DNA of 42,724 nucleotides from a virus, in the IMG/VR virus record IMGVR_UViG_3300047157_000059, positions 1 through 42,724 of that record; one strand, 5' to 3'. Shown in pieces: positions 1 to 42,724 of this stretch. The position numbers and the translations under genes are program-made. How positions within the stretch are numbered: the first letter of the stretch is position 1; each line of letters starts with the position of its first letter. Below the pieces are notes generated by a model, which saw nothing but the letters and a program-made list of their open reading frames with translations, did no database searches and had not been told where the DNA came from.

Positions 1-260
1 ACTAATTGACTCATGCAACACACTTATGTTTCACTCAATGACATATATATTACACACTTGGTTTCATTGCATGAAACCTTAATGATTACTAACAAACCTC
101 AGTAGGTCACACATCTCTAGGCACATTGTTGTCGTAGAAGATACAGTAATCAATTACTTTTGGAATTCACTGCGTGAATTCTTGATGATACTGTTCGTAT
201 TACACTGCTGTACGTTCAGGCAAACTAATAAGCAGTTTACTTAATATAGGAGTCATCTCA
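1..260. other. AT-rich leader with hairpins, no gene
   Basis: No convincing gene is seen. The stretch contains two perfect inverted repeats: GTTTCA/TGAAAC at 61-77, and GAATTCAC-TGC-GTGAATTC at 163-181, about 80 bases ahead of the SSB start. The second shares its CACTGCGTG core with a hairpin at 10093-10107, which precedes the other ssDNA-binding protein gene. A regulatory or promoter role is plausible but unproven. Confidence 0.5.
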
Positions 261-776
261 ATGATAAATATTAATGAAATCCTTTTAGTAGGACAAACGG
301 GTAAAGATAGCAAACTTACTGAATATACACCTAAAGGTAAACCTGCTTTCAAAGCCTTGCGTTTTAGTGTCGCAACCAACAACGTTTGGTATGACGCTCA
401 AGGGCAAAAGCATGAGAATGCTGACTGGACTAATGTGGTTCAGAACTTCAATCAAGATAGAAACGGTAACTATCCACCTGCATGCGAAATGCTGTGGAAT
501 GCGTTAACACGTGGTGCAAGAGTCTTGGTTCAAGGTCGTCTAACTCAACGACAGTACAAACAAGACGGCATAGATATGAACTTCACTGAGGTTCAAACAA
601 ATGCTATTGGTGGTAAGATTGTATTGCTTGATAAAAATGACCAACCAATGGAAATGAATAGCTCCAATGTTGCGCCTACTTCTGGTACTGAAATACCACG
701 CACAAATAGTCAACCACAATATCGTGAACAGCAACCTGTTGTTGATGTTAGCGACATGGAAGTCATTCCACATTAA
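261..776 (+). CDS. ssb: Bacterial-type single-stranded DNA-binding protein (OB fold)
   Basis: This 171-residue protein should coat single-stranded DNA during phage replication and recombination. The order of conserved elements matches bacterial SSB: an N-terminal strand ending in LLVGQTGKDSKL, then F-x-V-A-T, a W-x-D...G-x2-x-E-x2-D-W block, a helix with ARVLVQGRL, and a C-terminal TEV strand. The OB fold covers about residues 1-125, and a polar linker rich in Q, N and P follows. The tail ends in DMEVIPH rather than the usual acidic DDIPF, so the terminal Phe that docks partner proteins is missing. GGAG lies 8-10 bases before ATG. It stands alone between a hairpin-rich leader and a terminator, so it appears to be its own transcription unit. 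A second, unrelated SSB type is encoded at 10209. Confidence 0.85.
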   Translation: MININEILLVGQTGKDSKLTEYTPKGKPAFKALRFSVATNNVWYDAQGQKHENADWTNVVQNFNQDRNGNYPPACEMLWNALTRGARVLVQGRLTQRQYKQDGIDMNFTEVQTNAIGGKIVLLDKNDQPMEMNSSNVAPTSGTEIPRTNSQPQYREQQPVVDVSDMEVIPH

Positions 777-783
777 TACTATA

Positions 784-815
784 CCAACGTTGTAGAAATA
801 TGACGTTGGTTTGTT
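784..815 (+). terminator. Rho-independent terminator after ssb
   Basis: A 7-bp perfect stem, CCAACGT (784-790) with ACGTTGG (803-809), is followed by a T-rich run. It lies just after the ssb stop codon and separates ssb from the structured region downstream. Confidence 0.7.
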
Positions 816-834
816 ATTTCGTTTAACTCATAGT

Positions 835-857
835 TATCGTGGTATGAAAATAAGGGT
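835..857 (+). promoter_or_regulatory. Candidate phage promoter element (TATCGT-N8-AATAAGGGT)
   Basis: TATCGT at 835-840 is followed after 8 bases by AATAAGGGT at 849-857. The same two words, spaced by 6 bases, lie at 6763-6783 ahead of the RNA polymerase gene, and AATAAGGGT repeats again at 6789-6797. Both sites directly follow a terminator and precede a transcription unit. This is pattern-based inference only. Confidence 0.3.
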
Positions 858-920
858 TCATATGAAGACGTTAGATTACTACTCTCCTATGGTAGTATGG
901 CTTGTCTTCTCTCCTAGTGC

Positions 921-942
921 TGAGCATCACTTAAAAGTGCTC
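921..942 (+). repeat. TGAGCA/TGCTC stem-loop, copy 1
   Basis: GAG-cat-CACT pairs with AGTG-CTC around a TAAA loop. It belongs to a dispersed family that also occurs at 1192-1223, 1259-1288 and 10748-10771. Three of the four copies share a TAAACTGCTCA-like 3' arm; this copy is the most divergent. Confidence 0.5.
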
Positions 943-1191
943 CCAAATTTCAAAGAAAGGTAATACCGGGACGCTGGTATTGTGGGTTCGAATCCCACCG
1001 CTTTAACGAGAGGTTACTGCTAAAACATCCATAAGTCAATGCGTCTAATAAACGGAAGCGATGTCCTCTCACCAAACACCTGACTAACTAGCTGTATGCG
1101 GAACCGAGTCCTGTCAGGAATAGTAAAGCTATTAACACTAGTGGGCTTTGCGATTCATCATCAATATGCGGTGATGTCTAATACAACGATA

Positions 1192-1223
1192 GGTGCTGAG
1201 CATCACTGCTAAACTGCTCACCT
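1192..1223 (+). repeat. TGAGCA/TGCTCA stem-loop, copy 2
   Basis: AGGTG-ct-GAGCA pairs with TGCTCACCT, giving nine base pairs with a two-base bulge. The 3' arm reads TAAACTGCTCACC, closely matching copies 3 and 4. Confidence 0.5.
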
Positions 1224-1258
1224 AATTTATAGAAGCGAGGGCTCTATGATGCACTTCC

Positions 1259-1288
1259 TGAGCATGAAGTCTGCTAATAAACTGCTCA
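1259..1288 (+). repeat. TGAGCA/TGCTCA stem-loop, copy 3
   Basis: TGAGCA (1259-1264) pairs with TGCTCA (1283-1288). It lies 27 bases before the start of the 1315 gene, as copy 4 (10748-10771) lies just before the 10789 gene. This placement fits an RNA processing or translation-control site. Confidence 0.5.
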
Positions 1289-1314
1289 TTTCATAATAAT
1301 AAATAGGAGTTACT

Positions 1315-1626
1315 ATGATTGACCTACGTAAAATAAAAAGAACCGACTTTCATTTGTCTTGGCAAAATCCAGAGACAATTGCAAAGTTTAATAAAGTAAT
1401 TGACAAAAAGTTTGACCTTGGTTCAGCTGAAATGTTGTACAAACTCAATGTAATATCATACAAACGTCAATTCTGGGAATTCTGTACTAAAAATCACTAT
1501 CAAGTTGTTGTTGATTCAATACAACGTGATGCGATCAATCGTGATATCTGGCTATCCAATATGCCAGAACATAATACAGAAGAACCTTTAACCTATGGCG
1601 ATGCAACAATGCGCCATTCAAACTAG
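1315..1626 (+). CDS. Hypothetical early protein
   Basis: I do not recognise this 103-residue protein. It is basic in its N-terminal third and contains no obvious motif, signal peptide or membrane segment. A good AGGAG site lies ahead of the ATG, and the gene ends with TAG. It is the first gene after the structured non-coding region and the stem-loop at 1259-1288, so it opens the early operon that runs to 6719. Confidence 0.6.
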   Translation: MIDLRKIKRTDFHLSWQNPETIAKFNKVIDKKFDLGSAEMLYKLNVISYKRQFWEFCTKNHYQVVVDSIQRDAINRDIWLSNMPEHNTEEPLTYGDATMRHSN

Positions 1627-1634
1627 GAGATAAA

Positions 1635-1766
1635 ATGTTAGAACATATACTGTTAGGCTTCATGCTATTTTTATGTGCAATGATAGGTACTGCTTGTGCC
1701 TTAGCTCCATTCTTTGCACATCTAAATAATAAAATTAATAAGAAATATAACTTGGAGGATAAGTAA
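1635..1766 (+). CDS. Small membrane protein (43 aa)
   Basis: This 43-residue ORF begins nine bases after the previous stop, preceded by AGGAGATAAA. It encodes one hydrophobic segment (about residues 5-30, rich in L, F, M and A) followed by a short Lys/Asn-rich tail, so it is a likely single-pass membrane peptide. Its TAA overlaps the next start as TAATG, implying translational coupling. Function unknown. It is one of several tiny membrane ORFs in this operon. Confidence 0.55.
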   Translation: MLEHILLGFMLFLCAMIGTACALAPFFAHLNNKINKKYNLEDK

Positions 1767-2158
1767 TGGGTTTAGATATGTACGCTTGGAAAACTAAAAC
1801 TGATGATATAACTGTTGATGATAGTGAGCATGTTGAATTAGCTTACTGGCGTAAACACAACAGACTACATGGTTGGATGGGTGACTTGTGGGAAAAGAAA
1901 GGCTTCCCACTACAACGTGGTGATGATATGCAATTCAATTGTATACCACTTCAACTCACAAAACGTGACTTGCTTGATTTACGGCAAGCCATAAAGAAAA
2001 GAAATATGCCAAGTACATCTGGCTTCTTCTTTGGTCAAGATAGTTATGATGCTGCTGACTATCGTGACGAAATTGACAAATATGACTTAGAATTCGTTAG
2101 CAAAGGGTTACGTGCTATCAAAGACGGATACAAAGTTGTATATGACTCATGGTGGTAA
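1766..2158 (+). CDS. Conserved phage protein of the MGLDMY type
   Basis: This 130-residue protein begins with MGLDMYAW and has the ELAYWRKHNRLHGW block plus C-terminal Gly/Tyr/Trp-rich strands. The pattern is seen in a widespread family of phage and bacterial proteins of unknown role that start with MGLDMY and contain a YWRK-x-N-x-[IL]-H block. No catalytic assignment is justified. Translation is coupled to the preceding membrane peptide by TAATG, and the next small ORF overlaps its last codons. Confidence 0.75.
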   Translation: MGLDMYAWKTKTDDITVDDSEHVELAYWRKHNRLHGWMGDLWEKKGFPLQRGDDMQFNCIPLQLTKRDLLDLRQAIKKRNMPSTSGFFFGQDSYDAADYRDEIDKYDLEFVSKGLRAIKDGYKVVYDSWW

Positions 2159-2250
2159 CAGACATCATAGACGTAACAATGCTACTCATATCGGGTGGCA
2201 TTGTTATTTTATTTTATTATTTAATCAATAAGGAACTAGACAATGAATAA
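2152..2250 (+). CDS. Very small membrane protein
   Basis: Starting from GTG at 2152 (or ATG at 2179), the ORF encodes 32 (or 23) residues dominated by a hydrophobic stretch with LLISGGIVILFYYLI. It overlaps the previous gene's stop and the next gene's start, as in the other coupled mini-genes here. Length alone is weak evidence. The call rests on the hydrophobic pattern and the tight spacing. Confidence 0.4.
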   Translation: MVTDIIDVTMLLISGGIVILFYYLINKELDNE

Positions 2251-2406
2251 GGATATGACGCAAGAAGATTTAGTATTAAACTTTCTCAAAATCGTGGCAC
2301 AATAACACAACGTGAGGCAAATATAAGTCTCTCAGTATCAAGACTAGCTGCAATCATATACAAGCTCAGACATCATTACGGTCATAAAATCAATGCAAAA
2401 CAATAA
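2243..2406 (+). CDS. Helix-turn-helix protein, frame broken by a missing base
   Basis: The first frame from ATG 2243 gives 20 residues (with DLVLNFLK) and stops at 2303-2305. Moving to the -1 frame at the CAAAATC run (about 2288-2291) continues with RGTITQREAN, then VSRLAAIIYKLRHHYG, to a stop at 2404-2406. The restored protein of about 54 residues matches the compact phage helix-turn-helix type with a [LI]-x-[YF]-L-K, G-x-I-T-x2-E-A, R-L-x-A-x-I-x2-L-R pattern. A missing A in the A-run (a consensus error) is the simplest reason for the break. It is likely a small DNA-binding regulator of the early region. Confidence 0.55.
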
Positions 2407-2467
2407 CCGTAAAAAACCAATTTGGCAAAAAATGTCATGTAGCTGAATATCATTTGGATGAAGCATA

Positions 2468-2773
2468 ATGGAAACAAAAACAAAAGATATTTATGCAGAA
2501 TATGGGTATGTCAAATCAGATGTACCATTCAGCGCTGGAATGATGGTTGGCAATAACCACGAAACTGTTGCCAATAGATTTACAGGTGTAAAAGTAAAAC
2601 TAAATCCTGTAGAAGTAGCTGTCTATGATGTACTCATGGGTAGTTACAACATGCATCTTCAAGCAGCTAAAGATGATGCTATACAAGCTCGTGAATTATA
2701 CAATGACTTTATCAAAGGTAAAAACTGGTTCATTGAAAACAATCCACAAGCATACTTTGATTTAATTGACTAA
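2468..2773 (+). CDS. Conserved hypothetical early phage protein
   Basis: This 101-residue protein has a central NRFTGVKVKLNPVEVAVYD block and a C-terminal GKNWFIENNPQAYFDLID block. Similar N-R-F-T-G and NWF-x-ENNP-x-AY patterns recur in small marine phage proteins without known function, judging from memory rather than a search. There are no membrane segments or metal-binding residues. About 60 bases of non-coding sequence precede it. Confidence 0.6.
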   Translation: METKTKDIYAEYGYVKSDVPFSAGMMVGNNHETVANRFTGVKVKLNPVEVAVYDVLMGSYNMHLQAAKDDAIQARELYNDFIKGKNWFIENNPQAYFDLID

Positions 2774-2782
2774 GGAAATAAT

Positions 2783-3064
2783 ATGACAGCAAATGACGTA
2801 ATCAAAAAAGCTATTGACAGTAGCGACATGAAAGAACTCAAAAGCATTGGTGACTTAATAAAACAACGCAAAGAGAATATATCAAAAGCAATAATGCGTG
2901 ACCTAAAAGTCGGTGATCGTGTTCAATTCGAAAACCGCTACGGTGAAATACAAGTAGGTACTGTACGCAAGAAAAACATAAAACGTTGCGTAATCGATAC
3001 ACATGATGGTGGCTGGAATGTACCTGCAAGTATGCTCCAAGCTGTAGAAGAATGGGACGAATAA
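2783..3064 (+). CDS. Small protein with SH3/KOW-like C-terminal domain
   Basis: The first 40 residues are helical and charged. Residues about 41-88 (LKVGDRVQF...GTVRKKNIKRCVI...WNVPASML) have the alternating strand pattern V-G-D-x-V, then G-x-V-x-K, then VP-x-S-x-L, typical of SH3/KOW-like folds found in small marine phage proteins. Nucleic-acid or protein binding is inferred, not shown. A lipoprotein ORF overlaps its last four codons. Confidence 0.6.
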   Translation: MTANDVIKKAIDSSDMKELKSIGDLIKQRKENISKAIMRDLKVGDRVQFENRYGEIQVGTVRKKNIKRCVIDTHDGGWNVPASMLQAVEEWDE

Positions 3065-3186
3065 TAATACTAATGTTACTGCTGTCTTCTTGTAGTACAT
3101 TCGAACAAAAAATGCAAGAAGCACAGCACTTACAATGCACCCCACCAAATGCGGTAGGGTGTACTGGTTTTTATAACAACAATTAA
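3052..3186 (+). CDS. Small predicted lipoprotein (44 aa)
   Basis: The ORF starts inside the last codons of the preceding gene and encodes MGRIIILMLLLSSC followed by a short polar segment with two further Cys. A positively charged N-terminus, a hydrophobic core and an LSSC lipobox make a complete type II signal peptide, with the mature protein starting at Cys14. The size resembles outer-membrane spanin subunits, but no inner-membrane partner is visible nearby, so no lysis role is claimed. Superinfection exclusion is another possibility. Confidence 0.55.
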   Translation: MGRIIILMLLLSSCSTFEQKMQEAQHLQCTPPNAVGCTGFYNNN

Positions 3187-3195
3187 GGAATATAA

Positions 3196-3609
3196 ATGCA
3201 AAAAGTAGATGACTACAACCTAGCGTTGACAGATTCAAATGTAAATACATTAATGCAAAGAGTCCTAGATAGAATCAAGGCTAATTCAGTAATTGATGAG
3301 CCGTTACCATGGAACTTAGCAACAGCATTGAATTATGAAATGCAAAATCTAGCACAAACAATAGACTATGACGAGCTGGAAGAAATAAAACAATATGAAT
3401 ACTCTTGCGAGATAGAACTTTATCCTATGCTTCAATATGTAGAAGCAAATAGTGCAGAAGAAGCAATTGAACTTGTCGAACAACAAATGAAAGATGACAA
3501 GTTTCTAAATGAACTTGACTCACGTGACTTTCACTGCACAAGTGCAAACATAGTAAAAGAAACTAAAGAATATAAACAATGGCGTGAATCAAATAAGGAG
3601 CAATCATGA
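3196..3609 (+). CDS. Hypothetical acidic early protein
   Basis: This 137-residue acidic protein is not recognised. It is predicted mainly helical in the first 70 residues. A CEIELYPMLQYVEANSAEEAIELVEQQ segment resembles the generic sensory-strand/helix pattern of small phage DUFs in which a beta-strand is followed by AxSxEEAIE. SD AAGGAAT precedes the ATG. Its TGA overlaps the next start as ATGA, implying coupling. Confidence 0.6.
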   Translation: MQKVDDYNLALTDSNVNTLMQRVLDRIKANSVIDEPLPWNLATALNYEMQNLAQTIDYDELEEIKQYEYSCEIELYPMLQYVEANSAEEAIELVEQQMKDDKFLNELDSRDFHCTSANIVKETKEYKQWRESNKEQS

Positions 3610-3851
3610 AAATACATATAGAACCTAAAGACGAAATGACAACATTCGAATTAACAAATATATTTAGATTAAATTATGAAAATATAGAATGTACACATCA
3701 AACATTGAAATCAGATGATGATAAAGAAATGACTGTATTAACTGTAGAACCAAGATATCTAGAAGATGATGGAAAATACGATGTACAAAGAAAAGTAGAA
3801 AAACTACTAGATACTATACAACTAGCACATAAATTAGGAGTAATAAAATAA
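3606..3851 (+). CDS. Hypothetical early protein
   Basis: An 81-residue acidic/basic mixed protein of unknown function. It overlaps its upstream neighbour by ATGA and the downstream gene by a single base (TAATG), so it is embedded in a translationally coupled chain. No motif recognised. Confidence 0.55.
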   Translation: MKIHIEPKDEMTTFELTNIFRLNYENIECTHQTLKSDDDKEMTVLTVEPRYLEDDGKYDVQRKVEKLLDTIQLAHKLGVIK

Positions 3852-4375
3852 TGGGCAGATATTACGATGGTGACATAGAAGGTAAGTTTTGGTTTGGTGT
3901 TCAATCGAGTGACGATGGTGAACACTTTGGTTCAGAAGAATGTGATAGCAACATCATAGAATACAGACAAGATCGTGACGTGTTCGAAGATGTTGGCACT
4001 AAACAAATTCAACAACTAATAAAAAACCTATCATTCAAACATGTAAGACATAATGGAAATGGTAAAAAATGGATTGACTATAACTATTATGAACTGTGGC
4101 AAGAATGGGATAGATGGTCTACTGAATGGGCGAGACAACATAGTGGTACAAACAAAGAATGGTCGTATACAAACTTCCAGGACTGGCTATTTAAATACAA
4201 AGAAATTGGTGTACCTAAACCCGATATATCAGACAAACCAGCTTACAATGAAAACGAAGCTAAATGGATGCCAATATGGGAATGGATTGCAAGACTACAC
4301 TTAGGTTACAAAATGCAAAAATTCTTTGAAGACAATCCAGACGCTGACGAACTATACTACACAGCAGAATGTTAA
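3851..4375 (+). CDS. Conserved phage protein (MGRYYDGDIEGKFWFGVQ type)
   Basis: This 174-residue protein begins with MGRYYDGDIEGKFWFGVQSSDD, a start shared by phage hypothetical proteins that read MGRYY-x-GDIEGKF[WM]F. The rest is rich in Trp, Tyr and acidic residues, with a helical C-terminus. There is no catalytic motif. It overlaps the previous stop by one base. Confidence 0.6.
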   Translation: MGRYYDGDIEGKFWFGVQSSDDGEHFGSEECDSNIIEYRQDRDVFEDVGTKQIQQLIKNLSFKHVRHNGNGKKWIDYNYYELWQEWDRWSTEWARQHSGTNKEWSYTNFQDWLFKYKEIGVPKPDISDKPAYNENEAKWMPIWEWIARLHLGYKMQKFFEDNPDADELYYTAEC

Positions 4376-4447
4376 ATGCTGTTGTTCTTTCAGCTATTCA
4401 TATTTACTATGATAGCGATAATAATATATCAAATAATAAGGTTTTAA
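4376..4447 (+). CDS. Tiny membrane peptide (23 aa)
   Basis: The ORF directly follows the previous stop (TAAATG) and encodes a 23-residue almost wholly hydrophobic peptide (MLLFFQLFIFTMIAIIIY...). There is no separate SD, so translation would depend on termination of the upstream gene. It may be a real membrane mini-protein like those at 1635 and 6621, or spurious. Confidence 0.35.
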   Translation: MLLFFQLFIFTMIAIIIYQIIRF

Positions 4448-4448
4448 T

Positions 4449-4733
4449 ATGTATACAAAACTAATAGAAATGCGTATAGGTGTTGTAATATGGGACATTG
4501 TAAAAAACTTTATAGATCAAAAATGTCCAGAAATAGAAGAACTGTCACAAATCGAGCAAGAACGTGTTTATGGAAGTATCGTTCAAAGTGTGTCAGAAAT
4601 AATACTAGATGATGTGCTAGAACGCACACATGATATGATTGACGAGCTACAACGTGATTATCACTGGGGTGCTTATCGACTAGATGATGAGGATAAAAAA
4701 CTATCCTATGAAGAAATGTCAAGAGGTTACTAA
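4449..4733 (+). CDS. Hypothetical acidic early protein
   Basis: A 94-residue, strongly acidic, mainly helical protein. Its C-terminal segment (HWGAYRLDDEDKKLSYEEMSRGY) is tyrosine-rich. No family recognised. The stop overlaps the next ATG (TAATG), so the two are coupled. Confidence 0.55.
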   Translation: MYTKLIEMRIGVVIWDIVKNFIDQKCPEIEELSQIEQERVYGSIVQSVSEIILDDVLERTHDMIDELQRDYHWGAYRLDDEDKKLSYEEMSRGY

Positions 4734-5023
4734 TGGAAATAATACATAGAGAATATATATACCCAACTGGTATGCAGACTCATCCAAATGAAGAAGTATA
4801 CTATGACCATGGTTCAGGGCGTCCATTCAAAGAAATTTATCCTAGTATGTACAAAGAAGGGTGGGCTTTCATTGGTACATATGTTGTAGATGAAGGTTTA
4901 TATTTTGTTGACGATGAAGATGCTGCTGAATATATACGCAAAAAATATCGTATCAAACTTCAAACAAGTTATGACAGAGGATATCACTACTATTCAGAAT
5001 GGATGCGTGAAGCATGGGAATAA
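4733..5023 (+). CDS. Hypothetical early protein
   Basis: This 96-residue protein is rich in Tyr, Glu and Asp with alternating aromatic and acidic residues. No motif known to me. Its last codons overlap the start (5014) of the TGA-interrupted gene that follows. Confidence 0.55.
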   Translation: MEIIHREYIYPTGMQTHPNEEVYYDHGSGRPFKEIYPSMYKEGWAFIGTYVVDEGLYFVDDEDAAEYIRKKYRIKLQTSYDRGYHYYSEWMREAWE

Positions 5024-5307
5024 ATACACAATGTGAATGGACAAGAGAGGCATACGAATGAGCTCAGAAGATATACGAATGGGAATTGTTAGATAAAAGA
5101 TTAAATGAAGATAAACACACACCTGTTGCACAACCATTAAGACGTGCACACATCAACCTAGATGAATCATTACAAGATATGCTTATAGACTTATTCAATG
5201 GTGACAGACATTGCGTGACAATAAACACAACATTAATAGAAGGCATGCTCAAAACAGATAAACGTATAGAAATAAATATAACAATAACAGATGGTGATGA
5301 ATCATGA
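5014..5307 (+). CDS. Hypothetical protein with in-frame TGA
   Basis: From ATG 5014 the frame reads MGINTQCEWTREAYE, then TGA (5059-5061), then AQKIYEWELLDKRL and on to LITDGDES-like residues before TGA TAA at 5305-5310. The sequence flows across the TGA (EAYE-x-AQKIYEWELLDKR is a plausible continuous helix). The downstream part has no good ATG and no SD; its first possible start is TTG at 5086. Either a base error (for example CGA to TGA), a real nonsense change, or UGA readthrough is involved. The full product would be 97 residues. Function unknown. Confidence 0.45.
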
Positions 5308-5591
5308 TAATTTATCAAAAAACAAATAACTGGTGTCAAGACAAAGACATAACAGAAGACGAAAAGTTTTTATATTTTTCGTCATACTATGCAACGAAAG
5401 AAGAAGCATTAGCTATCCCCACAAAAGGTACACACGTTTATAAAATAACAATTAATACTCTTGGCAGAGATGAAATTGCGTCTTTATTAAACATGGGGCA
5501 TGTAAGCTTTGAACATTCACAAATAGCTGGTGGTTATCATGAAATACATGACATCAGCACAATATCAAAACACAGGGAGTTAATCAAATGA
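5304..5591 (+). CDS. Hypothetical early protein
   Basis: A 95-residue protein with alternating strands and helices, including YYATKEEALAIPTKGTHVYKITI, which looks like a small alpha/beta fold. It is coupled by ATGA to both the previous and the next gene. Function unknown. Confidence 0.55.
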   Translation: MIIYQKTNNWCQDKDITEDEKFLYFSSYYATKEEALAIPTKGTHVYKITINTLGRDEIASLLNMGHVSFEHSQIAGGYHEIHDISTISKHRELIK

Positions 5592-5818
5592 GAAACTGGT
5601 CAGAAGATGCAACAAAACTATTCAAAGGTAAAACAGTTGCTAGAATAGGATACTTAAACAATATGGAACAAGAAGCAATGGGTTGGAGTGCAACACCATT
5701 CATTGAATTCACTGATGGTCATTCAATCATTGCTAGTAGTGATGATGAAGGTAATGCCGGTGGTGCATTCTATACATCAATGGAAGACATGATGATAATT
5801 CCACAAGGTGGACAATAA
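5588..5818 (+). CDS. Hypothetical early protein
   Basis: A 76-residue protein predicted as a small beta-rich domain (FIEFTDGHSIIASSDDEGN segment). No family recognised. It overlaps its neighbours by ATGA upstream and TAATG downstream. Confidence 0.55.
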   Translation: MRNWSEDATKLFKGKTVARIGYLNNMEQEAMGWSATPFIEFTDGHSIIASSDDEGNAGGAFYTSMEDMMIIPQGGQ

Positions 5819-5988
5819 TGTATCGTGAATGGCGTAATGAAGCATTAGAAATGGTAGAAGAAGGTCGTGTAACTGCCGACCATCTTCTATTGTGTTGTCT
5901 AAAATATATGTCAAATGATAATGTGTTTGACATGCTAGATTGTAACGAATTAACAGAAAGGTTTAACAATGATGGCGAAGAAGACTAA
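5818..5988 (+). CDS. Small helical phage protein (56 aa)
   Basis: The ORF starts at the TAATG overlap with the preceding gene and encodes a 56-residue acidic helical protein (YREWRNEALEMVEEGR, then HLLLCCLKYMSNDNVFDMLDCNEL). The CLKYMS-x-D-x-V-x-DML-x2-NEL pattern resembles a small helical family recurrent in marine phages (from memory). It overlaps the start of the next gene by about 20 bases in another frame, as do other genes in this operon. Confidence 0.55.
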   Translation: MYREWRNEALEMVEEGRVTADHLLLCCLKYMSNDNVFDMLDCNELTERFNNDGEED

Positions 5989-6151
5989 ATGGAAAAGTAT
6001 GCTAACAGGAAAAGAAATTAAAAAATATATAGTATGGGTTGACGGTGAACGCATGAACCCAAAAATGCTGACATATACTGATGCCAAAGCATTACTATTA
6101 AAATATCAACAAGATGGTTACTACGATGTAATCATAACTGGAGCAAATTAA
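5969..6151 (+). CDS. Small basic hypothetical protein
   Basis: A 60-residue Lys-rich protein starting at ATG 5969 or, with better spacing from AAAGG, ATG 5972. The C-terminal half (MLTYTDAKALLLKYQQDGYYDVIITG) looks like a small alpha/beta unit. Function unknown. Its stop overlaps the next start (TAATG). Confidence 0.5.
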   Translation: MMAKKTKWKSMLTGKEIKKYIVWVDGERMNPKMLTYTDAKALLLKYQQDGYYDVIITGAN

Positions 6152-6621
6152 TGACTAATAAATTATTGTTAGATGAATACCAACGTAAATATTATGATGT
6201 CGAAATACAATATCAATGTATAGTAACTGTTGACAAAAGAATATATGTTGACGAAATGGAACAATTTGTAGATACATACTATGATGCAGAATATTTAGCT
6301 AAGAAAAATATTCAATACAAACACATAGGTACAGACGAATTCAACAAACATAATATGTTGTTTGCAGAAATGGTAGCACCTGATAGAGTAGAAGATGAAG
6401 AGTTGCATCACGGGTTAGAAATAACTGATACATTTGTAGCTGGTTCAACAGAAGGTAGTGAACGTGATGGCAAAGAAATTTGGCAATGTGTAATATGTGA
6501 AGAACACTTTACAGGTTTTGGTAATAACCCAGACCCTGTACAAATCAATGGTGATTGTTGTGACGCATGTAATACAAATCATGTTATACCTGCGAGAATG
6601 CAAGAATTATTTGCAAAGTAA
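6151..6621 (+). CDS. Zinc-finger-containing phage protein
   Basis: This 156-residue protein ends with a clear metal-binding module: C-V-I-C (about residues 112-115), then C-C-D-A-C-N followed by VIPAR. A C-x2-C...C-C-x2-C with VIPAR after it is a pattern seen in small phage proteins of unknown role. The N-terminal part resembles a small strand/helix domain (YYDVEIQYQCIVTVD...VDEMEQFVD). Protein or nucleic-acid binding is likely but unassigned. Its stop overlaps the next mini-gene by one base. Confidence 0.65.
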   Translation: MTNKLLLDEYQRKYYDVEIQYQCIVTVDKRIYVDEMEQFVDTYYDAEYLAKKNIQYKHIGTDEFNKHNMLFAEMVAPDRVEDEELHHGLEITDTFVAGSTEGSERDGKEIWQCVICEEHFTGFGNNPDPVQINGDCCDACNTNHVIPARMQELFAK

Positions 6622-6719
6622 TGCTATTCATAGGCTTTGTGGTACTATGTGCTTGGCTAGTTGCAATCAGCATATACATACTGCAAGCAAAAAATCAGAA
6701 AAACAGAAGAAACAATTAA
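6621..6719 (+). CDS. Small membrane protein (32 aa)
   Basis: Begins at a TAATG overlap and encodes one hydrophobic segment (MLFIGFVVLCAWLVAISIYI) followed by a basic tail (KNQKNRRNN). This is a typical single-pass, N-out membrane peptide. It is the last gene before a strong terminator. Function unknown. Confidence 0.5.
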   Translation: MLFIGFVVLCAWLVAISIYILQAKNQKNRRNN

Positions 6720-6725
6720 CAAAAA

Positions 6726-6760
6726 GAGCATCACACTATGTGGTGCTCTAAATTTTTTTT
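6726..6760 (+). terminator. Rho-independent terminator closing the early small-gene operon
   Basis: GAGCATCACA (6726-6735) pairs with TGTGGTGCTC (6739-6748) through one G-U pair, followed by CTAAA and a run of eight or more T. The arm GAGCATCAC echoes the dispersed TGAGCA stem-loops. Confidence 0.8.
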
Positions 6761-6762
6761 TA

Positions 6763-6797
6763 TATCGTCATATTAATAAGGGTATGATAATAAGGGT
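6763..6797 (+). promoter_or_regulatory. Tandem AATAAGGGT repeats before the RNA polymerase gene
   Basis: TATCGT (6763-6768) is followed by AATAAGGGT at 6775-6783 and again at 6789-6797, separated by ATGAT. The same combination occurs at 835-857. A TATGAT word (6783-6788) could also act as a host -10 box. The site sits between a terminator and the RNA polymerase start, the expected place for its promoter. Confidence 0.35.
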
Positions 6798-6817
6798 ATT
6801 TAACAAAGAGGTGTAAA

Positions 6818-9262
6818 TTGCAAACAAACTTGCTCAATCAGCTTGCTGATATATTAGAATACAAAATAACTTCAAGAAATCATAACAACACACACGCTGC
6901 AATAATATTTCGAGATGCTCAATGCGTGTACAACGATTACAGAACTGTAAAAATATTAAACATGACGTTTAATTATCTTATTCAACAATTCAAAAAAGAC
7001 GATGGATCTATAAAATTAACTAACACAAGTACGTCCATTGGTGGTTTTTGCGTAAATGTGTTAGACCTCTCAGAATTCGATTACAGCAAACAAACTTGTA
7101 TCATGCTAGGGGACTTCATCTTAGACATTTTAATCGCTGAAAAGTACCTTGTGCTTGCTCGTGAAGCATATTTTAGAGTAGAAGACGTGTATTTAAGCAA
7201 TATAAAAAGAAAATTCAACTATAATCCATATAAACTAGAAATGGGTGTTAAGTTTTTTCAAGTGTCAATTAATCAACAAGAAAGAACTGGTATATCACGC
7301 TACAAATATAAAAAATGGATCAACGGTTATCGTAAAACAAACGGTGTCAAAGAAAAATTAGTCAAATCCAATGTTAATATTGACAACAGCTATAACAATA
7401 AAGCATTTTATAAGTCAATAGAAAAACTAGAAAATGTACGATGGAAAATTAATTCACAAGTTGCTGCTGTAAGTTTACAACTTTATCCAAAACTAACTAA
7501 TACTGAGATAGAACTAATCAATAGTGAAGGTATGGTAGTAATGTTTGACACTATAGATATAAAACGTGAACATATTAACAAACATTTAAAAGGTATGCTC
7601 TTATATAGAGATCAAGATTTGTTTCAACCAGAGCTAGGTAATTCAAGTGCTGTACCTGTATTAGAAAAAGAAATTGAGAAATTAAATATACGAATAAGTA
7701 AACTAAAAAACAAAATCAAAATTCAAGAAACAGAAAATAAATTAGCTCTTATTAAAAACAAATATAACATTGAAAATAGACAGTGGACAGACAAACAATA
7801 CTGCCTTCGCATCCAGTCACAAGCCTCTAGAAACAGGGCGATTTTAGAAACAATAAATGGAAACGATACTTCACCCGGGTGGTTAGGTTATAAGTTTTAT
7901 CAATCTATGTATTTAGATTACCGTGGTAGAATTTACAATCGAGATCCATACTTTAGTTATCAATCAAACGATTTAGCAAGAGGTCATTTTTTATTTGCTG
8001 AGGAAAAAGAGGTCGACCAAAAAGGCGCTGAATACACATTTATACACGCAGCAACATCATTTAATAAAACCTACAAAATAAACGAGATACCTTTGCAGGA
8101 ATGGCTAACGTTAGATTATAAAAAATCTCTTGAAAATGATGGGTTAGTAGACATCTCAGTAGATAAAATGAGTGTGTTAGACAAACACAATTGGACGATA
8201 GAACATATTGATGAAATATTAAACGTAGCTGAAGACCCTATTAGTACACAAAACTATTGGCTTTCTGCTGAAAAACCTTGGGTATTCTTATCATTGTGTT
8301 TTGAAATTGGCGGAATAATCGGCAGCGCATTAAGTGGTGAACCATATTATTCGTCAATGCCAATCTCAATCGACGGAGTTAACAACGGTACGCAACATTT
8401 AGCAGCAATGTCTTTAGATGAAAAAGCTGGTGAGTTAGTAGGACTCATGCCAATGAAAATGCCTAAAGATTTTTACTTAGTCATGGGTAAAAAGATATTA
8501 GAACTCAACAAAAACACAGACATTGGTAACAAAATGCAACACATACCAATGAAATTAATACGTAAAGGCATCAGTAAACGTGGCTCCATGACACGTGCAT
8601 ATGATGCAGGTGCAAGAAAAATTGGTGAAATTATTTATCAAGATTGTTATGATGCTGGAATAACTTCGACGTTTAATATAACTAAATCAGATTCAAAAAC
8701 TTTAGGTAAAGATTTAGTAAAAGCATATGATTCTATATGTCATGGTCCTGTAGAAATTAAAAAATATTTACAAGAACTAGTGCTTCATAAAATAAACAAC
8801 ATGAACATGAAAGACATATCATGGAATACACCAAGCGGTTTCCCAGTACTCACTCAAAAATGGGTAGCACGCAAAAAAGTTTATAAAGGGTGTATAGGTA
8901 AACACAGAATAAGTCATGTCTACTTAGATGTAACTGATAAACCTGCACTTGCAGAACATCTGTCTGCTATTGGTGCTAACTGGGTTCATTCATATGATGC
9001 AAGTCACATGTCTTTGGTTATAAACAAACTAGATTTACCGAGCTTTGGAGCTATACACGATAGCTTTAGTGTTCACGGATGCGACGTAGAAGAATTGATT
9101 CACACAACTAAAAGTCAGTTTATAAAAATGTATGCTAAAGATATATTTGCAAACATGCGTGAAGAAATAATATGGAACGATCAAACCTTTGATAAAGATG
9201 TACCTGCACTCGGCAATTTAATACTAGAAGATATATACGGTTCAGACTTTTTCTTTTGTTAG
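6818..9262 (+). CDS. Single-subunit T7-like DNA-dependent RNA polymerase
   Basis: This 814-residue enzyme transcribes phage middle and late genes from phage promoters. All family signatures are present: YLDYRGRIY (residues about 365-373), motif A SIDGVNNGTQH with catalytic Asp519, and motif B K-G-I-S-K587-R-x6-Y595 (equivalents of T7 Lys631 and Tyr639). Motif C is IHDSF with catalytic Asp748. The C-terminus LEDIYGSDFFFC matches the hydrophobic foot of T7 polymerase (DFAFA). The residue after the motif B Tyr is Asp, where T7 has Gly. It starts at TTG 6818 with AAAGAGG in front; the next in-frame ATG would remove about 49 residues. It is slightly shorter than T7 polymerase (883). A second polymerase-like protein is encoded at 18417-22586. 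Confidence 0.97.
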   Translation: MQTNLLNQLADILEYKITSRNHNNTHAAIIFRDAQCVYNDYRTVKILNMTFNYLIQQFKKDDGSIKLTNTSTSIGGFCVNVLDLSEFDYSKQTCIMLGDFILDILIAEKYLVLAREAYFRVEDVYLSNIKRKFNYNPYKLEMGVKFFQVSINQQERTGISRYKYKKWINGYRKTNGVKEKLVKSNVNIDNSYNNKAFYKSIEKLENVRWKINSQVAAVSLQLYPKLTNTEIELINSEGMVVMFDTIDIKREHINKHLKGMLLYRDQDLFQPELGNSSAVPVLEKEIEKLNIRISKLKNKIKIQETENKLALIKNKYNIENRQWTDKQYCLRIQSQASRNRAILETINGNDTSPGWLGYKFYQSMYLDYRGRIYNRDPYFSYQSNDLARGHFLFAEEKEVDQKGAEYTFIHAATSFNKTYKINEIPLQEWLTLDYKKSLENDGLVDISVDKMSVLDKHNWTIEHIDEILNVAEDPISTQNYWLSAEKPWVFLSLCFEIGGIIGSALSGEPYYSSMPISIDGVNNGTQHLAAMSLDEKAGELVGLMPMKMPKDFYLVMGKKILELNKNTDIGNKMQHIPMKLIRKGISKRGSMTRAYDAGARKIGEIIYQDCYDAGITSTFNITKSDSKTLGKDLVKAYDSICHGPVEIKKYLQELVLHKINNMNMKDISWNTPSGFPVLTQKWVARKKVYKGCIGKHRISHVYLDVTDKPALAEHLSAIGANWVHSYDASHMSLVINKLDLPSFGAIHDSFSVHGCDVEELIHTTKSQFIKMYAKDIFANMREEIIWNDQTFDKDVPALGNLILEDIYGSDFFFC

Positions 9263-9270
9263 GAGACAAC

Positions 9271-9711
9271 ATGGAAACAAGCTTTGCTAAAGACCTTAAG
9301 CGAGGTCAGAAAATAGAAAAAGAAATACTAGTGTGGGTTAAAAAAAAATATGATGATGCTTATTTAGTTGACGGTTACTGTAAAGAATGGGATATACACA
9401 TACCCTGCGATGACAAAGGAGTAGAAGTAAAGTACGACCCAATGTCACAACAAACAGGAAACCTTGTGGTTGAGATAGAATACAATGACAAACCATCAGC
9501 CTTATCAACAACAAAAGCATACCGCTGGGTTTTTCACACAGGCAAACAGATTATAGTAACAACACCAGGAATTTTATTTGAAATAATAGCAAAGAACGGA
9601 CTGCAGCCTGCTAGATTTAAAGGACCGGGTGATCCGTATTACAAACGAGCATATTTAATTAACAAACTTTTGATTATAGACACAGCATTACATGTAAAGG
9701 ATATACAATGA
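9271..9711 (+). CDS. PD-(D/E)XK-like nuclease
   Basis: This 146-residue protein starts at ATG 9271 behind AGGAG, nine bases after the polymerase stop. Residues EWDIHIP...GVEVKYD give the core Asp41...Glu52-x-Lys54 arrangement of PD-(D/E)XK nucleases, with a preceding helix carrying Glu17. The rest has the expected strand-helix alternation and a Tyr/Arg-rich C-terminus. It probably cuts or processes DNA during degradation of host DNA or recombination, but the substrate cannot be told from sequence. It overlaps the DUF3310 gene by ATGA. Confidence 0.6.
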   Translation: METSFAKDLKRGQKIEKEILVWVKKKYDDAYLVDGYCKEWDIHIPCDDKGVEVKYDPMSQQTGNLVVEIEYNDKPSALSTTKAYRWVFHTGKQIIVTTPGILFEIIAKNGLQPARFKGPGDPYYKRAYLINKLLIIDTALHVKDIQ

Positions 9712-9983
9712 CAGATAAAGAAATAAAAGTACGATGGAATGAAGACAGACCATCAGACAAACCAGATAAAATAAACCCACCACATTATCAACAAGGTAAA
9801 ATAGAAGTAATAGATTTTATACTTGACCAAAAAATGGATTACCTAACTGGGACAGTACAAAAATATATTGCACGATGGAGATTTAAAGACGGTGTATGTG
9901 ATTTGAAAAAAGCTAGATGGTTCTTAGATAAACTCATAGAACGTGAAGAAAAAATCTCGGGTGTCCCCTTAAAGGGAAAGTAA
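9708..9983 (+). CDS. DUF3310 family protein
   Basis: This 91-residue protein carries the family pattern: INPPHYQQGKIEVIDFI, then a TGTVQKYIARWRFKDG block and DLKKARWFLDKLIE. DUF3310 is common in T7-like and other phages and is sometimes annotated as nucleotide-kinase related without proof. The domain is helical, and the function remains unknown. It is the last gene before a hairpin-rich intergenic region. Confidence 0.88.
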   Translation: MTDKEIKVRWNEDRPSDKPDKINPPHYQQGKIEVIDFILDQKMDYLTGTVQKYIARWRFKDGVCDLKKARWFLDKLIEREEKISGVPLKGK

Positions 9984-10208
9984 CAAAATTCATGTTGCAT
10001 CATGTGGTAGTTATGCAACACAAAAAAACGCCATACACTCTGAAACTACCACACCTCCTCAGAATGTATGGCTCTTTTTTTTACTAGAAAGTAAGCACTG
10101 CGTGCTTCCTGTAGGATTTAAAGAAAACAAAAGACTGATATACAAAGTCTTTTCACGGGGATAAGCGATAGGCTTATCATTTTATAACAAGTAATAAGGA
10201 GAATCTAA
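9984..10208 (+). promoter_or_regulatory. Hairpin-rich intergenic leader before gp2.5-like SSB
   Basis: The stretch has no gene but contains five consecutive inverted repeats: TGTTGCAT/ATGCAACA (9993-10020), the terminator stem (10030-10072), AAGCAC-TGC-GTGCTT (10093-10107), AAAGACT/AGTCTTT (10130-10152) and GATAAGC/GCTTATC (10160-10178). The third shares CACTGCGTG with the hairpin at 163-181 upstream of ssb. Promoter, RNA-processing or SSB autoregulation sites are all possible. Confidence 0.5.
10030..10082 (+). terminator. Rho-independent terminator
   Basis: GCCATACAcTCTGA pairs with TCAGAATGTATGGC around a loop of about 17 bases, followed by a run of eight T. It closes the polymerase/nuclease/DUF3310 unit. 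Confidence 0.75.
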
Positions 10209-10730
10209 ATGATTCTAAACAATGTAAAAGTAAAATGGGCAAGAGTTGGCAACAACCCTGCTCAAAAGTATGCTTCAGAAGATACTGAATGGACAATAGA
10301 TTGTCATGTAACACCAGAACAATCTAAAGAATGGGTTGCTAAAGGATTTGCACAGAAAGAACGCTTTGATCCTGAAGATGGAACACCGTTCGTAAAAATA
10401 AAACGCAACACACACTTTAATAAAAAGAATCCTATTACAGGAATCATGGAAAAGATGGAAATATCTGCACCATTTGTTAAAGATAAATATGGTGACAACC
10501 TAGGCGACATGGCTATAGGTAATGGCTCGTTATGCAACGTACAATACATGGAAAGACCATGGGAGTACGCTGGCAAAAGTGGCGTCACTGCTACACTCGT
10601 AGGTGTACAGGTCATGGAGCTAGTAGAGTATGAAGGCGGAGCTGGTGGAGATGAGTTTACTTATCTTGAAAGACCAACTGCTGAAATTACAGAAACTGTT
10701 GATGATGATGACGAGAACATTCCGTTCTAA
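10209..10730 (+). CDS. T7 gp2.5-like single-stranded DNA-binding protein
   Basis: This 173-residue protein is inferred to bind ssDNA and recruit replication proteins. Its beta-rich body (LNNVKVKWARVGNNPAQKY..., then FNKKNPITG, then NGSLCNVQYMERPWEYAGKSG, then GVQVMELVEY) fits the OB-fold family of T7 gp2.5-type or related phage proteins. It ends with the diagnostic acidic tail with a terminal Phe, DDDDENIPF. It heads the replication block after a hairpin-rich leader, with SD AAGGAG. Together with the bacterial-type SSB at 261, the phage has two different SSBs, and only this one has the intact tail. Confidence 0.75.
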   Translation: MILNNVKVKWARVGNNPAQKYASEDTEWTIDCHVTPEQSKEWVAKGFAQKERFDPEDGTPFVKIKRNTHFNKKNPITGIMEKMEISAPFVKDKYGDNLGDMAIGNGSLCNVQYMERPWEYAGKSGVTATLVGVQVMELVEYEGGAGGDEFTYLERPTAEITETVDDDDENIPF

Positions 10731-10747
10731 ATAATCCTTAATGGTCC

Positions 10748-10771
10748 TGAGCAAGACTCTAAAACTGCTCA
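10748..10771 (+). repeat. TGAGCA/TGCTCA stem-loop, copy 4
   Basis: TGAGCA (10748-10753) pairs with TGCTCA (10766-10771), with a CTAAAACTGCTCAC arm like that of copies 2 and 3 more than 9 kb away. It lies between the gp2.5-like gene and the next SD, a position suited to RNA processing or coupling. Confidence 0.55.
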
Positions 10772-10788
10772 CTTAACATGGAGGAATA

Positions 10789-10974
10789 ATGGTAAACCCT
10801 AATAATAATAAACACTTTAATGAAGAAGCACTAAGAATAAATCGAATGTTGAAAAAAGAGAATGACAGTCTGAAAGAAACTATAACACAGCTAACAAAAG
10901 CTCTTGAAGCATTAGGAGTTAACTATAAGGAGAACGATGATGGCGTTAAGACAGTATCAGAAAGACACTCTTAA
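10789..10974 (+). CDS. Small coiled-coil protein
   Basis: A 61-residue basic protein with heptad-like LKKENDSLKETITQLTKALEAL (about residues 20-42), a short coiled coil. GGAGG precedes the ATG. Its end overlaps the helicase start in a different frame. Function unknown. It might be an accessory subunit of the adjacent helicase. Confidence 0.5.
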   Translation: MVNPNNNKHFNEEALRINRMLKKENDSLKETITQLTKALEALGVNYKENDDGVKTVSERHS

Positions 10975-12442
10975 TAACATCATACGATCTCAAAGAAAAG
11001 GAAACAAAAACATATTACTACAAGCTGCTACTGGTTCTGGAAAAACAATCATGGCTTCAGCTTATGTAAAATATTTGATAGAACAAAATAAAAACGTACT
11101 CTTTCTAGCACATAGAAGAGAATTGATACAACAATGCTCAGACAAATTAACTAACGAAGGAATCAGGCATGGAATTATTATGGCTGGTGAAACCTCAGAG
11201 TTCTGGCATAAAACACAAGTAGCCTCTATAGATACACTAAGGTCTCGGTCAATAACAAATAAAACAGAACCTCTGCCAAAAGCAGATGTAGTTATTATTG
11301 ATGAGGCACACAGGTCATTAAGTAGAACTTACATAAAACTTGTAGGTATGTATGAAGACAGTCAAGTCTTAGGATTGACAGCAACACCTGTTCGTTCTGA
11401 TGGTAAAGGACTTGGGTTTATATTTTCAGATATGGTTCAAGCTCCGTCTATTAGAGAGCTAACTAAAGCAGGACACCTAGTACCATGTGAATATTATGCG
11501 CCAACAATACCTGATCTTAATGGTATACAAACTTCTATGGGTGATTATAATTCTGTGCAACTTGCAGATAGGATGGACAAACCTAAATTAATAGGCGACA
11601 TAGTATCGTCATGGAAAAAGATAGGCAACAACAAAAAGACTATTGTCTTTGCTTCATCTGTTGCTCATAGTAAAAACTTAGCAGAATCTTTTATTGATAT
11701 TGGTGTTAAAGCTGCACATATAGATGGCGAAACAGATAACAAAGAAAGAGAACGTGTATTAAACGATTTTAATAATGGTGATACAAAAATAATTTGTAAT
11801 TGCATGGTATTAACTGAGGGATTTGACTGCCCCCCAGCTGAAGTATGTGTACTTGCAAGACCAACTAAATCGTTAGGTATGTATATACAAATGGTTGGCA
11901 GAGTATTGAGACCACATAAAGGCAAAGACAAAGCAACAATTATAGATCACTCTGGTGCTGTATATATGCACGGGTTCATTGAAGAAGATATTAATTGGAC
12001 ACTTGATCGTAAAATAAAATTAACTGCTAAAGAAAGAAAACTTGCACAGCCAAAAGAAGAAGCTCAGATTATATGTGAAGGATGTTTTTCTGTTTACTCT
12101 GGGTCTAACATATGTAGTAAGTGTGGGCATGTACAACTTAAGAAATCTAAATATGTTGCAGTCCTAGATAAAGAGCTTGGATTTGTAGACAAGAAAACTA
12201 AAACTGTTAAAAGTAAACTGTCATATGCACCTGCGTTTAAAGAAGAGTTTTATAAAATGCTTTTAGGTTACTGTGCTATGTACAATTACAAACCCGGATG
12301 GGCATATCATACATACAAACAAAGATTTAATGACTATCCAAGTTATCAAAATGCAGAACCAATAAAACCAAGTAGCGAATGTTACAGCTACATTAAACAT
12401 TTAAGAATAAAGAAAGCAAAAAGTAAAAATAAATATAAGTAA
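10937..12442 (+). CDS. Superfamily 2 helicase, RadD-like
   Basis: A 501-residue ATP-dependent helicase/translocase. It has Q-motif-like LRQYQKDTL, Walker A ATGSGKT (31-37), LAHRRELI (motif Ia), IIDEAHRS (DEAH at 122-125), LTATPVRSDG (motif III), ATP-binding motif V TEGFDCP and motif VI QMVGRVLRP. After the helicase core comes a zinc-binding C-x2-C...C-x2-C module (ICEGCFSV...ICSKCGH, about 377-395), as in bacterial RadD/YejH. In phages this type replaces UvsW-like roles in replication-fork and recombination-intermediate processing. No DnaB-type replicative helicase is seen in the window, so it may be the main phage helicase. It starts at ATG 10937 or 10940 behind AAGGAG. Confidence 0.9.
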   Translation: MMALRQYQKDTLNNIIRSQRKGNKNILLQAATGSGKTIMASAYVKYLIEQNKNVLFLAHRRELIQQCSDKLTNEGIRHGIIMAGETSEFWHKTQVASIDTLRSRSITNKTEPLPKADVVIIDEAHRSLSRTYIKLVGMYEDSQVLGLTATPVRSDGKGLGFIFSDMVQAPSIRELTKAGHLVPCEYYAPTIPDLNGIQTSMGDYNSVQLADRMDKPKLIGDIVSSWKKIGNNKKTIVFASSVAHSKNLAESFIDIGVKAAHIDGETDNKERERVLNDFNNGDTKIICNCMVLTEGFDCPPAEVCVLARPTKSLGMYIQMVGRVLRPHKGKDKATIIDHSGAVYMHGFIEEDINWTLDRKIKLTAKERKLAQPKEEAQIICEGCFSVYSGSNICSKCGHVQLKKSKYVAVLDKELGFVDKKTKTVKSKLSYAPAFKEEFYKMLLGYCAMYNYKPGWAYHTYKQRFNDYPSYQNAEPIKPSSECYSYIKHLRIKKAKSKNKYK

Positions 12443-12451
12443 GGAGGAAAC

Positions 12452-13390
12452 ATGAGTAATAAATTAGACGTAACTGGCAAATGGTATGGCGTGCTATCCT
12501 CATTAGGGATAGATAGAAACTACCTACAAAATAAACATGGTCCTTGTCCAATATGTATGGAAGGGACAGATAGATTTAGGTTCGATGATAAAGATGGTCG
12601 TGGCACATACTACTGTAATACATGTGGTGCTGGCGATGGGTTCGAACTATTACAAAAAGTACACGGCTGGAGTTTTACAGATTGTTTGGATGCTATAAGA
12701 CCTATTATAGATCACACAACATTCCAACCAGCTAAACAAAAGAAAGACCCTGTACCTGCACTACGCAAAGTAGCTAAGATGGCAAAGCCTATTGTATATC
12801 GTGGATATATATGTGATTATCTTGCCAATCGTGGCATTAATGATTATCCAGAAACACTTAAAGAGGCAAACTTATATACATGGGAACACGGTGCTAAGCT
12901 TGGACCGTTCCCTACAATGCTAGGATTAATACAAGATGCAAAAGGTGTTGGTGTATCATGGCATTTAACGTATACTAAGAATGGAACAAAACTTAAAGGA
13001 GGCACAGCAAGAAAGATTATGCCACCCAAAGGTACAATAACTGGTGCTGCAATTAGACTTCATGAACATGAAGGAACTATATGCTTAGCCGAAGGAATAG
13101 AAACTGCAATAGCTGCAAGTCAAATCTCTGGGCTGCCTGCATTTTCTGTAATGAATGCACACTGCATGGCAACCTTCGAACCACCAGAAGACATAACAGA
13201 AGTACAAATATATGCTGACAACGACAAATCATATGTTGGTCAGAAATCTGCTTACCAACTGGCTGAGAGGCTAGCAGCTAAACAGATACATGTTGATGTA
13301 CACATCTCGCCAACTCCAGGAGAAGATTGGCTTGATGAATTTAATAAATTTAAACTAGAGGAATTTTTAAATGAAGATAATAAAGAATGA
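12452..13390 (+). CDS. DNA primase (zinc ribbon plus TOPRIM), no helicase domain
   Basis: A 312-residue primase that lays RNA primers on ssDNA. An N-terminal zinc ribbon has C32-x2-C35 and C55-x2-C58 with the DRFRFDDKDGRGTYYCNTCGAGDGF signature of T7 gp4/P4-alpha-like primases. The TOPRIM domain follows: LAEGIETAIA with Glu214, and YADND with Asp256 and Asp258. The protein ends after TOPRIM; the RecA-like helicase half of T7 gp4 is absent. The RadD-like helicase gene directly upstream could supply unwinding. SD AAGGAGG is strong. Its last 20 bases overlap the exonuclease start. Confidence 0.92.
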   Translation: MSNKLDVTGKWYGVLSSLGIDRNYLQNKHGPCPICMEGTDRFRFDDKDGRGTYYCNTCGAGDGFELLQKVHGWSFTDCLDAIRPIIDHTTFQPAKQKKDPVPALRKVAKMAKPIVYRGYICDYLANRGINDYPETLKEANLYTWEHGAKLGPFPTMLGLIQDAKGVGVSWHLTYTKNGTKLKGGTARKIMPPKGTITGAAIRLHEHEGTICLAEGIETAIAASQISGLPAFSVMNAHCMATFEPPEDITEVQIYADNDKSYVGQKSAYQLAERLAAKQIHVDVHISPTPGEDWLDEFNKFKLEEFLNEDNKE

Positions 13391-14252
13391 AGACCTGCCA
13401 CAAGGGTCACAAGAATGGCTAGATGTACGTAGCAAATGTGGAATGGCATCAGAAGTTGGTGCTTTACTAGGTGGTTCTAAGTGGGAACCAAAGACACCGT
13501 TAGCTTTATGGAATGTAAAGAATGGTGTTACAAAAATAGAAACAAACTTTGCCATGGACCATGGTAACAAATACGAAGACGAAGCACGTAACATGTTCGA
13601 AGATGACATGGGTGCAAAGTATCCACCTGTTGTTGTCATCAATGAGTTTGATGGCGTACCTATTGGTGCATCGCTTGATGGTTACAGAGAGTCTGACAAT
13701 ACAATATTAGAAATCAAATGCCCAATCAAAGGTACTGGTTCTGAACTATGGAAAGAAGTAGCTGAGACAGCGCTGCTACCAGAACAATACTGGCTGCAAT
13801 GTCAACAGCAACTGTTAGTAACTAACTCCAGCAAGTTATTCTTCTGGGTATATGATGTTAAGAATACATCAGGGTTGTTACAAGTTGTTGTGCCTCACAT
13901 GAAGACACAAGCTAAGATAATAAATGCTTGGACAAAATACTTTTCTGTAGACAAACCAGCACCAACAGCAGAAGATTTAATAGAAACAAGTGATGCTGAA
14001 TGGCTGAAGAAAGCCAAAGAGTGGAGAGAAATACATGCTTCACTACAAGCAGTCAAAGAGAAAGAAGAAAAGCTTCGCAAAGAACTGATCGAACTCTCTC
14101 AAGGACAATCATTTATAGGTGGTGGCGTACAATTAAAGCACGGAACCTCTAAAGGTAGAGTAAACTACAAAGCAATTCCTGAATTGAAAGGTGTGAACTT
14201 GGAAGAATACCGAGGTGATGACATAACTAAACACTACATAAAGATGCTATGA
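13371..14252 (+). CDS. YqaJ/lambda-type exonuclease
   Basis: A 293-residue DNA exonuclease for recombination and end-processing. Family signatures are QGSQEWLDVR (about 11-20), GMASEVGALLGG, HGNKYEDEA with acidic residues near 69-71, SLDG with Asp103, and LEIKCP with Glu114 and Lys116. These form the PD-(D/E)XK active site of YqaJ/lambda Exo. A charged coiled-coil C-terminal third follows (LQAVKEKEEKLRKELIEL). No Redbeta/RecT annealing partner is adjacent; one of the SSBs may serve instead. It overlaps both neighbours, the downstream one by ATGA. Confidence 0.92.
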   Translation: MKIIKNEDLPQGSQEWLDVRSKCGMASEVGALLGGSKWEPKTPLALWNVKNGVTKIETNFAMDHGNKYEDEARNMFEDDMGAKYPPVVVINEFDGVPIGASLDGYRESDNTILEIKCPIKGTGSELWKEVAETALLPEQYWLQCQQQLLVTNSSKLFFWVYDVKNTSGLLQVVVPHMKTQAKIINAWTKYFSVDKPAPTAEDLIETSDAEWLKKAKEWREIHASLQAVKEKEEKLRKELIELSQGQSFIGGGVQLKHGTSKGRVNYKAIPELKGVNLEEYRGDDITKHYIKML

Positions 14253-14647
14253 ATCAAATAGATTTGCTGTTTAACATTAATCCTGTACCTGCCTCAAGAC
14301 CTAGAGTCACGAGGTGGGGTACATATTATGGTAAAAAATACAAACAATTTAAGAAAGACATGGAGAAATTACTAATCAATCAAGATAAATTATGGCTTGA
14401 AGAGCTCATATCTGCTGATATGACGTTCTTTATTCCAATGGCTAAGTCATGGTCTAATAAAAAGAAAACGTCCAAGAATGGACAATTCTGTGACAACAAT
14501 GCTGATCTTGATAATTACGAGAAAGCAATCCTAGATTCCTTAAACACTGTATATTTTCATGATGACAAGCAAATCGTAGTGCAAAAGTCCAAAAAAATAT
14601 GGGCAGAAACAGGTAGTATTAAAATAATATTGAAGGAAATAAAATGA
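14249..14647 (+). CDS. RusA-like Holliday junction resolvase
   Basis: A 132-residue protein that resolves branched DNA before packaging. It shows N-P-V-P-x-SRPRV near the start and ADLDNYEKAILDSL with Asp86, Asp88 and Lys92 (the D-x-D-x3-K active-site pattern of RusA). FHDDKQIV (Asp105/106) follows about 17 residues later. Length agrees with the family (about 120 residues). It is coupled by ATGA to the exonuclease and the next small gene. Confidence 0.9.
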   Translation: MNQIDLLFNINPVPASRPRVTRWGTYYGKKYKQFKKDMEKLLINQDKLWLEELISADMTFFIPMAKSWSNKKKTSKNGQFCDNNADLDNYEKAILDSLNTVYFHDDKQIVVQKSKKIWAETGSIKIILKEIK

Positions 14648-14847
14648 TAATTGAAAATTTATATTTATTTATATGGATAGTATTAGCTATAGGAATATAT
14701 TATTCATACAGAGAGCACGGTAAAAAACAATATGCCAATGGCATGAGTGATGCAATAAGTTTGCATAAAGATGGTTTATTAAAATATAAAGTAACAAAAA
14801 ACCACAAAGGTAAAGACGATATCGAAATAAAAATTAACGGAGGATAA
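14644..14847 (+). CDS. Small membrane-anchored protein
   Basis: A 67-residue protein with one N-terminal hydrophobic segment (NLYLFIWIVLAIGIYYSY) and a Lys-rich soluble tail. No family recognised. It is translationally coupled to the RusA gene and lies just before the reductase, so it is co-transcribed with replication genes although its role is unclear. Confidence 0.6.
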   Translation: MIIENLYLFIWIVLAIGIYYSYREHGKKQYANGMSDAISLHKDGLLKYKVTKNHKGKDDIEIKINGG

Positions 14848-14853
14848 GTAATA

Positions 14854-16815
14854 ATGAAGTTACCTAATGATTATCAAAATTTTATAGCATTAAGTAGGTA
14901 TGCAAGATGGCTACCAGAAAAGAATAGAAGAGAAACGTGGGAAGAAACTGTAGCTAGGTACTTTGACTTTATGGCAGAGCACCTTGAAGAAAACACAGAC
15001 TACAAACTAGATACAAAAACTAGAAAACGATTAGAACATGCAGTGCTTAACCTAGACATTATGCCTAGCATGAGAGCATTAATGACTGCTGGTCCAGCTC
15101 TAGCCAAGAATCATATAGCTGGATACAACTGTGCATATCTTAGTGTTGACCATCCTAAAGCATTCGATGAATGTTTGTATGTGCTTATGCATGGTACTGG
15201 TGTAGGCTTTAGTGTTGAACGCCAACACATAAACAAACTACCAGAAATACCAGAAGAACTTATTGATGTCGATGATGTTATAGTAGTGCAAGACAGCAAG
15301 GAAGGATGGCAGTCTGCATTTAGAAAACTAATTACATATTTATATAATGGTGAAATGCCTAAGTGGGATTTCTCTAGAATTAGAAAGAAAGGATCTCGTC
15401 TTAAAACATTTGGCGGTAGAGCCAGTGGACCAGAGCCACTATTAGATTTGTTTAACTTCTCAACCAACATCTTTAAAGATGCTGCAGGTAGAAAGTTAAC
15501 AAGCTACGAGTGTCACCGCATGATGTGTAAGGTAGCAGAGGTTGTTGTCGTTGGTGGTGTAAGACGTAGTGCATTGATTTCCCTCAGTAATTTGACTGAC
15601 GAACGCATGAGAAGTGCTAAGTCTGGTCAGTGGTGGAGCGATACACCAGAGATGGCACTCAGTAATAACAGCGTATGCTATACAGAAAAGCCTGACATGA
15701 GTATCTTTATGAAAGAATGGAACGCCCTCTATGAATCTAAATCTGGTGAGCGTGGCATCTTTAATAGAGAAGCTGCAAAGAAACAGGTCGCATCTATAGG
15801 TAGACGTAACACTGAACATGACTTTGGCTGCAACCCTTGTAGTGAAATCATATTGAGAGACGGTCAGTTCTGTAACCTAACTGAAGTTGTTGTTAGAGCA
15901 GACGACCATCAGAAAGACATATTAAATAAGGTTAAGCTGGCTACCATATTAGGTACGTTCCAAGCATCCCTTACTAATATTAAAAGACTGAGACCTAAAT
16001 GGGTCTCTAATACAGAAGAAGAAGCATTGCTAGGTGTCTCGTTAACTGGCATCATGGACAACTCATTCATGAATGGCAGCAATACAGACAGAGGCTACCA
16101 TGGAAAGATGAGCTTACCCGACTTCCTTAAAAAGATAAGGCAAGCTTCTGTAGATACAAACAAAGACTGGTCAGGATTTCTTGGAATCAGTCAGGCTACT
16201 GCAACAACTGCTATTAAACCTAGCGGGACAGTAAGCCAACTAGTAGACTCTGCGTCAGGTATCCACACCAGACACAATGACTACTACTTCCGTAGAGTAA
16301 GAGCAGACTCAAAAGATCCAATTGCTCAGCTTATGGAAGACCAAGGTATACCATGTGAAGCAGACGTTATGAAACCAAACAGCGTCAAAGTCTTTACATT
16401 TCCTATGAAAGCACCTGATGGTGCAGTACTTAGGAATGATAGAAATGCTATTGAACAACTTGAGTTATGGCTAACATATCAAAGGTATTACTGCGAACAT
16501 AAACCTAGTGTTACTGTTTCCGTCAAGGAACACGAATGGATGGAAGTAGGTGCGTGGGTATACAAACACTTTGACGAGGTGTCAGGTGTAAGTTTCCTAC
16601 CGCATTCAGACCACACGTACCAGCAAGCTCCGTATGAAGACTGTACTAAAGAACAGTACAACGAGCTAGCCAAAGCAATGCCCAAGTCAGTTGATTGGGA
16701 CTTGATAAGTAAGTACGAGCTGGAAGATACAACAGTAGGTAATAAAACGCTTGCCTGTACTGGAAGCGTATGCGAGTTAGTTGACCTAGTGGAAGAGGAT
16801 AACGACCAAGAGTAA
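14854..16815 (+). CDS. nrdJ: Adenosylcobalamin-dependent (class II) ribonucleotide triphosphate reductase
   Basis: A 653-residue enzyme that converts ribonucleotides to deoxyribonucleotides with vitamin B12, supplying DNA precursors. Cys93 and Cys340 are the redox pair. NPCSEIILRDGQFC carries Asn327, the radical Cys329 and Glu331, and the 11-residue spacing Cys329 to Cys340 equals Cys408 to Cys419 of the monomeric Lactobacillus enzyme. The tail CTGSVC (Cys635 and Cys640) is the reducing C-x4-C arm. Length and layout fit the monomeric RTPR subtype, not the larger dimeric NrdJ. B12 dependence implies a host that imports or makes cobalamin. SD GGAGG lies ahead of ATG 14854. Confidence 0.95.
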   Translation: MKLPNDYQNFIALSRYARWLPEKNRRETWEETVARYFDFMAEHLEENTDYKLDTKTRKRLEHAVLNLDIMPSMRALMTAGPALAKNHIAGYNCAYLSVDHPKAFDECLYVLMHGTGVGFSVERQHINKLPEIPEELIDVDDVIVVQDSKEGWQSAFRKLITYLYNGEMPKWDFSRIRKKGSRLKTFGGRASGPEPLLDLFNFSTNIFKDAAGRKLTSYECHRMMCKVAEVVVVGGVRRSALISLSNLTDERMRSAKSGQWWSDTPEMALSNNSVCYTEKPDMSIFMKEWNALYESKSGERGIFNREAAKKQVASIGRRNTEHDFGCNPCSEIILRDGQFCNLTEVVVRADDHQKDILNKVKLATILGTFQASLTNIKRLRPKWVSNTEEEALLGVSLTGIMDNSFMNGSNTDRGYHGKMSLPDFLKKIRQASVDTNKDWSGFLGISQATATTAIKPSGTVSQLVDSASGIHTRHNDYYFRRVRADSKDPIAQLMEDQGIPCEADVMKPNSVKVFTFPMKAPDGAVLRNDRNAIEQLELWLTYQRYYCEHKPSVTVSVKEHEWMEVGAWVYKHFDEVSGVSFLPHSDHTYQQAPYEDCTKEQYNELAKAMPKSVDWDLISKYELEDTTVGNKTLACTGSVCELVDLVEEDNDQE

Positions 16816-16816
16816 C

Positions 16817-17218
16817 ATGTCTAACATAGTCAAAATCAGATGTACAATTTGTGAGACAGTAAAAGATGAGAGCGCATTCCATATAAAGAGTAGCTCACAT
16901 CTTGGTAAAGATAGACGATGTAAACCTTGCAAAGCAATTATTAGACATGAGTATCATCTCAAGTCTGAGTACAACCTAACAGTTGAAGAGTACGATAACA
17001 TGCTCAAGCAACAAGGTGGTACATGTGCTAATGAGTTTTGTGAGTATGGAAGGGATGACGACCATAAACTTTTTGTTGACCATTGCCATGAGACAGGAAC
17101 AGTCAGAGGATTGTTATGTCACTGGTGCAACTCAGCAGAAGGATACTTGAAAGGCAGCCCAGAAGTAGCTCAAGGTCTTATGAACTACATGAAAAAACAC
17201 AATAACGAAAGGAGTTAA
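16817..17218 (+). CDS. Endonuclease VII-like recombination nuclease
   Basis: A 133-residue HNH/His-Me-type nuclease that cuts branched DNA. The core VDHCHETGTVRGLLCHWCNSAEGYL contains Asp88-His89-x-His91 and Asn105, matching T4 endonuclease VII. Zinc ligands are C70/C75 and C101-x2-C104. An extra N-terminal zinc pair set (C9-x2-C12, C35-x2-C38) precedes it. Since RusA is also encoded, the phage has two junction-cleaving enzymes. Its ATG lies one base after the reductase stop. Confidence 0.92.
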   Translation: MSNIVKIRCTICETVKDESAFHIKSSSHLGKDRRCKPCKAIIRHEYHLKSEYNLTVEEYDNMLKQQGGTCANEFCEYGRDDDHKLFVDHCHETGTVRGLLCHWCNSAEGYLKGSPEVAQGLMNYMKKHNNERS

Positions 17219-17219
17219 A

Positions 17220-17463
17220 ATGTTAGAAAAAATCAAACACGTTGCCGATGGTGCAATAGATGTAGGTATTAAGTTAATCAGCTTATCAATTGTATTACAA
17301 ATTATCTTTCGGTCAGAAGGTTGCCTTCTTAACTGGAAATGTAATTGGTTCTATACTTGATATAGTCTGGACATTAGGTAACGCTGGATTAGCAGGTTTA
17401 ATTGCTGCTGGAATAATCTGGAAGTTACTTGATAAAGATATAACGAATGAGTTATCTAAGTAA
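17220..17463 (+). CDS. Small two-segment membrane protein with +1 frame break
   Basis: Frame 0 from ATG 17220 (SD AAAGGAG) encodes 46 residues ending at TGA 17358-17360. After residue 30, at UUU CGG (17307-17312), the +1 frame opens and runs GQKVAFLTGNVIGSI...LAGLIAAGIIWKLLDKD to TAA 17461-17463. The joined 80-residue protein has two hydrophobic segments (about 17-30 and 40-70) and a charged C-terminus, a holin-like build. The downstream frame has no start codon or SD. The site resembles the influenza PA-X type +1 slip (UUU CGN), but one surplus T or C in the consensus would look the same. A role in lysis is a guess. Confidence 0.5.
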
Positions 17464-17473
17464 GGAGACATAA

Positions 17474-17708
17474 ATGACTTGGAGAATTGATCCGAAAACT
17501 CTCAAGAACAAAGTTAGCGAACATAAAACGTACGCTATCTTAGTAGGCATTGTAGTAGTAGCAGTACTAGCACGATGGCTGGGGCGTAAAGCCAGAGAGA
17601 AAAAAAAAAGAACCCGGTGGTCTTGTTCAAATGGATAAGACTGCCGAACTTTACAAGGATTTAAAAAAAAAGTCCAGACCACTTTGGAGAAGTGACTGGA
17701 GAAAATAA
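17474..17708 (+). CDS. Single-pass membrane protein with poly-A frame break
   Basis: From ATG 17474 (SD AAGGAG) the protein has an N-terminal soluble part, a membrane segment (YAILVGIVVVAVLARWL) and a basic stretch ending in KKK. In the A10 run at 17600-17609 the frame must change by +1 to continue as EPGGLVQMDKTAELYKDLKKKSRPLWRSDWRK, which ends at TAA 17706-17708 just before the next SD. Without the shift a divergent tail of 10-12 residues results. Joined length is about 77. A miscounted homopolymer or polymerase slippage are both possible. Function unknown. Confidence 0.5.
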
Positions 17709-17720
17709 AAGGAAATTATA

Positions 17721-17915
17721 ATGACAGAAGAACAGCATAACAAAGCATACTCGTTAGTCGACATGACTAACACATGTATACACGTACTAGAGCAAGACAC
17801 TGTATCAGATGAAATCAAATCTGCAGCAGAAGATGCTCTAAGAAGTTTAATTAAAAGCATGGCTATCTTAGGATATAACATGGTATCAGGAGACCAACAT
17901 GCAAACCATGGTTAA
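17721..17915 (+). CDS. Small helical protein
   Basis: A 64-residue protein preceded by AAAGGAAA. It is rich in helix-forming acidic residues (LEQDTVSDEIKSAAEDALRSLIKSMAIL). No family recognised. Its end overlaps the next gene's start by 17 bases. Confidence 0.55.
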   Translation: MTEEQHNKAYSLVDMTNTCIHVLEQDTVSDEIKSAAEDALRSLIKSMAILGYNMVSGDQHANHG

Positions 17916-18084
17916 AGCAACCTTTACTATAATAGATGACAGTGAGAAAGCAAAGAGAACAGAAGTGATCGAAATGGTATACCCTATGAATGAAGAAGGG
18001 AACTTTCTTAAATCATTGATAGACTACTTAGAAGATGACGAAGATACTAAAGAAGCTTCAACCATATTAACAGCAGGACATTGA
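17899..18084 (+). CDS. Small acidic hypothetical protein
   Basis: A 61-residue protein with AGGAG ahead of ATG. A first half of alternating strands (VKATFTIIDDSEKAKRTEVIEMVYP) and an acidic C-terminal helix (LIDYLEDDEDTKE) are visible. Unknown function. TGA is followed directly by the next ATG (TGATATG). Confidence 0.55.
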   Translation: MQTMVKATFTIIDDSEKAKRTEVIEMVYPMNEEGNFLKSLIDYLEDDEDTKEASTILTAGH

Positions 18085-18085
18085 T

Positions 18086-18370
18086 ATGGCAGAGAAAAAA
18101 GAACACAATATATTGTCTATGGATGGAGTCAAAGATTCAGAATATGTAACAGAGTTTGGAGTTCCAAACAACATAGCTAACACACCAGAGATAAACAACT
18201 GGTTAATTAATGACACATACGAAAAGAATCTTGAGTTAGAATATAATAAAGCAATTCAGTTAGGACGTAGTGAATCAGAAGCACAGTCTTACTCTAAACA
18301 AATGGCAAACAAAGGAAGAGCAGAAGCAAGAAAGTTATTAAAACAAGTAAAAGAAAAAAGAGGATATTAA
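18086..18370 (+). CDS. Hypothetical protein, last plus-strand gene
   Basis: A 94-residue, highly charged protein with a helical C-terminal half (NKAIQLGRSESEAQSYSKQMANKGRAEARKLLKQ). No motif recognised. It ends directly at the A-rich flank of the bidirectional terminator, closing the plus-strand transcription block. Confidence 0.6.
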   Translation: MAEKKEHNILSMDGVKDSEYVTEFGVPNNIANTPEINNWLINDTYEKNLELEYNKAIQLGRSESEAQSYSKQMANKGRAEARKLLKQVKEKRGY

Positions 18371-18419
18371 AAAAACCCCCAACAGATTCCATAAGGTTTC
18401 TGTTGGGGGTTTTTTTTTA
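18369..18419. terminator. Bidirectional intrinsic terminator at the convergent junction
   Basis: A perfect 11-bp stem, CCCCCAACAGA (18376-18386) with TCTGTTGGGGG (18399-18409), has an A-run on its left and a T-run of nine on its right, so it can stop transcription on both strands. It lies exactly between the plus-strand replication block and the minus-strand structural block. Confidence 0.93.
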
Positions 18420-21400
18420 CATCATTATTTTTTTATTTGGTATCGTATGCTTAGCTATTCTAGCAGGATCAGCCCTATTAATTAAATCATGTACAGCTCG
18501 TGTTGACCAAAAGAATTGTAAGATATGACTAGAGTTTTCTAAATCTCTTCTAGCTTTGTCAAAATTTCTAAGGTCTTGTAAAGCTTGTGCACTAGCCTCA
18601 GTTGCTAGCCAATCATAAGCATATTCATCTAACTCTGGATGCCAACTACCTTGCCTTAAATCTGGATGTTGTGCAGCTCTAATAGCCTTACCTTCTGCAT
18701 TTAACAAACGTACAAACTTATGTTTGTCTTTTACTTTGCTTGGTATATTGCTACGGTCTCCAAGATTGTTGCTGTAATTATCAATTATCTTTTCACCACG
18801 ACCATTAAGCTCATAAGTTAAAGCATCTTCAACAAAACCAGCATGACCTACACCTTTTGTTACTCCAGTTTTATAACGATTACCTCTCATCATTTGACCA
18901 AAGACATCATTTAGTTCTGTTGCATGGGTCTCAGCTTCTTTAGGCGTAACAAGCAAGCCATCAAATATGTGTAATGCGTTGTTTGCATATGCTGTTACAG
19001 TTGAATCAAACAACACACCTCTTTCTTTAAGCTTTGCTTTGTGTAAATTAACCAAACTTCTCATCATATTAATATTATCATTAGCATGGTTGAGCATTAC
19101 AGTTATTTGTGTTGCTGCTTTTAAAGAATCACCTTGTAGAAAAAATGGTTGCCACTTTGATATCATCAAAGAAGATTGTGAACGACTTTTAGTATCAGAC
19201 ATCTTAAGTTTTTGTCCAGCTTTTAATTTTTCTTTTGCTTTATCTAAATTTATCTGAGCATTTACATCACCCGGATAGTATCTAAAACTTTTTGTTCTGC
19301 CTTTACCTCTATCTATTTCATATACTTTCCCGCCAAGATTTATAAAGTAACCAGCTTGCGTTGGTATCTTCATTGCAAAACCTTGTCTAGCAGCATCAGT
19401 TGCAATAGTACTTAAAGTTGTAGCAAACTTTTTAATTTCAGAGAACTGTTGATTAACCGCTTCTGCTGCAATCTTTGATAAAGGATCGATAAAATTAACA
19501 TTTAAATCTATACCGTTTCTTTGAAACTGTTGTCTTAAACTTGGGTTTTGTACCAACATGTCTTCAACAAACATACGTACAGCTTCACCTATTCGTGCTT
19601 CACCTGCACCATAACCAAATATCATTACAGGTTTTTTAATAAATTTCCTTCCAAGAGAGTTTCCTGTGTCATCTAGTATGTCTAAAGCATCAAGAAACAA
19701 TTTACTTCCTTGCCCTTTGCCGTCACTACCAGCACCATGTGCACGCCTCATCATAACTTGTGCAGCATTACTTGCCATTTTAGATAACATACCCGGCAAG
19801 CCAACATTTACTACATCAATATCTGGGTATTGGCTTTTATCTTTTGCTGTGCCTTTCAATCGTCTAATTTGATTTAACATTTCTTGATTAACACTATTGT
19901 ATGCATCTAAATAATTAACTAATTCTAATGAATCGCCATGTTCATCTTCAAGATTAATCAAATCATCTATTTGTTTATTGCGTGTCAACTCTTCAATCAT
20001 GTCATAGTTTCTAGCCCAATGCTCATATGTTGCAGGATCAAATATATTTGCACCCCAAGCTGTTTTTCTATCACCAGCTTGTACTGCTGAATGAGCCATG
20101 CCATTTGTTAAGCCATCAATTTCTGTATAAAAACCAGTTTTATATACGCCTGTTCCATTTGGATTAACTAATGCATTATGAAAAGCAATACCTTCTTCTA
20201 TTGCTGCAACAGATGCCCAGCCTTCTTCATTGGAAGCTATTGTTAATTTTTGTTTTAAGTCTGCATTAATCCATGTCAGTACTTGGCTGTCAAATAAATC
20301 TGCAGCAGTAAGAACATCCATCTTATCGTAACCAAAACGTTTCATGATTCCAGCTTTCAAAGTAATAACATCTTGTGCTTTGTTCAAATAATATGTAGCT
20401 TCTTCAGATGCATTGATTACAGCTCTTGCAGCTTTACTTGATTGATAGTTACCAACAGTTTGGTCGACATTTAATCGTGTGCCCAAGCCGTAGAAATAAT
20501 CATACATAAATGTTTTACCAACATTTTCTTCAATAAAAGTTTTAGTTTCAAACAAAAGACTGTCTTTAATTCTATCACTAGCATCAAATAAAACAGCAGC
20601 TTCATCAGCAATATCTGTTATTGATCCGTCTTCTCTTACAAATCTTCCTTCTTCATTTCTTTGTAAGACAACTCCAGGTCTAAACCCATATGCACCACGA
20701 TTATTATTGCTGTCACCTTTGATGTTTTGAAAAGCAGCGCCATCTAATATAGCCATAACAGTAGTTTGATATGCTGCTCTTGAGTTATCATCTAATTCAT
20801 TGTTACGTATAGTATTTAAAAAAGATTGCAAGTCTTCAAAAATCTCATTGTAAATCTTCTGCATTTTAGAATTAATTGTAACAGGAGTATTCTCAGCCAC
20901 TGTTTTCATTTCAGCCATTTCTTTTGTTTCACCTATAGAAACAATCTCACCTTCTGTATTAGGTGATTTCATGTTAGGCGTTGCTCCAACCTCTGTTTTC
21001 TTTCCTAATTTTCTAAGAACTATATCGCCAACTTTGTTTGGTTTCTTTGCATACCTAACTTTTCTTTTTGAATCAGGTAACAACATATTAAACATTGGTT
21101 GCAATCTATCAGCAACATCTAAACCTTTTGCAGTTAAAGTAAAACCTACTTTACTTCTTGGCTCGCCATTACTGTTGTTTAACTCTGTGTTATCAGAAGT
21201 AACATCAGGTGTGAACGTTCTTTCAAACAATTTGTTTTCATAAAGAGGGGTGCTTCTATCGTTTGGATCGCCTTCTTGTTGTGTAAATGCATCTGATACA
21301 AGCACCTTTGCTATTGCACCAACCATAGCCATTTGCTCTTGCGTAGCGTTTGGAAAGAACATAGCTGCCAAAGCTTTTCTGCCTATACTAATATCATCAT

Positions 21401-22586
21401 TAACATTTAACATCAGTTTAGATTCATTAGCTGCAGTTGCTTCAGCTGTAGTCATCTTTGCCATGTTAGCATCTTCAGTATTAGAACGCTCAGTTTCATA
21501 TCTAACCATCTTAGTCTTAGCTTCGTCCATAACTGTCAGAAGAAATATGTCTGACATAAATCTACCAAAGTTTTGTTCTTGTGCTGCAACAGCTCCATAA
21601 GAAGTACTTAAAGCATAAAGAGTTTGTTGCAAATCAGCACGACTAAAATCAGGATTATTTTCTATAATCTTTTTAACAAACATTTCTTGTTGCTTAGGAC
21701 CAAGTCTAGTAAATGTTTGTTGTAATGAACGTGTAACTTTATCTGACATGCCAAGCAAACCATCTGTAAAAAATTTAAAGTCAGCTTTAGAATCCTTTCC
21801 CGGACTAAGAGAAAACAAAGCAGAACGTATAGGGCTTTCAGTATTGTCTTGGCTAGTAGCTTTGTCCCACATTTTTTCAGCAGCAACTTTGTCAGTACCA
21901 TAGTCAACTAATTTCTGTACTATCTTTTCTCTATCGCCTCTTGCTTTAATAGCTACCTCGTTGTCAGGCATAGACGTAAAGGTTGGGTCTTTCTCACGAT
22001 TTAAATCAAAGAGTCTTGTTACCTGTCTGAATGCAGTAGGAACTGGACCACTAGCTTTAACATCAGCACCTGTTCTTTCATAAGCATTGTATCTATTGCC
22101 AACTAAAGTTTTAGTTTTTGCACCAAGATATCTTCCAAGCTCATCAAATAACAATGGGTTGTTTTCTATTTCAAAAGTATCTACACCTTTTAATCTTGCA
22201 AACTGTTCTATCAAAGCATCTTCAATAGCAGGGTCAAGATTATTAGCATCATACTCAGACTCACCAAACAACTGCATGCGATCTTCACTAAAATCTTTTT
22301 GCAAGTTACCAATGTTACTAGCAACATTTCTTGGTACAGCTGGCTCACCTTGCACATCAGGCTGATACAATGAGTCAGTGTCTTCTACACTTGGTGTAAA
22401 TTGTTCATCAACAGCATCACTATATAACTGTGGATCTTTAAGTCTTTCATAAGTTTCATTAAGAACATCTTCTGTTGTGTTGTCAGTTGCAATTAAATCA
22501 ATAAGACTAGAGATTTCAGCTCCAGCTGGTTTAAGTTTATCATCAAACTGTGGACCTTTAGTTGCACCACTATACTTACTTGCCAT
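18417..22586 (-). CDS. Giant internal virion protein with single-subunit RNA polymerase motifs (virion RNA polymerase)
   Basis: A 1389-residue protein at the end of the structural operon. The C-terminal half carries the T7/N4 polymerase signatures in order: FYGLGTR with Arg704 followed by an N-x2-S-x-KAA segment (the T/DxxGR motif), then motif A TEIDGLTNGMAH with Asp824. Motif B is GRKFIKKPVMIFGYG with Arg980, Lys984 and Tyr992, the exact 4- and 8-residue spacing of T7 R627/K631/Y639 and N4 R666/K670/Y678. Motif C is LHIFDGLLVTP with Asp1209. The N-terminal 650 residues are unassigned and probably structural. Position next to ejection proteins suggests packaging in the virion and early transcription on entry. 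N4's virion polymerase is about 3500 residues, so this is a compact version. An inactive relic is possible but all key residues are intact. Confidence 0.82.
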   Translation of the reverse strand: MASKYSGATKGPQFDDKLKPAGAEISSLIDLIATDNTTEDVLNETYERLKDPQLYSDAVDEQFTPSVEDTDSLYQPDVQGEPAVPRNVASNIGNLQKDFSEDRMQLFGESEYDANNLDPAIEDALIEQFARLKGVDTFEIENNPLLFDELGRYLGAKTKTLVGNRYNAYERTGADVKASGPVPTAFRQVTRLFDLNREKDPTFTSMPDNEVAIKARGDREKIVQKLVDYGTDKVAAEKMWDKATSQDNTESPIRSALFSLSPGKDSKADFKFFTDGLLGMSDKVTRSLQQTFTRLGPKQQEMFVKKIIENNPDFSRADLQQTLYALSTSYGAVAAQEQNFGRFMSDIFLLTVMDEAKTKMVRYETERSNTEDANMAKMTTAEATAANESKLMLNVNDDISIGRKALAAMFFPNATQEQMAMVGAIAKVLVSDAFTQQEGDPNDRSTPLYENKLFERTFTPDVTSDNTELNNSNGEPRSKVGFTLTAKGLDVADRLQPMFNMLLPDSKRKVRYAKKPNKVGDIVLRKLGKKTEVGATPNMKSPNTEGEIVSIGETKEMAEMKTVAENTPVTINSKMQKIYNEIFEDLQSFLNTIRNNELDDNSRAAYQTTVMAILDGAAFQNIKGDSNNNRGAYGFRPGVVLQRNEEGRFVREDGSITDIADEAAVLFDASDRIKDSLLFETKTFIEENVGKTFMYDYFYGLGTRLNVDQTVGNYQSSKAARAVINASEEATYYLNKAQDVITLKAGIMKRFGYDKMDVLTAADLFDSQVLTWINADLKQKLTIASNEEGWASVAAIEEGIAFHNALVNPNGTGVYKTGFYTEIDGLTNGMAHSAVQAGDRKTAWGANIFDPATYEHWARNYDMIEELTRNKQIDDLINLEDEHGDSLELVNYLDAYNSVNQEMLNQIRRLKGTAKDKSQYPDIDVVNVGLPGMLSKMASNAAQVMMRRAHGAGSDGKGQGSKLFLDALDILDDTGNSLGRKFIKKPVMIFGYGAGEARIGEAVRMFVEDMLVQNPSLRQQFQRNGIDLNVNFIDPLSKIAAEAVNQQFSEIKKFATTLSTIATDAARQGFAMKIPTQAGYFINLGGKVYEIDRGKGRTKSFRYYPGDVNAQINLDKAKEKLKAGQKLKMSDTKSRSQSSLMISKWQPFFLQGDSLKAATQITVMLNHANDNINMMRSLVNLHKAKLKERGVLFDSTVTAYANNALHIFDGLLVTPKEAETHATELNDVFGQMMRGNRYKTGVTKGVGHAGFVEDALTYELNGRGEKIIDNYSNNLGDRSNIPSKVKDKHKFVRLLNAEGKAIRAAQHPDLRQGSWHPELDEYAYDWLATEASAQALQDLRNFDKARRDLENSSHILQFFWSTRAVHDLINRADPARIAKHTIPNKKIMM

Positions 22587-22597
22587 TTATAACTCCT

Positions 22598-25500
22598 TTA
22601 TAAAGGGTAACTAAAACGTGGCGTTGAACTTTGCAATGCATCACCTAATGTTATACCCTTATCGTTTACACCAAGATTGTATTCCTTGAAACTACTAAGC
22701 TTTCCTAAGAAAGGTATTTCTTTAGTCAAGTAAAAGTTTCTTCTTGACTTGTCTCCCTTAAGTCCGTTTAAAATAATCTTGGTTAGCTGTTCTCCATGTG
22801 CCCATGTAGGACCAAGGAGGTCTGTACCACCATGAACACCTCTTCTAATAAGATTGTCCATTCTACTTTCATTCCATTTTTTATCCATACTATACAACGG
22901 ACTGACCGCTGAAAGTATTTTTTCTGGTGTACCAACAAGACCAGAAGATGTAACACCTCTTTGAATATATCCTTTAGGAGTTATCCATGCTGGTGCTCCA
23001 CCATATCGCCATTCGTCTTTTAACATTTGATTTAAAAAACCTAATGCTATCATTGTTGTTGCTATTGCAACTGCATTATATCTTGCTGAAGGGTCTGCTC
23101 TTTTAATTCTTCTCCAAATTTTAGGAAGAATAGAAGCTGTAAACACAGACATGAAACCATTGTATTGAGTAAAAACTCTATACGCTGGATTAGAATACCA
23201 TACAGGTCTGTTCATTGCTGTTGGATGTGCAATAGCATTATCAACCCAAGTCATTCTAGCAATGTCCATTGTGTTCATAAACTCTGGGTCTCTTGCAATC
23301 ATCTCTTCATACAAAGCTGTAGGTGAAGCTCCTGCACCAAGTCTACCTTTAGCCCAACCAACTAATACTTTATAGTCAGCAGCAGTTCGATCAGGGTCTA
23401 TGTTTAATTCTCTCATTCTTTCAAATGCATCTACATACAATCCACTACCACGACCTGCACTTCCTTCTGGAAACATTGCAAGAATTTCTAAGTCACCAAA
23501 GATTGCATCATTGGCTAGAGAAAGACGAGCTACCCTTGTAGCATCTGTATAAATTTTTAAAAGATTAACTGTAAAGAATGCTTTCATAATTGCTTCTTTA
23601 ATCTTAGATGATTTATATACAGCTTCATCAATACCTACTTGACCAATTGCACCGTGAGCTCCAGTATCATAACCATACCTATAAAAATCTACAAGGTTTC
23701 TTGTGTACTCTTCTTGTGTAACACCTGACTTAGGATTAATATATGACCAGTTACGTGAAACATCCATTCTCATTTTGTAAGACATCTCTCTAACACCTTG
23801 CTCTATTAAAGGCATTATCTTTTTATCTTTAGTTGCACCTAACAAAACGATTGCTGCTTCTGGTGCTGAAGCTAAAGCAGATAAATCCAAATGACCAAAG
23901 GTGTTGAAGAATGTAACATGTCCTATCATCCTTTCCATTCTTTTACTTTTGAGTCTTCTGTAATCACCACGACTTGCTGCTACAACATCAGTAAAAGTTG
24001 AAGCAATACGTGGGTCCCAGTCTTCACCCATACCATCTTTCATAATCTTGTAAAGCTTCATTAGGTTTTCACCGTCTTTACCAATGTATCTTCTGTCAAC
24101 AGCGTAGTTAACTTGTTCTTGCGTATTTTCTTTTATTCTTTGAAAGGGATTGTTTTCTAAAAACTTAGAATCATTTCCGAAAACATCTTCAAGTATTCCT
24201 TTAGCAGTCTTCAAAGACCTTGATGGAAAGTTCATGAATCCGAGCTCAGCAACTTGACTAATGTCATAACCTGCTGGACCATTTTCTAACATCTCATAAA
24301 AATCATTGGCTTGATCTTGTGTCCAACCATTCTTTTTAAGGGTATCAATAAACTCTTCTTTATTAGCAATAACAACATCTTTTTTTAATCGTCTGCTGTC
24401 TTGAAACCAAAAAGGTTTTTTACCGGGACCTACTCCTCTTAATAAACCATTAACAGTTGAATATAATCTATCGGTTATACCATTATTAGTTGCATCTTGA
24501 CCACCTATTTCTAATCTCAAAGATTCTAACTCACCTACAAAAGGTTGGAATCTTGCGTCTGTTTGTTTTGGTACAATGCCTTGTCGTCTTTGCTCAAGAT
24601 AATCTACAAAAAATTTAGTTGCATCTTCTTTTGTTCTGCCTGTATACAAACTATCTGTAGCCTGTATACCAACACCTAAAATTTTGTATAATCTATTTTC
24701 AACCATATTAATCTCAGCCAATAGACCAGACATTATCAATCTTTTCTTTTCTCCTAAATCTAAAGATTGTTGACTTGAAAGCTTACCGCCACCTGTTAAA
24801 GATTGCACAATCATAAAAGCTTTTTTAGCTTCGTCAGAAATATTTGGGTTATTAAGAACTTTGTTCTCCCAATAAGCTGGATTTTTTTGTGTAAACTTTT
24901 TTGGAAATTCTTTTACAGCTGTGTAAAAAGATTTAAGACCACCCCTAAACTTTGCTTTTTCCATTTGAGAACCTAAAGCAATTTCTTCTTTCATCTCTTC
25001 AATAACAGGTATAGAATTTACATTTGGAGCTCCCGCACCAGAGTTATAATATTCAGGTGAACCATACTCAGGACTTTCTGGAGGTGGCTCATTCTTAACT
25101 GGCTTGCTATCTTCTTTATAACCAAGCACTTCATCCATGTTATCTTCTAGTGTGCCGGACATCCAGTTTGGATCAGTCTTTTGATTTGTTGCAAATGTTC
25201 TTTGCACACTTTTAAATCCTGCAACTTCATTTACAGCTGTTGTAGTTCCTCTAATTGTTCCACCAAGAAATATACCACCAGCTGCTGCGTTAGCCATAAT
25301 TCTTTGGTACTCATCCATATCAAAAGGTATTCTTATATCTTCATCAGTTCCATATCTACCACCCTGATATGAAATAGTTTCTTGTCCCATTTCAGTTATG
25401 CCTTCTAAAGTTGCACCAGTAAGCACACCTTTAGTTGTTGATTTTGCTAACAAAGTTTTACTCATTTGTAATGCAGCAATCATTTCTAAATCTTTAATAA

Positions 25501-26752
25501 CTTGTGCAGTTATTATTCCAGCCTCACTGTTAACAAGAGCTCTTGATTGTTCAATTGGTAAAGAATTTTTTTTAGAATGTGCTTGTGCAACTTGTTCTAA
25601 TGCATCTTTCTTCATCATTTGACCAGCTTTAAATATTCCTTTTAGTCCAACTTTATCTAACAACGCCATACCAATACCGCCACTAAATGCAATACCAGCA
25701 TTCTTTTGATCCATACCACCTTCCATGTTGCCGTATATTTCACCCATGTATACCCACGCAACAGGTGCTTGCCATCTTAAAGCTGCACCAAAAGCAAGAC
25801 CTAGTGCTCCAGTTAATGGCGCACTTGCTGTAGCAATAGAGCCAGCAACAGCTGAACCTACAATTCCTATAATGTAAGGTAAGGCAACACCAACTGAAGT
25901 TTGCGACCAGTCTGCTAAATCACTTATAGTTTTAACATGTGTAAAGTCATTATTTATTTTTGGCATGTCAGCTAATATAGCTGCAGATTCACGTGCTCTT
26001 TGTTCTCCCATTTCATACCAGTCTTTACTGCCAACTATATCTCCCATAGCAGCCAATGCATTGTTTGCACTTTCTTTTATAGTTTGCATTCCATAAGCCC
26101 AACCACCTCCAGTAAAAGCTTCATTGGCTTTATTCTCTAGAGTTCTATCGCCTCTTCTAAACTCTACATCGTGTCCAAAAAAAGGACTGTAAGATTGACC
26201 GTAAGCATCTGCATAATTAGACAGCTCTCTTTCATCTAAAGCTTTTGTTTTGAAACCAACATAAGTATCTTTCTTATATTGATTAATTTTTTCTCTGGCT
26301 TGTGCCCATATATCATCAGGCTGGTCGCCAGATACTTCGTCAACAAAAGCTCTTTGAAACGCACCCATGTCTGCAAGCTCTTGTTGTACTGGGTTTGTTG
26401 GTTGTGCAACACCTTCAAAGACAGCTTTGTTTTGAAAACTTCTACCGTTTTCATTTTCCATGCCACCTAAATCTCTATCATAATATCCTTTTTCTCCAGT
26501 ACGATAAAGATTGTCATACTCACTATCTGTCCACAACTCTTCATAAAGATTTTTGTAAAACTGCCCACCCCAATCAGCTGTTTTTAAACCTTCCTCTGTA
26601 AGATGTTGTATTTCAGGAGCGTTCATACCTTCAAAACGTACAGAACCTTTTTGATCTGCAACTGTATCAGCATCTATAGTACGAGTTGTAGGTAACATAT
26701 CAATTAAACTTGATAGCTGAGGTGTGATTCTTCTTGACATTCTAGTAGCCAT
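22598..26752 (-). CDS. Giant internal virion (ejection) protein with nuclease-like N-terminus
   Basis: A 1384-residue protein between other internal virion proteins, like T7 gp15/gp16 in position and size. Residues about 24-97 resemble the staphylococcal nuclease core: IDADTV (Asp27, Asp29, Thr30), VRFEGMNAPE (Arg39, Glu47) and YDRDLGG (Arg93, at the place of the catalytic Arg in YGR-x-L). Residues about 290-350 include a long Gly/Ala-rich hydrophobic block (YIIGIVGSAVAGSIATAS...), suited to membrane insertion during ejection. The remainder is mostly helical. It begins behind AGGAG and lies 11 bases from the 1389-residue gene. Whether the nuclease-like part is active is unknown. Confidence 0.7.
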   Translation of the reverse strand: MATRMSRRITPQLSSLIDMLPTTRTIDADTVADQKGSVRFEGMNAPEIQHLTEEGLKTADWGGQFYKNLYEELWTDSEYDNLYRTGEKGYYDRDLGGMENENGRSFQNKAVFEGVAQPTNPVQQELADMGAFQRAFVDEVSGDQPDDIWAQAREKINQYKKDTYVGFKTKALDERELSNYADAYGQSYSPFFGHDVEFRRGDRTLENKANEAFTGGGWAYGMQTIKESANNALAAMGDIVGSKDWYEMGEQRARESAAILADMPKINNDFTHVKTISDLADWSQTSVGVALPYIIGIVGSAVAGSIATASAPLTGALGLAFGAALRWQAPVAWVYMGEIYGNMEGGMDQKNAGIAFSGGIGMALLDKVGLKGIFKAGQMMKKDALEQVAQAHSKKNSLPIEQSRALVNSEAGIITAQVIKDLEMIAALQMSKTLLAKSTTKGVLTGATLEGITEMGQETISYQGGRYGTDEDIRIPFDMDEYQRIMANAAAGGIFLGGTIRGTTTAVNEVAGFKSVQRTFATNQKTDPNWMSGTLEDNMDEVLGYKEDSKPVKNEPPPESPEYGSPEYYNSGAGAPNVNSIPVIEEMKEEIALGSQMEKAKFRGGLKSFYTAVKEFPKKFTQKNPAYWENKVLNNPNISDEAKKAFMIVQSLTGGGKLSSQQSLDLGEKKRLIMSGLLAEINMVENRLYKILGVGIQATDSLYTGRTKEDATKFFVDYLEQRRQGIVPKQTDARFQPFVGELESLRLEIGGQDATNNGITDRLYSTVNGLLRGVGPGKKPFWFQDSRRLKKDVVIANKEEFIDTLKKNGWTQDQANDFYEMLENGPAGYDISQVAELGFMNFPSRSLKTAKGILEDVFGNDSKFLENNPFQRIKENTQEQVNYAVDRRYIGKDGENLMKLYKIMKDGMGEDWDPRIASTFTDVVAASRGDYRRLKSKRMERMIGHVTFFNTFGHLDLSALASAPEAAIVLLGATKDKKIMPLIEQGVREMSYKMRMDVSRNWSYINPKSGVTQEEYTRNLVDFYRYGYDTGAHGAIGQVGIDEAVYKSSKIKEAIMKAFFTVNLLKIYTDATRVARLSLANDAIFGDLEILAMFPEGSAGRGSGLYVDAFERMRELNIDPDRTAADYKVLVGWAKGRLGAGASPTALYEEMIARDPEFMNTMDIARMTWVDNAIAHPTAMNRPVWYSNPAYRVFTQYNGFMSVFTASILPKIWRRIKRADPSARYNAVAIATTMIALGFLNQMLKDEWRYGGAPAWITPKGYIQRGVTSSGLVGTPEKILSAVSPLYSMDKKWNESRMDNLIRRGVHGGTDLLGPTWAHGEQLTKIILNGLKGDKSRRNFYLTKEIPFLGKLSSFKEYNLGVNDKGITLGDALQSSTPRFSYPL

Positions 26753-26766
26753 AAGACTCCTGTAAA

Positions 26767-28833
26767 TTATGTTTTAATTTTTGAATTATCTTCAAGATAT
26801 TTTTTAAGCACTGTGTTTCTATCTTTAATACTACTCTTTTGTAAAACAGTATCAAAGTTAATACCTAAAGTATCATTTGTTTTTCCTGCAAGTTCAGTAA
26901 GAACAAAACGAGTGAATGGTCCAATACCTTTATTGTATGCCATCTTTTCGTTTCTACGAAAATTTTGTGGCTGGTATTTTCTATAATCTTCATAATCTTT
27001 TTGTAGTAAAAGCATTGTAGTCTCTTCACCTATTGCATTACCTTTTGCAGTTTTTAGTTTTGCAATTTCTTGAACTAAAGTACCAAGTCTTAAAGTCATC
27101 TTATGTCCAGTTCTAGTGCCATCAACTAAAGAAGCAGGGTCGACGTAATGCATTGGAGCTTGTTCTTCACCTTTAAGTTTTGTTAATGGAACATGATTAG
27201 GTTTACTAGTTGCTCCTCCAGCTAAGTAACTATGAGAAGGGCTAATTATATTAGGACTAATTTCCGTATACTTTTCAACCTCAAGCTTAGTAAACATTTC
27301 TTGTGCATATGCTTTAGCATCAGGTGCGCCTAAACTATTATAATATAAAGACTGATGAATGAAATTTTCTAATGCACCAGACATTGCATACATTTGTTGT
27401 GGTTCATTTAAATTTAATTTAAATCCATCAGGACTTGAGGCTTCTATTTCAGCCATAAAACCAGCCATTTGTTGCGTTACAGATTGTCCAACTAATCCAG
27501 AATTTTCATATGCGTCTGTATCTTTGGCACTTTCAATCATTTCTTGCAACACTTTTGCACCAAGATCTATATTATCTTTTAATCTTTTTGCTTCTGCAGC
27601 TTTCTTTTCTTTTGTAGTTTTAGCATCTTGTTCCATAGCTTTTAGTGCTACTGCTTCTTCAAAGTCTCTTTGAGATTTGGCAGAATCGTATGCAAAATCA
27701 CGTTGTTCTTTAGCCATTTGTTTAGCTAACTCTGCTTCAGCTTCTGCTTTTGTTTTAGCTTCTAAAGCATCTGCTGCATAATCATCTGCAACCACACCAA
27801 AACCTGTGTTCATAGCTGTAGTAAAGTCATCACCAAATAACATAGCCATCATTGCAATAGCCATAGCTTTTCTAAATTTTTGATCTACAGTAGGTGAGTC
27901 TTTAAGAGCTTGTAAATAATCTTCAGCTTCTTTTTCAGCCTCTGCATCTGTATGTTGGTCAGCCCAAGTTGCAAAATCATTTAGAACTTTAATGCTAGCA
28001 CCAGAAGGGTCTTGTTTTTTTATTTCTTTAAGTGCATCAACAATTACAGGTGCAACTAAATCGTCATCACTTCCATCTGCTTCGTCAATATTTTCAAAAA
28101 CTTTTGCATCTTCTTCTAAAATTGAATCATAATCACCACTATGAGGATCGGGTAAATAACTATAACTACCGCTCAATGCAGCCTCTTCATTTAATAAATC
28201 ATTGTATGCTGACTGAGCACTCCAAGCTATATAATCTTCTTTTGTTCCTTCTTGATATGGTGTTTGCACAGTAGAAACATTAAGGTCTTCTTCTAAATCA
28301 TTTGTTCCTGTGTTTTTTGCTTTACCAAGCCTGCTCTCTGGACCATCAGCCATAGACATATCAAACATACTTAAATCTGTGTACTGTGGTATTTGTTTTG
28401 TGCCTTCTAAATAATCATCGTAAGGTATATAACCATTATGTCGATTAGACCAAACCATTTTTTGTCCGCCCGGTGCAGTAATAATTTCTGAATACTCATC
28501 TACATCTTCGTCAATTTCTGGTTCAACAACCACAGGCTGTGCAATTGATGGTTGTGCAATTACTTCATAATTTTGTTGCTCATCCATCATATCGAATATT
28601 GATGCTGGTTGCGTAGTTACTACTTTAGTCTTACTACCATCTTCTAATATTTCTTCATCAGTATTTGTTAATGTTTCACCATCAAAAGTTTGTGACATTG
28701 TATACTTAGCTTTTTTTGCTTGTCTAGTAGGACTGCCTGTACCACCTTCGCTATAATTACCAAAATTAGTTGCTTGGTTTTGATATCTTTTTTCCGCCAT
28801 CCGTCTATCAAATATTTCTTTTGCTGTAGCCAT
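26767..28833 (-). CDS. Internal virion/structural protein with coiled coil
   Basis: A 688-residue protein from the ATG at 28833, chosen because AAGGAG lies just ahead; an upstream ATG at 28878 would add 15 residues without a good SD. The N-terminal 250 residues are acidic and low in complexity. The middle (about 350-450) is a long charged coiled coil (AKTKAEAEAELAKQMAKEQRDF...KKAAEAKRLKDN), and the C-terminus is mixed. Its place upstream of the two giant proteins suggests an inner-core or ejection protein. No enzymatic motif is seen. Confidence 0.65.
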   Translation of the reverse strand: MATAKEIFDRRMAEKRYQNQATNFGNYSEGGTGSPTRQAKKAKYTMSQTFDGETLTNTDEEILEDGSKTKVVTTQPASIFDMMDEQQNYEVIAQPSIAQPVVVEPEIDEDVDEYSEIITAPGGQKMVWSNRHNGYIPYDDYLEGTKQIPQYTDLSMFDMSMADGPESRLGKAKNTGTNDLEEDLNVSTVQTPYQEGTKEDYIAWSAQSAYNDLLNEEAALSGSYSYLPDPHSGDYDSILEEDAKVFENIDEADGSDDDLVAPVIVDALKEIKKQDPSGASIKVLNDFATWADQHTDAEAEKEAEDYLQALKDSPTVDQKFRKAMAIAMMAMLFGDDFTTAMNTGFGVVADDYAADALEAKTKAEAEAELAKQMAKEQRDFAYDSAKSQRDFEEAVALKAMEQDAKTTKEKKAAEAKRLKDNIDLGAKVLQEMIESAKDTDAYENSGLVGQSVTQQMAGFMAEIEASSPDGFKLNLNEPQQMYAMSGALENFIHQSLYYNSLGAPDAKAYAQEMFTKLEVEKYTEISPNIISPSHSYLAGGATSKPNHVPLTKLKGEEQAPMHYVDPASLVDGTRTGHKMTLRLGTLVQEIAKLKTAKGNAIGEETTMLLLQKDYEDYRKYQPQNFRRNEKMAYNKGIGPFTRFVLTELAGKTNDTLGINFDTVLQKSSIKDRNTVLKKYLEDNSKIKT

Positions 28834-28846
28834 TGCTATCTCCTTA

Positions 28847-29434
28847 TCAAATAAATCTAAGAAACTTAGAAAGTCCACCAGAATTATTTTTTACAGTAGG
28901 CTGTTCATCAAAGTATCTGCTTTTGTAATTTGGATAAAGAACTTGATTGTTTTTAGTGTCGTCTGCAAATCCACTAGTTTTTGTTTCAGTTCCTTCTAAA
29001 CTTTTGATTTCTTGCAAGTTATCAAAAAATTCTATTTCTAATGCACTGGGTTCACCAGCATAACTTCCTGATTCACGTGGGTTAAAAGCTGGAACATAAT
29101 CAGGATTTAGAGTAATTATTTCACCGTTCATGCCGGGAAGCTCTGTAGTAATTATTGGAGAGACACCAGGAGTTGGCTGTTTTCTATTAGCCTTTTCACT
29201 TTTGTGTTGCTTTAATAATTTTTTATTTCTTTGAACTAATTGTGCATGTCTTTCTTTTTTGCTAACTTTATCTGCATTCATTGCTTCATCTATCATTGAT
29301 CCTAAAGCAGAAGCCATCTTATCACCTAGACCTTTCTTTTTCTTTTCTGGTTTGATAGCTCCCGGAGCTCCAAGCGGAGACATCCTACCTCTGGCTTGCA
29401 AACTATTGTATAAGGGTGCATATGTATTTGCCAT
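28847..29434 (-). CDS. Hypothetical structural protein
   Basis: A 195-residue basic protein. A low-complexity Gly/Pro/Lys N-terminus (MSPLGAPGAIKPEKKKKGLG) precedes a Lys/Asn/Gln-rich middle and a polar C-terminus. No domain recognised. It shares start/stop overlap (TAATG) with its upstream neighbour and sits among internal virion genes, so a particle role is inferred only from context. Confidence 0.55.
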   Translation of the reverse strand: MANTYAPLYNSLQARGRMSPLGAPGAIKPEKKKKGLGDKMASALGSMIDEAMNADKVSKKERHAQLVQRNKKLLKQHKSEKANRKQPTPGVSPIITTELPGMNGEIITLNPDYVPAFNPRESGSYAGEPSALEIEFFDNLQEIKSLEGTETKTSGFADDTKNNQVLYPNYKSRYFDEQPTVKNNSGGLSKFLRFI

Positions 29435-30033
29435 TAATAATCTCCTGTATATTTTTTCCAGTTCAAACCACTAGAAGGTTTGCTGCCTCCACCTAAACCA
29501 TAGCCACTAGATTTACCTTTGTTCATATAATAACTTGGCTTACTAGGTTTGTTAGGGTTTTTCCAAGCAGATGTTTTTTTAGTACTGCTTAGAGGTGCTA
29601 ATGTATCTTTACGAGTAATACCTAATTTAGTTCCTCCTTGACCATCAGGAACAGGTCCCCATAAATTATCTGTACCCGCAACTTGATTAATTATATTTTG
29701 TCTGTCTATAGCAAACTGATCCCAATCTTTATTAGGATATTTATATTTTAATTCTTCTATAGCTGCTTCATCTAATTGATCCGAATATTTTGCAGCGTAC
29801 TGGTCAGTAGCTACTTTAAATCCACCGGGATAATCATGTGCAGCAATAGTTCTTTCCATGTCATTCATTGGTCGTTGTCCGCCAAAGCCCATACTAAAAC
29901 CACCACCGCCACCACCACCAGACATAGGTTCGCCCATTGGATTAGAAGCTTCAAGAGGATTGTATCCAATTCTTTCAAGTTGTGACTTTGCTATACCAAA
30001 CATACCTAATGGTCCCATTGTTTTTGGATGCAT
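29434..30033 (-). CDS. Hypothetical structural protein, Gly/Met-rich
   Basis: A 199-residue protein. The N-terminus contains GNP-rich and polyglycine segments (SGGGGGGGFSMGFGG), and the C-terminus is Ser/Lys/Gly-rich. The middle (ATDQYAAKYSDQLDEAAIEELKYKYPNKDW) is helical. Disordered Gly-rich proteins like this occur near internal core genes of podoviruses. Overlaps on both sides show tight coupling. Confidence 0.55.
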   Translation of the reverse strand: MHPKTMGPLGMFGIAKSQLERIGYNPLEASNPMGEPMSGGGGGGGFSMGFGGQRPMNDMERTIAAHDYPGGFKVATDQYAAKYSDQLDEAAIEELKYKYPNKDWDQFAIDRQNIINQVAGTDNLWGPVPDGQGGTKLGITRKDTLAPLSSTKKTSAWKNPNKPSKPSYYMNKGKSSGYGLGGGSKPSSGLNWKKYTGDY

Positions 30034-30632
30034 TATTTACCTCCTTGGTCTGACTCAGTTCTTGTTTTCTTAGATGCAATGTTAGAAAACATTTCACCTA
30101 ATTGTGTCAGTCCAGTATAACCAGCATCATTAACATTCTGTTGTTGTTGCTGTTGAGCTTGACCAATCTGTGCCATTTGTCCAGCACCTGTGCCTTGTGC
30201 TTGTAATGCTGCTTGTGTATTTGCAAAATCCATTTGTTGTTTTTGCATATCTATTTGACCAAACGATGCTGCTAAATCATTAGCAATAGATTGATTATTA
30301 AGCATCTGTCGAGAACCACCAAGACCTCCCATACGTCCAGCTGCAGCAGAGTTTAAACCTAAAGCTTGTAACGCTTCATTCTTGGCTTGCTGTCTCATTC
30401 CAGACAAATCTGTTTGACCAGCCATGCCTGCAAGCTGACCTTCCAGTCCTATCTGCGTGTTACCCGCAGCAATACCAGCAGCTTGTGCATCTTTCTGTGC
30501 TTGTGTAAAACCAGCAACATTACCTAGCTGTCCAGTATCATAAAGATTCTGCGCATCATCTAATATCTTTTTAGCTTGATCTTTATAATCATCCGCATAA
30601 GATGTTATTGATGTCATTGTACTATTCGCCAT
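30033..30632 (-). CDS. Ala/Gln-rich internal virion protein (gp14-like by position)
   Basis: A 199-residue helical protein, extremely rich in Ala, Gln and Gly (QAAGIAAGNTQIGLEGQLAGMAG..., then a Q6 run near 160). Such small Ala/Gln-rich helical proteins preceding two larger internal proteins resemble the T7 gp14-gp15-gp16 series in layout. Similarity in sequence is too weak to claim homology. It overlaps the gene ahead by 11 bases. Confidence 0.5.
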   Translation of the reverse strand: MANSTMTSITSYADDYKDQAKKILDDAQNLYDTGQLGNVAGFTQAQKDAQAAGIAAGNTQIGLEGQLAGMAGQTDLSGMRQQAKNEALQALGLNSAAAGRMGGLGGSRQMLNNQSIANDLAASFGQIDMQKQQMDFANTQAALQAQGTGAGQMAQIGQAQQQQQQNVNDAGYTGLTQLGEMFSNIASKKTRTESDQGGK

Positions 30633-31059
30633 CGGCTTTCTCCTTGATTAACTTACGCATAGTTGTATACCTTTCAGTCCAACCTGCTTTTTCTAATTGT
30701 TTAACAAACCCTTTACGACCTGTTAACTCTAACATGTCTATAGGTTGACCTTTCATTTCCATTTCAAACATAGCTGACCACTCACATAAATCACCATCTG
30801 TTTCACCAGCTAATGTAATTATGTGTAGAGCCACAAATCCTTCGTATTGGACGACTCTTGTTGAACCTAGTGCTACCCCCTTGCCATCCTTATAAACTTG
30901 CCATATCTGGTAAATTTGGGGCTGTGAGACACTATTAAGTATAATTTGTGCTGCACTTCTCTCACCGTCTGAATACTCTAGTGCTTTTTCTAATTCTGTT
31001 TTAATTGATTTATAATTAAGAAGTATATCTTCTCCTACTATTCTTTGTATCGTGTACAT
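30622..31059 (-). CDS. Small virion-module protein, possibly GNAT-like
   Basis: A 145-residue protein. The strand-helix pattern with YQIWQVYKDGKGVALGSTRVVQYEGFVALHIITLAG, then a helix with RKGFVKQLEKAGWTERYTTMRK, resembles the acetyltransferase-fold proteins found in podovirus tail/internal modules. The canonical acetyl-CoA R/Q-x2-G-x-G/A loop is not clear, so catalysis is doubtful. Its start overlaps the preceding stop by one base. Confidence 0.45.
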   Translation of the reverse strand: MYTIQRIVGEDILLNYKSIKTELEKALEYSDGERSAAQIILNSVSQPQIYQIWQVYKDGKGVALGSTRVVQYEGFVALHIITLAGETDGDLCEWSAMFEMEMKGQPIDMLELTGRKGFVKQLEKAGWTERYTTMRKLIKEKADGE

Positions 31060-31412
31060 TATGGCTCCGTTGGGAATACAATATCCTCCACGTTTGTGTA
31101 ATCTTGTGGAAGGTCTCTCAGCTTTTGTCTATATGTTCTCCATGCTGCTTGATCGGAGCCTGCGTAACTAGGCAAGTCTCTCCAATCAGAAGCAGCAAGA
31201 AATCTATTTCTACACAATTTAACTTCTGTCCATGTCATTGGAATAAAATCATAATTGTGTCTATCTAATTTCATTTTACCTACAACCGGTGTTGTTTTAT
31301 AATCGGCTGTTAATACAAAATCTCTATCTATATCTTTTTTAGCTTTGGCTTGGTCAGCAGTTAAACCTGTGTATAAAACATTATTGTGTTTTGAATCAAT
31401 TAAAGTAAACAT
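31059..31412 (-). CDS. Tail fibre assembly chaperone-like protein
   Basis: A 117-residue protein. The C-terminal segment W-R-T-Y-R-Q-K-L-R-D-L-P-Q-D-Y (about 90-104) followed by VFPTEP matches the phage tail assembly chaperone type (W-x2-YRQ-x-LRD-[LI]P...P). It lies directly downstream of the glycine-rich fibre gene with one-base overlap, as expected for a fibre chaperone. Confidence 0.75.
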   Translation of the reverse strand: MFTLIDSKHNNVLYTGLTADQAKAKKDIDRDFVLTADYKTTPVVGKMKLDRHNYDFIPMTWTEVKLCRNRFLAASDWRDLPSYAGSDQAAWRTYRQKLRDLPQDYTNVEDIVFPTEP

Positions 31413-33562
31413 TATGTGTCCTCTCCTTTAATTCTAACTCTACCATTACCACCATTACCACCACCTTTAACGCCCATAGTGTTTCCACTTTTAACAAGGT
31501 CTCCTGCACCACCGGCGCCAACAGTTATTTCTATATAATCTGTACTAACAAAATGTCCAGATGCTTTTGTTAAAGTAGTTGTATAAAATGTTCCTTCGTG
31601 ACCACCGCCACCTCCATCAGCTGCAGAACCACCACCAGCTTGTCCTTGACCACCACCGCCAGCTCCTGTTCCACCATCACCACCAGCGCTGTTAGTATTG
31701 TAAGCACCACCTGCACCACCCGTTCCAGCAAAACTAGAATGATTAGAGCCACCGGGATGTACAAAGTTATCACCAGCTTCACCAGCAGCAAAAGAACCAC
31801 CACCACCACAGCCAGTTCCTCCACAATCATTACCATAACCTCCGCCAGCTGCAGTATATGTTGCTCTAGTAGTTCCGCCTGATGTTACAACTTTAACTAT
31901 TGAAGAAGTTCCACTATTGTTTCCACTACCACCACCTTCAGATGTTCCATTTCGACCACCGCCACCTCCACCGCCAACCATTTGTATATTAATTTCATCT
32001 AATAAAGGTGATATAGAAAATATATGAGTTGATGTTGGATCAGTATAAAAATTTTCTTCAGTTCCTACTGTAGCAGATTCAGCTACTCCTACAGCAGATA
32101 CAATACCTGTTGTTCCATTAAAATAAATAAAACTATTTGTACTGCCAATTACAAATCTAGGAGAACCACTTGAGTTTCTTCCTATAAATAATCCAGAGTT
32201 AGTAATATCATCACCATCTGTTTTACCCCATCGTATTGCTCCACTATTTGATGTCACATTTAATGTACCATCTAAATCAATTTTGTCTACAGTAATAGCG
32301 TCAGCATTTACTTTAGCAGATGTGATTGCATTAGAAGCTATCTCATCAGCTGTAATAGTTCCTGCAGTAATAGCATCAGCAGTTACTGCATTAGTTGCAA
32401 TAGCATTAGCTGTAATCGCATCAGCTGCAATTTCACTTGCAGTAATAGTACCTGCTGCTATCTCACTAGCTGTTACAGAATTAGCTGCAATAGCATTTGC
32501 TGTTACAGAATTAGCAGCTAATTCGCTTACTCCAATTGAACCTGCTTGTATCTCATTTGCTGTAACTGCATTAGCTGCAATCTCTGTAGCTGTAATAGCA
32601 TTAGCAACTATCTTTCCCGTTGTTACAGCATTGGCTGCAATCTCTGTAGATGTCACGGCATTAGCTGCTAGAGCATCTGTTACTACAGCATTCGCTGCAA
32701 TCTTATCAGCATCAATAGCATCGTTAAGAATCTTAGCAGTAGTAATCGCATTGTTTGCTATCTTATCAGCTATAACTGCAGCATCAACTAATTGACCAGA
32801 ACTAATATAAGCTCCAACAGCAATTATTTTCCAATCTGAAGTAACACCAGATAATGTAAATCTTTCTGCATACCAAATTGCATTAGCTGGTATAGAAGAA
32901 CCAGCATTTATTGCTGTCCAAGTTACACCGCTACCGGGCTTAGTAGGATTACCTAATGTTTCTACTAATCCAGTAGATGTAGTAAACTGTCTTTCAACAG
33001 ATGTATACCCTGCTAAATCTGCAGTGCTTTCCCACGTGTAATCAGTAGGATCGCCTGATTGATATATAGATTTATTTGTAAAGTGTCCTCGATATGTTAA
33101 TAAAACTCCGCTAGAATTGTACGGAGTAAATTGAAAATCAGAAGCATCATTTTGGTTTGTTATTTTTCCATTAGTAAGGCTAGATAAAGCAGAGGCATAA
33201 GCAATATAAACAAAATCTTTATCATACTCATATTGATCGCCTACTTTTTTAACTAAAGAAGTTCCTGCAACTGGTCGTGATTCTATTTTTTTAAGTCTCT
33301 TTTCAATTTCAACAGGAGGGAGAGCAGGCATTGGCATACGTTTGTCATTGCCAATTTTTCCTGGAGGTCTAGGAAGCAAATCAAAACCAGTTTTATATTT
33401 TAATTCGCCTTTATCAGGGTCTTTAAAAAGTTCACTACTACCACGACGTTGTGTATTGCCAAACTGTTTGTTTTTTAATGAACCGGGACCTTGAGTTTGT
33501 CTTTGATTATTTTTTAATTCCCAAGGACCTCTTGCCCTCATGTCATGCACTTTATTAACCAT
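31412..33562 (-). CDS. Tail fibre with repeat shaft and glycine-rich tip
   Basis: A 716-residue fibre. Residues 1-100 are basic and probably attach to the tail, and residues about 100-265 resemble a tail-hub/fibre domain. Residues about 265-430 are a string of imperfect 7-14-residue repeats (ANAVT-x2-EIA, ANAIT-x-x-x-IA), a shaft. A small globular region follows. The last 170 residues are a glycine-rich tip (runs such as GGGGGGG, AGGGG, GGNGGNG), recalling polyglycine-helix adhesins of T4-like gp38 and gly-rich fibres. This tip probably binds host receptors. An ATG 33562 start with AGGAG is supported by its one-base overlap with the upstream gene. Confidence 0.8.
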   Translation of the reverse strand: MVNKVHDMRARGPWELKNNQRQTQGPGSLKNKQFGNTQRRGSSELFKDPDKGELKYKTGFDLLPRPPGKIGNDKRMPMPALPPVEIEKRLKKIESRPVAGTSLVKKVGDQYEYDKDFVYIAYASALSSLTNGKITNQNDASDFQFTPYNSSGVLLTYRGHFTNKSIYQSGDPTDYTWESTADLAGYTSVERQFTTSTGLVETLGNPTKPGSGVTWTAINAGSSIPANAIWYAERFTLSGVTSDWKIIAVGAYISSGQLVDAAVIADKIANNAITTAKILNDAIDADKIAANAVVTDALAANAVTSTEIAANAVTTGKIVANAITATEIAANAVTANEIQAGSIGVSELAANSVTANAIAANSVTASEIAAGTITASEIAADAITANAIATNAVTADAITAGTITADEIASNAITSAKVNADAITVDKIDLDGTLNVTSNSGAIRWGKTDGDDITNSGLFIGRNSSGSPRFVIGSTNSFIYFNGTTGIVSAVGVAESATVGTEENFYTDPTSTHIFSISPLLDEINIQMVGGGGGGGRNGTSEGGGSGNNSGTSSIVKVVTSGGTTRATYTAAGGGYGNDCGGTGCGGGGSFAAGEAGDNFVHPGGSNHSSFAGTGGAGGAYNTNSAGGDGGTGAGGGGQGQAGGGSAADGGGGGHEGTFYTTTLTKASGHFVSTDYIEITVGAGGAGDLVKSGNTMGVKGGGNGGNGRVRIKGEDT

Positions 33563-35280
33563 TATCTAACTCCTATAACCTTAATATCAAATTGCAAATT
33601 ACTAAGCTCCGGATTAGTTGTACCATTCATAGTAACTTTAAGGTTCATAAATCTGCCAGAAGTTCTAACATCTACTTTGTGAGTTGTTGCTGGATTAAAA
33701 TCTACATTAGTATAAGATGCTGTATCGCTTAAATGTTTTGTACCTGTTATGGCTAGCTTGCATGCGCCTTTTGCAGTAACATGTATTCTTTTAATTTGTT
33801 TAGTAATACTATTGTTTGTAAGGTTGTCATCTGTTCTTTCAAAAAATCCATCAGCCTCGTAAGCTGTATTAGAAAGAGTTTGTAAAGTTGTTCCTGACTT
33901 ACATCCAAATATTTTTAACTCACCGTTTTGCTCTGTTTCAAACAAATCTGAAAGCCCCGGCAATGTTCTTTTATGTATCTTTGAACTACTATAGTCATAA
34001 CAAAAAGCTATATCGCAACCTGTTGTAGTATTATCATGTTGAAGGCAAACAAAACCAAACTTCTTTGTCTCTTGTTTGTTGAAACACAAATGCTCTATTA
34101 CGTTCTGCTGGTTTAACTAAAGCATACATAGTATCTTTAAATAAATCTTTAGCTATGTCTTGCTTTTGTGATTGACCGTCATGCACATATACACCATAAT
34201 TACCAACAACTAAATGCTGTGAGTTTCCTATGTTAGCAAAACATCTGGTGAGTATATACCGTCATCTTCAAATATACTTTCAATAGCCAAAACAAAAGTA
34301 TCGCCTGTCTCTCTTATTCTTACAACACTATCAGATTTGTAAGCAATAAAGAATTCACCTAGCTGACCACCATCTAATATTTTACCCGGAGTGTCTACTA
34401 AAAATGCATCACCTGCTGTATTAGTTGTTGATGCTGTCCATTCAGCAGAAGTTAAAGAAGCTATAGTTGTGATATAGTTGAAGAAAACAAAAGGTCTATC
34501 GGTTGATAAGTATCATCAGAAGCTCCATCATTGTGTTCTTCTTTAATGTTCATTGCTATCAATCTTGTATTAAAACTTCTTAAAACTCTAGCAATAACTG
34601 GTGTTGTCATTGTTGCTGTTCCGCTTCCAGAACCAGAACCTGTAGCTGTAAAAGTAACTCCAACTGTATTAGCTGATGCGCCTATAGATGTAAAGTTAGT
34701 AGTGCCTACACTTACAATAGTGTATTTTGATCCACTAACAAAAGCACCTGCTGTAGTTGCAGTTGTTGTAGTATCGTATATCCAATTAGGAAGCTCAACT
34801 AAACTACCAGCACCAACTTTAGCATCAGTAAATTGTGGCGGAGCATCTGTTGCTGGGTTTACAATTAAGTAATTCATTAAACACAAATATCTGTGGTGGA
34901 TAATCATCATCAAAAGTAAACACTTGATTAGCTATAGAATTAGTAACATCGTTCCAACGACTGTTACCAGAACCACCTGTATCATATAATACAACTGAAC
35001 CATTACCGTTTGCACCTTTGACAATATAAGCAATAACAAGATTGTCTCCGCCAGCAGGTGTAAACTGGCACACTGCTTTTGCTTCTCCATTAGCAATGTT
35101 TGTGTTTGTTGGATGCAAAACAATATCATTAGCAAAAGAATGTACCCCTTGTACTGAACCATTTTTTGCTCTTACATTTAAAGAATTACTCCAACCGCCT
35201 GTTGGAACTTGTGATGCTGGTACGTCTACAACTAAGCCAACGGCTGAGAAATCAATCTCGGGACTTGTTTCGTAAGGCAT
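33562..35280 (-). CDS. Tail nozzle/stabilisation-like protein, interrupted by four frame breaks
   Basis: From ATG 35280 the protein starts MPYETSPEIDFSAVGLVVDVPASQVPTGGWSNSLNVRAKNGSVQGV, the beginning typical of podovirus tail-tube/stabilisation proteins (D-x-P-x6-G-x-W-S-x2-x-N-V-R-x-x-x-G-S-V). Continuity requires four single-base shifts: an extra base near 34866, missing bases near 34501 and 34239, and an extra base near 34036. After correction an open product of about 570 residues results, with segments NPATDAPPQFTDAKVGAGSL, YITTIASLTSAEWTAS, LDGGQLGEFFIAYKSDS, LVVGNYGVYVHDGQ and LCLPST-NTTTGCDIAFCYDYSS. The four breaks in 850 bases point to poor local consensus. T7 gp12 and P22 gp10 are functional analogues. 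Confidence 0.55.
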
Positions 35281-35281
35281 T

Positions 35282-35719
35282 TTATTTCCCCTTTGCTAAT
35301 TGTGCTCCAAAGTAAAACTCTATAATCATAGTTGCCCATGCAAATACTTCATCAAATTTTAATACAGCACCAGCTTGTACAGTAACGTACTCTATTGTAT
35401 CTGGTGTAACTCAAATCCAAAGTATGCTTGCACCTTCAATAACTGTAGGAACAACAGTAGGCACATTGAAAAATACAGGTGCTACTTGTGTAAATATAAT
35501 TAAAGACAATATGACAAATATAATTACTCGTCTATTAAGCGCAGCCATTGGACTTTCTTTGTCTGCTCTGTCTCTTGCATCATTAATTGATTTGTCTCTA
35601 ACTGCAAACTGTTGCATCATCAACTTTTGATTTTCTTGTGCTGCCTGACTCTTAAGAGCAAACAGCTTACCAACAAACCCTAAAGCTATTGGTGCTATGT
35701 TAGTTAAAAGTGCTATCAT
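35282..35719 (-). CDS. Membrane protein with in-frame TGA
   Basis: From ATG 35719, 102 residues precede TGA at 35413-35411. Translation in the same frame continues without another stop for 42 residues (VTPDTIEYVTVQAGAVLKFDEVFAWATMIIEFYFG...GK) to TAA at 35284-35282, ending just before the next gene. The part before the TGA has an N-terminal hydrophobic patch, a charged coiled coil and a transmembrane helix (RRVIIFVILSLIIFTQVAPVFF). An ending with WATMIIEFYFG suggests a further membrane helix, as in three-helix holins of phages and gene-transfer agents. A base error is likely, but readthrough is possible. Confidence 0.5.
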
Positions 35720-35732
35720 GTGTCATCTCCTC

Positions 35733-35939
35733 TCATGCTACTAACTTTAATAAATTAAACATACCAACTTCAGATGCTAAAAAGTAAGCAAACCCACCAT
35801 ATATAAAGTACCTAATTTGGTTTAACATATTAAATATCTTTTGTATCTTGTCGTTAGTATCATCGATCTTGCTAAACAGCTTAGCTATTTGTGAAGTATG
35901 TTTATCAAGTTGTAATTGAATTCTTTTGTCTTCTTCCAT
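35733..35939 (-). CDS. Small coiled-coil membrane protein
   Basis: A 68-residue protein. A charged coiled-coil N-terminus (LDKHTSQIAKLFSKIDDTNDKIQKIFNML) is followed by a transmembrane helix (IYGGFAYFLASEVGMFNLL). Its size and build resemble accessory lysis or membrane proteins found next to holin candidates. SD is weak. Function unknown. Confidence 0.5.
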   Translation of the reverse strand: MEEDKRIQLQLDKHTSQIAKLFSKIDDTNDKIQKIFNMLNQIRYFIYGGFAYFLASEVGMFNLLKLVA

Positions 35940-35946
35940 AATTTAC

Positions 35947-36415
35947 CTAGTTTGCAAGTGGGTTATCTAAAGATTCTTGAATACGTTTTTCAATATCCGT
36001 TTTTGTCTTATCTCTACTTTAATTTCAAATCTATCTAATTTAGTATCATAGTTAGTTAGCTTAGTGTCTACTGACTGTAGCTTACCATCTACCTTTGATT
36101 CTAAATTCCATTGACTATTTCTTAAATCAGTCATGTCTTTCTTAAGCTCTATCTTAATTGCATTTGCATGTTCTTCAATGCGTAACACCTCAGCAGAAGT
36201 CTTAGCCATAGAAGAACTAATATCACCTAAGTCTAATGAAGCTAATGCCTCTACTTTTGGTAGAGTAAAAAGCCACCGTATAGCGATCCAAGTATTGTAG
36301 ATATTAAAGCAAACAACGCCATAATACTAGCACCACTAAACTTAAAACCTTTTACTTTAATTTGTTTGTTAGGTAAGTCTTCAACTTCTTTAATCTTCTT
36401 TTCTAAATCATCCAT
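35947..36415 (-). CDS. Membrane plus coiled-coil protein with two frame breaks
   Basis: From ATG 36415 (TGATG overlap with the preceding gene) come a charged start and a membrane helix (FSGASIMALFALISTILGSLYGGFLLYQ). The frame then stops at TAG 36253-36251. Inserting one base in the AAAA run near 36254 continues as VEALASLDLGDISSS, MAKTSAEVLRIEEHANAI and a coiled coil (LESKVDGKLQSVDTKLTNYDTKLDRFEI). A second missing base near 36012 leads to DKTKTDIEKRIQESLDNPLAN and a stop at 35947-35949. The GAS[IV]MALF-x4-T[IV]-x-G-x-LYGG-F pattern is common in small marine phage membrane proteins. Restored length is about 155 residues. Confidence 0.5.
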
Positions 36416-36837
36416 CAGTTATCAAACTCCCCACTACCTTGTAGTGATTTTAACATTTCAATTTCAGCTCTAAGCTTTTCTACTTCAAGTCGTCTACGCT
36501 GTAGCTCTAGTTGATACAATGTGTTACAATTAATACGCTCGCTTGGTCCATCTAAGGGAATAATAATTCTAGCGTATATGCCTATATCTTTGGACTGAGG
36601 GTTATCCTCATTTGGTTTTCCAATGATCGGCAGAGTAGCGTTATTAATTACTCCGGTAAATCCCATTTCAAAATTTGTACTACCCCCTATACTATTACTA
36701 CAATCTAAATCACCAGCTCGAATTTTATCTGTTCCAGAACTGGTAGGTGCGCTAGGCAAAGAAAAAGTCATTGAGTTACTGTCAGCTATCGCTGTGCAAC
36801 TTAATGTTAGTAATATAATATAGAGTAGTTTATTCAT
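36415..36837 (-). CDS. Secreted phage protein with C-terminal coiled coil
   Basis: A 140-residue protein with a signal peptide (MNKLLYIILLTLSCTAIADS, cleavage after Ala-Asp region), a beta-rich, Gly/Ser-rich middle with two Cys (LDCSNSIGG and INCNTL), and a C-terminal coiled coil (LELQRRRLEVEKLRAEIEMLKSL). It is part of a run of exported proteins between the fibre genes and the lysis-like membrane genes. Not recognised. A particle decoration or envelope role is possible. Confidence 0.6.
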   Translation of the reverse strand: MNKLLYIILLTLSCTAIADSNSMTFSLPSAPTSSGTDKIRAGDLDCSNSIGGSTNFEMGFTGVINNATLPIIGKPNEDNPQSKDIGIYARIIIPLDGPSERINCNTLYQLELQRRRLEVEKLRAEIEMLKSLQGSGEFDN

Positions 36838-37205
36838 TTAAACCTCGAACATATTCTAGATTCTACCATAGGTCTATCATTGCTATTCCTTCTGAGTTTA
36901 GATTTAGAGCATATGTATTCAGCTCTATCTTTATCTTTTGCATTAATATAAACATCAAACTTAGTAGCACCTAAGTATTCTAATTTAAAAACTCTGTAAC
37001 TAGTTACAAAGCGTATTGGTTTCCAATCATCATCAAACACACCAACCTCATACCATTCTACATCTGTTCGGCTATTAAACATTTCCATGGTGGTTTTGTA
37101 TATACCATCATGTGCTGTAATTTTCCATTTAGGATATGTTGGAGTCATTTCGTGCGCTATTGCATTACTACACAACAGCGCTATCAGTATTATTGAGCGA
37201 TACAT
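36834..37205 (-). CDS. Exported PapD-like chaperone-type protein (single domain)
   Basis: A 123-residue protein with a short signal peptide (MYRSIILIALLCSNAIA). The mature part, TPTYPKWKITAHDGIYKTTMEMFNSRTDVEWYEVGVFDDDWKPIRF, then LEYLGATKFDVYINAKDKDRAEYICSKSKL, follows the strand order of the first immunoglobulin-like domain of pilus periplasmic chaperones (E-V-x-VFD-x-DW in the middle, YICTRSK-like G-strand). Full chaperones have two domains of about 230 residues in total, so this is a one-domain form. The pilin-like gene upstream overlaps its start. The assignment is from pattern only. Confidence 0.45.
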   Translation of the reverse strand: MYRSIILIALLCSNAIAHEMTPTYPKWKITAHDGIYKTTMEMFNSRTDVEWYEVGVFDDDWKPIRFVTSYRVFKLEYLGATKFDVYINAKDKDRAEYICSKSKLRRNSNDRPMVESRICSRFK

Positions 37206-37714
37206 TCTGCTACAACATGGGCTGTATAAGAACCACCAGGAAATGCTTTGTTCTGCCCACCACCATATGTAGCTTGAGAGGCAACGCTAAACCAAGTTGT
37301 ACCTGCTATACTTAAAGGATAAGTTCTTGCAGCACCTGTGCTTGTACTACCTGCTTGATATCCTGACATGTCAGACGATGAAGTCTGAACAACTGCAACA
37401 GCTCCTGTCCAAGCTATTGTATCTCCTAAACTAGGGCTAGATGCAAAAGATGTAGGATAACTAATAACAGCATTATAAGCATTAGCTAGAGTTGTATCTA
37501 CACGCACGATAGGTAACTGTCCATTACTTGCAGGTAAAGTTGTTAACGTATATGCATTAGGGTTTCCATAAACACCCGGTGTATCTGTATTCACAGTACA
37601 TCTGCTTTGTACAGTTCCTGTAATGTCTATGTTTTCTGCTGCAACTTCTTTAGGCATTAATAACGCACAGCCTGACAGCCCTATTATTAATCCTAGAGTA
37701 ATTAATTTGTTCAT
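37190..37714 (-). CDS. Exported pilin/spore-coat-U-like beta-sandwich protein
   Basis: A 174-residue protein with an N-terminal signal sequence that includes an LSGC lipobox (MNKLITLGLIIGLSGCALL) and also a possible cleavage at VAA-EN. The mature region begins NIDITGTVQSRCTV and ends GGSYTAHVVAECIAQ, with paired Cys and Ala/Ser/Thr-rich strands. These are features of chaperone-usher pilins and spore coat protein U domains (first strand with C-T-V, last strand Y-T-x-x-V-x-V). It overlaps the chaperone-like gene by 16 bases. Whether it decorates the virion or the host surface is unknown. Confidence 0.5.
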   Translation of the reverse strand: MNKLITLGLIIGLSGCALLMPKEVAAENIDITGTVQSRCTVNTDTPGVYGNPNAYTLTTLPASNGQLPIVRVDTTLANAYNAVISYPTSFASSPSLGDTIAWTGAVAVVQTSSSDMSGYQAGSTSTGAARTYPLSIAGTTWFSVASQATYGGGQNKAFPGGSYTAHVVAECIAQ

Positions 37715-38602
37715 TGATATTGCTCCCGTATCATTGTATTATGTAATTTGTCTTGTGATAAGCTTCTAAAAGCTTTTTTATTGTCTACTATTTTTCCACC
37801 TTCTAAAGAGGTAGTTTCTTTGTATACTCCACCAGAAATGTTTGCAACATAATAAGAATTAACATTGGTCGCTGCATTCATAGTTTGTAAAACAGATGCT
37901 TGTGTAGCTGTGTTAGCTATCGTTAAAGCATTTTCACTCGCAGCCATCGCTAATTCTAAGCGATCTTCATCTTCTTCATCTTTATCTCTGTCTTCAGTAT
38001 CTTCTTCTTTCTCTTTCTCATACAGTTCACTGTCAGTTTCTTCAGTAGCATCATCTACTGCATCATCTTCTAATGCATCGTATATTTCTATTTTAGGTAT
38101 TACTGGCATAGGTGGTACATAACCCGGACAATTCTCATTGTTCTGTGGATTACGACATTCATCCCATCTATACATATATAAAACAGTTGCATCTTCTACA
38201 GTACCTGTACCTGTTGTTTCTATACTACCATCACCTATATTTTCTATTGGCGTGTAAGGTAGTGGTATAACTTTTTGTATTCTCATACCGTGTTTGCCAG
38301 ACCAGTCTTCTGTATCTTGAAATATGTAACCGCCCTCTGTGTCTTCATTTTGTACTGTTACTACAAAGTCATCTTCAGTATTCTTAACAACATTATAGTG
38401 TATATAACACGCCACTAATGTCCATGCCTTCCTCAGTTGTTATACCAAGTATATTTGTAGTCATAGTCCAAGTTAAACCGTCTGCTGCAGCGTTGCCTGT
38501 GTAACCAAACGTGTAGTAATTACTAAAAGAATAAGAAGGCAGCAGCAACAGTACCCATAATATTAAGGGCTTTATCACGCTTTTCTTGTGCAGTAGCTTC
38601 AT
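37711..38602 (-). CDS. Exported acidic protein with +1 frame break
   Basis: ATG 38602 behind GGAGG encodes a signal peptide (MKLLHKKSVIKPLILWVLLLLPSYSFS), NYYTFGYTGNAAADGLTWTM and so on, then TAA at 38395-38393. The +1 frame from about 38416 continues as ACYIHYNVVKNTEDDFVVTVQNED... for 234 codons. This part includes a Glu/Asp-rich low-complexity segment (EDTEDRDKDEEDEDR, about residues 195-215 of the joined protein) and ends at 37711. The two parts fit as one exported protein of about 296 residues. A single surplus base is the simplest cause. It overlaps the 186-residue gene ahead by 80 bases in another frame. Confidence 0.5.
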
Positions 38603-39083
38603 GTTGTTCCTCCGGCATTGGTATTGCGTCTGTCTTAACAGCCCACGCTCTCTTAGCCTCATCTCCTATAAGTCCATCTATCGGACACGGAGTCCCGGCT
38701 GACATCATAGCAGCCCACACGTCTGGGTCTTGACACATAACTGAAACCGCAGCTACCTTCATGCCAAACATGTAAAGCTTTTGTGCTTTCTTAAGTCTAA
38801 GACAATTTTCTTCTGTGTAAGTTGCACCTAACGAGATACCTAGTATCTGTGTTTGTACTGAACCACTTGAAGATATTGTACATAAGTCAGAATTACTTCC
38901 ACCAAACTGTGGCGCTATGGCACTTGGTGGGGGCGACTTAACTGTAGTTGTTTGAGTTCCATTTGTTGTGACAACACTAGTACTATCAGTCACAATAGGA
39001 TCAGCTGCAATTGCATCAGGTATTATTAAAATACCAAGTGCAATAACAACGCCAAGCATTAAAGCTTTTAACTGTGTTGTCAT
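38523..39083 (-). CDS. Exported phage protein with C-terminal membrane helix
   Basis: A 186-residue protein with a signal peptide (MTTQLKALMLGVVIALGILIIPDAIAA). The mature domain has four Cys (SDLCTIS, ENCLRLKKAQ, VMCQDPDVWAAM, TPCPIDGLIGDEA) and a C-terminal hydrophobic end (ALNIMGTVAAAFLFF). AGGAG precedes the ATG. Similar proteins recur in marine podoviruses next to fibre genes (from memory). It is the first gene of the exported-protein cassette. Function unknown. Confidence 0.6.
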   Translation of the reverse strand: MTTQLKALMLGVVIALGILIIPDAIAADPIVTDSTSVVTTNGTQTTTVKSPPPSAIAPQFGGSNSDLCTISSSGSVQTQILGISLGATYTEENCLRLKKAQKLYMFGMKVAAVSVMCQDPDVWAAMMSAGTPCPIDGLIGDEAKRAWAVKTDAIPMPEEQHEATAQEKRDKALNIMGTVAAAFLFF

Positions 39084-39088
39084 AAAAA

Positions 39089-39313
39089 TTACTCCTCTGT
39101 AGATTCAGCAGTCAATGATTCAGTCAGCATATTCATAAACGCACTTCGACCTACATTAAGTTGGTCTATATTAAATTGTGCTGAACTAAGCTTTCTATCT
39201 AAATCTTGTACATGATTAACCATAATGATTTGCTCTTGTGTAAGATCGTTAACATTATATTCAACGTCATTTATACTAATTGTTTGAGGCTTTTCTTTTT
39301 GTTTTTTAGCCAT
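39089..39313 (-). CDS. Small coiled-coil protein, DUF6447-like
   Basis: A 74-residue protein, MAKKQKEKPQTISINDVEYNVNDLTQEQIIMVNHVQDLDRKLSSAQFNIDQL. The I-x-[IV]-[ND]-x-x-EY-x-[LV]-x-DL start and the coiled-coil tail match a small family found after tail-fibre genes in cyanophages and related marine phages. Its role is unknown. It might oligomerise with fibre components. Confidence 0.65.
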   Translation of the reverse strand: MAKKQKEKPQTISINDVEYNVNDLTQEQIIMVNHVQDLDRKLSSAQFNIDQLNVGRSAFMNMLTESLTAESTEE

Positions 39314-39327
39314 TGTCTACTCCTGTG

Positions 39328-39564
39328 TTAAGATGCTATCGCTGCATCAATTGCTGTAAAGCTCTCGCTTCCCCAAATAGATGTTGTGCCATCTATCTTC
39401 TTCTTTGCTTTCATTAATACTAGGTGTTCTTTATTCCTAGCTTTCCTTGCTGCAAATTCATCATCAGTTTCGTCAGCACCTTTACTGCTGTTGACTTCTG
39501 CTACTGAATGACCCATAGCTACATAAGCTGCTGCTACTTCGTCTGCTGTCATATCGACTTCCAT
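39328..39564 (-). CDS. Small hypothetical protein downstream of the fibre gene
   Basis: A 78-residue acidic helical protein (YVAMGHSVAEVNSSK, then FAARKARNKEHLVLMKAKKKIDG, SWGSE-like SIWGSESFTAIDAAIAS end). Proteins with an N-x-EHL-x-LM...WG-x-E ending are recurrent in marine phage fibre modules, from memory. Function unknown. Confidence 0.55.
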   Translation of the reverse strand: MEVDMTADEVAAAYVAMGHSVAEVNSSKGADETDDEFAARKARNKEHLVLMKAKKKIDGTTSIWGSESFTAIDAAIAS

Positions 39565-39578
39565 ACCTTACTCCTGTG

Positions 39579-42162
39579 TTATCCTTCGAGGGCTTCAATT
39601 CTAGTCAACAAAGCCTCGTTCTTTGCTGATAGTTCTTGTATTGCTTTGACTAATATTGGCACTAAAGCACCATCTGCTATTCTTTGTCTGCCACCGCTAC
39701 TATCCTCAGTCCACATATCAAAGCCATCTTTTATTTCTGGATGTGCATCAATCGCAGTTTTAACTTCTTGTGCAATAAACCCGTGTTCAGTTGTATCTGT
39801 TTTGTAACGAGTTTCAGAACCTTCTTTATATCCAGCTAAATCTGTTGGTATATCTTTTTCTTTTTTCCATTTAAAAGTTACTGGTCTTAAATCATTTACA
39901 AAATTAAGTCCAGCAGTAGAAGTTGTTATTTCTTCTTTAAGTCTTTGGTCTGATGGTGCTGACCAAGAAGTACTTCCGTGACTACATCTAGTATCGCTAT
40001 CTTCGTGACCAAAAGTAAAAGTACTATTACTTCCACCTACGTTGTAACCCATAACTAATGATTTATTTGAGTCAGCATCTGGTCCGTGTGCATAATGCCC
40101 AAGATAAATATTAAAATCACCTGTTGTTGTAAGAATTGAGTAAGCACCAGCTTGCGCACCAATACCTATATTAGCAGAACCATTAGTAATGTCTTTAAGA
40201 GCTAAAGAACCTACAGCTACATTTATATCTGCACCATTAGCACTTTTTAGTGCTTCTTTCCCTATCGCTACATTATGACCAGTAGTTGTGTTAGAACCTA
40301 AAGCACCATAACCAACTGCGGTATTAGCTGAACCTGTGGTGTTAGCATCTAATGCTTGTCTACCAACAGCAGTATTGTTTGTTCCTGTTGTATTAACATA
40401 TAAAGCTGATGAACCTACAGCAGTATTGTCAGAAGCAGTTGTATTATTACCAAGAGCATCTGCTCCAAGTCCTGTATTGTGTGCGCCTGTTGAGTTATCT
40501 AGTAAAGATGCGTAACCAACTGCTACATTAAAATCAGCAGTAGTATTCTCTACTAATGTACTTCGACCTATGGCTGTATTTTTAGTACCTGAAGTATTTT
40601 TTAACAATGCGCCCCAGCCTACAGCTAAATTATTATCTGCTGTATTAGTTTCTAATGTTCTTGCTCCTAGTGATGTATTGTAAGAACCTGATACATTTGC
40701 TTTAAGTGAATCGTGTCCAACTGCTGTGTTATGAGAGCCTGTAGTGTTAACTGCTAAAGCACTTTTGCCTAGTGCTAAACCATTTGCACCTGTGGTGTTA
40801 GCTTGAAAAGCATTTACACCTACTGCGGTGTTTTCAGAACCAGTTGTGTTAGCTTGTAGAGAATTAGCACCTACTCCTACATTACTACTACCTGTTGTAT
40901 TAGAGTACATACTAATATTACCTACAGCAGTATTGTTAGTTCCAGTTGTGTTTACTGGCATAGTATAGTTACCAAAAGCAGAGTTATTAGCTGCTGTGGT
41001 ATTAGCTGCCATAGCATTCATTCCAACTGCGGTATTTGCATTTCCTGTGGTATTAGCTGCTAAAGCATTTCTACCAATTGCAATAGAACTATTCATTGAA
41101 GTTGCTAATTTAGCACTATCGTAACCAATTGCTACATTGTTATAACCACTTGTTAATAATTGTAATGAATTACCGCCAACTGCTACATTTTGATTTTGTG
41201 TACTAATAGTCTGTAAAGCATTAGTACCTATAGCAATATTACTAGCACCACTTGTAATTGCTGTACCAGCATTATCACCTATACCTACATTGTAGTCACC
41301 TGTAGTAATTGAGTCTACTGCACCTGAACCTAGCCCAATGTTTGAGGTGGCTGTCTTTTGTATTGTAGCTGCACTTAAAATATCAGCGTCAGATGTAGCA
41401 GGTACTGCAGCCCATGTCATACCACCAGTGTTACCTGATTGAGCAGATAAAAAATATCCGTTAGTTGGTGAGTTGGATACTTTGAGATTGTCTTCGTCTA
41501 CAACATTGTTTGCAATAGTAAGTGCTGTAGCTCCTGTTACTTCGCCTGTGTGCGTAGCGTTAGTTACTTTAGCTGTGTTAGCAGTAATAGCGTTTGCTTG
41601 GCTTGTAGTAATACCTGTCTTAGCTGTGTTAGCTGTAATAGCATTAGCTTGACTAGTAGTAATACCTGTCTTAGCTGTGTTTGCTGCAATAGCTGTATTG
41701 ATCGAGTTAGCTAACTTATCTGCTGTTACCGCATCGTCAGCAATCTTAGCTGTAGTCACAGAATCGTCAGCTACGTCAGATGCAATAATCGCTCCTGCAG
41801 CAATCTTAGCTGAAGTAATTGCATTATCCTTAATATGTATTGTGTCTACTACATCGTCAGAGGGCGTACCAATGTCTACGTTCTGACCTTGATATACTGA
41901 CCAGAATGTATCTCCACTGGCTGGAGCAGCAGCTGAATACTATGTTTGATCCAGATACTTTAAAGCCGTTAGTGCCAGAATCATCTGGCTCTTGCAGTAC
42001 TCCGTTTACTCCAACCAAGAGTTGTCCTGATTTCGCTGGAGTAATAGCAACGCTACCTGCAGTCAAAGCGAACGATGTTAACGATCCGTTAAAACTGCTA
42101 GATATATCATCTACTATTTGATAGTTACCTGTATTAGCAGGACTATTTCCTATATATGCCAT
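39579..42162 (-). CDS. Tail fibre/tailspike with S74 intramolecular chaperone, +1 frame break near the N-terminus
   Basis: ATG 42162 (SD GGAG) begins MAYIGNSPANTGNYQIVDDISSSFNG..., the attachment domain typical of marine podovirus fibres. At about 41934 the frame moves by +1 (GTA TTC A GCT GCT) and continues AAPASGDTFWSVYQGQN to 39579, about 860 residues in all. The shaft has TAKI/VTADKLA repeats, then about 400 residues of N-T-T-G-x2-N-T-A-V-G-x2-[AS]L repeats of the YadA-head/trimeric adhesin type. The C-terminus is a peptidase S74 chaperone domain: SDQRLKEEI (with the Ser-Asp cleavage dyad region), GLNFVNDLRPVTFKW, GFIAQEV and a final leucine-zipper-like coiled coil. It trimerises and then self-cleaves in known relatives. 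Confidence 0.8.
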
Positions 42163-42190
42163 TATTTATTCTCCAATCTAAAATATACTA

Positions 42191-42724
42191 TTAAGCATCC
42201 TCTAATGCTTTAACTTTTGCTGATAGTTCTTGTACTGCTTTAATTAAAGGGATTACAAACATCTCATTTGAAATGCCTTGTATATCATCCATCCCATCAA
42301 CAAGTTTATTCCATCCAGCAAAGTCTGTAATGCTGTTAGAATCCATTGCTGTTTTTACTTCCTGTGCTATTAAACCATACATTTTTTTATCATAATCAAC
42401 TGTAGTTTTATCAGCATCATAATTGTGCATAGAACTGTCCAGTTCACTAGGTGCTTTCCATTTATAAGTAACTGTTCTTAAATCATTTATAAAATCTAAA
42501 CCTGCATCAGTATTTGTAGTAATTTCTTTTTTAAATCGTTGGTCAGAAGAATGAGTCCAAGTTGCATTAGAAGAAAAAGTGTTATAAATTCTGCTTCCGC
42601 TCCCGTGGTCTCTACCTATAGTTACTGTATTGTTTCCAGCACTATTTACATTGTATCCAATAGAAATTTGATGACTAGCACCACCAGAATCTCCGTGTGC
42701 GTAAGCACCGATAAAAGTACAATC
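42191..42724 (-). CDS. Second S74-type tail fibre, partial (N-terminus beyond the right edge)
   Basis: The frame is open to the window's right edge. Reading in: NATWTHSSDQRFKKEITTNTDAGLDFINDL, RTVTYKWKAPSELD, MYGLIAQEVKTAMDSN and ...IPLIKAVQELSAKVKALEDA. This is a complete S74 chaperone domain (S-S-D-Q-R-F-K-K-E-I signature and GLIAQEV). The domain resembles that of the adjacent fibre (SDQRLKEEI...GFIAQEVKTAI...IQELSAK), so the two probably arose by duplication. An internal ATG at 42430 is not the true start, since conserved residues precede it. Confidence 0.8.
   Translation of the reverse strand, partial: DCTFIGAYAHGDSGGASHQISIGYNVNSAGNNTVTIGRDHGSGSRIYNTFSSNATWTHSSDQRFKKEITTNTDAGLDFINDLRTVTYKWKAPSELDSSMHNYDADKTTVDYDKKMYGLIAQEVKTAMDSNSITDFAGWNKLVDGMDDIQGISNEMFVIPLIKAVQELSAKVKALEDA

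Follow-up and report, generated by a model that had tools for sequence, protein, structure and literature searches.

Results

A polymerase gene at the end of the virion block

The window analysed here, which is the whole stretch of 42,724 nucleotides of IMG/VR virus record IMGVR_UViG_3300047157_000059, carries at 18417-22586, on the minus strand, a single ATG-started open frame of 1389 residues, while the plus strand of the same interval is riddled with stops. The gene is the last of a leftward virion operon and faces a rightward replication block, and its parts are as follows:

18417-22586, minus: compact virion-type single-subunit RNA polymerase, 1389 aa (frame, motifs, RNA_pol, PHROG 414, N4 vRNAP profile, fold search)
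18417-20909, minus: polymerase core, residues about 560-1389 (alignment of 11 relatives, AlphaFold, Foldseek)
20910-22586, minus: N-terminal extension, residues 1-559 (hhalign E=0.06, no match to the N4 N- or C-terminal domains)
20475-20477, minus: R704 of the T/DxxGR-type motif (N4 R424), invariant in 11 relatives
20100-20117, minus: motif A, DGLTNG, catalytic D824 (N4 D559 in EADGVTNG), by motif reading and alignment
19608-19652, minus: motif B, GRKFIKKPVMIFGYG, K984 and Y992-G (N4 K670, Y678), by motif reading and alignment
18957-18971, minus: motif C, HIFDG, catalytic D1209 (N4 D951 in KIFDG), by motif reading and alignment

The GTR ending at R704 is followed by N713-x2-S-x-KAA, DGLTNG begins at D824, and GRKFIKKPVMIFGYG occupies residues 979-993, including R980, K984 and Y992; the protein thus has what defines a single-subunit polymerase of the T7 type, namely motifs A, B, C and T/DxxGR with the catalytic Asp, Lys, Tyr, Asp and Arg. 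Among 11 relatives at 17% identity, R704, D824, K984, Y992-G993 and D1209 are invariant. A first-pass annotation had read these motifs and placed the gene at 18417-22586, and both claims hold, all the motifs it cited lying at the residues it gave, but it had not given the strand. Its motif B triad included R980, which is correct for the residue, although this arginine is kept only in the near clade and is replaced by E in L082 and L105; the N4 numbering that it quoted (R424, D559, R666/K670/Y678, D951) falls at the motifs in the N4 record.

Affinity with the N4 virion polymerase

The Pfam RNA_pol profile matches the full-length protein at E=1.4e-4 and its C-terminal part at 4.3e-5, above the curated cut-off, PHROG 414 (RNA polymerase) matches it at 1.3e-7, and an RNA_pol match is found in 7 of the 11 members of its family. 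In profile comparison with hhalign, where reversed decoys scored 0.33 and above, the family reached E=9.7e-14 against nine Schitoviridae vRNAPs and 2.3e-6 against the T7-like polymerase family of the phage itself, which places the protein nearer to N4 vRNAP than to T7 RNAP. It also bears the N4-type signatures EADG-TNG, NPQ-K, KK/KNP...YG and IFDG, the reference for N4 being mini-vRNAP residues 998-2103 and PDB entries 2PO4, 3C2P, 3C3L and 9PNQ. The best Foldseek match for the polymerase core was 3c2p, the N4 mini-vRNAP (E=2.6e-6, probability 1.00); the top matches were this enzyme and T7 polymerase, and all those listed were single-subunit RNA polymerases. The right-hand polymerase fold is thus supported by Foldseek, though on a weak AlphaFold model (pTM 0.57, pLDDT 59.5), with TM values of 0.25-0.40 to the Foldseek matches and of at most 0.32 to N4.

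Nothing was returned for the 1389-residue protein by direct tblastn in the phage collection, by a single-sequence scan of IMG/VR, or by a scan of genome contigs, and its relatives were reached only via the early polymerase and then via the family alignment; phmmer and profile searches of PDB sequences likewise gave no polymerase. The protein is nevertheless a real single-subunit RNA polymerase whose closest kin is the N4 virion polymerase rather than that of T7, homology being shown by computation and catalytic activity being inferred. The identity and the N4 likeness that the first-pass annotation had proposed are therefore upheld by profiles and fold search, and the absence of any profile match, which it had offered as a refutation, was not what was found.

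The gene neighbourhood and the second polymerase

The genes that give this polymerase its context are:

261-776, plus: single-strand DNA-binding protein, first gene of the early block (Pfam SSB 2.5e-12)
6818-9262, plus: T7-like RNA polymerase, 814 aa, early block (RNA_pol 1.2e-59; CRP-7 RNAP 2e-68)
22598-26752, minus: 1384-aa virion (probable ejection) protein adjoining the polymerase (PHROG 6958, virion structural protein)
26767-28878, minus: 703-aa probable ejection protein (position and size only; no family match)
28847-29434, minus: 195-aa probable ejection protein (position and size only)

The 1384-residue protein is orthologous across all three phage groups (hhalign 1e-73 to 1e-94), and its relatives include gp34 of Roseobacter phage CRP-7 and a ‘phage particle protein’ of Pseudomonas phage tf, the latter match having come with the ortholog L082:12731-16969. 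It had no match among solved structures, and neither it nor its 703-residue neighbour matched N4 gp51-gp54. The T7 proteins gp14, gp15 and gp16 have 196, 747 and 1318 residues, and it is possible, on size only, that the genes for 195, 703 and 1384 residues form a series of that kind. Two further claims of the earlier reading hold, that the polymerase stands at the end of the ejection or virion series and that a separate T7-like polymerase lies at 6818-9262; the pairing recurs in CRP-7 and in about 28 other contigs, and in every contig found with both genes the two are convergent.

Candidate promoters

In N4 the promoters follow a known rule, a template-strand hairpin with a 3-nt loop, 5′G and 3′A, and a C:G closing pair (PMC4496689). 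The candidate sites in the window are:

60-78, plus: candidate hairpin promoter 1, stem 8, loop TGC (template strand GCA), from a hairpin scan validated on N4
163-181, plus: candidate hairpin promoter 2, stem 8, loop TGC, C:G closing pair (hairpin scan)
10093-10107, plus: candidate hairpin promoter 3, stem 6, loop TGC (hairpin scan)
1211-1220, plus: AAACTGCTCA box, candidate T7-like polymerase site
1279-1288, plus: AAACTGCTCA box
10762-10771, plus: AAACTGCTCA box ahead of the helicase gene, conserved in relatives

All three hairpins are intergenic with a template-strand GCA loop, and two of the three have the C:G closing pair, hairpin 1 departing from the N4 rule with T:A. Most relatives also carry a hairpin at the place of the third. 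Plus-strand hairpins with TNC loops account for 10 of 24 between genes and for 2 of 56 inside coding sequence (Fisher p=5e-5), in a scan that was partly post hoc, and the loop is constant within a genome (TGC three times in the window, TAC four times in G008), although in some relatives the loops are tetraloops or do not fit. The identical scan on N4 gave three intergenic hairpins of the same class at 90, 557 and 4546, which we take to be P1-P3. The first two hairpins of the window lie at the left end of the contig, which is not established as the end of the genome. A 20-mer motif search between the window genes gave nothing above shuffles, sigma-70-like sites in the window were no commoner than in shuffles, and no late promoters were identified.

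Discussion

Relation to known systems

The likeness to N4 is threefold: (i) the gene occupies the place of N4 gp50, last in a leftward virion operon and facing the rightward replication block; (ii) a core with N4-type signatures coexists with a second, T7-like polymerase; (iii) the left end carries DNA hairpins whose loops are of the N4 class. The differences are equally marked, as the enzyme has 1389 residues against 3336-3760 in four translated full-length Schitoviridae vRNAPs, about 40% of the size of N4 vRNAP, and lacks the giant size of the N4 type, the large N- and C-terminal domains being undetected; its ejection partners are unrelated to gp51-gp54, and its second polymerase is a single chain where N4 has the RNAPII pair. 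Because those partners and domains are undetected, the packaging route would differ from that of N4. With these partners, this single-chain enzyme and no DNA-level match of the window to known phages, the phage does not qualify as a member of Schitoviridae.

Roseobacter phage CRP-7 (MK613349) and marine contigs of its type have the same slot and the same convergent T7-like polymerase, and CRP-7 gp34 is the orthologue of the 1384-residue neighbour (hhalign about 1e-81), so that the synteny of a CRP-7-type podovirus, a T7-like RNAP convergent with the slot protein and a gp34-type virion protein, is present. The slot protein gp33, annotated as ‘hypothetical protein’, is only about 22% identical to the window polymerase, with K and R exchanged in motif B; it and its same-slot relatives retain the catalytic Asp together with a K/R...YG motif and find their best Foldseek matches among single-subunit RNAPs. 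Near relatives of gp33 alone were not significant against the window profile, and it took the pooled set to reach 6e-6. The kinship is that of a distant sister lineage in which replication genes separate the two polymerases.

The T7 RNA polymerase family (Autographiviridae), to which type the 6818-9262 enzyme belongs, shares the fold and the catalytic residues, but the 1389-residue protein is closer to N4 vRNAP, is encoded in the virion block and is extended by 560 residues at its N terminus. Vibrio phage Peru-2 is also a podophage with two single-subunit RNAPs (no sequence comparison was made), but its second, T7-like gene, between the metabolism and structural modules (PMC13320782), precedes the structural module. 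The giant vRNAP has been described as restricted to Schitoviridae (PMC12633501); virion polymerases outside that family have been proposed for vB_PunP_Y3 (Poorviridae, PMC11654794) and StenR_269 (PMC10747016), the latter candidate, of 2270 residues, being argued solely on its size, its composition and models of low confidence (PMC10747016). These proposals resemble ours, again without sequence comparison.

Proposed explanation and its rivals

The likely explanation is that a catalytically competent, compact homologue of the N4 virion polymerase would be produced late, enter the particle alongside the ejection proteins and be injected together with the DNA, that it would most likely initiate at the left-end template-strand hairpins with G-N-A loops and transcribe the early genes, including that of the T7-like polymerase, and that the latter would then take over. 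The computation shows homology, retention of the catalytic residues, synteny, N4-type hairpins and the joint occurrence of the gene with a second polymerase; activity and promoter use remain inferred, and so do ejection and the sequence of steps in the cascade, both also set out by the first-pass annotation, as does packaging, which rests on the virion-operon position only, without virion proteomics. With two polymerases, the phage may start its first genes without the host transcription machinery. To say that this frees it from host RNA polymerase, as had been claimed, is an overstatement, because N4, with the same two-step start, still needs the host polymerase for its late genes (PMC12633501), and late promoters are unidentified here.

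An active but unpackaged second polymerase, made late, for example for late genes, as that of Peru-2 may be, is unlikely; in its favor, the Peru-2 enzyme is not among the virion proteins named in the proteomics text of that paper (PMC13320782) and there are no virion data for the window phage, but the gene lies last in the virion operon, directly behind a virion-protein gene, like N4 gp50, and its product is closest in profile to the injected N4 enzyme rather than to that of T7. Still less probable is an inactive, polymerase-derived structural ejection protein, a possibility suggested by its evolving faster than its neighbours (45% identity to G001 against 62% and 86%) and by the altered motif B residues of the CRP-7 group, since loss of activity would free precisely those positions, the Asp pair, Lys and Tyr-Gly, that are invariant among such divergent relatives. 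That the protein is the DNA polymerase of the phage, family A sharing motifs A, B and C, can be practically ruled out: no other DNA polymerase gene was found in the window, but the motifs DG-TNG, IFD and GR are of the RNA polymerase type, CRP-7 and L082 encode a DNA polymerase besides their counterpart of this protein, and the profile gave only E=0.76 against the family A DNA polymerases of related phages.

The most serious rival concerns the hairpins, which could be terminators or RNA-stabilising stems rather than vRNAP promoters, a reading that we lean against without dismissing it. The hairpin at 10093 comes after a true terminator, stems of this sort are frequent in phage mRNA, and loops differ in some relatives; on the other side, no U-run follows the hairpins, enrichment of the TNC class is confined to intergenic DNA and to one orientation, the loop is constant inside each genome but varies from one genome to the next, and the scan recovers the three N4 hairpins at their expected places.

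The preferred reading, in which the packaged enzyme opens early transcription, presents a new compact variant of the N4-type polymerase in an unrecognised marine podovirus group, its presence in virions, activity, promoter use and host independence being inferred. A bolder version, which we find attractive but would not yet back, is that widespread unrecognised marine podoviruses inject such a polymerase with an unrelated ejection set, read genome-specific hairpins and hand over to a single-chain T7-like polymerase, early and middle transcription being host-independent, and that the N4 giant would be the enlarged form of a smaller ancestral or parallel enzyme. If true, such an enzyme, of the N4 type but 40% of the size and from a different group of phages, would reveal what N4 vRNAP could lose and still be packaged, ejected and able to read promoters. 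As CRP-7 is an isolate with a cultured host, FZCC0042, its gp33 is open to direct test, and the hairpin promoters with their differing loops would form a set in which the joint change of polymerase and promoter could be studied.

A second polymerase in the virion gene block

The following genes are discussed:
18417-22586, minus strand: open frame of 1389 residues, candidate compact N4-type virion-like RNA polymerase
22598-26752, minus strand: adjoining gene for a probable ejection protein of 1384 residues
6818-9262, plus strand: early, T7-like RNA polymerase of 814 residues

The analysis demonstrates homology, conservation, synteny and co-occurrence for the 1389-residue protein. Taken singly, it gives a weak match to Pfam RNA_pol (1.4e-4) and one to PHROG 414 RNA polymerase (1.3e-7). 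Relatives were found through the early polymerase first and the family alignment next, giving a near clade of eight (37-53% identical over the aligned C-terminal part) and a sister lineage of two (17%); RNA_pol was matched by 7 of the 11 aligned members. The first-pass annotation had claimed a full single-subunit polymerase motif set, and its motifs all lie where it placed them; R980, which it cited among them, failed as an invariant position. Those invariant in the 11-member alignment are R704, Q709, N713, K718, D824-G825, T827, G829, K984-K985, M988, Y992-G993 and I1207-F1208-D1209.

The clade profile aligned with nine Schitoviridae vRNAP segments at an hhalign probability of 98 (E=9.7e-14), as against 2.3e-6 for the T7-like early polymerases of the same phages and 0.33 or worse for reversed-profile controls, these E being pairwise values, since each comparison had one template. 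The N4 mini-vRNAP carries the same signatures (NMTRVGRM, NPQSAKLVR, YVEADGVTNG, LKRGIAKNPLTITIYGSG and LKIFDG), and a fold search with a weak AlphaFold model (pLDDT 59.5, pTM 0.57) placed it first, all listed hits being single-subunit RNA polymerases.

The window shares its gene plan with N4, where gp50 closes the leftward virion operon, facing the rightward replication block. The polymerase core occupies residues about 560-1389; the N- and C-terminal domains of the N4 enzyme were not found in the protein, nor did the adjoining ejection candidates match N4 gp51-gp54. The neighbouring gene belongs to the virion-protein family PHROG 6958, its ortholog in one relative (L082:12731-16969) matches a "phage particle protein" of phage tf, and three phage groups have an ortholog of it next to the polymerase gene (hhalign 1e-73 to 1e-94). 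The polymerase gene evolves faster than its neighbour and the early polymerase, the identities to the related contig G001 being 45, 62 and 86%, respectively. In one further relative (L103:9584-13773, contig IMGVR_UViG_3300046167_000468) it is broken across three reading frames, possibly by frameshift, assembly error or decay.

The window, a viral contig from IMG/VR of 42,724 bases, has genes for helicase, primase, exonuclease, RusA, endonuclease VII and ribonucleotide reductase. It contains no head genes, and no DNA polymerase gene was recognisable in the whole contig; sequence is thus probably missing, from the right end at the least, and the DNA polymerase gene could lie in this absent part.

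The CRP-7 group

In Roseobacter phage CRP-7 the arrangement is as in the window: the T7-like polymerase, gp30, is followed by gp33 (1235 residues, L002:17859-21566, annotated "hypothetical protein") and gp34. The paper on this phage gives the name RNA polymerase to ORF30 alone (PMC6918029). It is very likely that gp33 is another single-subunit RNA polymerase, one in which the two basic residues of motif B have swapped places (K-x3-R). The corresponding proteins of the group (n=19) keep the motif A Asp and the K/R...YG of motif B, with motif C mostly HD or FD; when they were pooled, their match to the window clade reached 6.4e-6, that to the early polymerases 3.7e-5. With a low-confidence model (pTM 0.44), the first 15 Foldseek hits were only single-subunit RNA polymerases (E 0.02-0.18). 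The T7-like polymerase gene and this second gene were convergent wherever a fetched locus contained both, in about 28 distinct contigs (our own count of contig names).

Proposed mechanism and candidate promoters

The best reading, and a likely one, is an N4-like start, in which (i) the polymerase would be packaged in the virion; (ii) it would act at hairpin promoters; (iii) the early genes would be transcribed; (iv) and finally, the T7-like polymerase would follow. Packaging, ejection, activity and order are all inferred, and the freedom from host RNA polymerase also proposed in the first-pass annotation is not shown for this phage; N4 late genes rely on the host polymerase (PMC12633501). The catalytic core is of an already known kind; the variant is new because it is compact, lacks the N4 flanks, and has unrelated ejection partners and a single-chain second polymerase. 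Virion RNA polymerases beyond Schitoviridae have already been proposed (PMC11654794, PMC10747016), and Peru-2 carries two T7-like polymerases (PMC13320782), so the novelty is limited to the present form and group.

N4 vRNAP requires template-strand hairpins with a C:G closing pair and a 3-nt loop, its first base G and its last A (PMC4496689). Three intergenic hairpins of the window have the template-strand loop GCA for rightward transcription, two of them with the C:G closing pair:
60-78: stem of 8
163-181: stem of 8
10093-10107: stem of 6

Across the clade, among stems of 6 or more, the N4 loop class accounts for 10 of 24 intergenic hairpins versus 2 of 56 coding ones (Fisher 5e-5). The related contig G008 has four hairpins with loop GTA, two of them followed by an identical GTAGAGAATACA. 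An identical scan of the first 20 kb of N4 returned three intergenic hairpins of this kind and no more (positions 90, 557 and 4546), which we take, from the published sequences, to be promoters P1-P3. No late promoters were identified. The first early gene of the window encodes an SSB, and, as N4 vRNAP needs the host SSB (PMC4496689), this one might, by analogy, play a part with the virion-type polymerase, a role that remains untested. A second element, AAACTGCTCA, is a possible site of the T7-like polymerase. The window has three copies and the related contig G023 four, all of them oriented in the early direction; most relatives carry one copy ahead of the helicase.

Other sequence elements

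In the relative L081 (3180-5460, contig IMGVR_UViG_3300020373_000009, reverse complement), the hairpins with loop TAC are accompanied by several others whose loops have 4 nt, with GTAGRGAT after some of these. The element GTSCTGAGYATSAC recurs in the window, at 917-931, 1193-1220, 1257-1288 and 10744-10771, in most cases with AAACTGCTCAYTTAA after it; the arms of the element co-vary, and in relatives it precedes the helicase gene, with several copies in the early region. The stretch at about 965-1005 resembles a tRNA 3′ half (GGGTTCGAATCCC), ARAGORN giving no complete tRNA.

After the early polymerase cluster, a conserved RNA element (9994-10082, plus strand), without an Rfam match, contains a GTTGCA/TGCAAC hairpin. 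All seven bases of its loop, GTGGTAG, pair with a CTACCAC stretch that lies within the loop of an intrinsic terminator (GCCATACACTCTGA/TCAGAATGTATGGC, followed by T8). The alignment of 11 sequences shows no change in the loop-loop pairing and changes on both sides in seven stem pairs; from this pairing and covariation we infer that the element is likely to be a kissing-loop terminator or attenuator.
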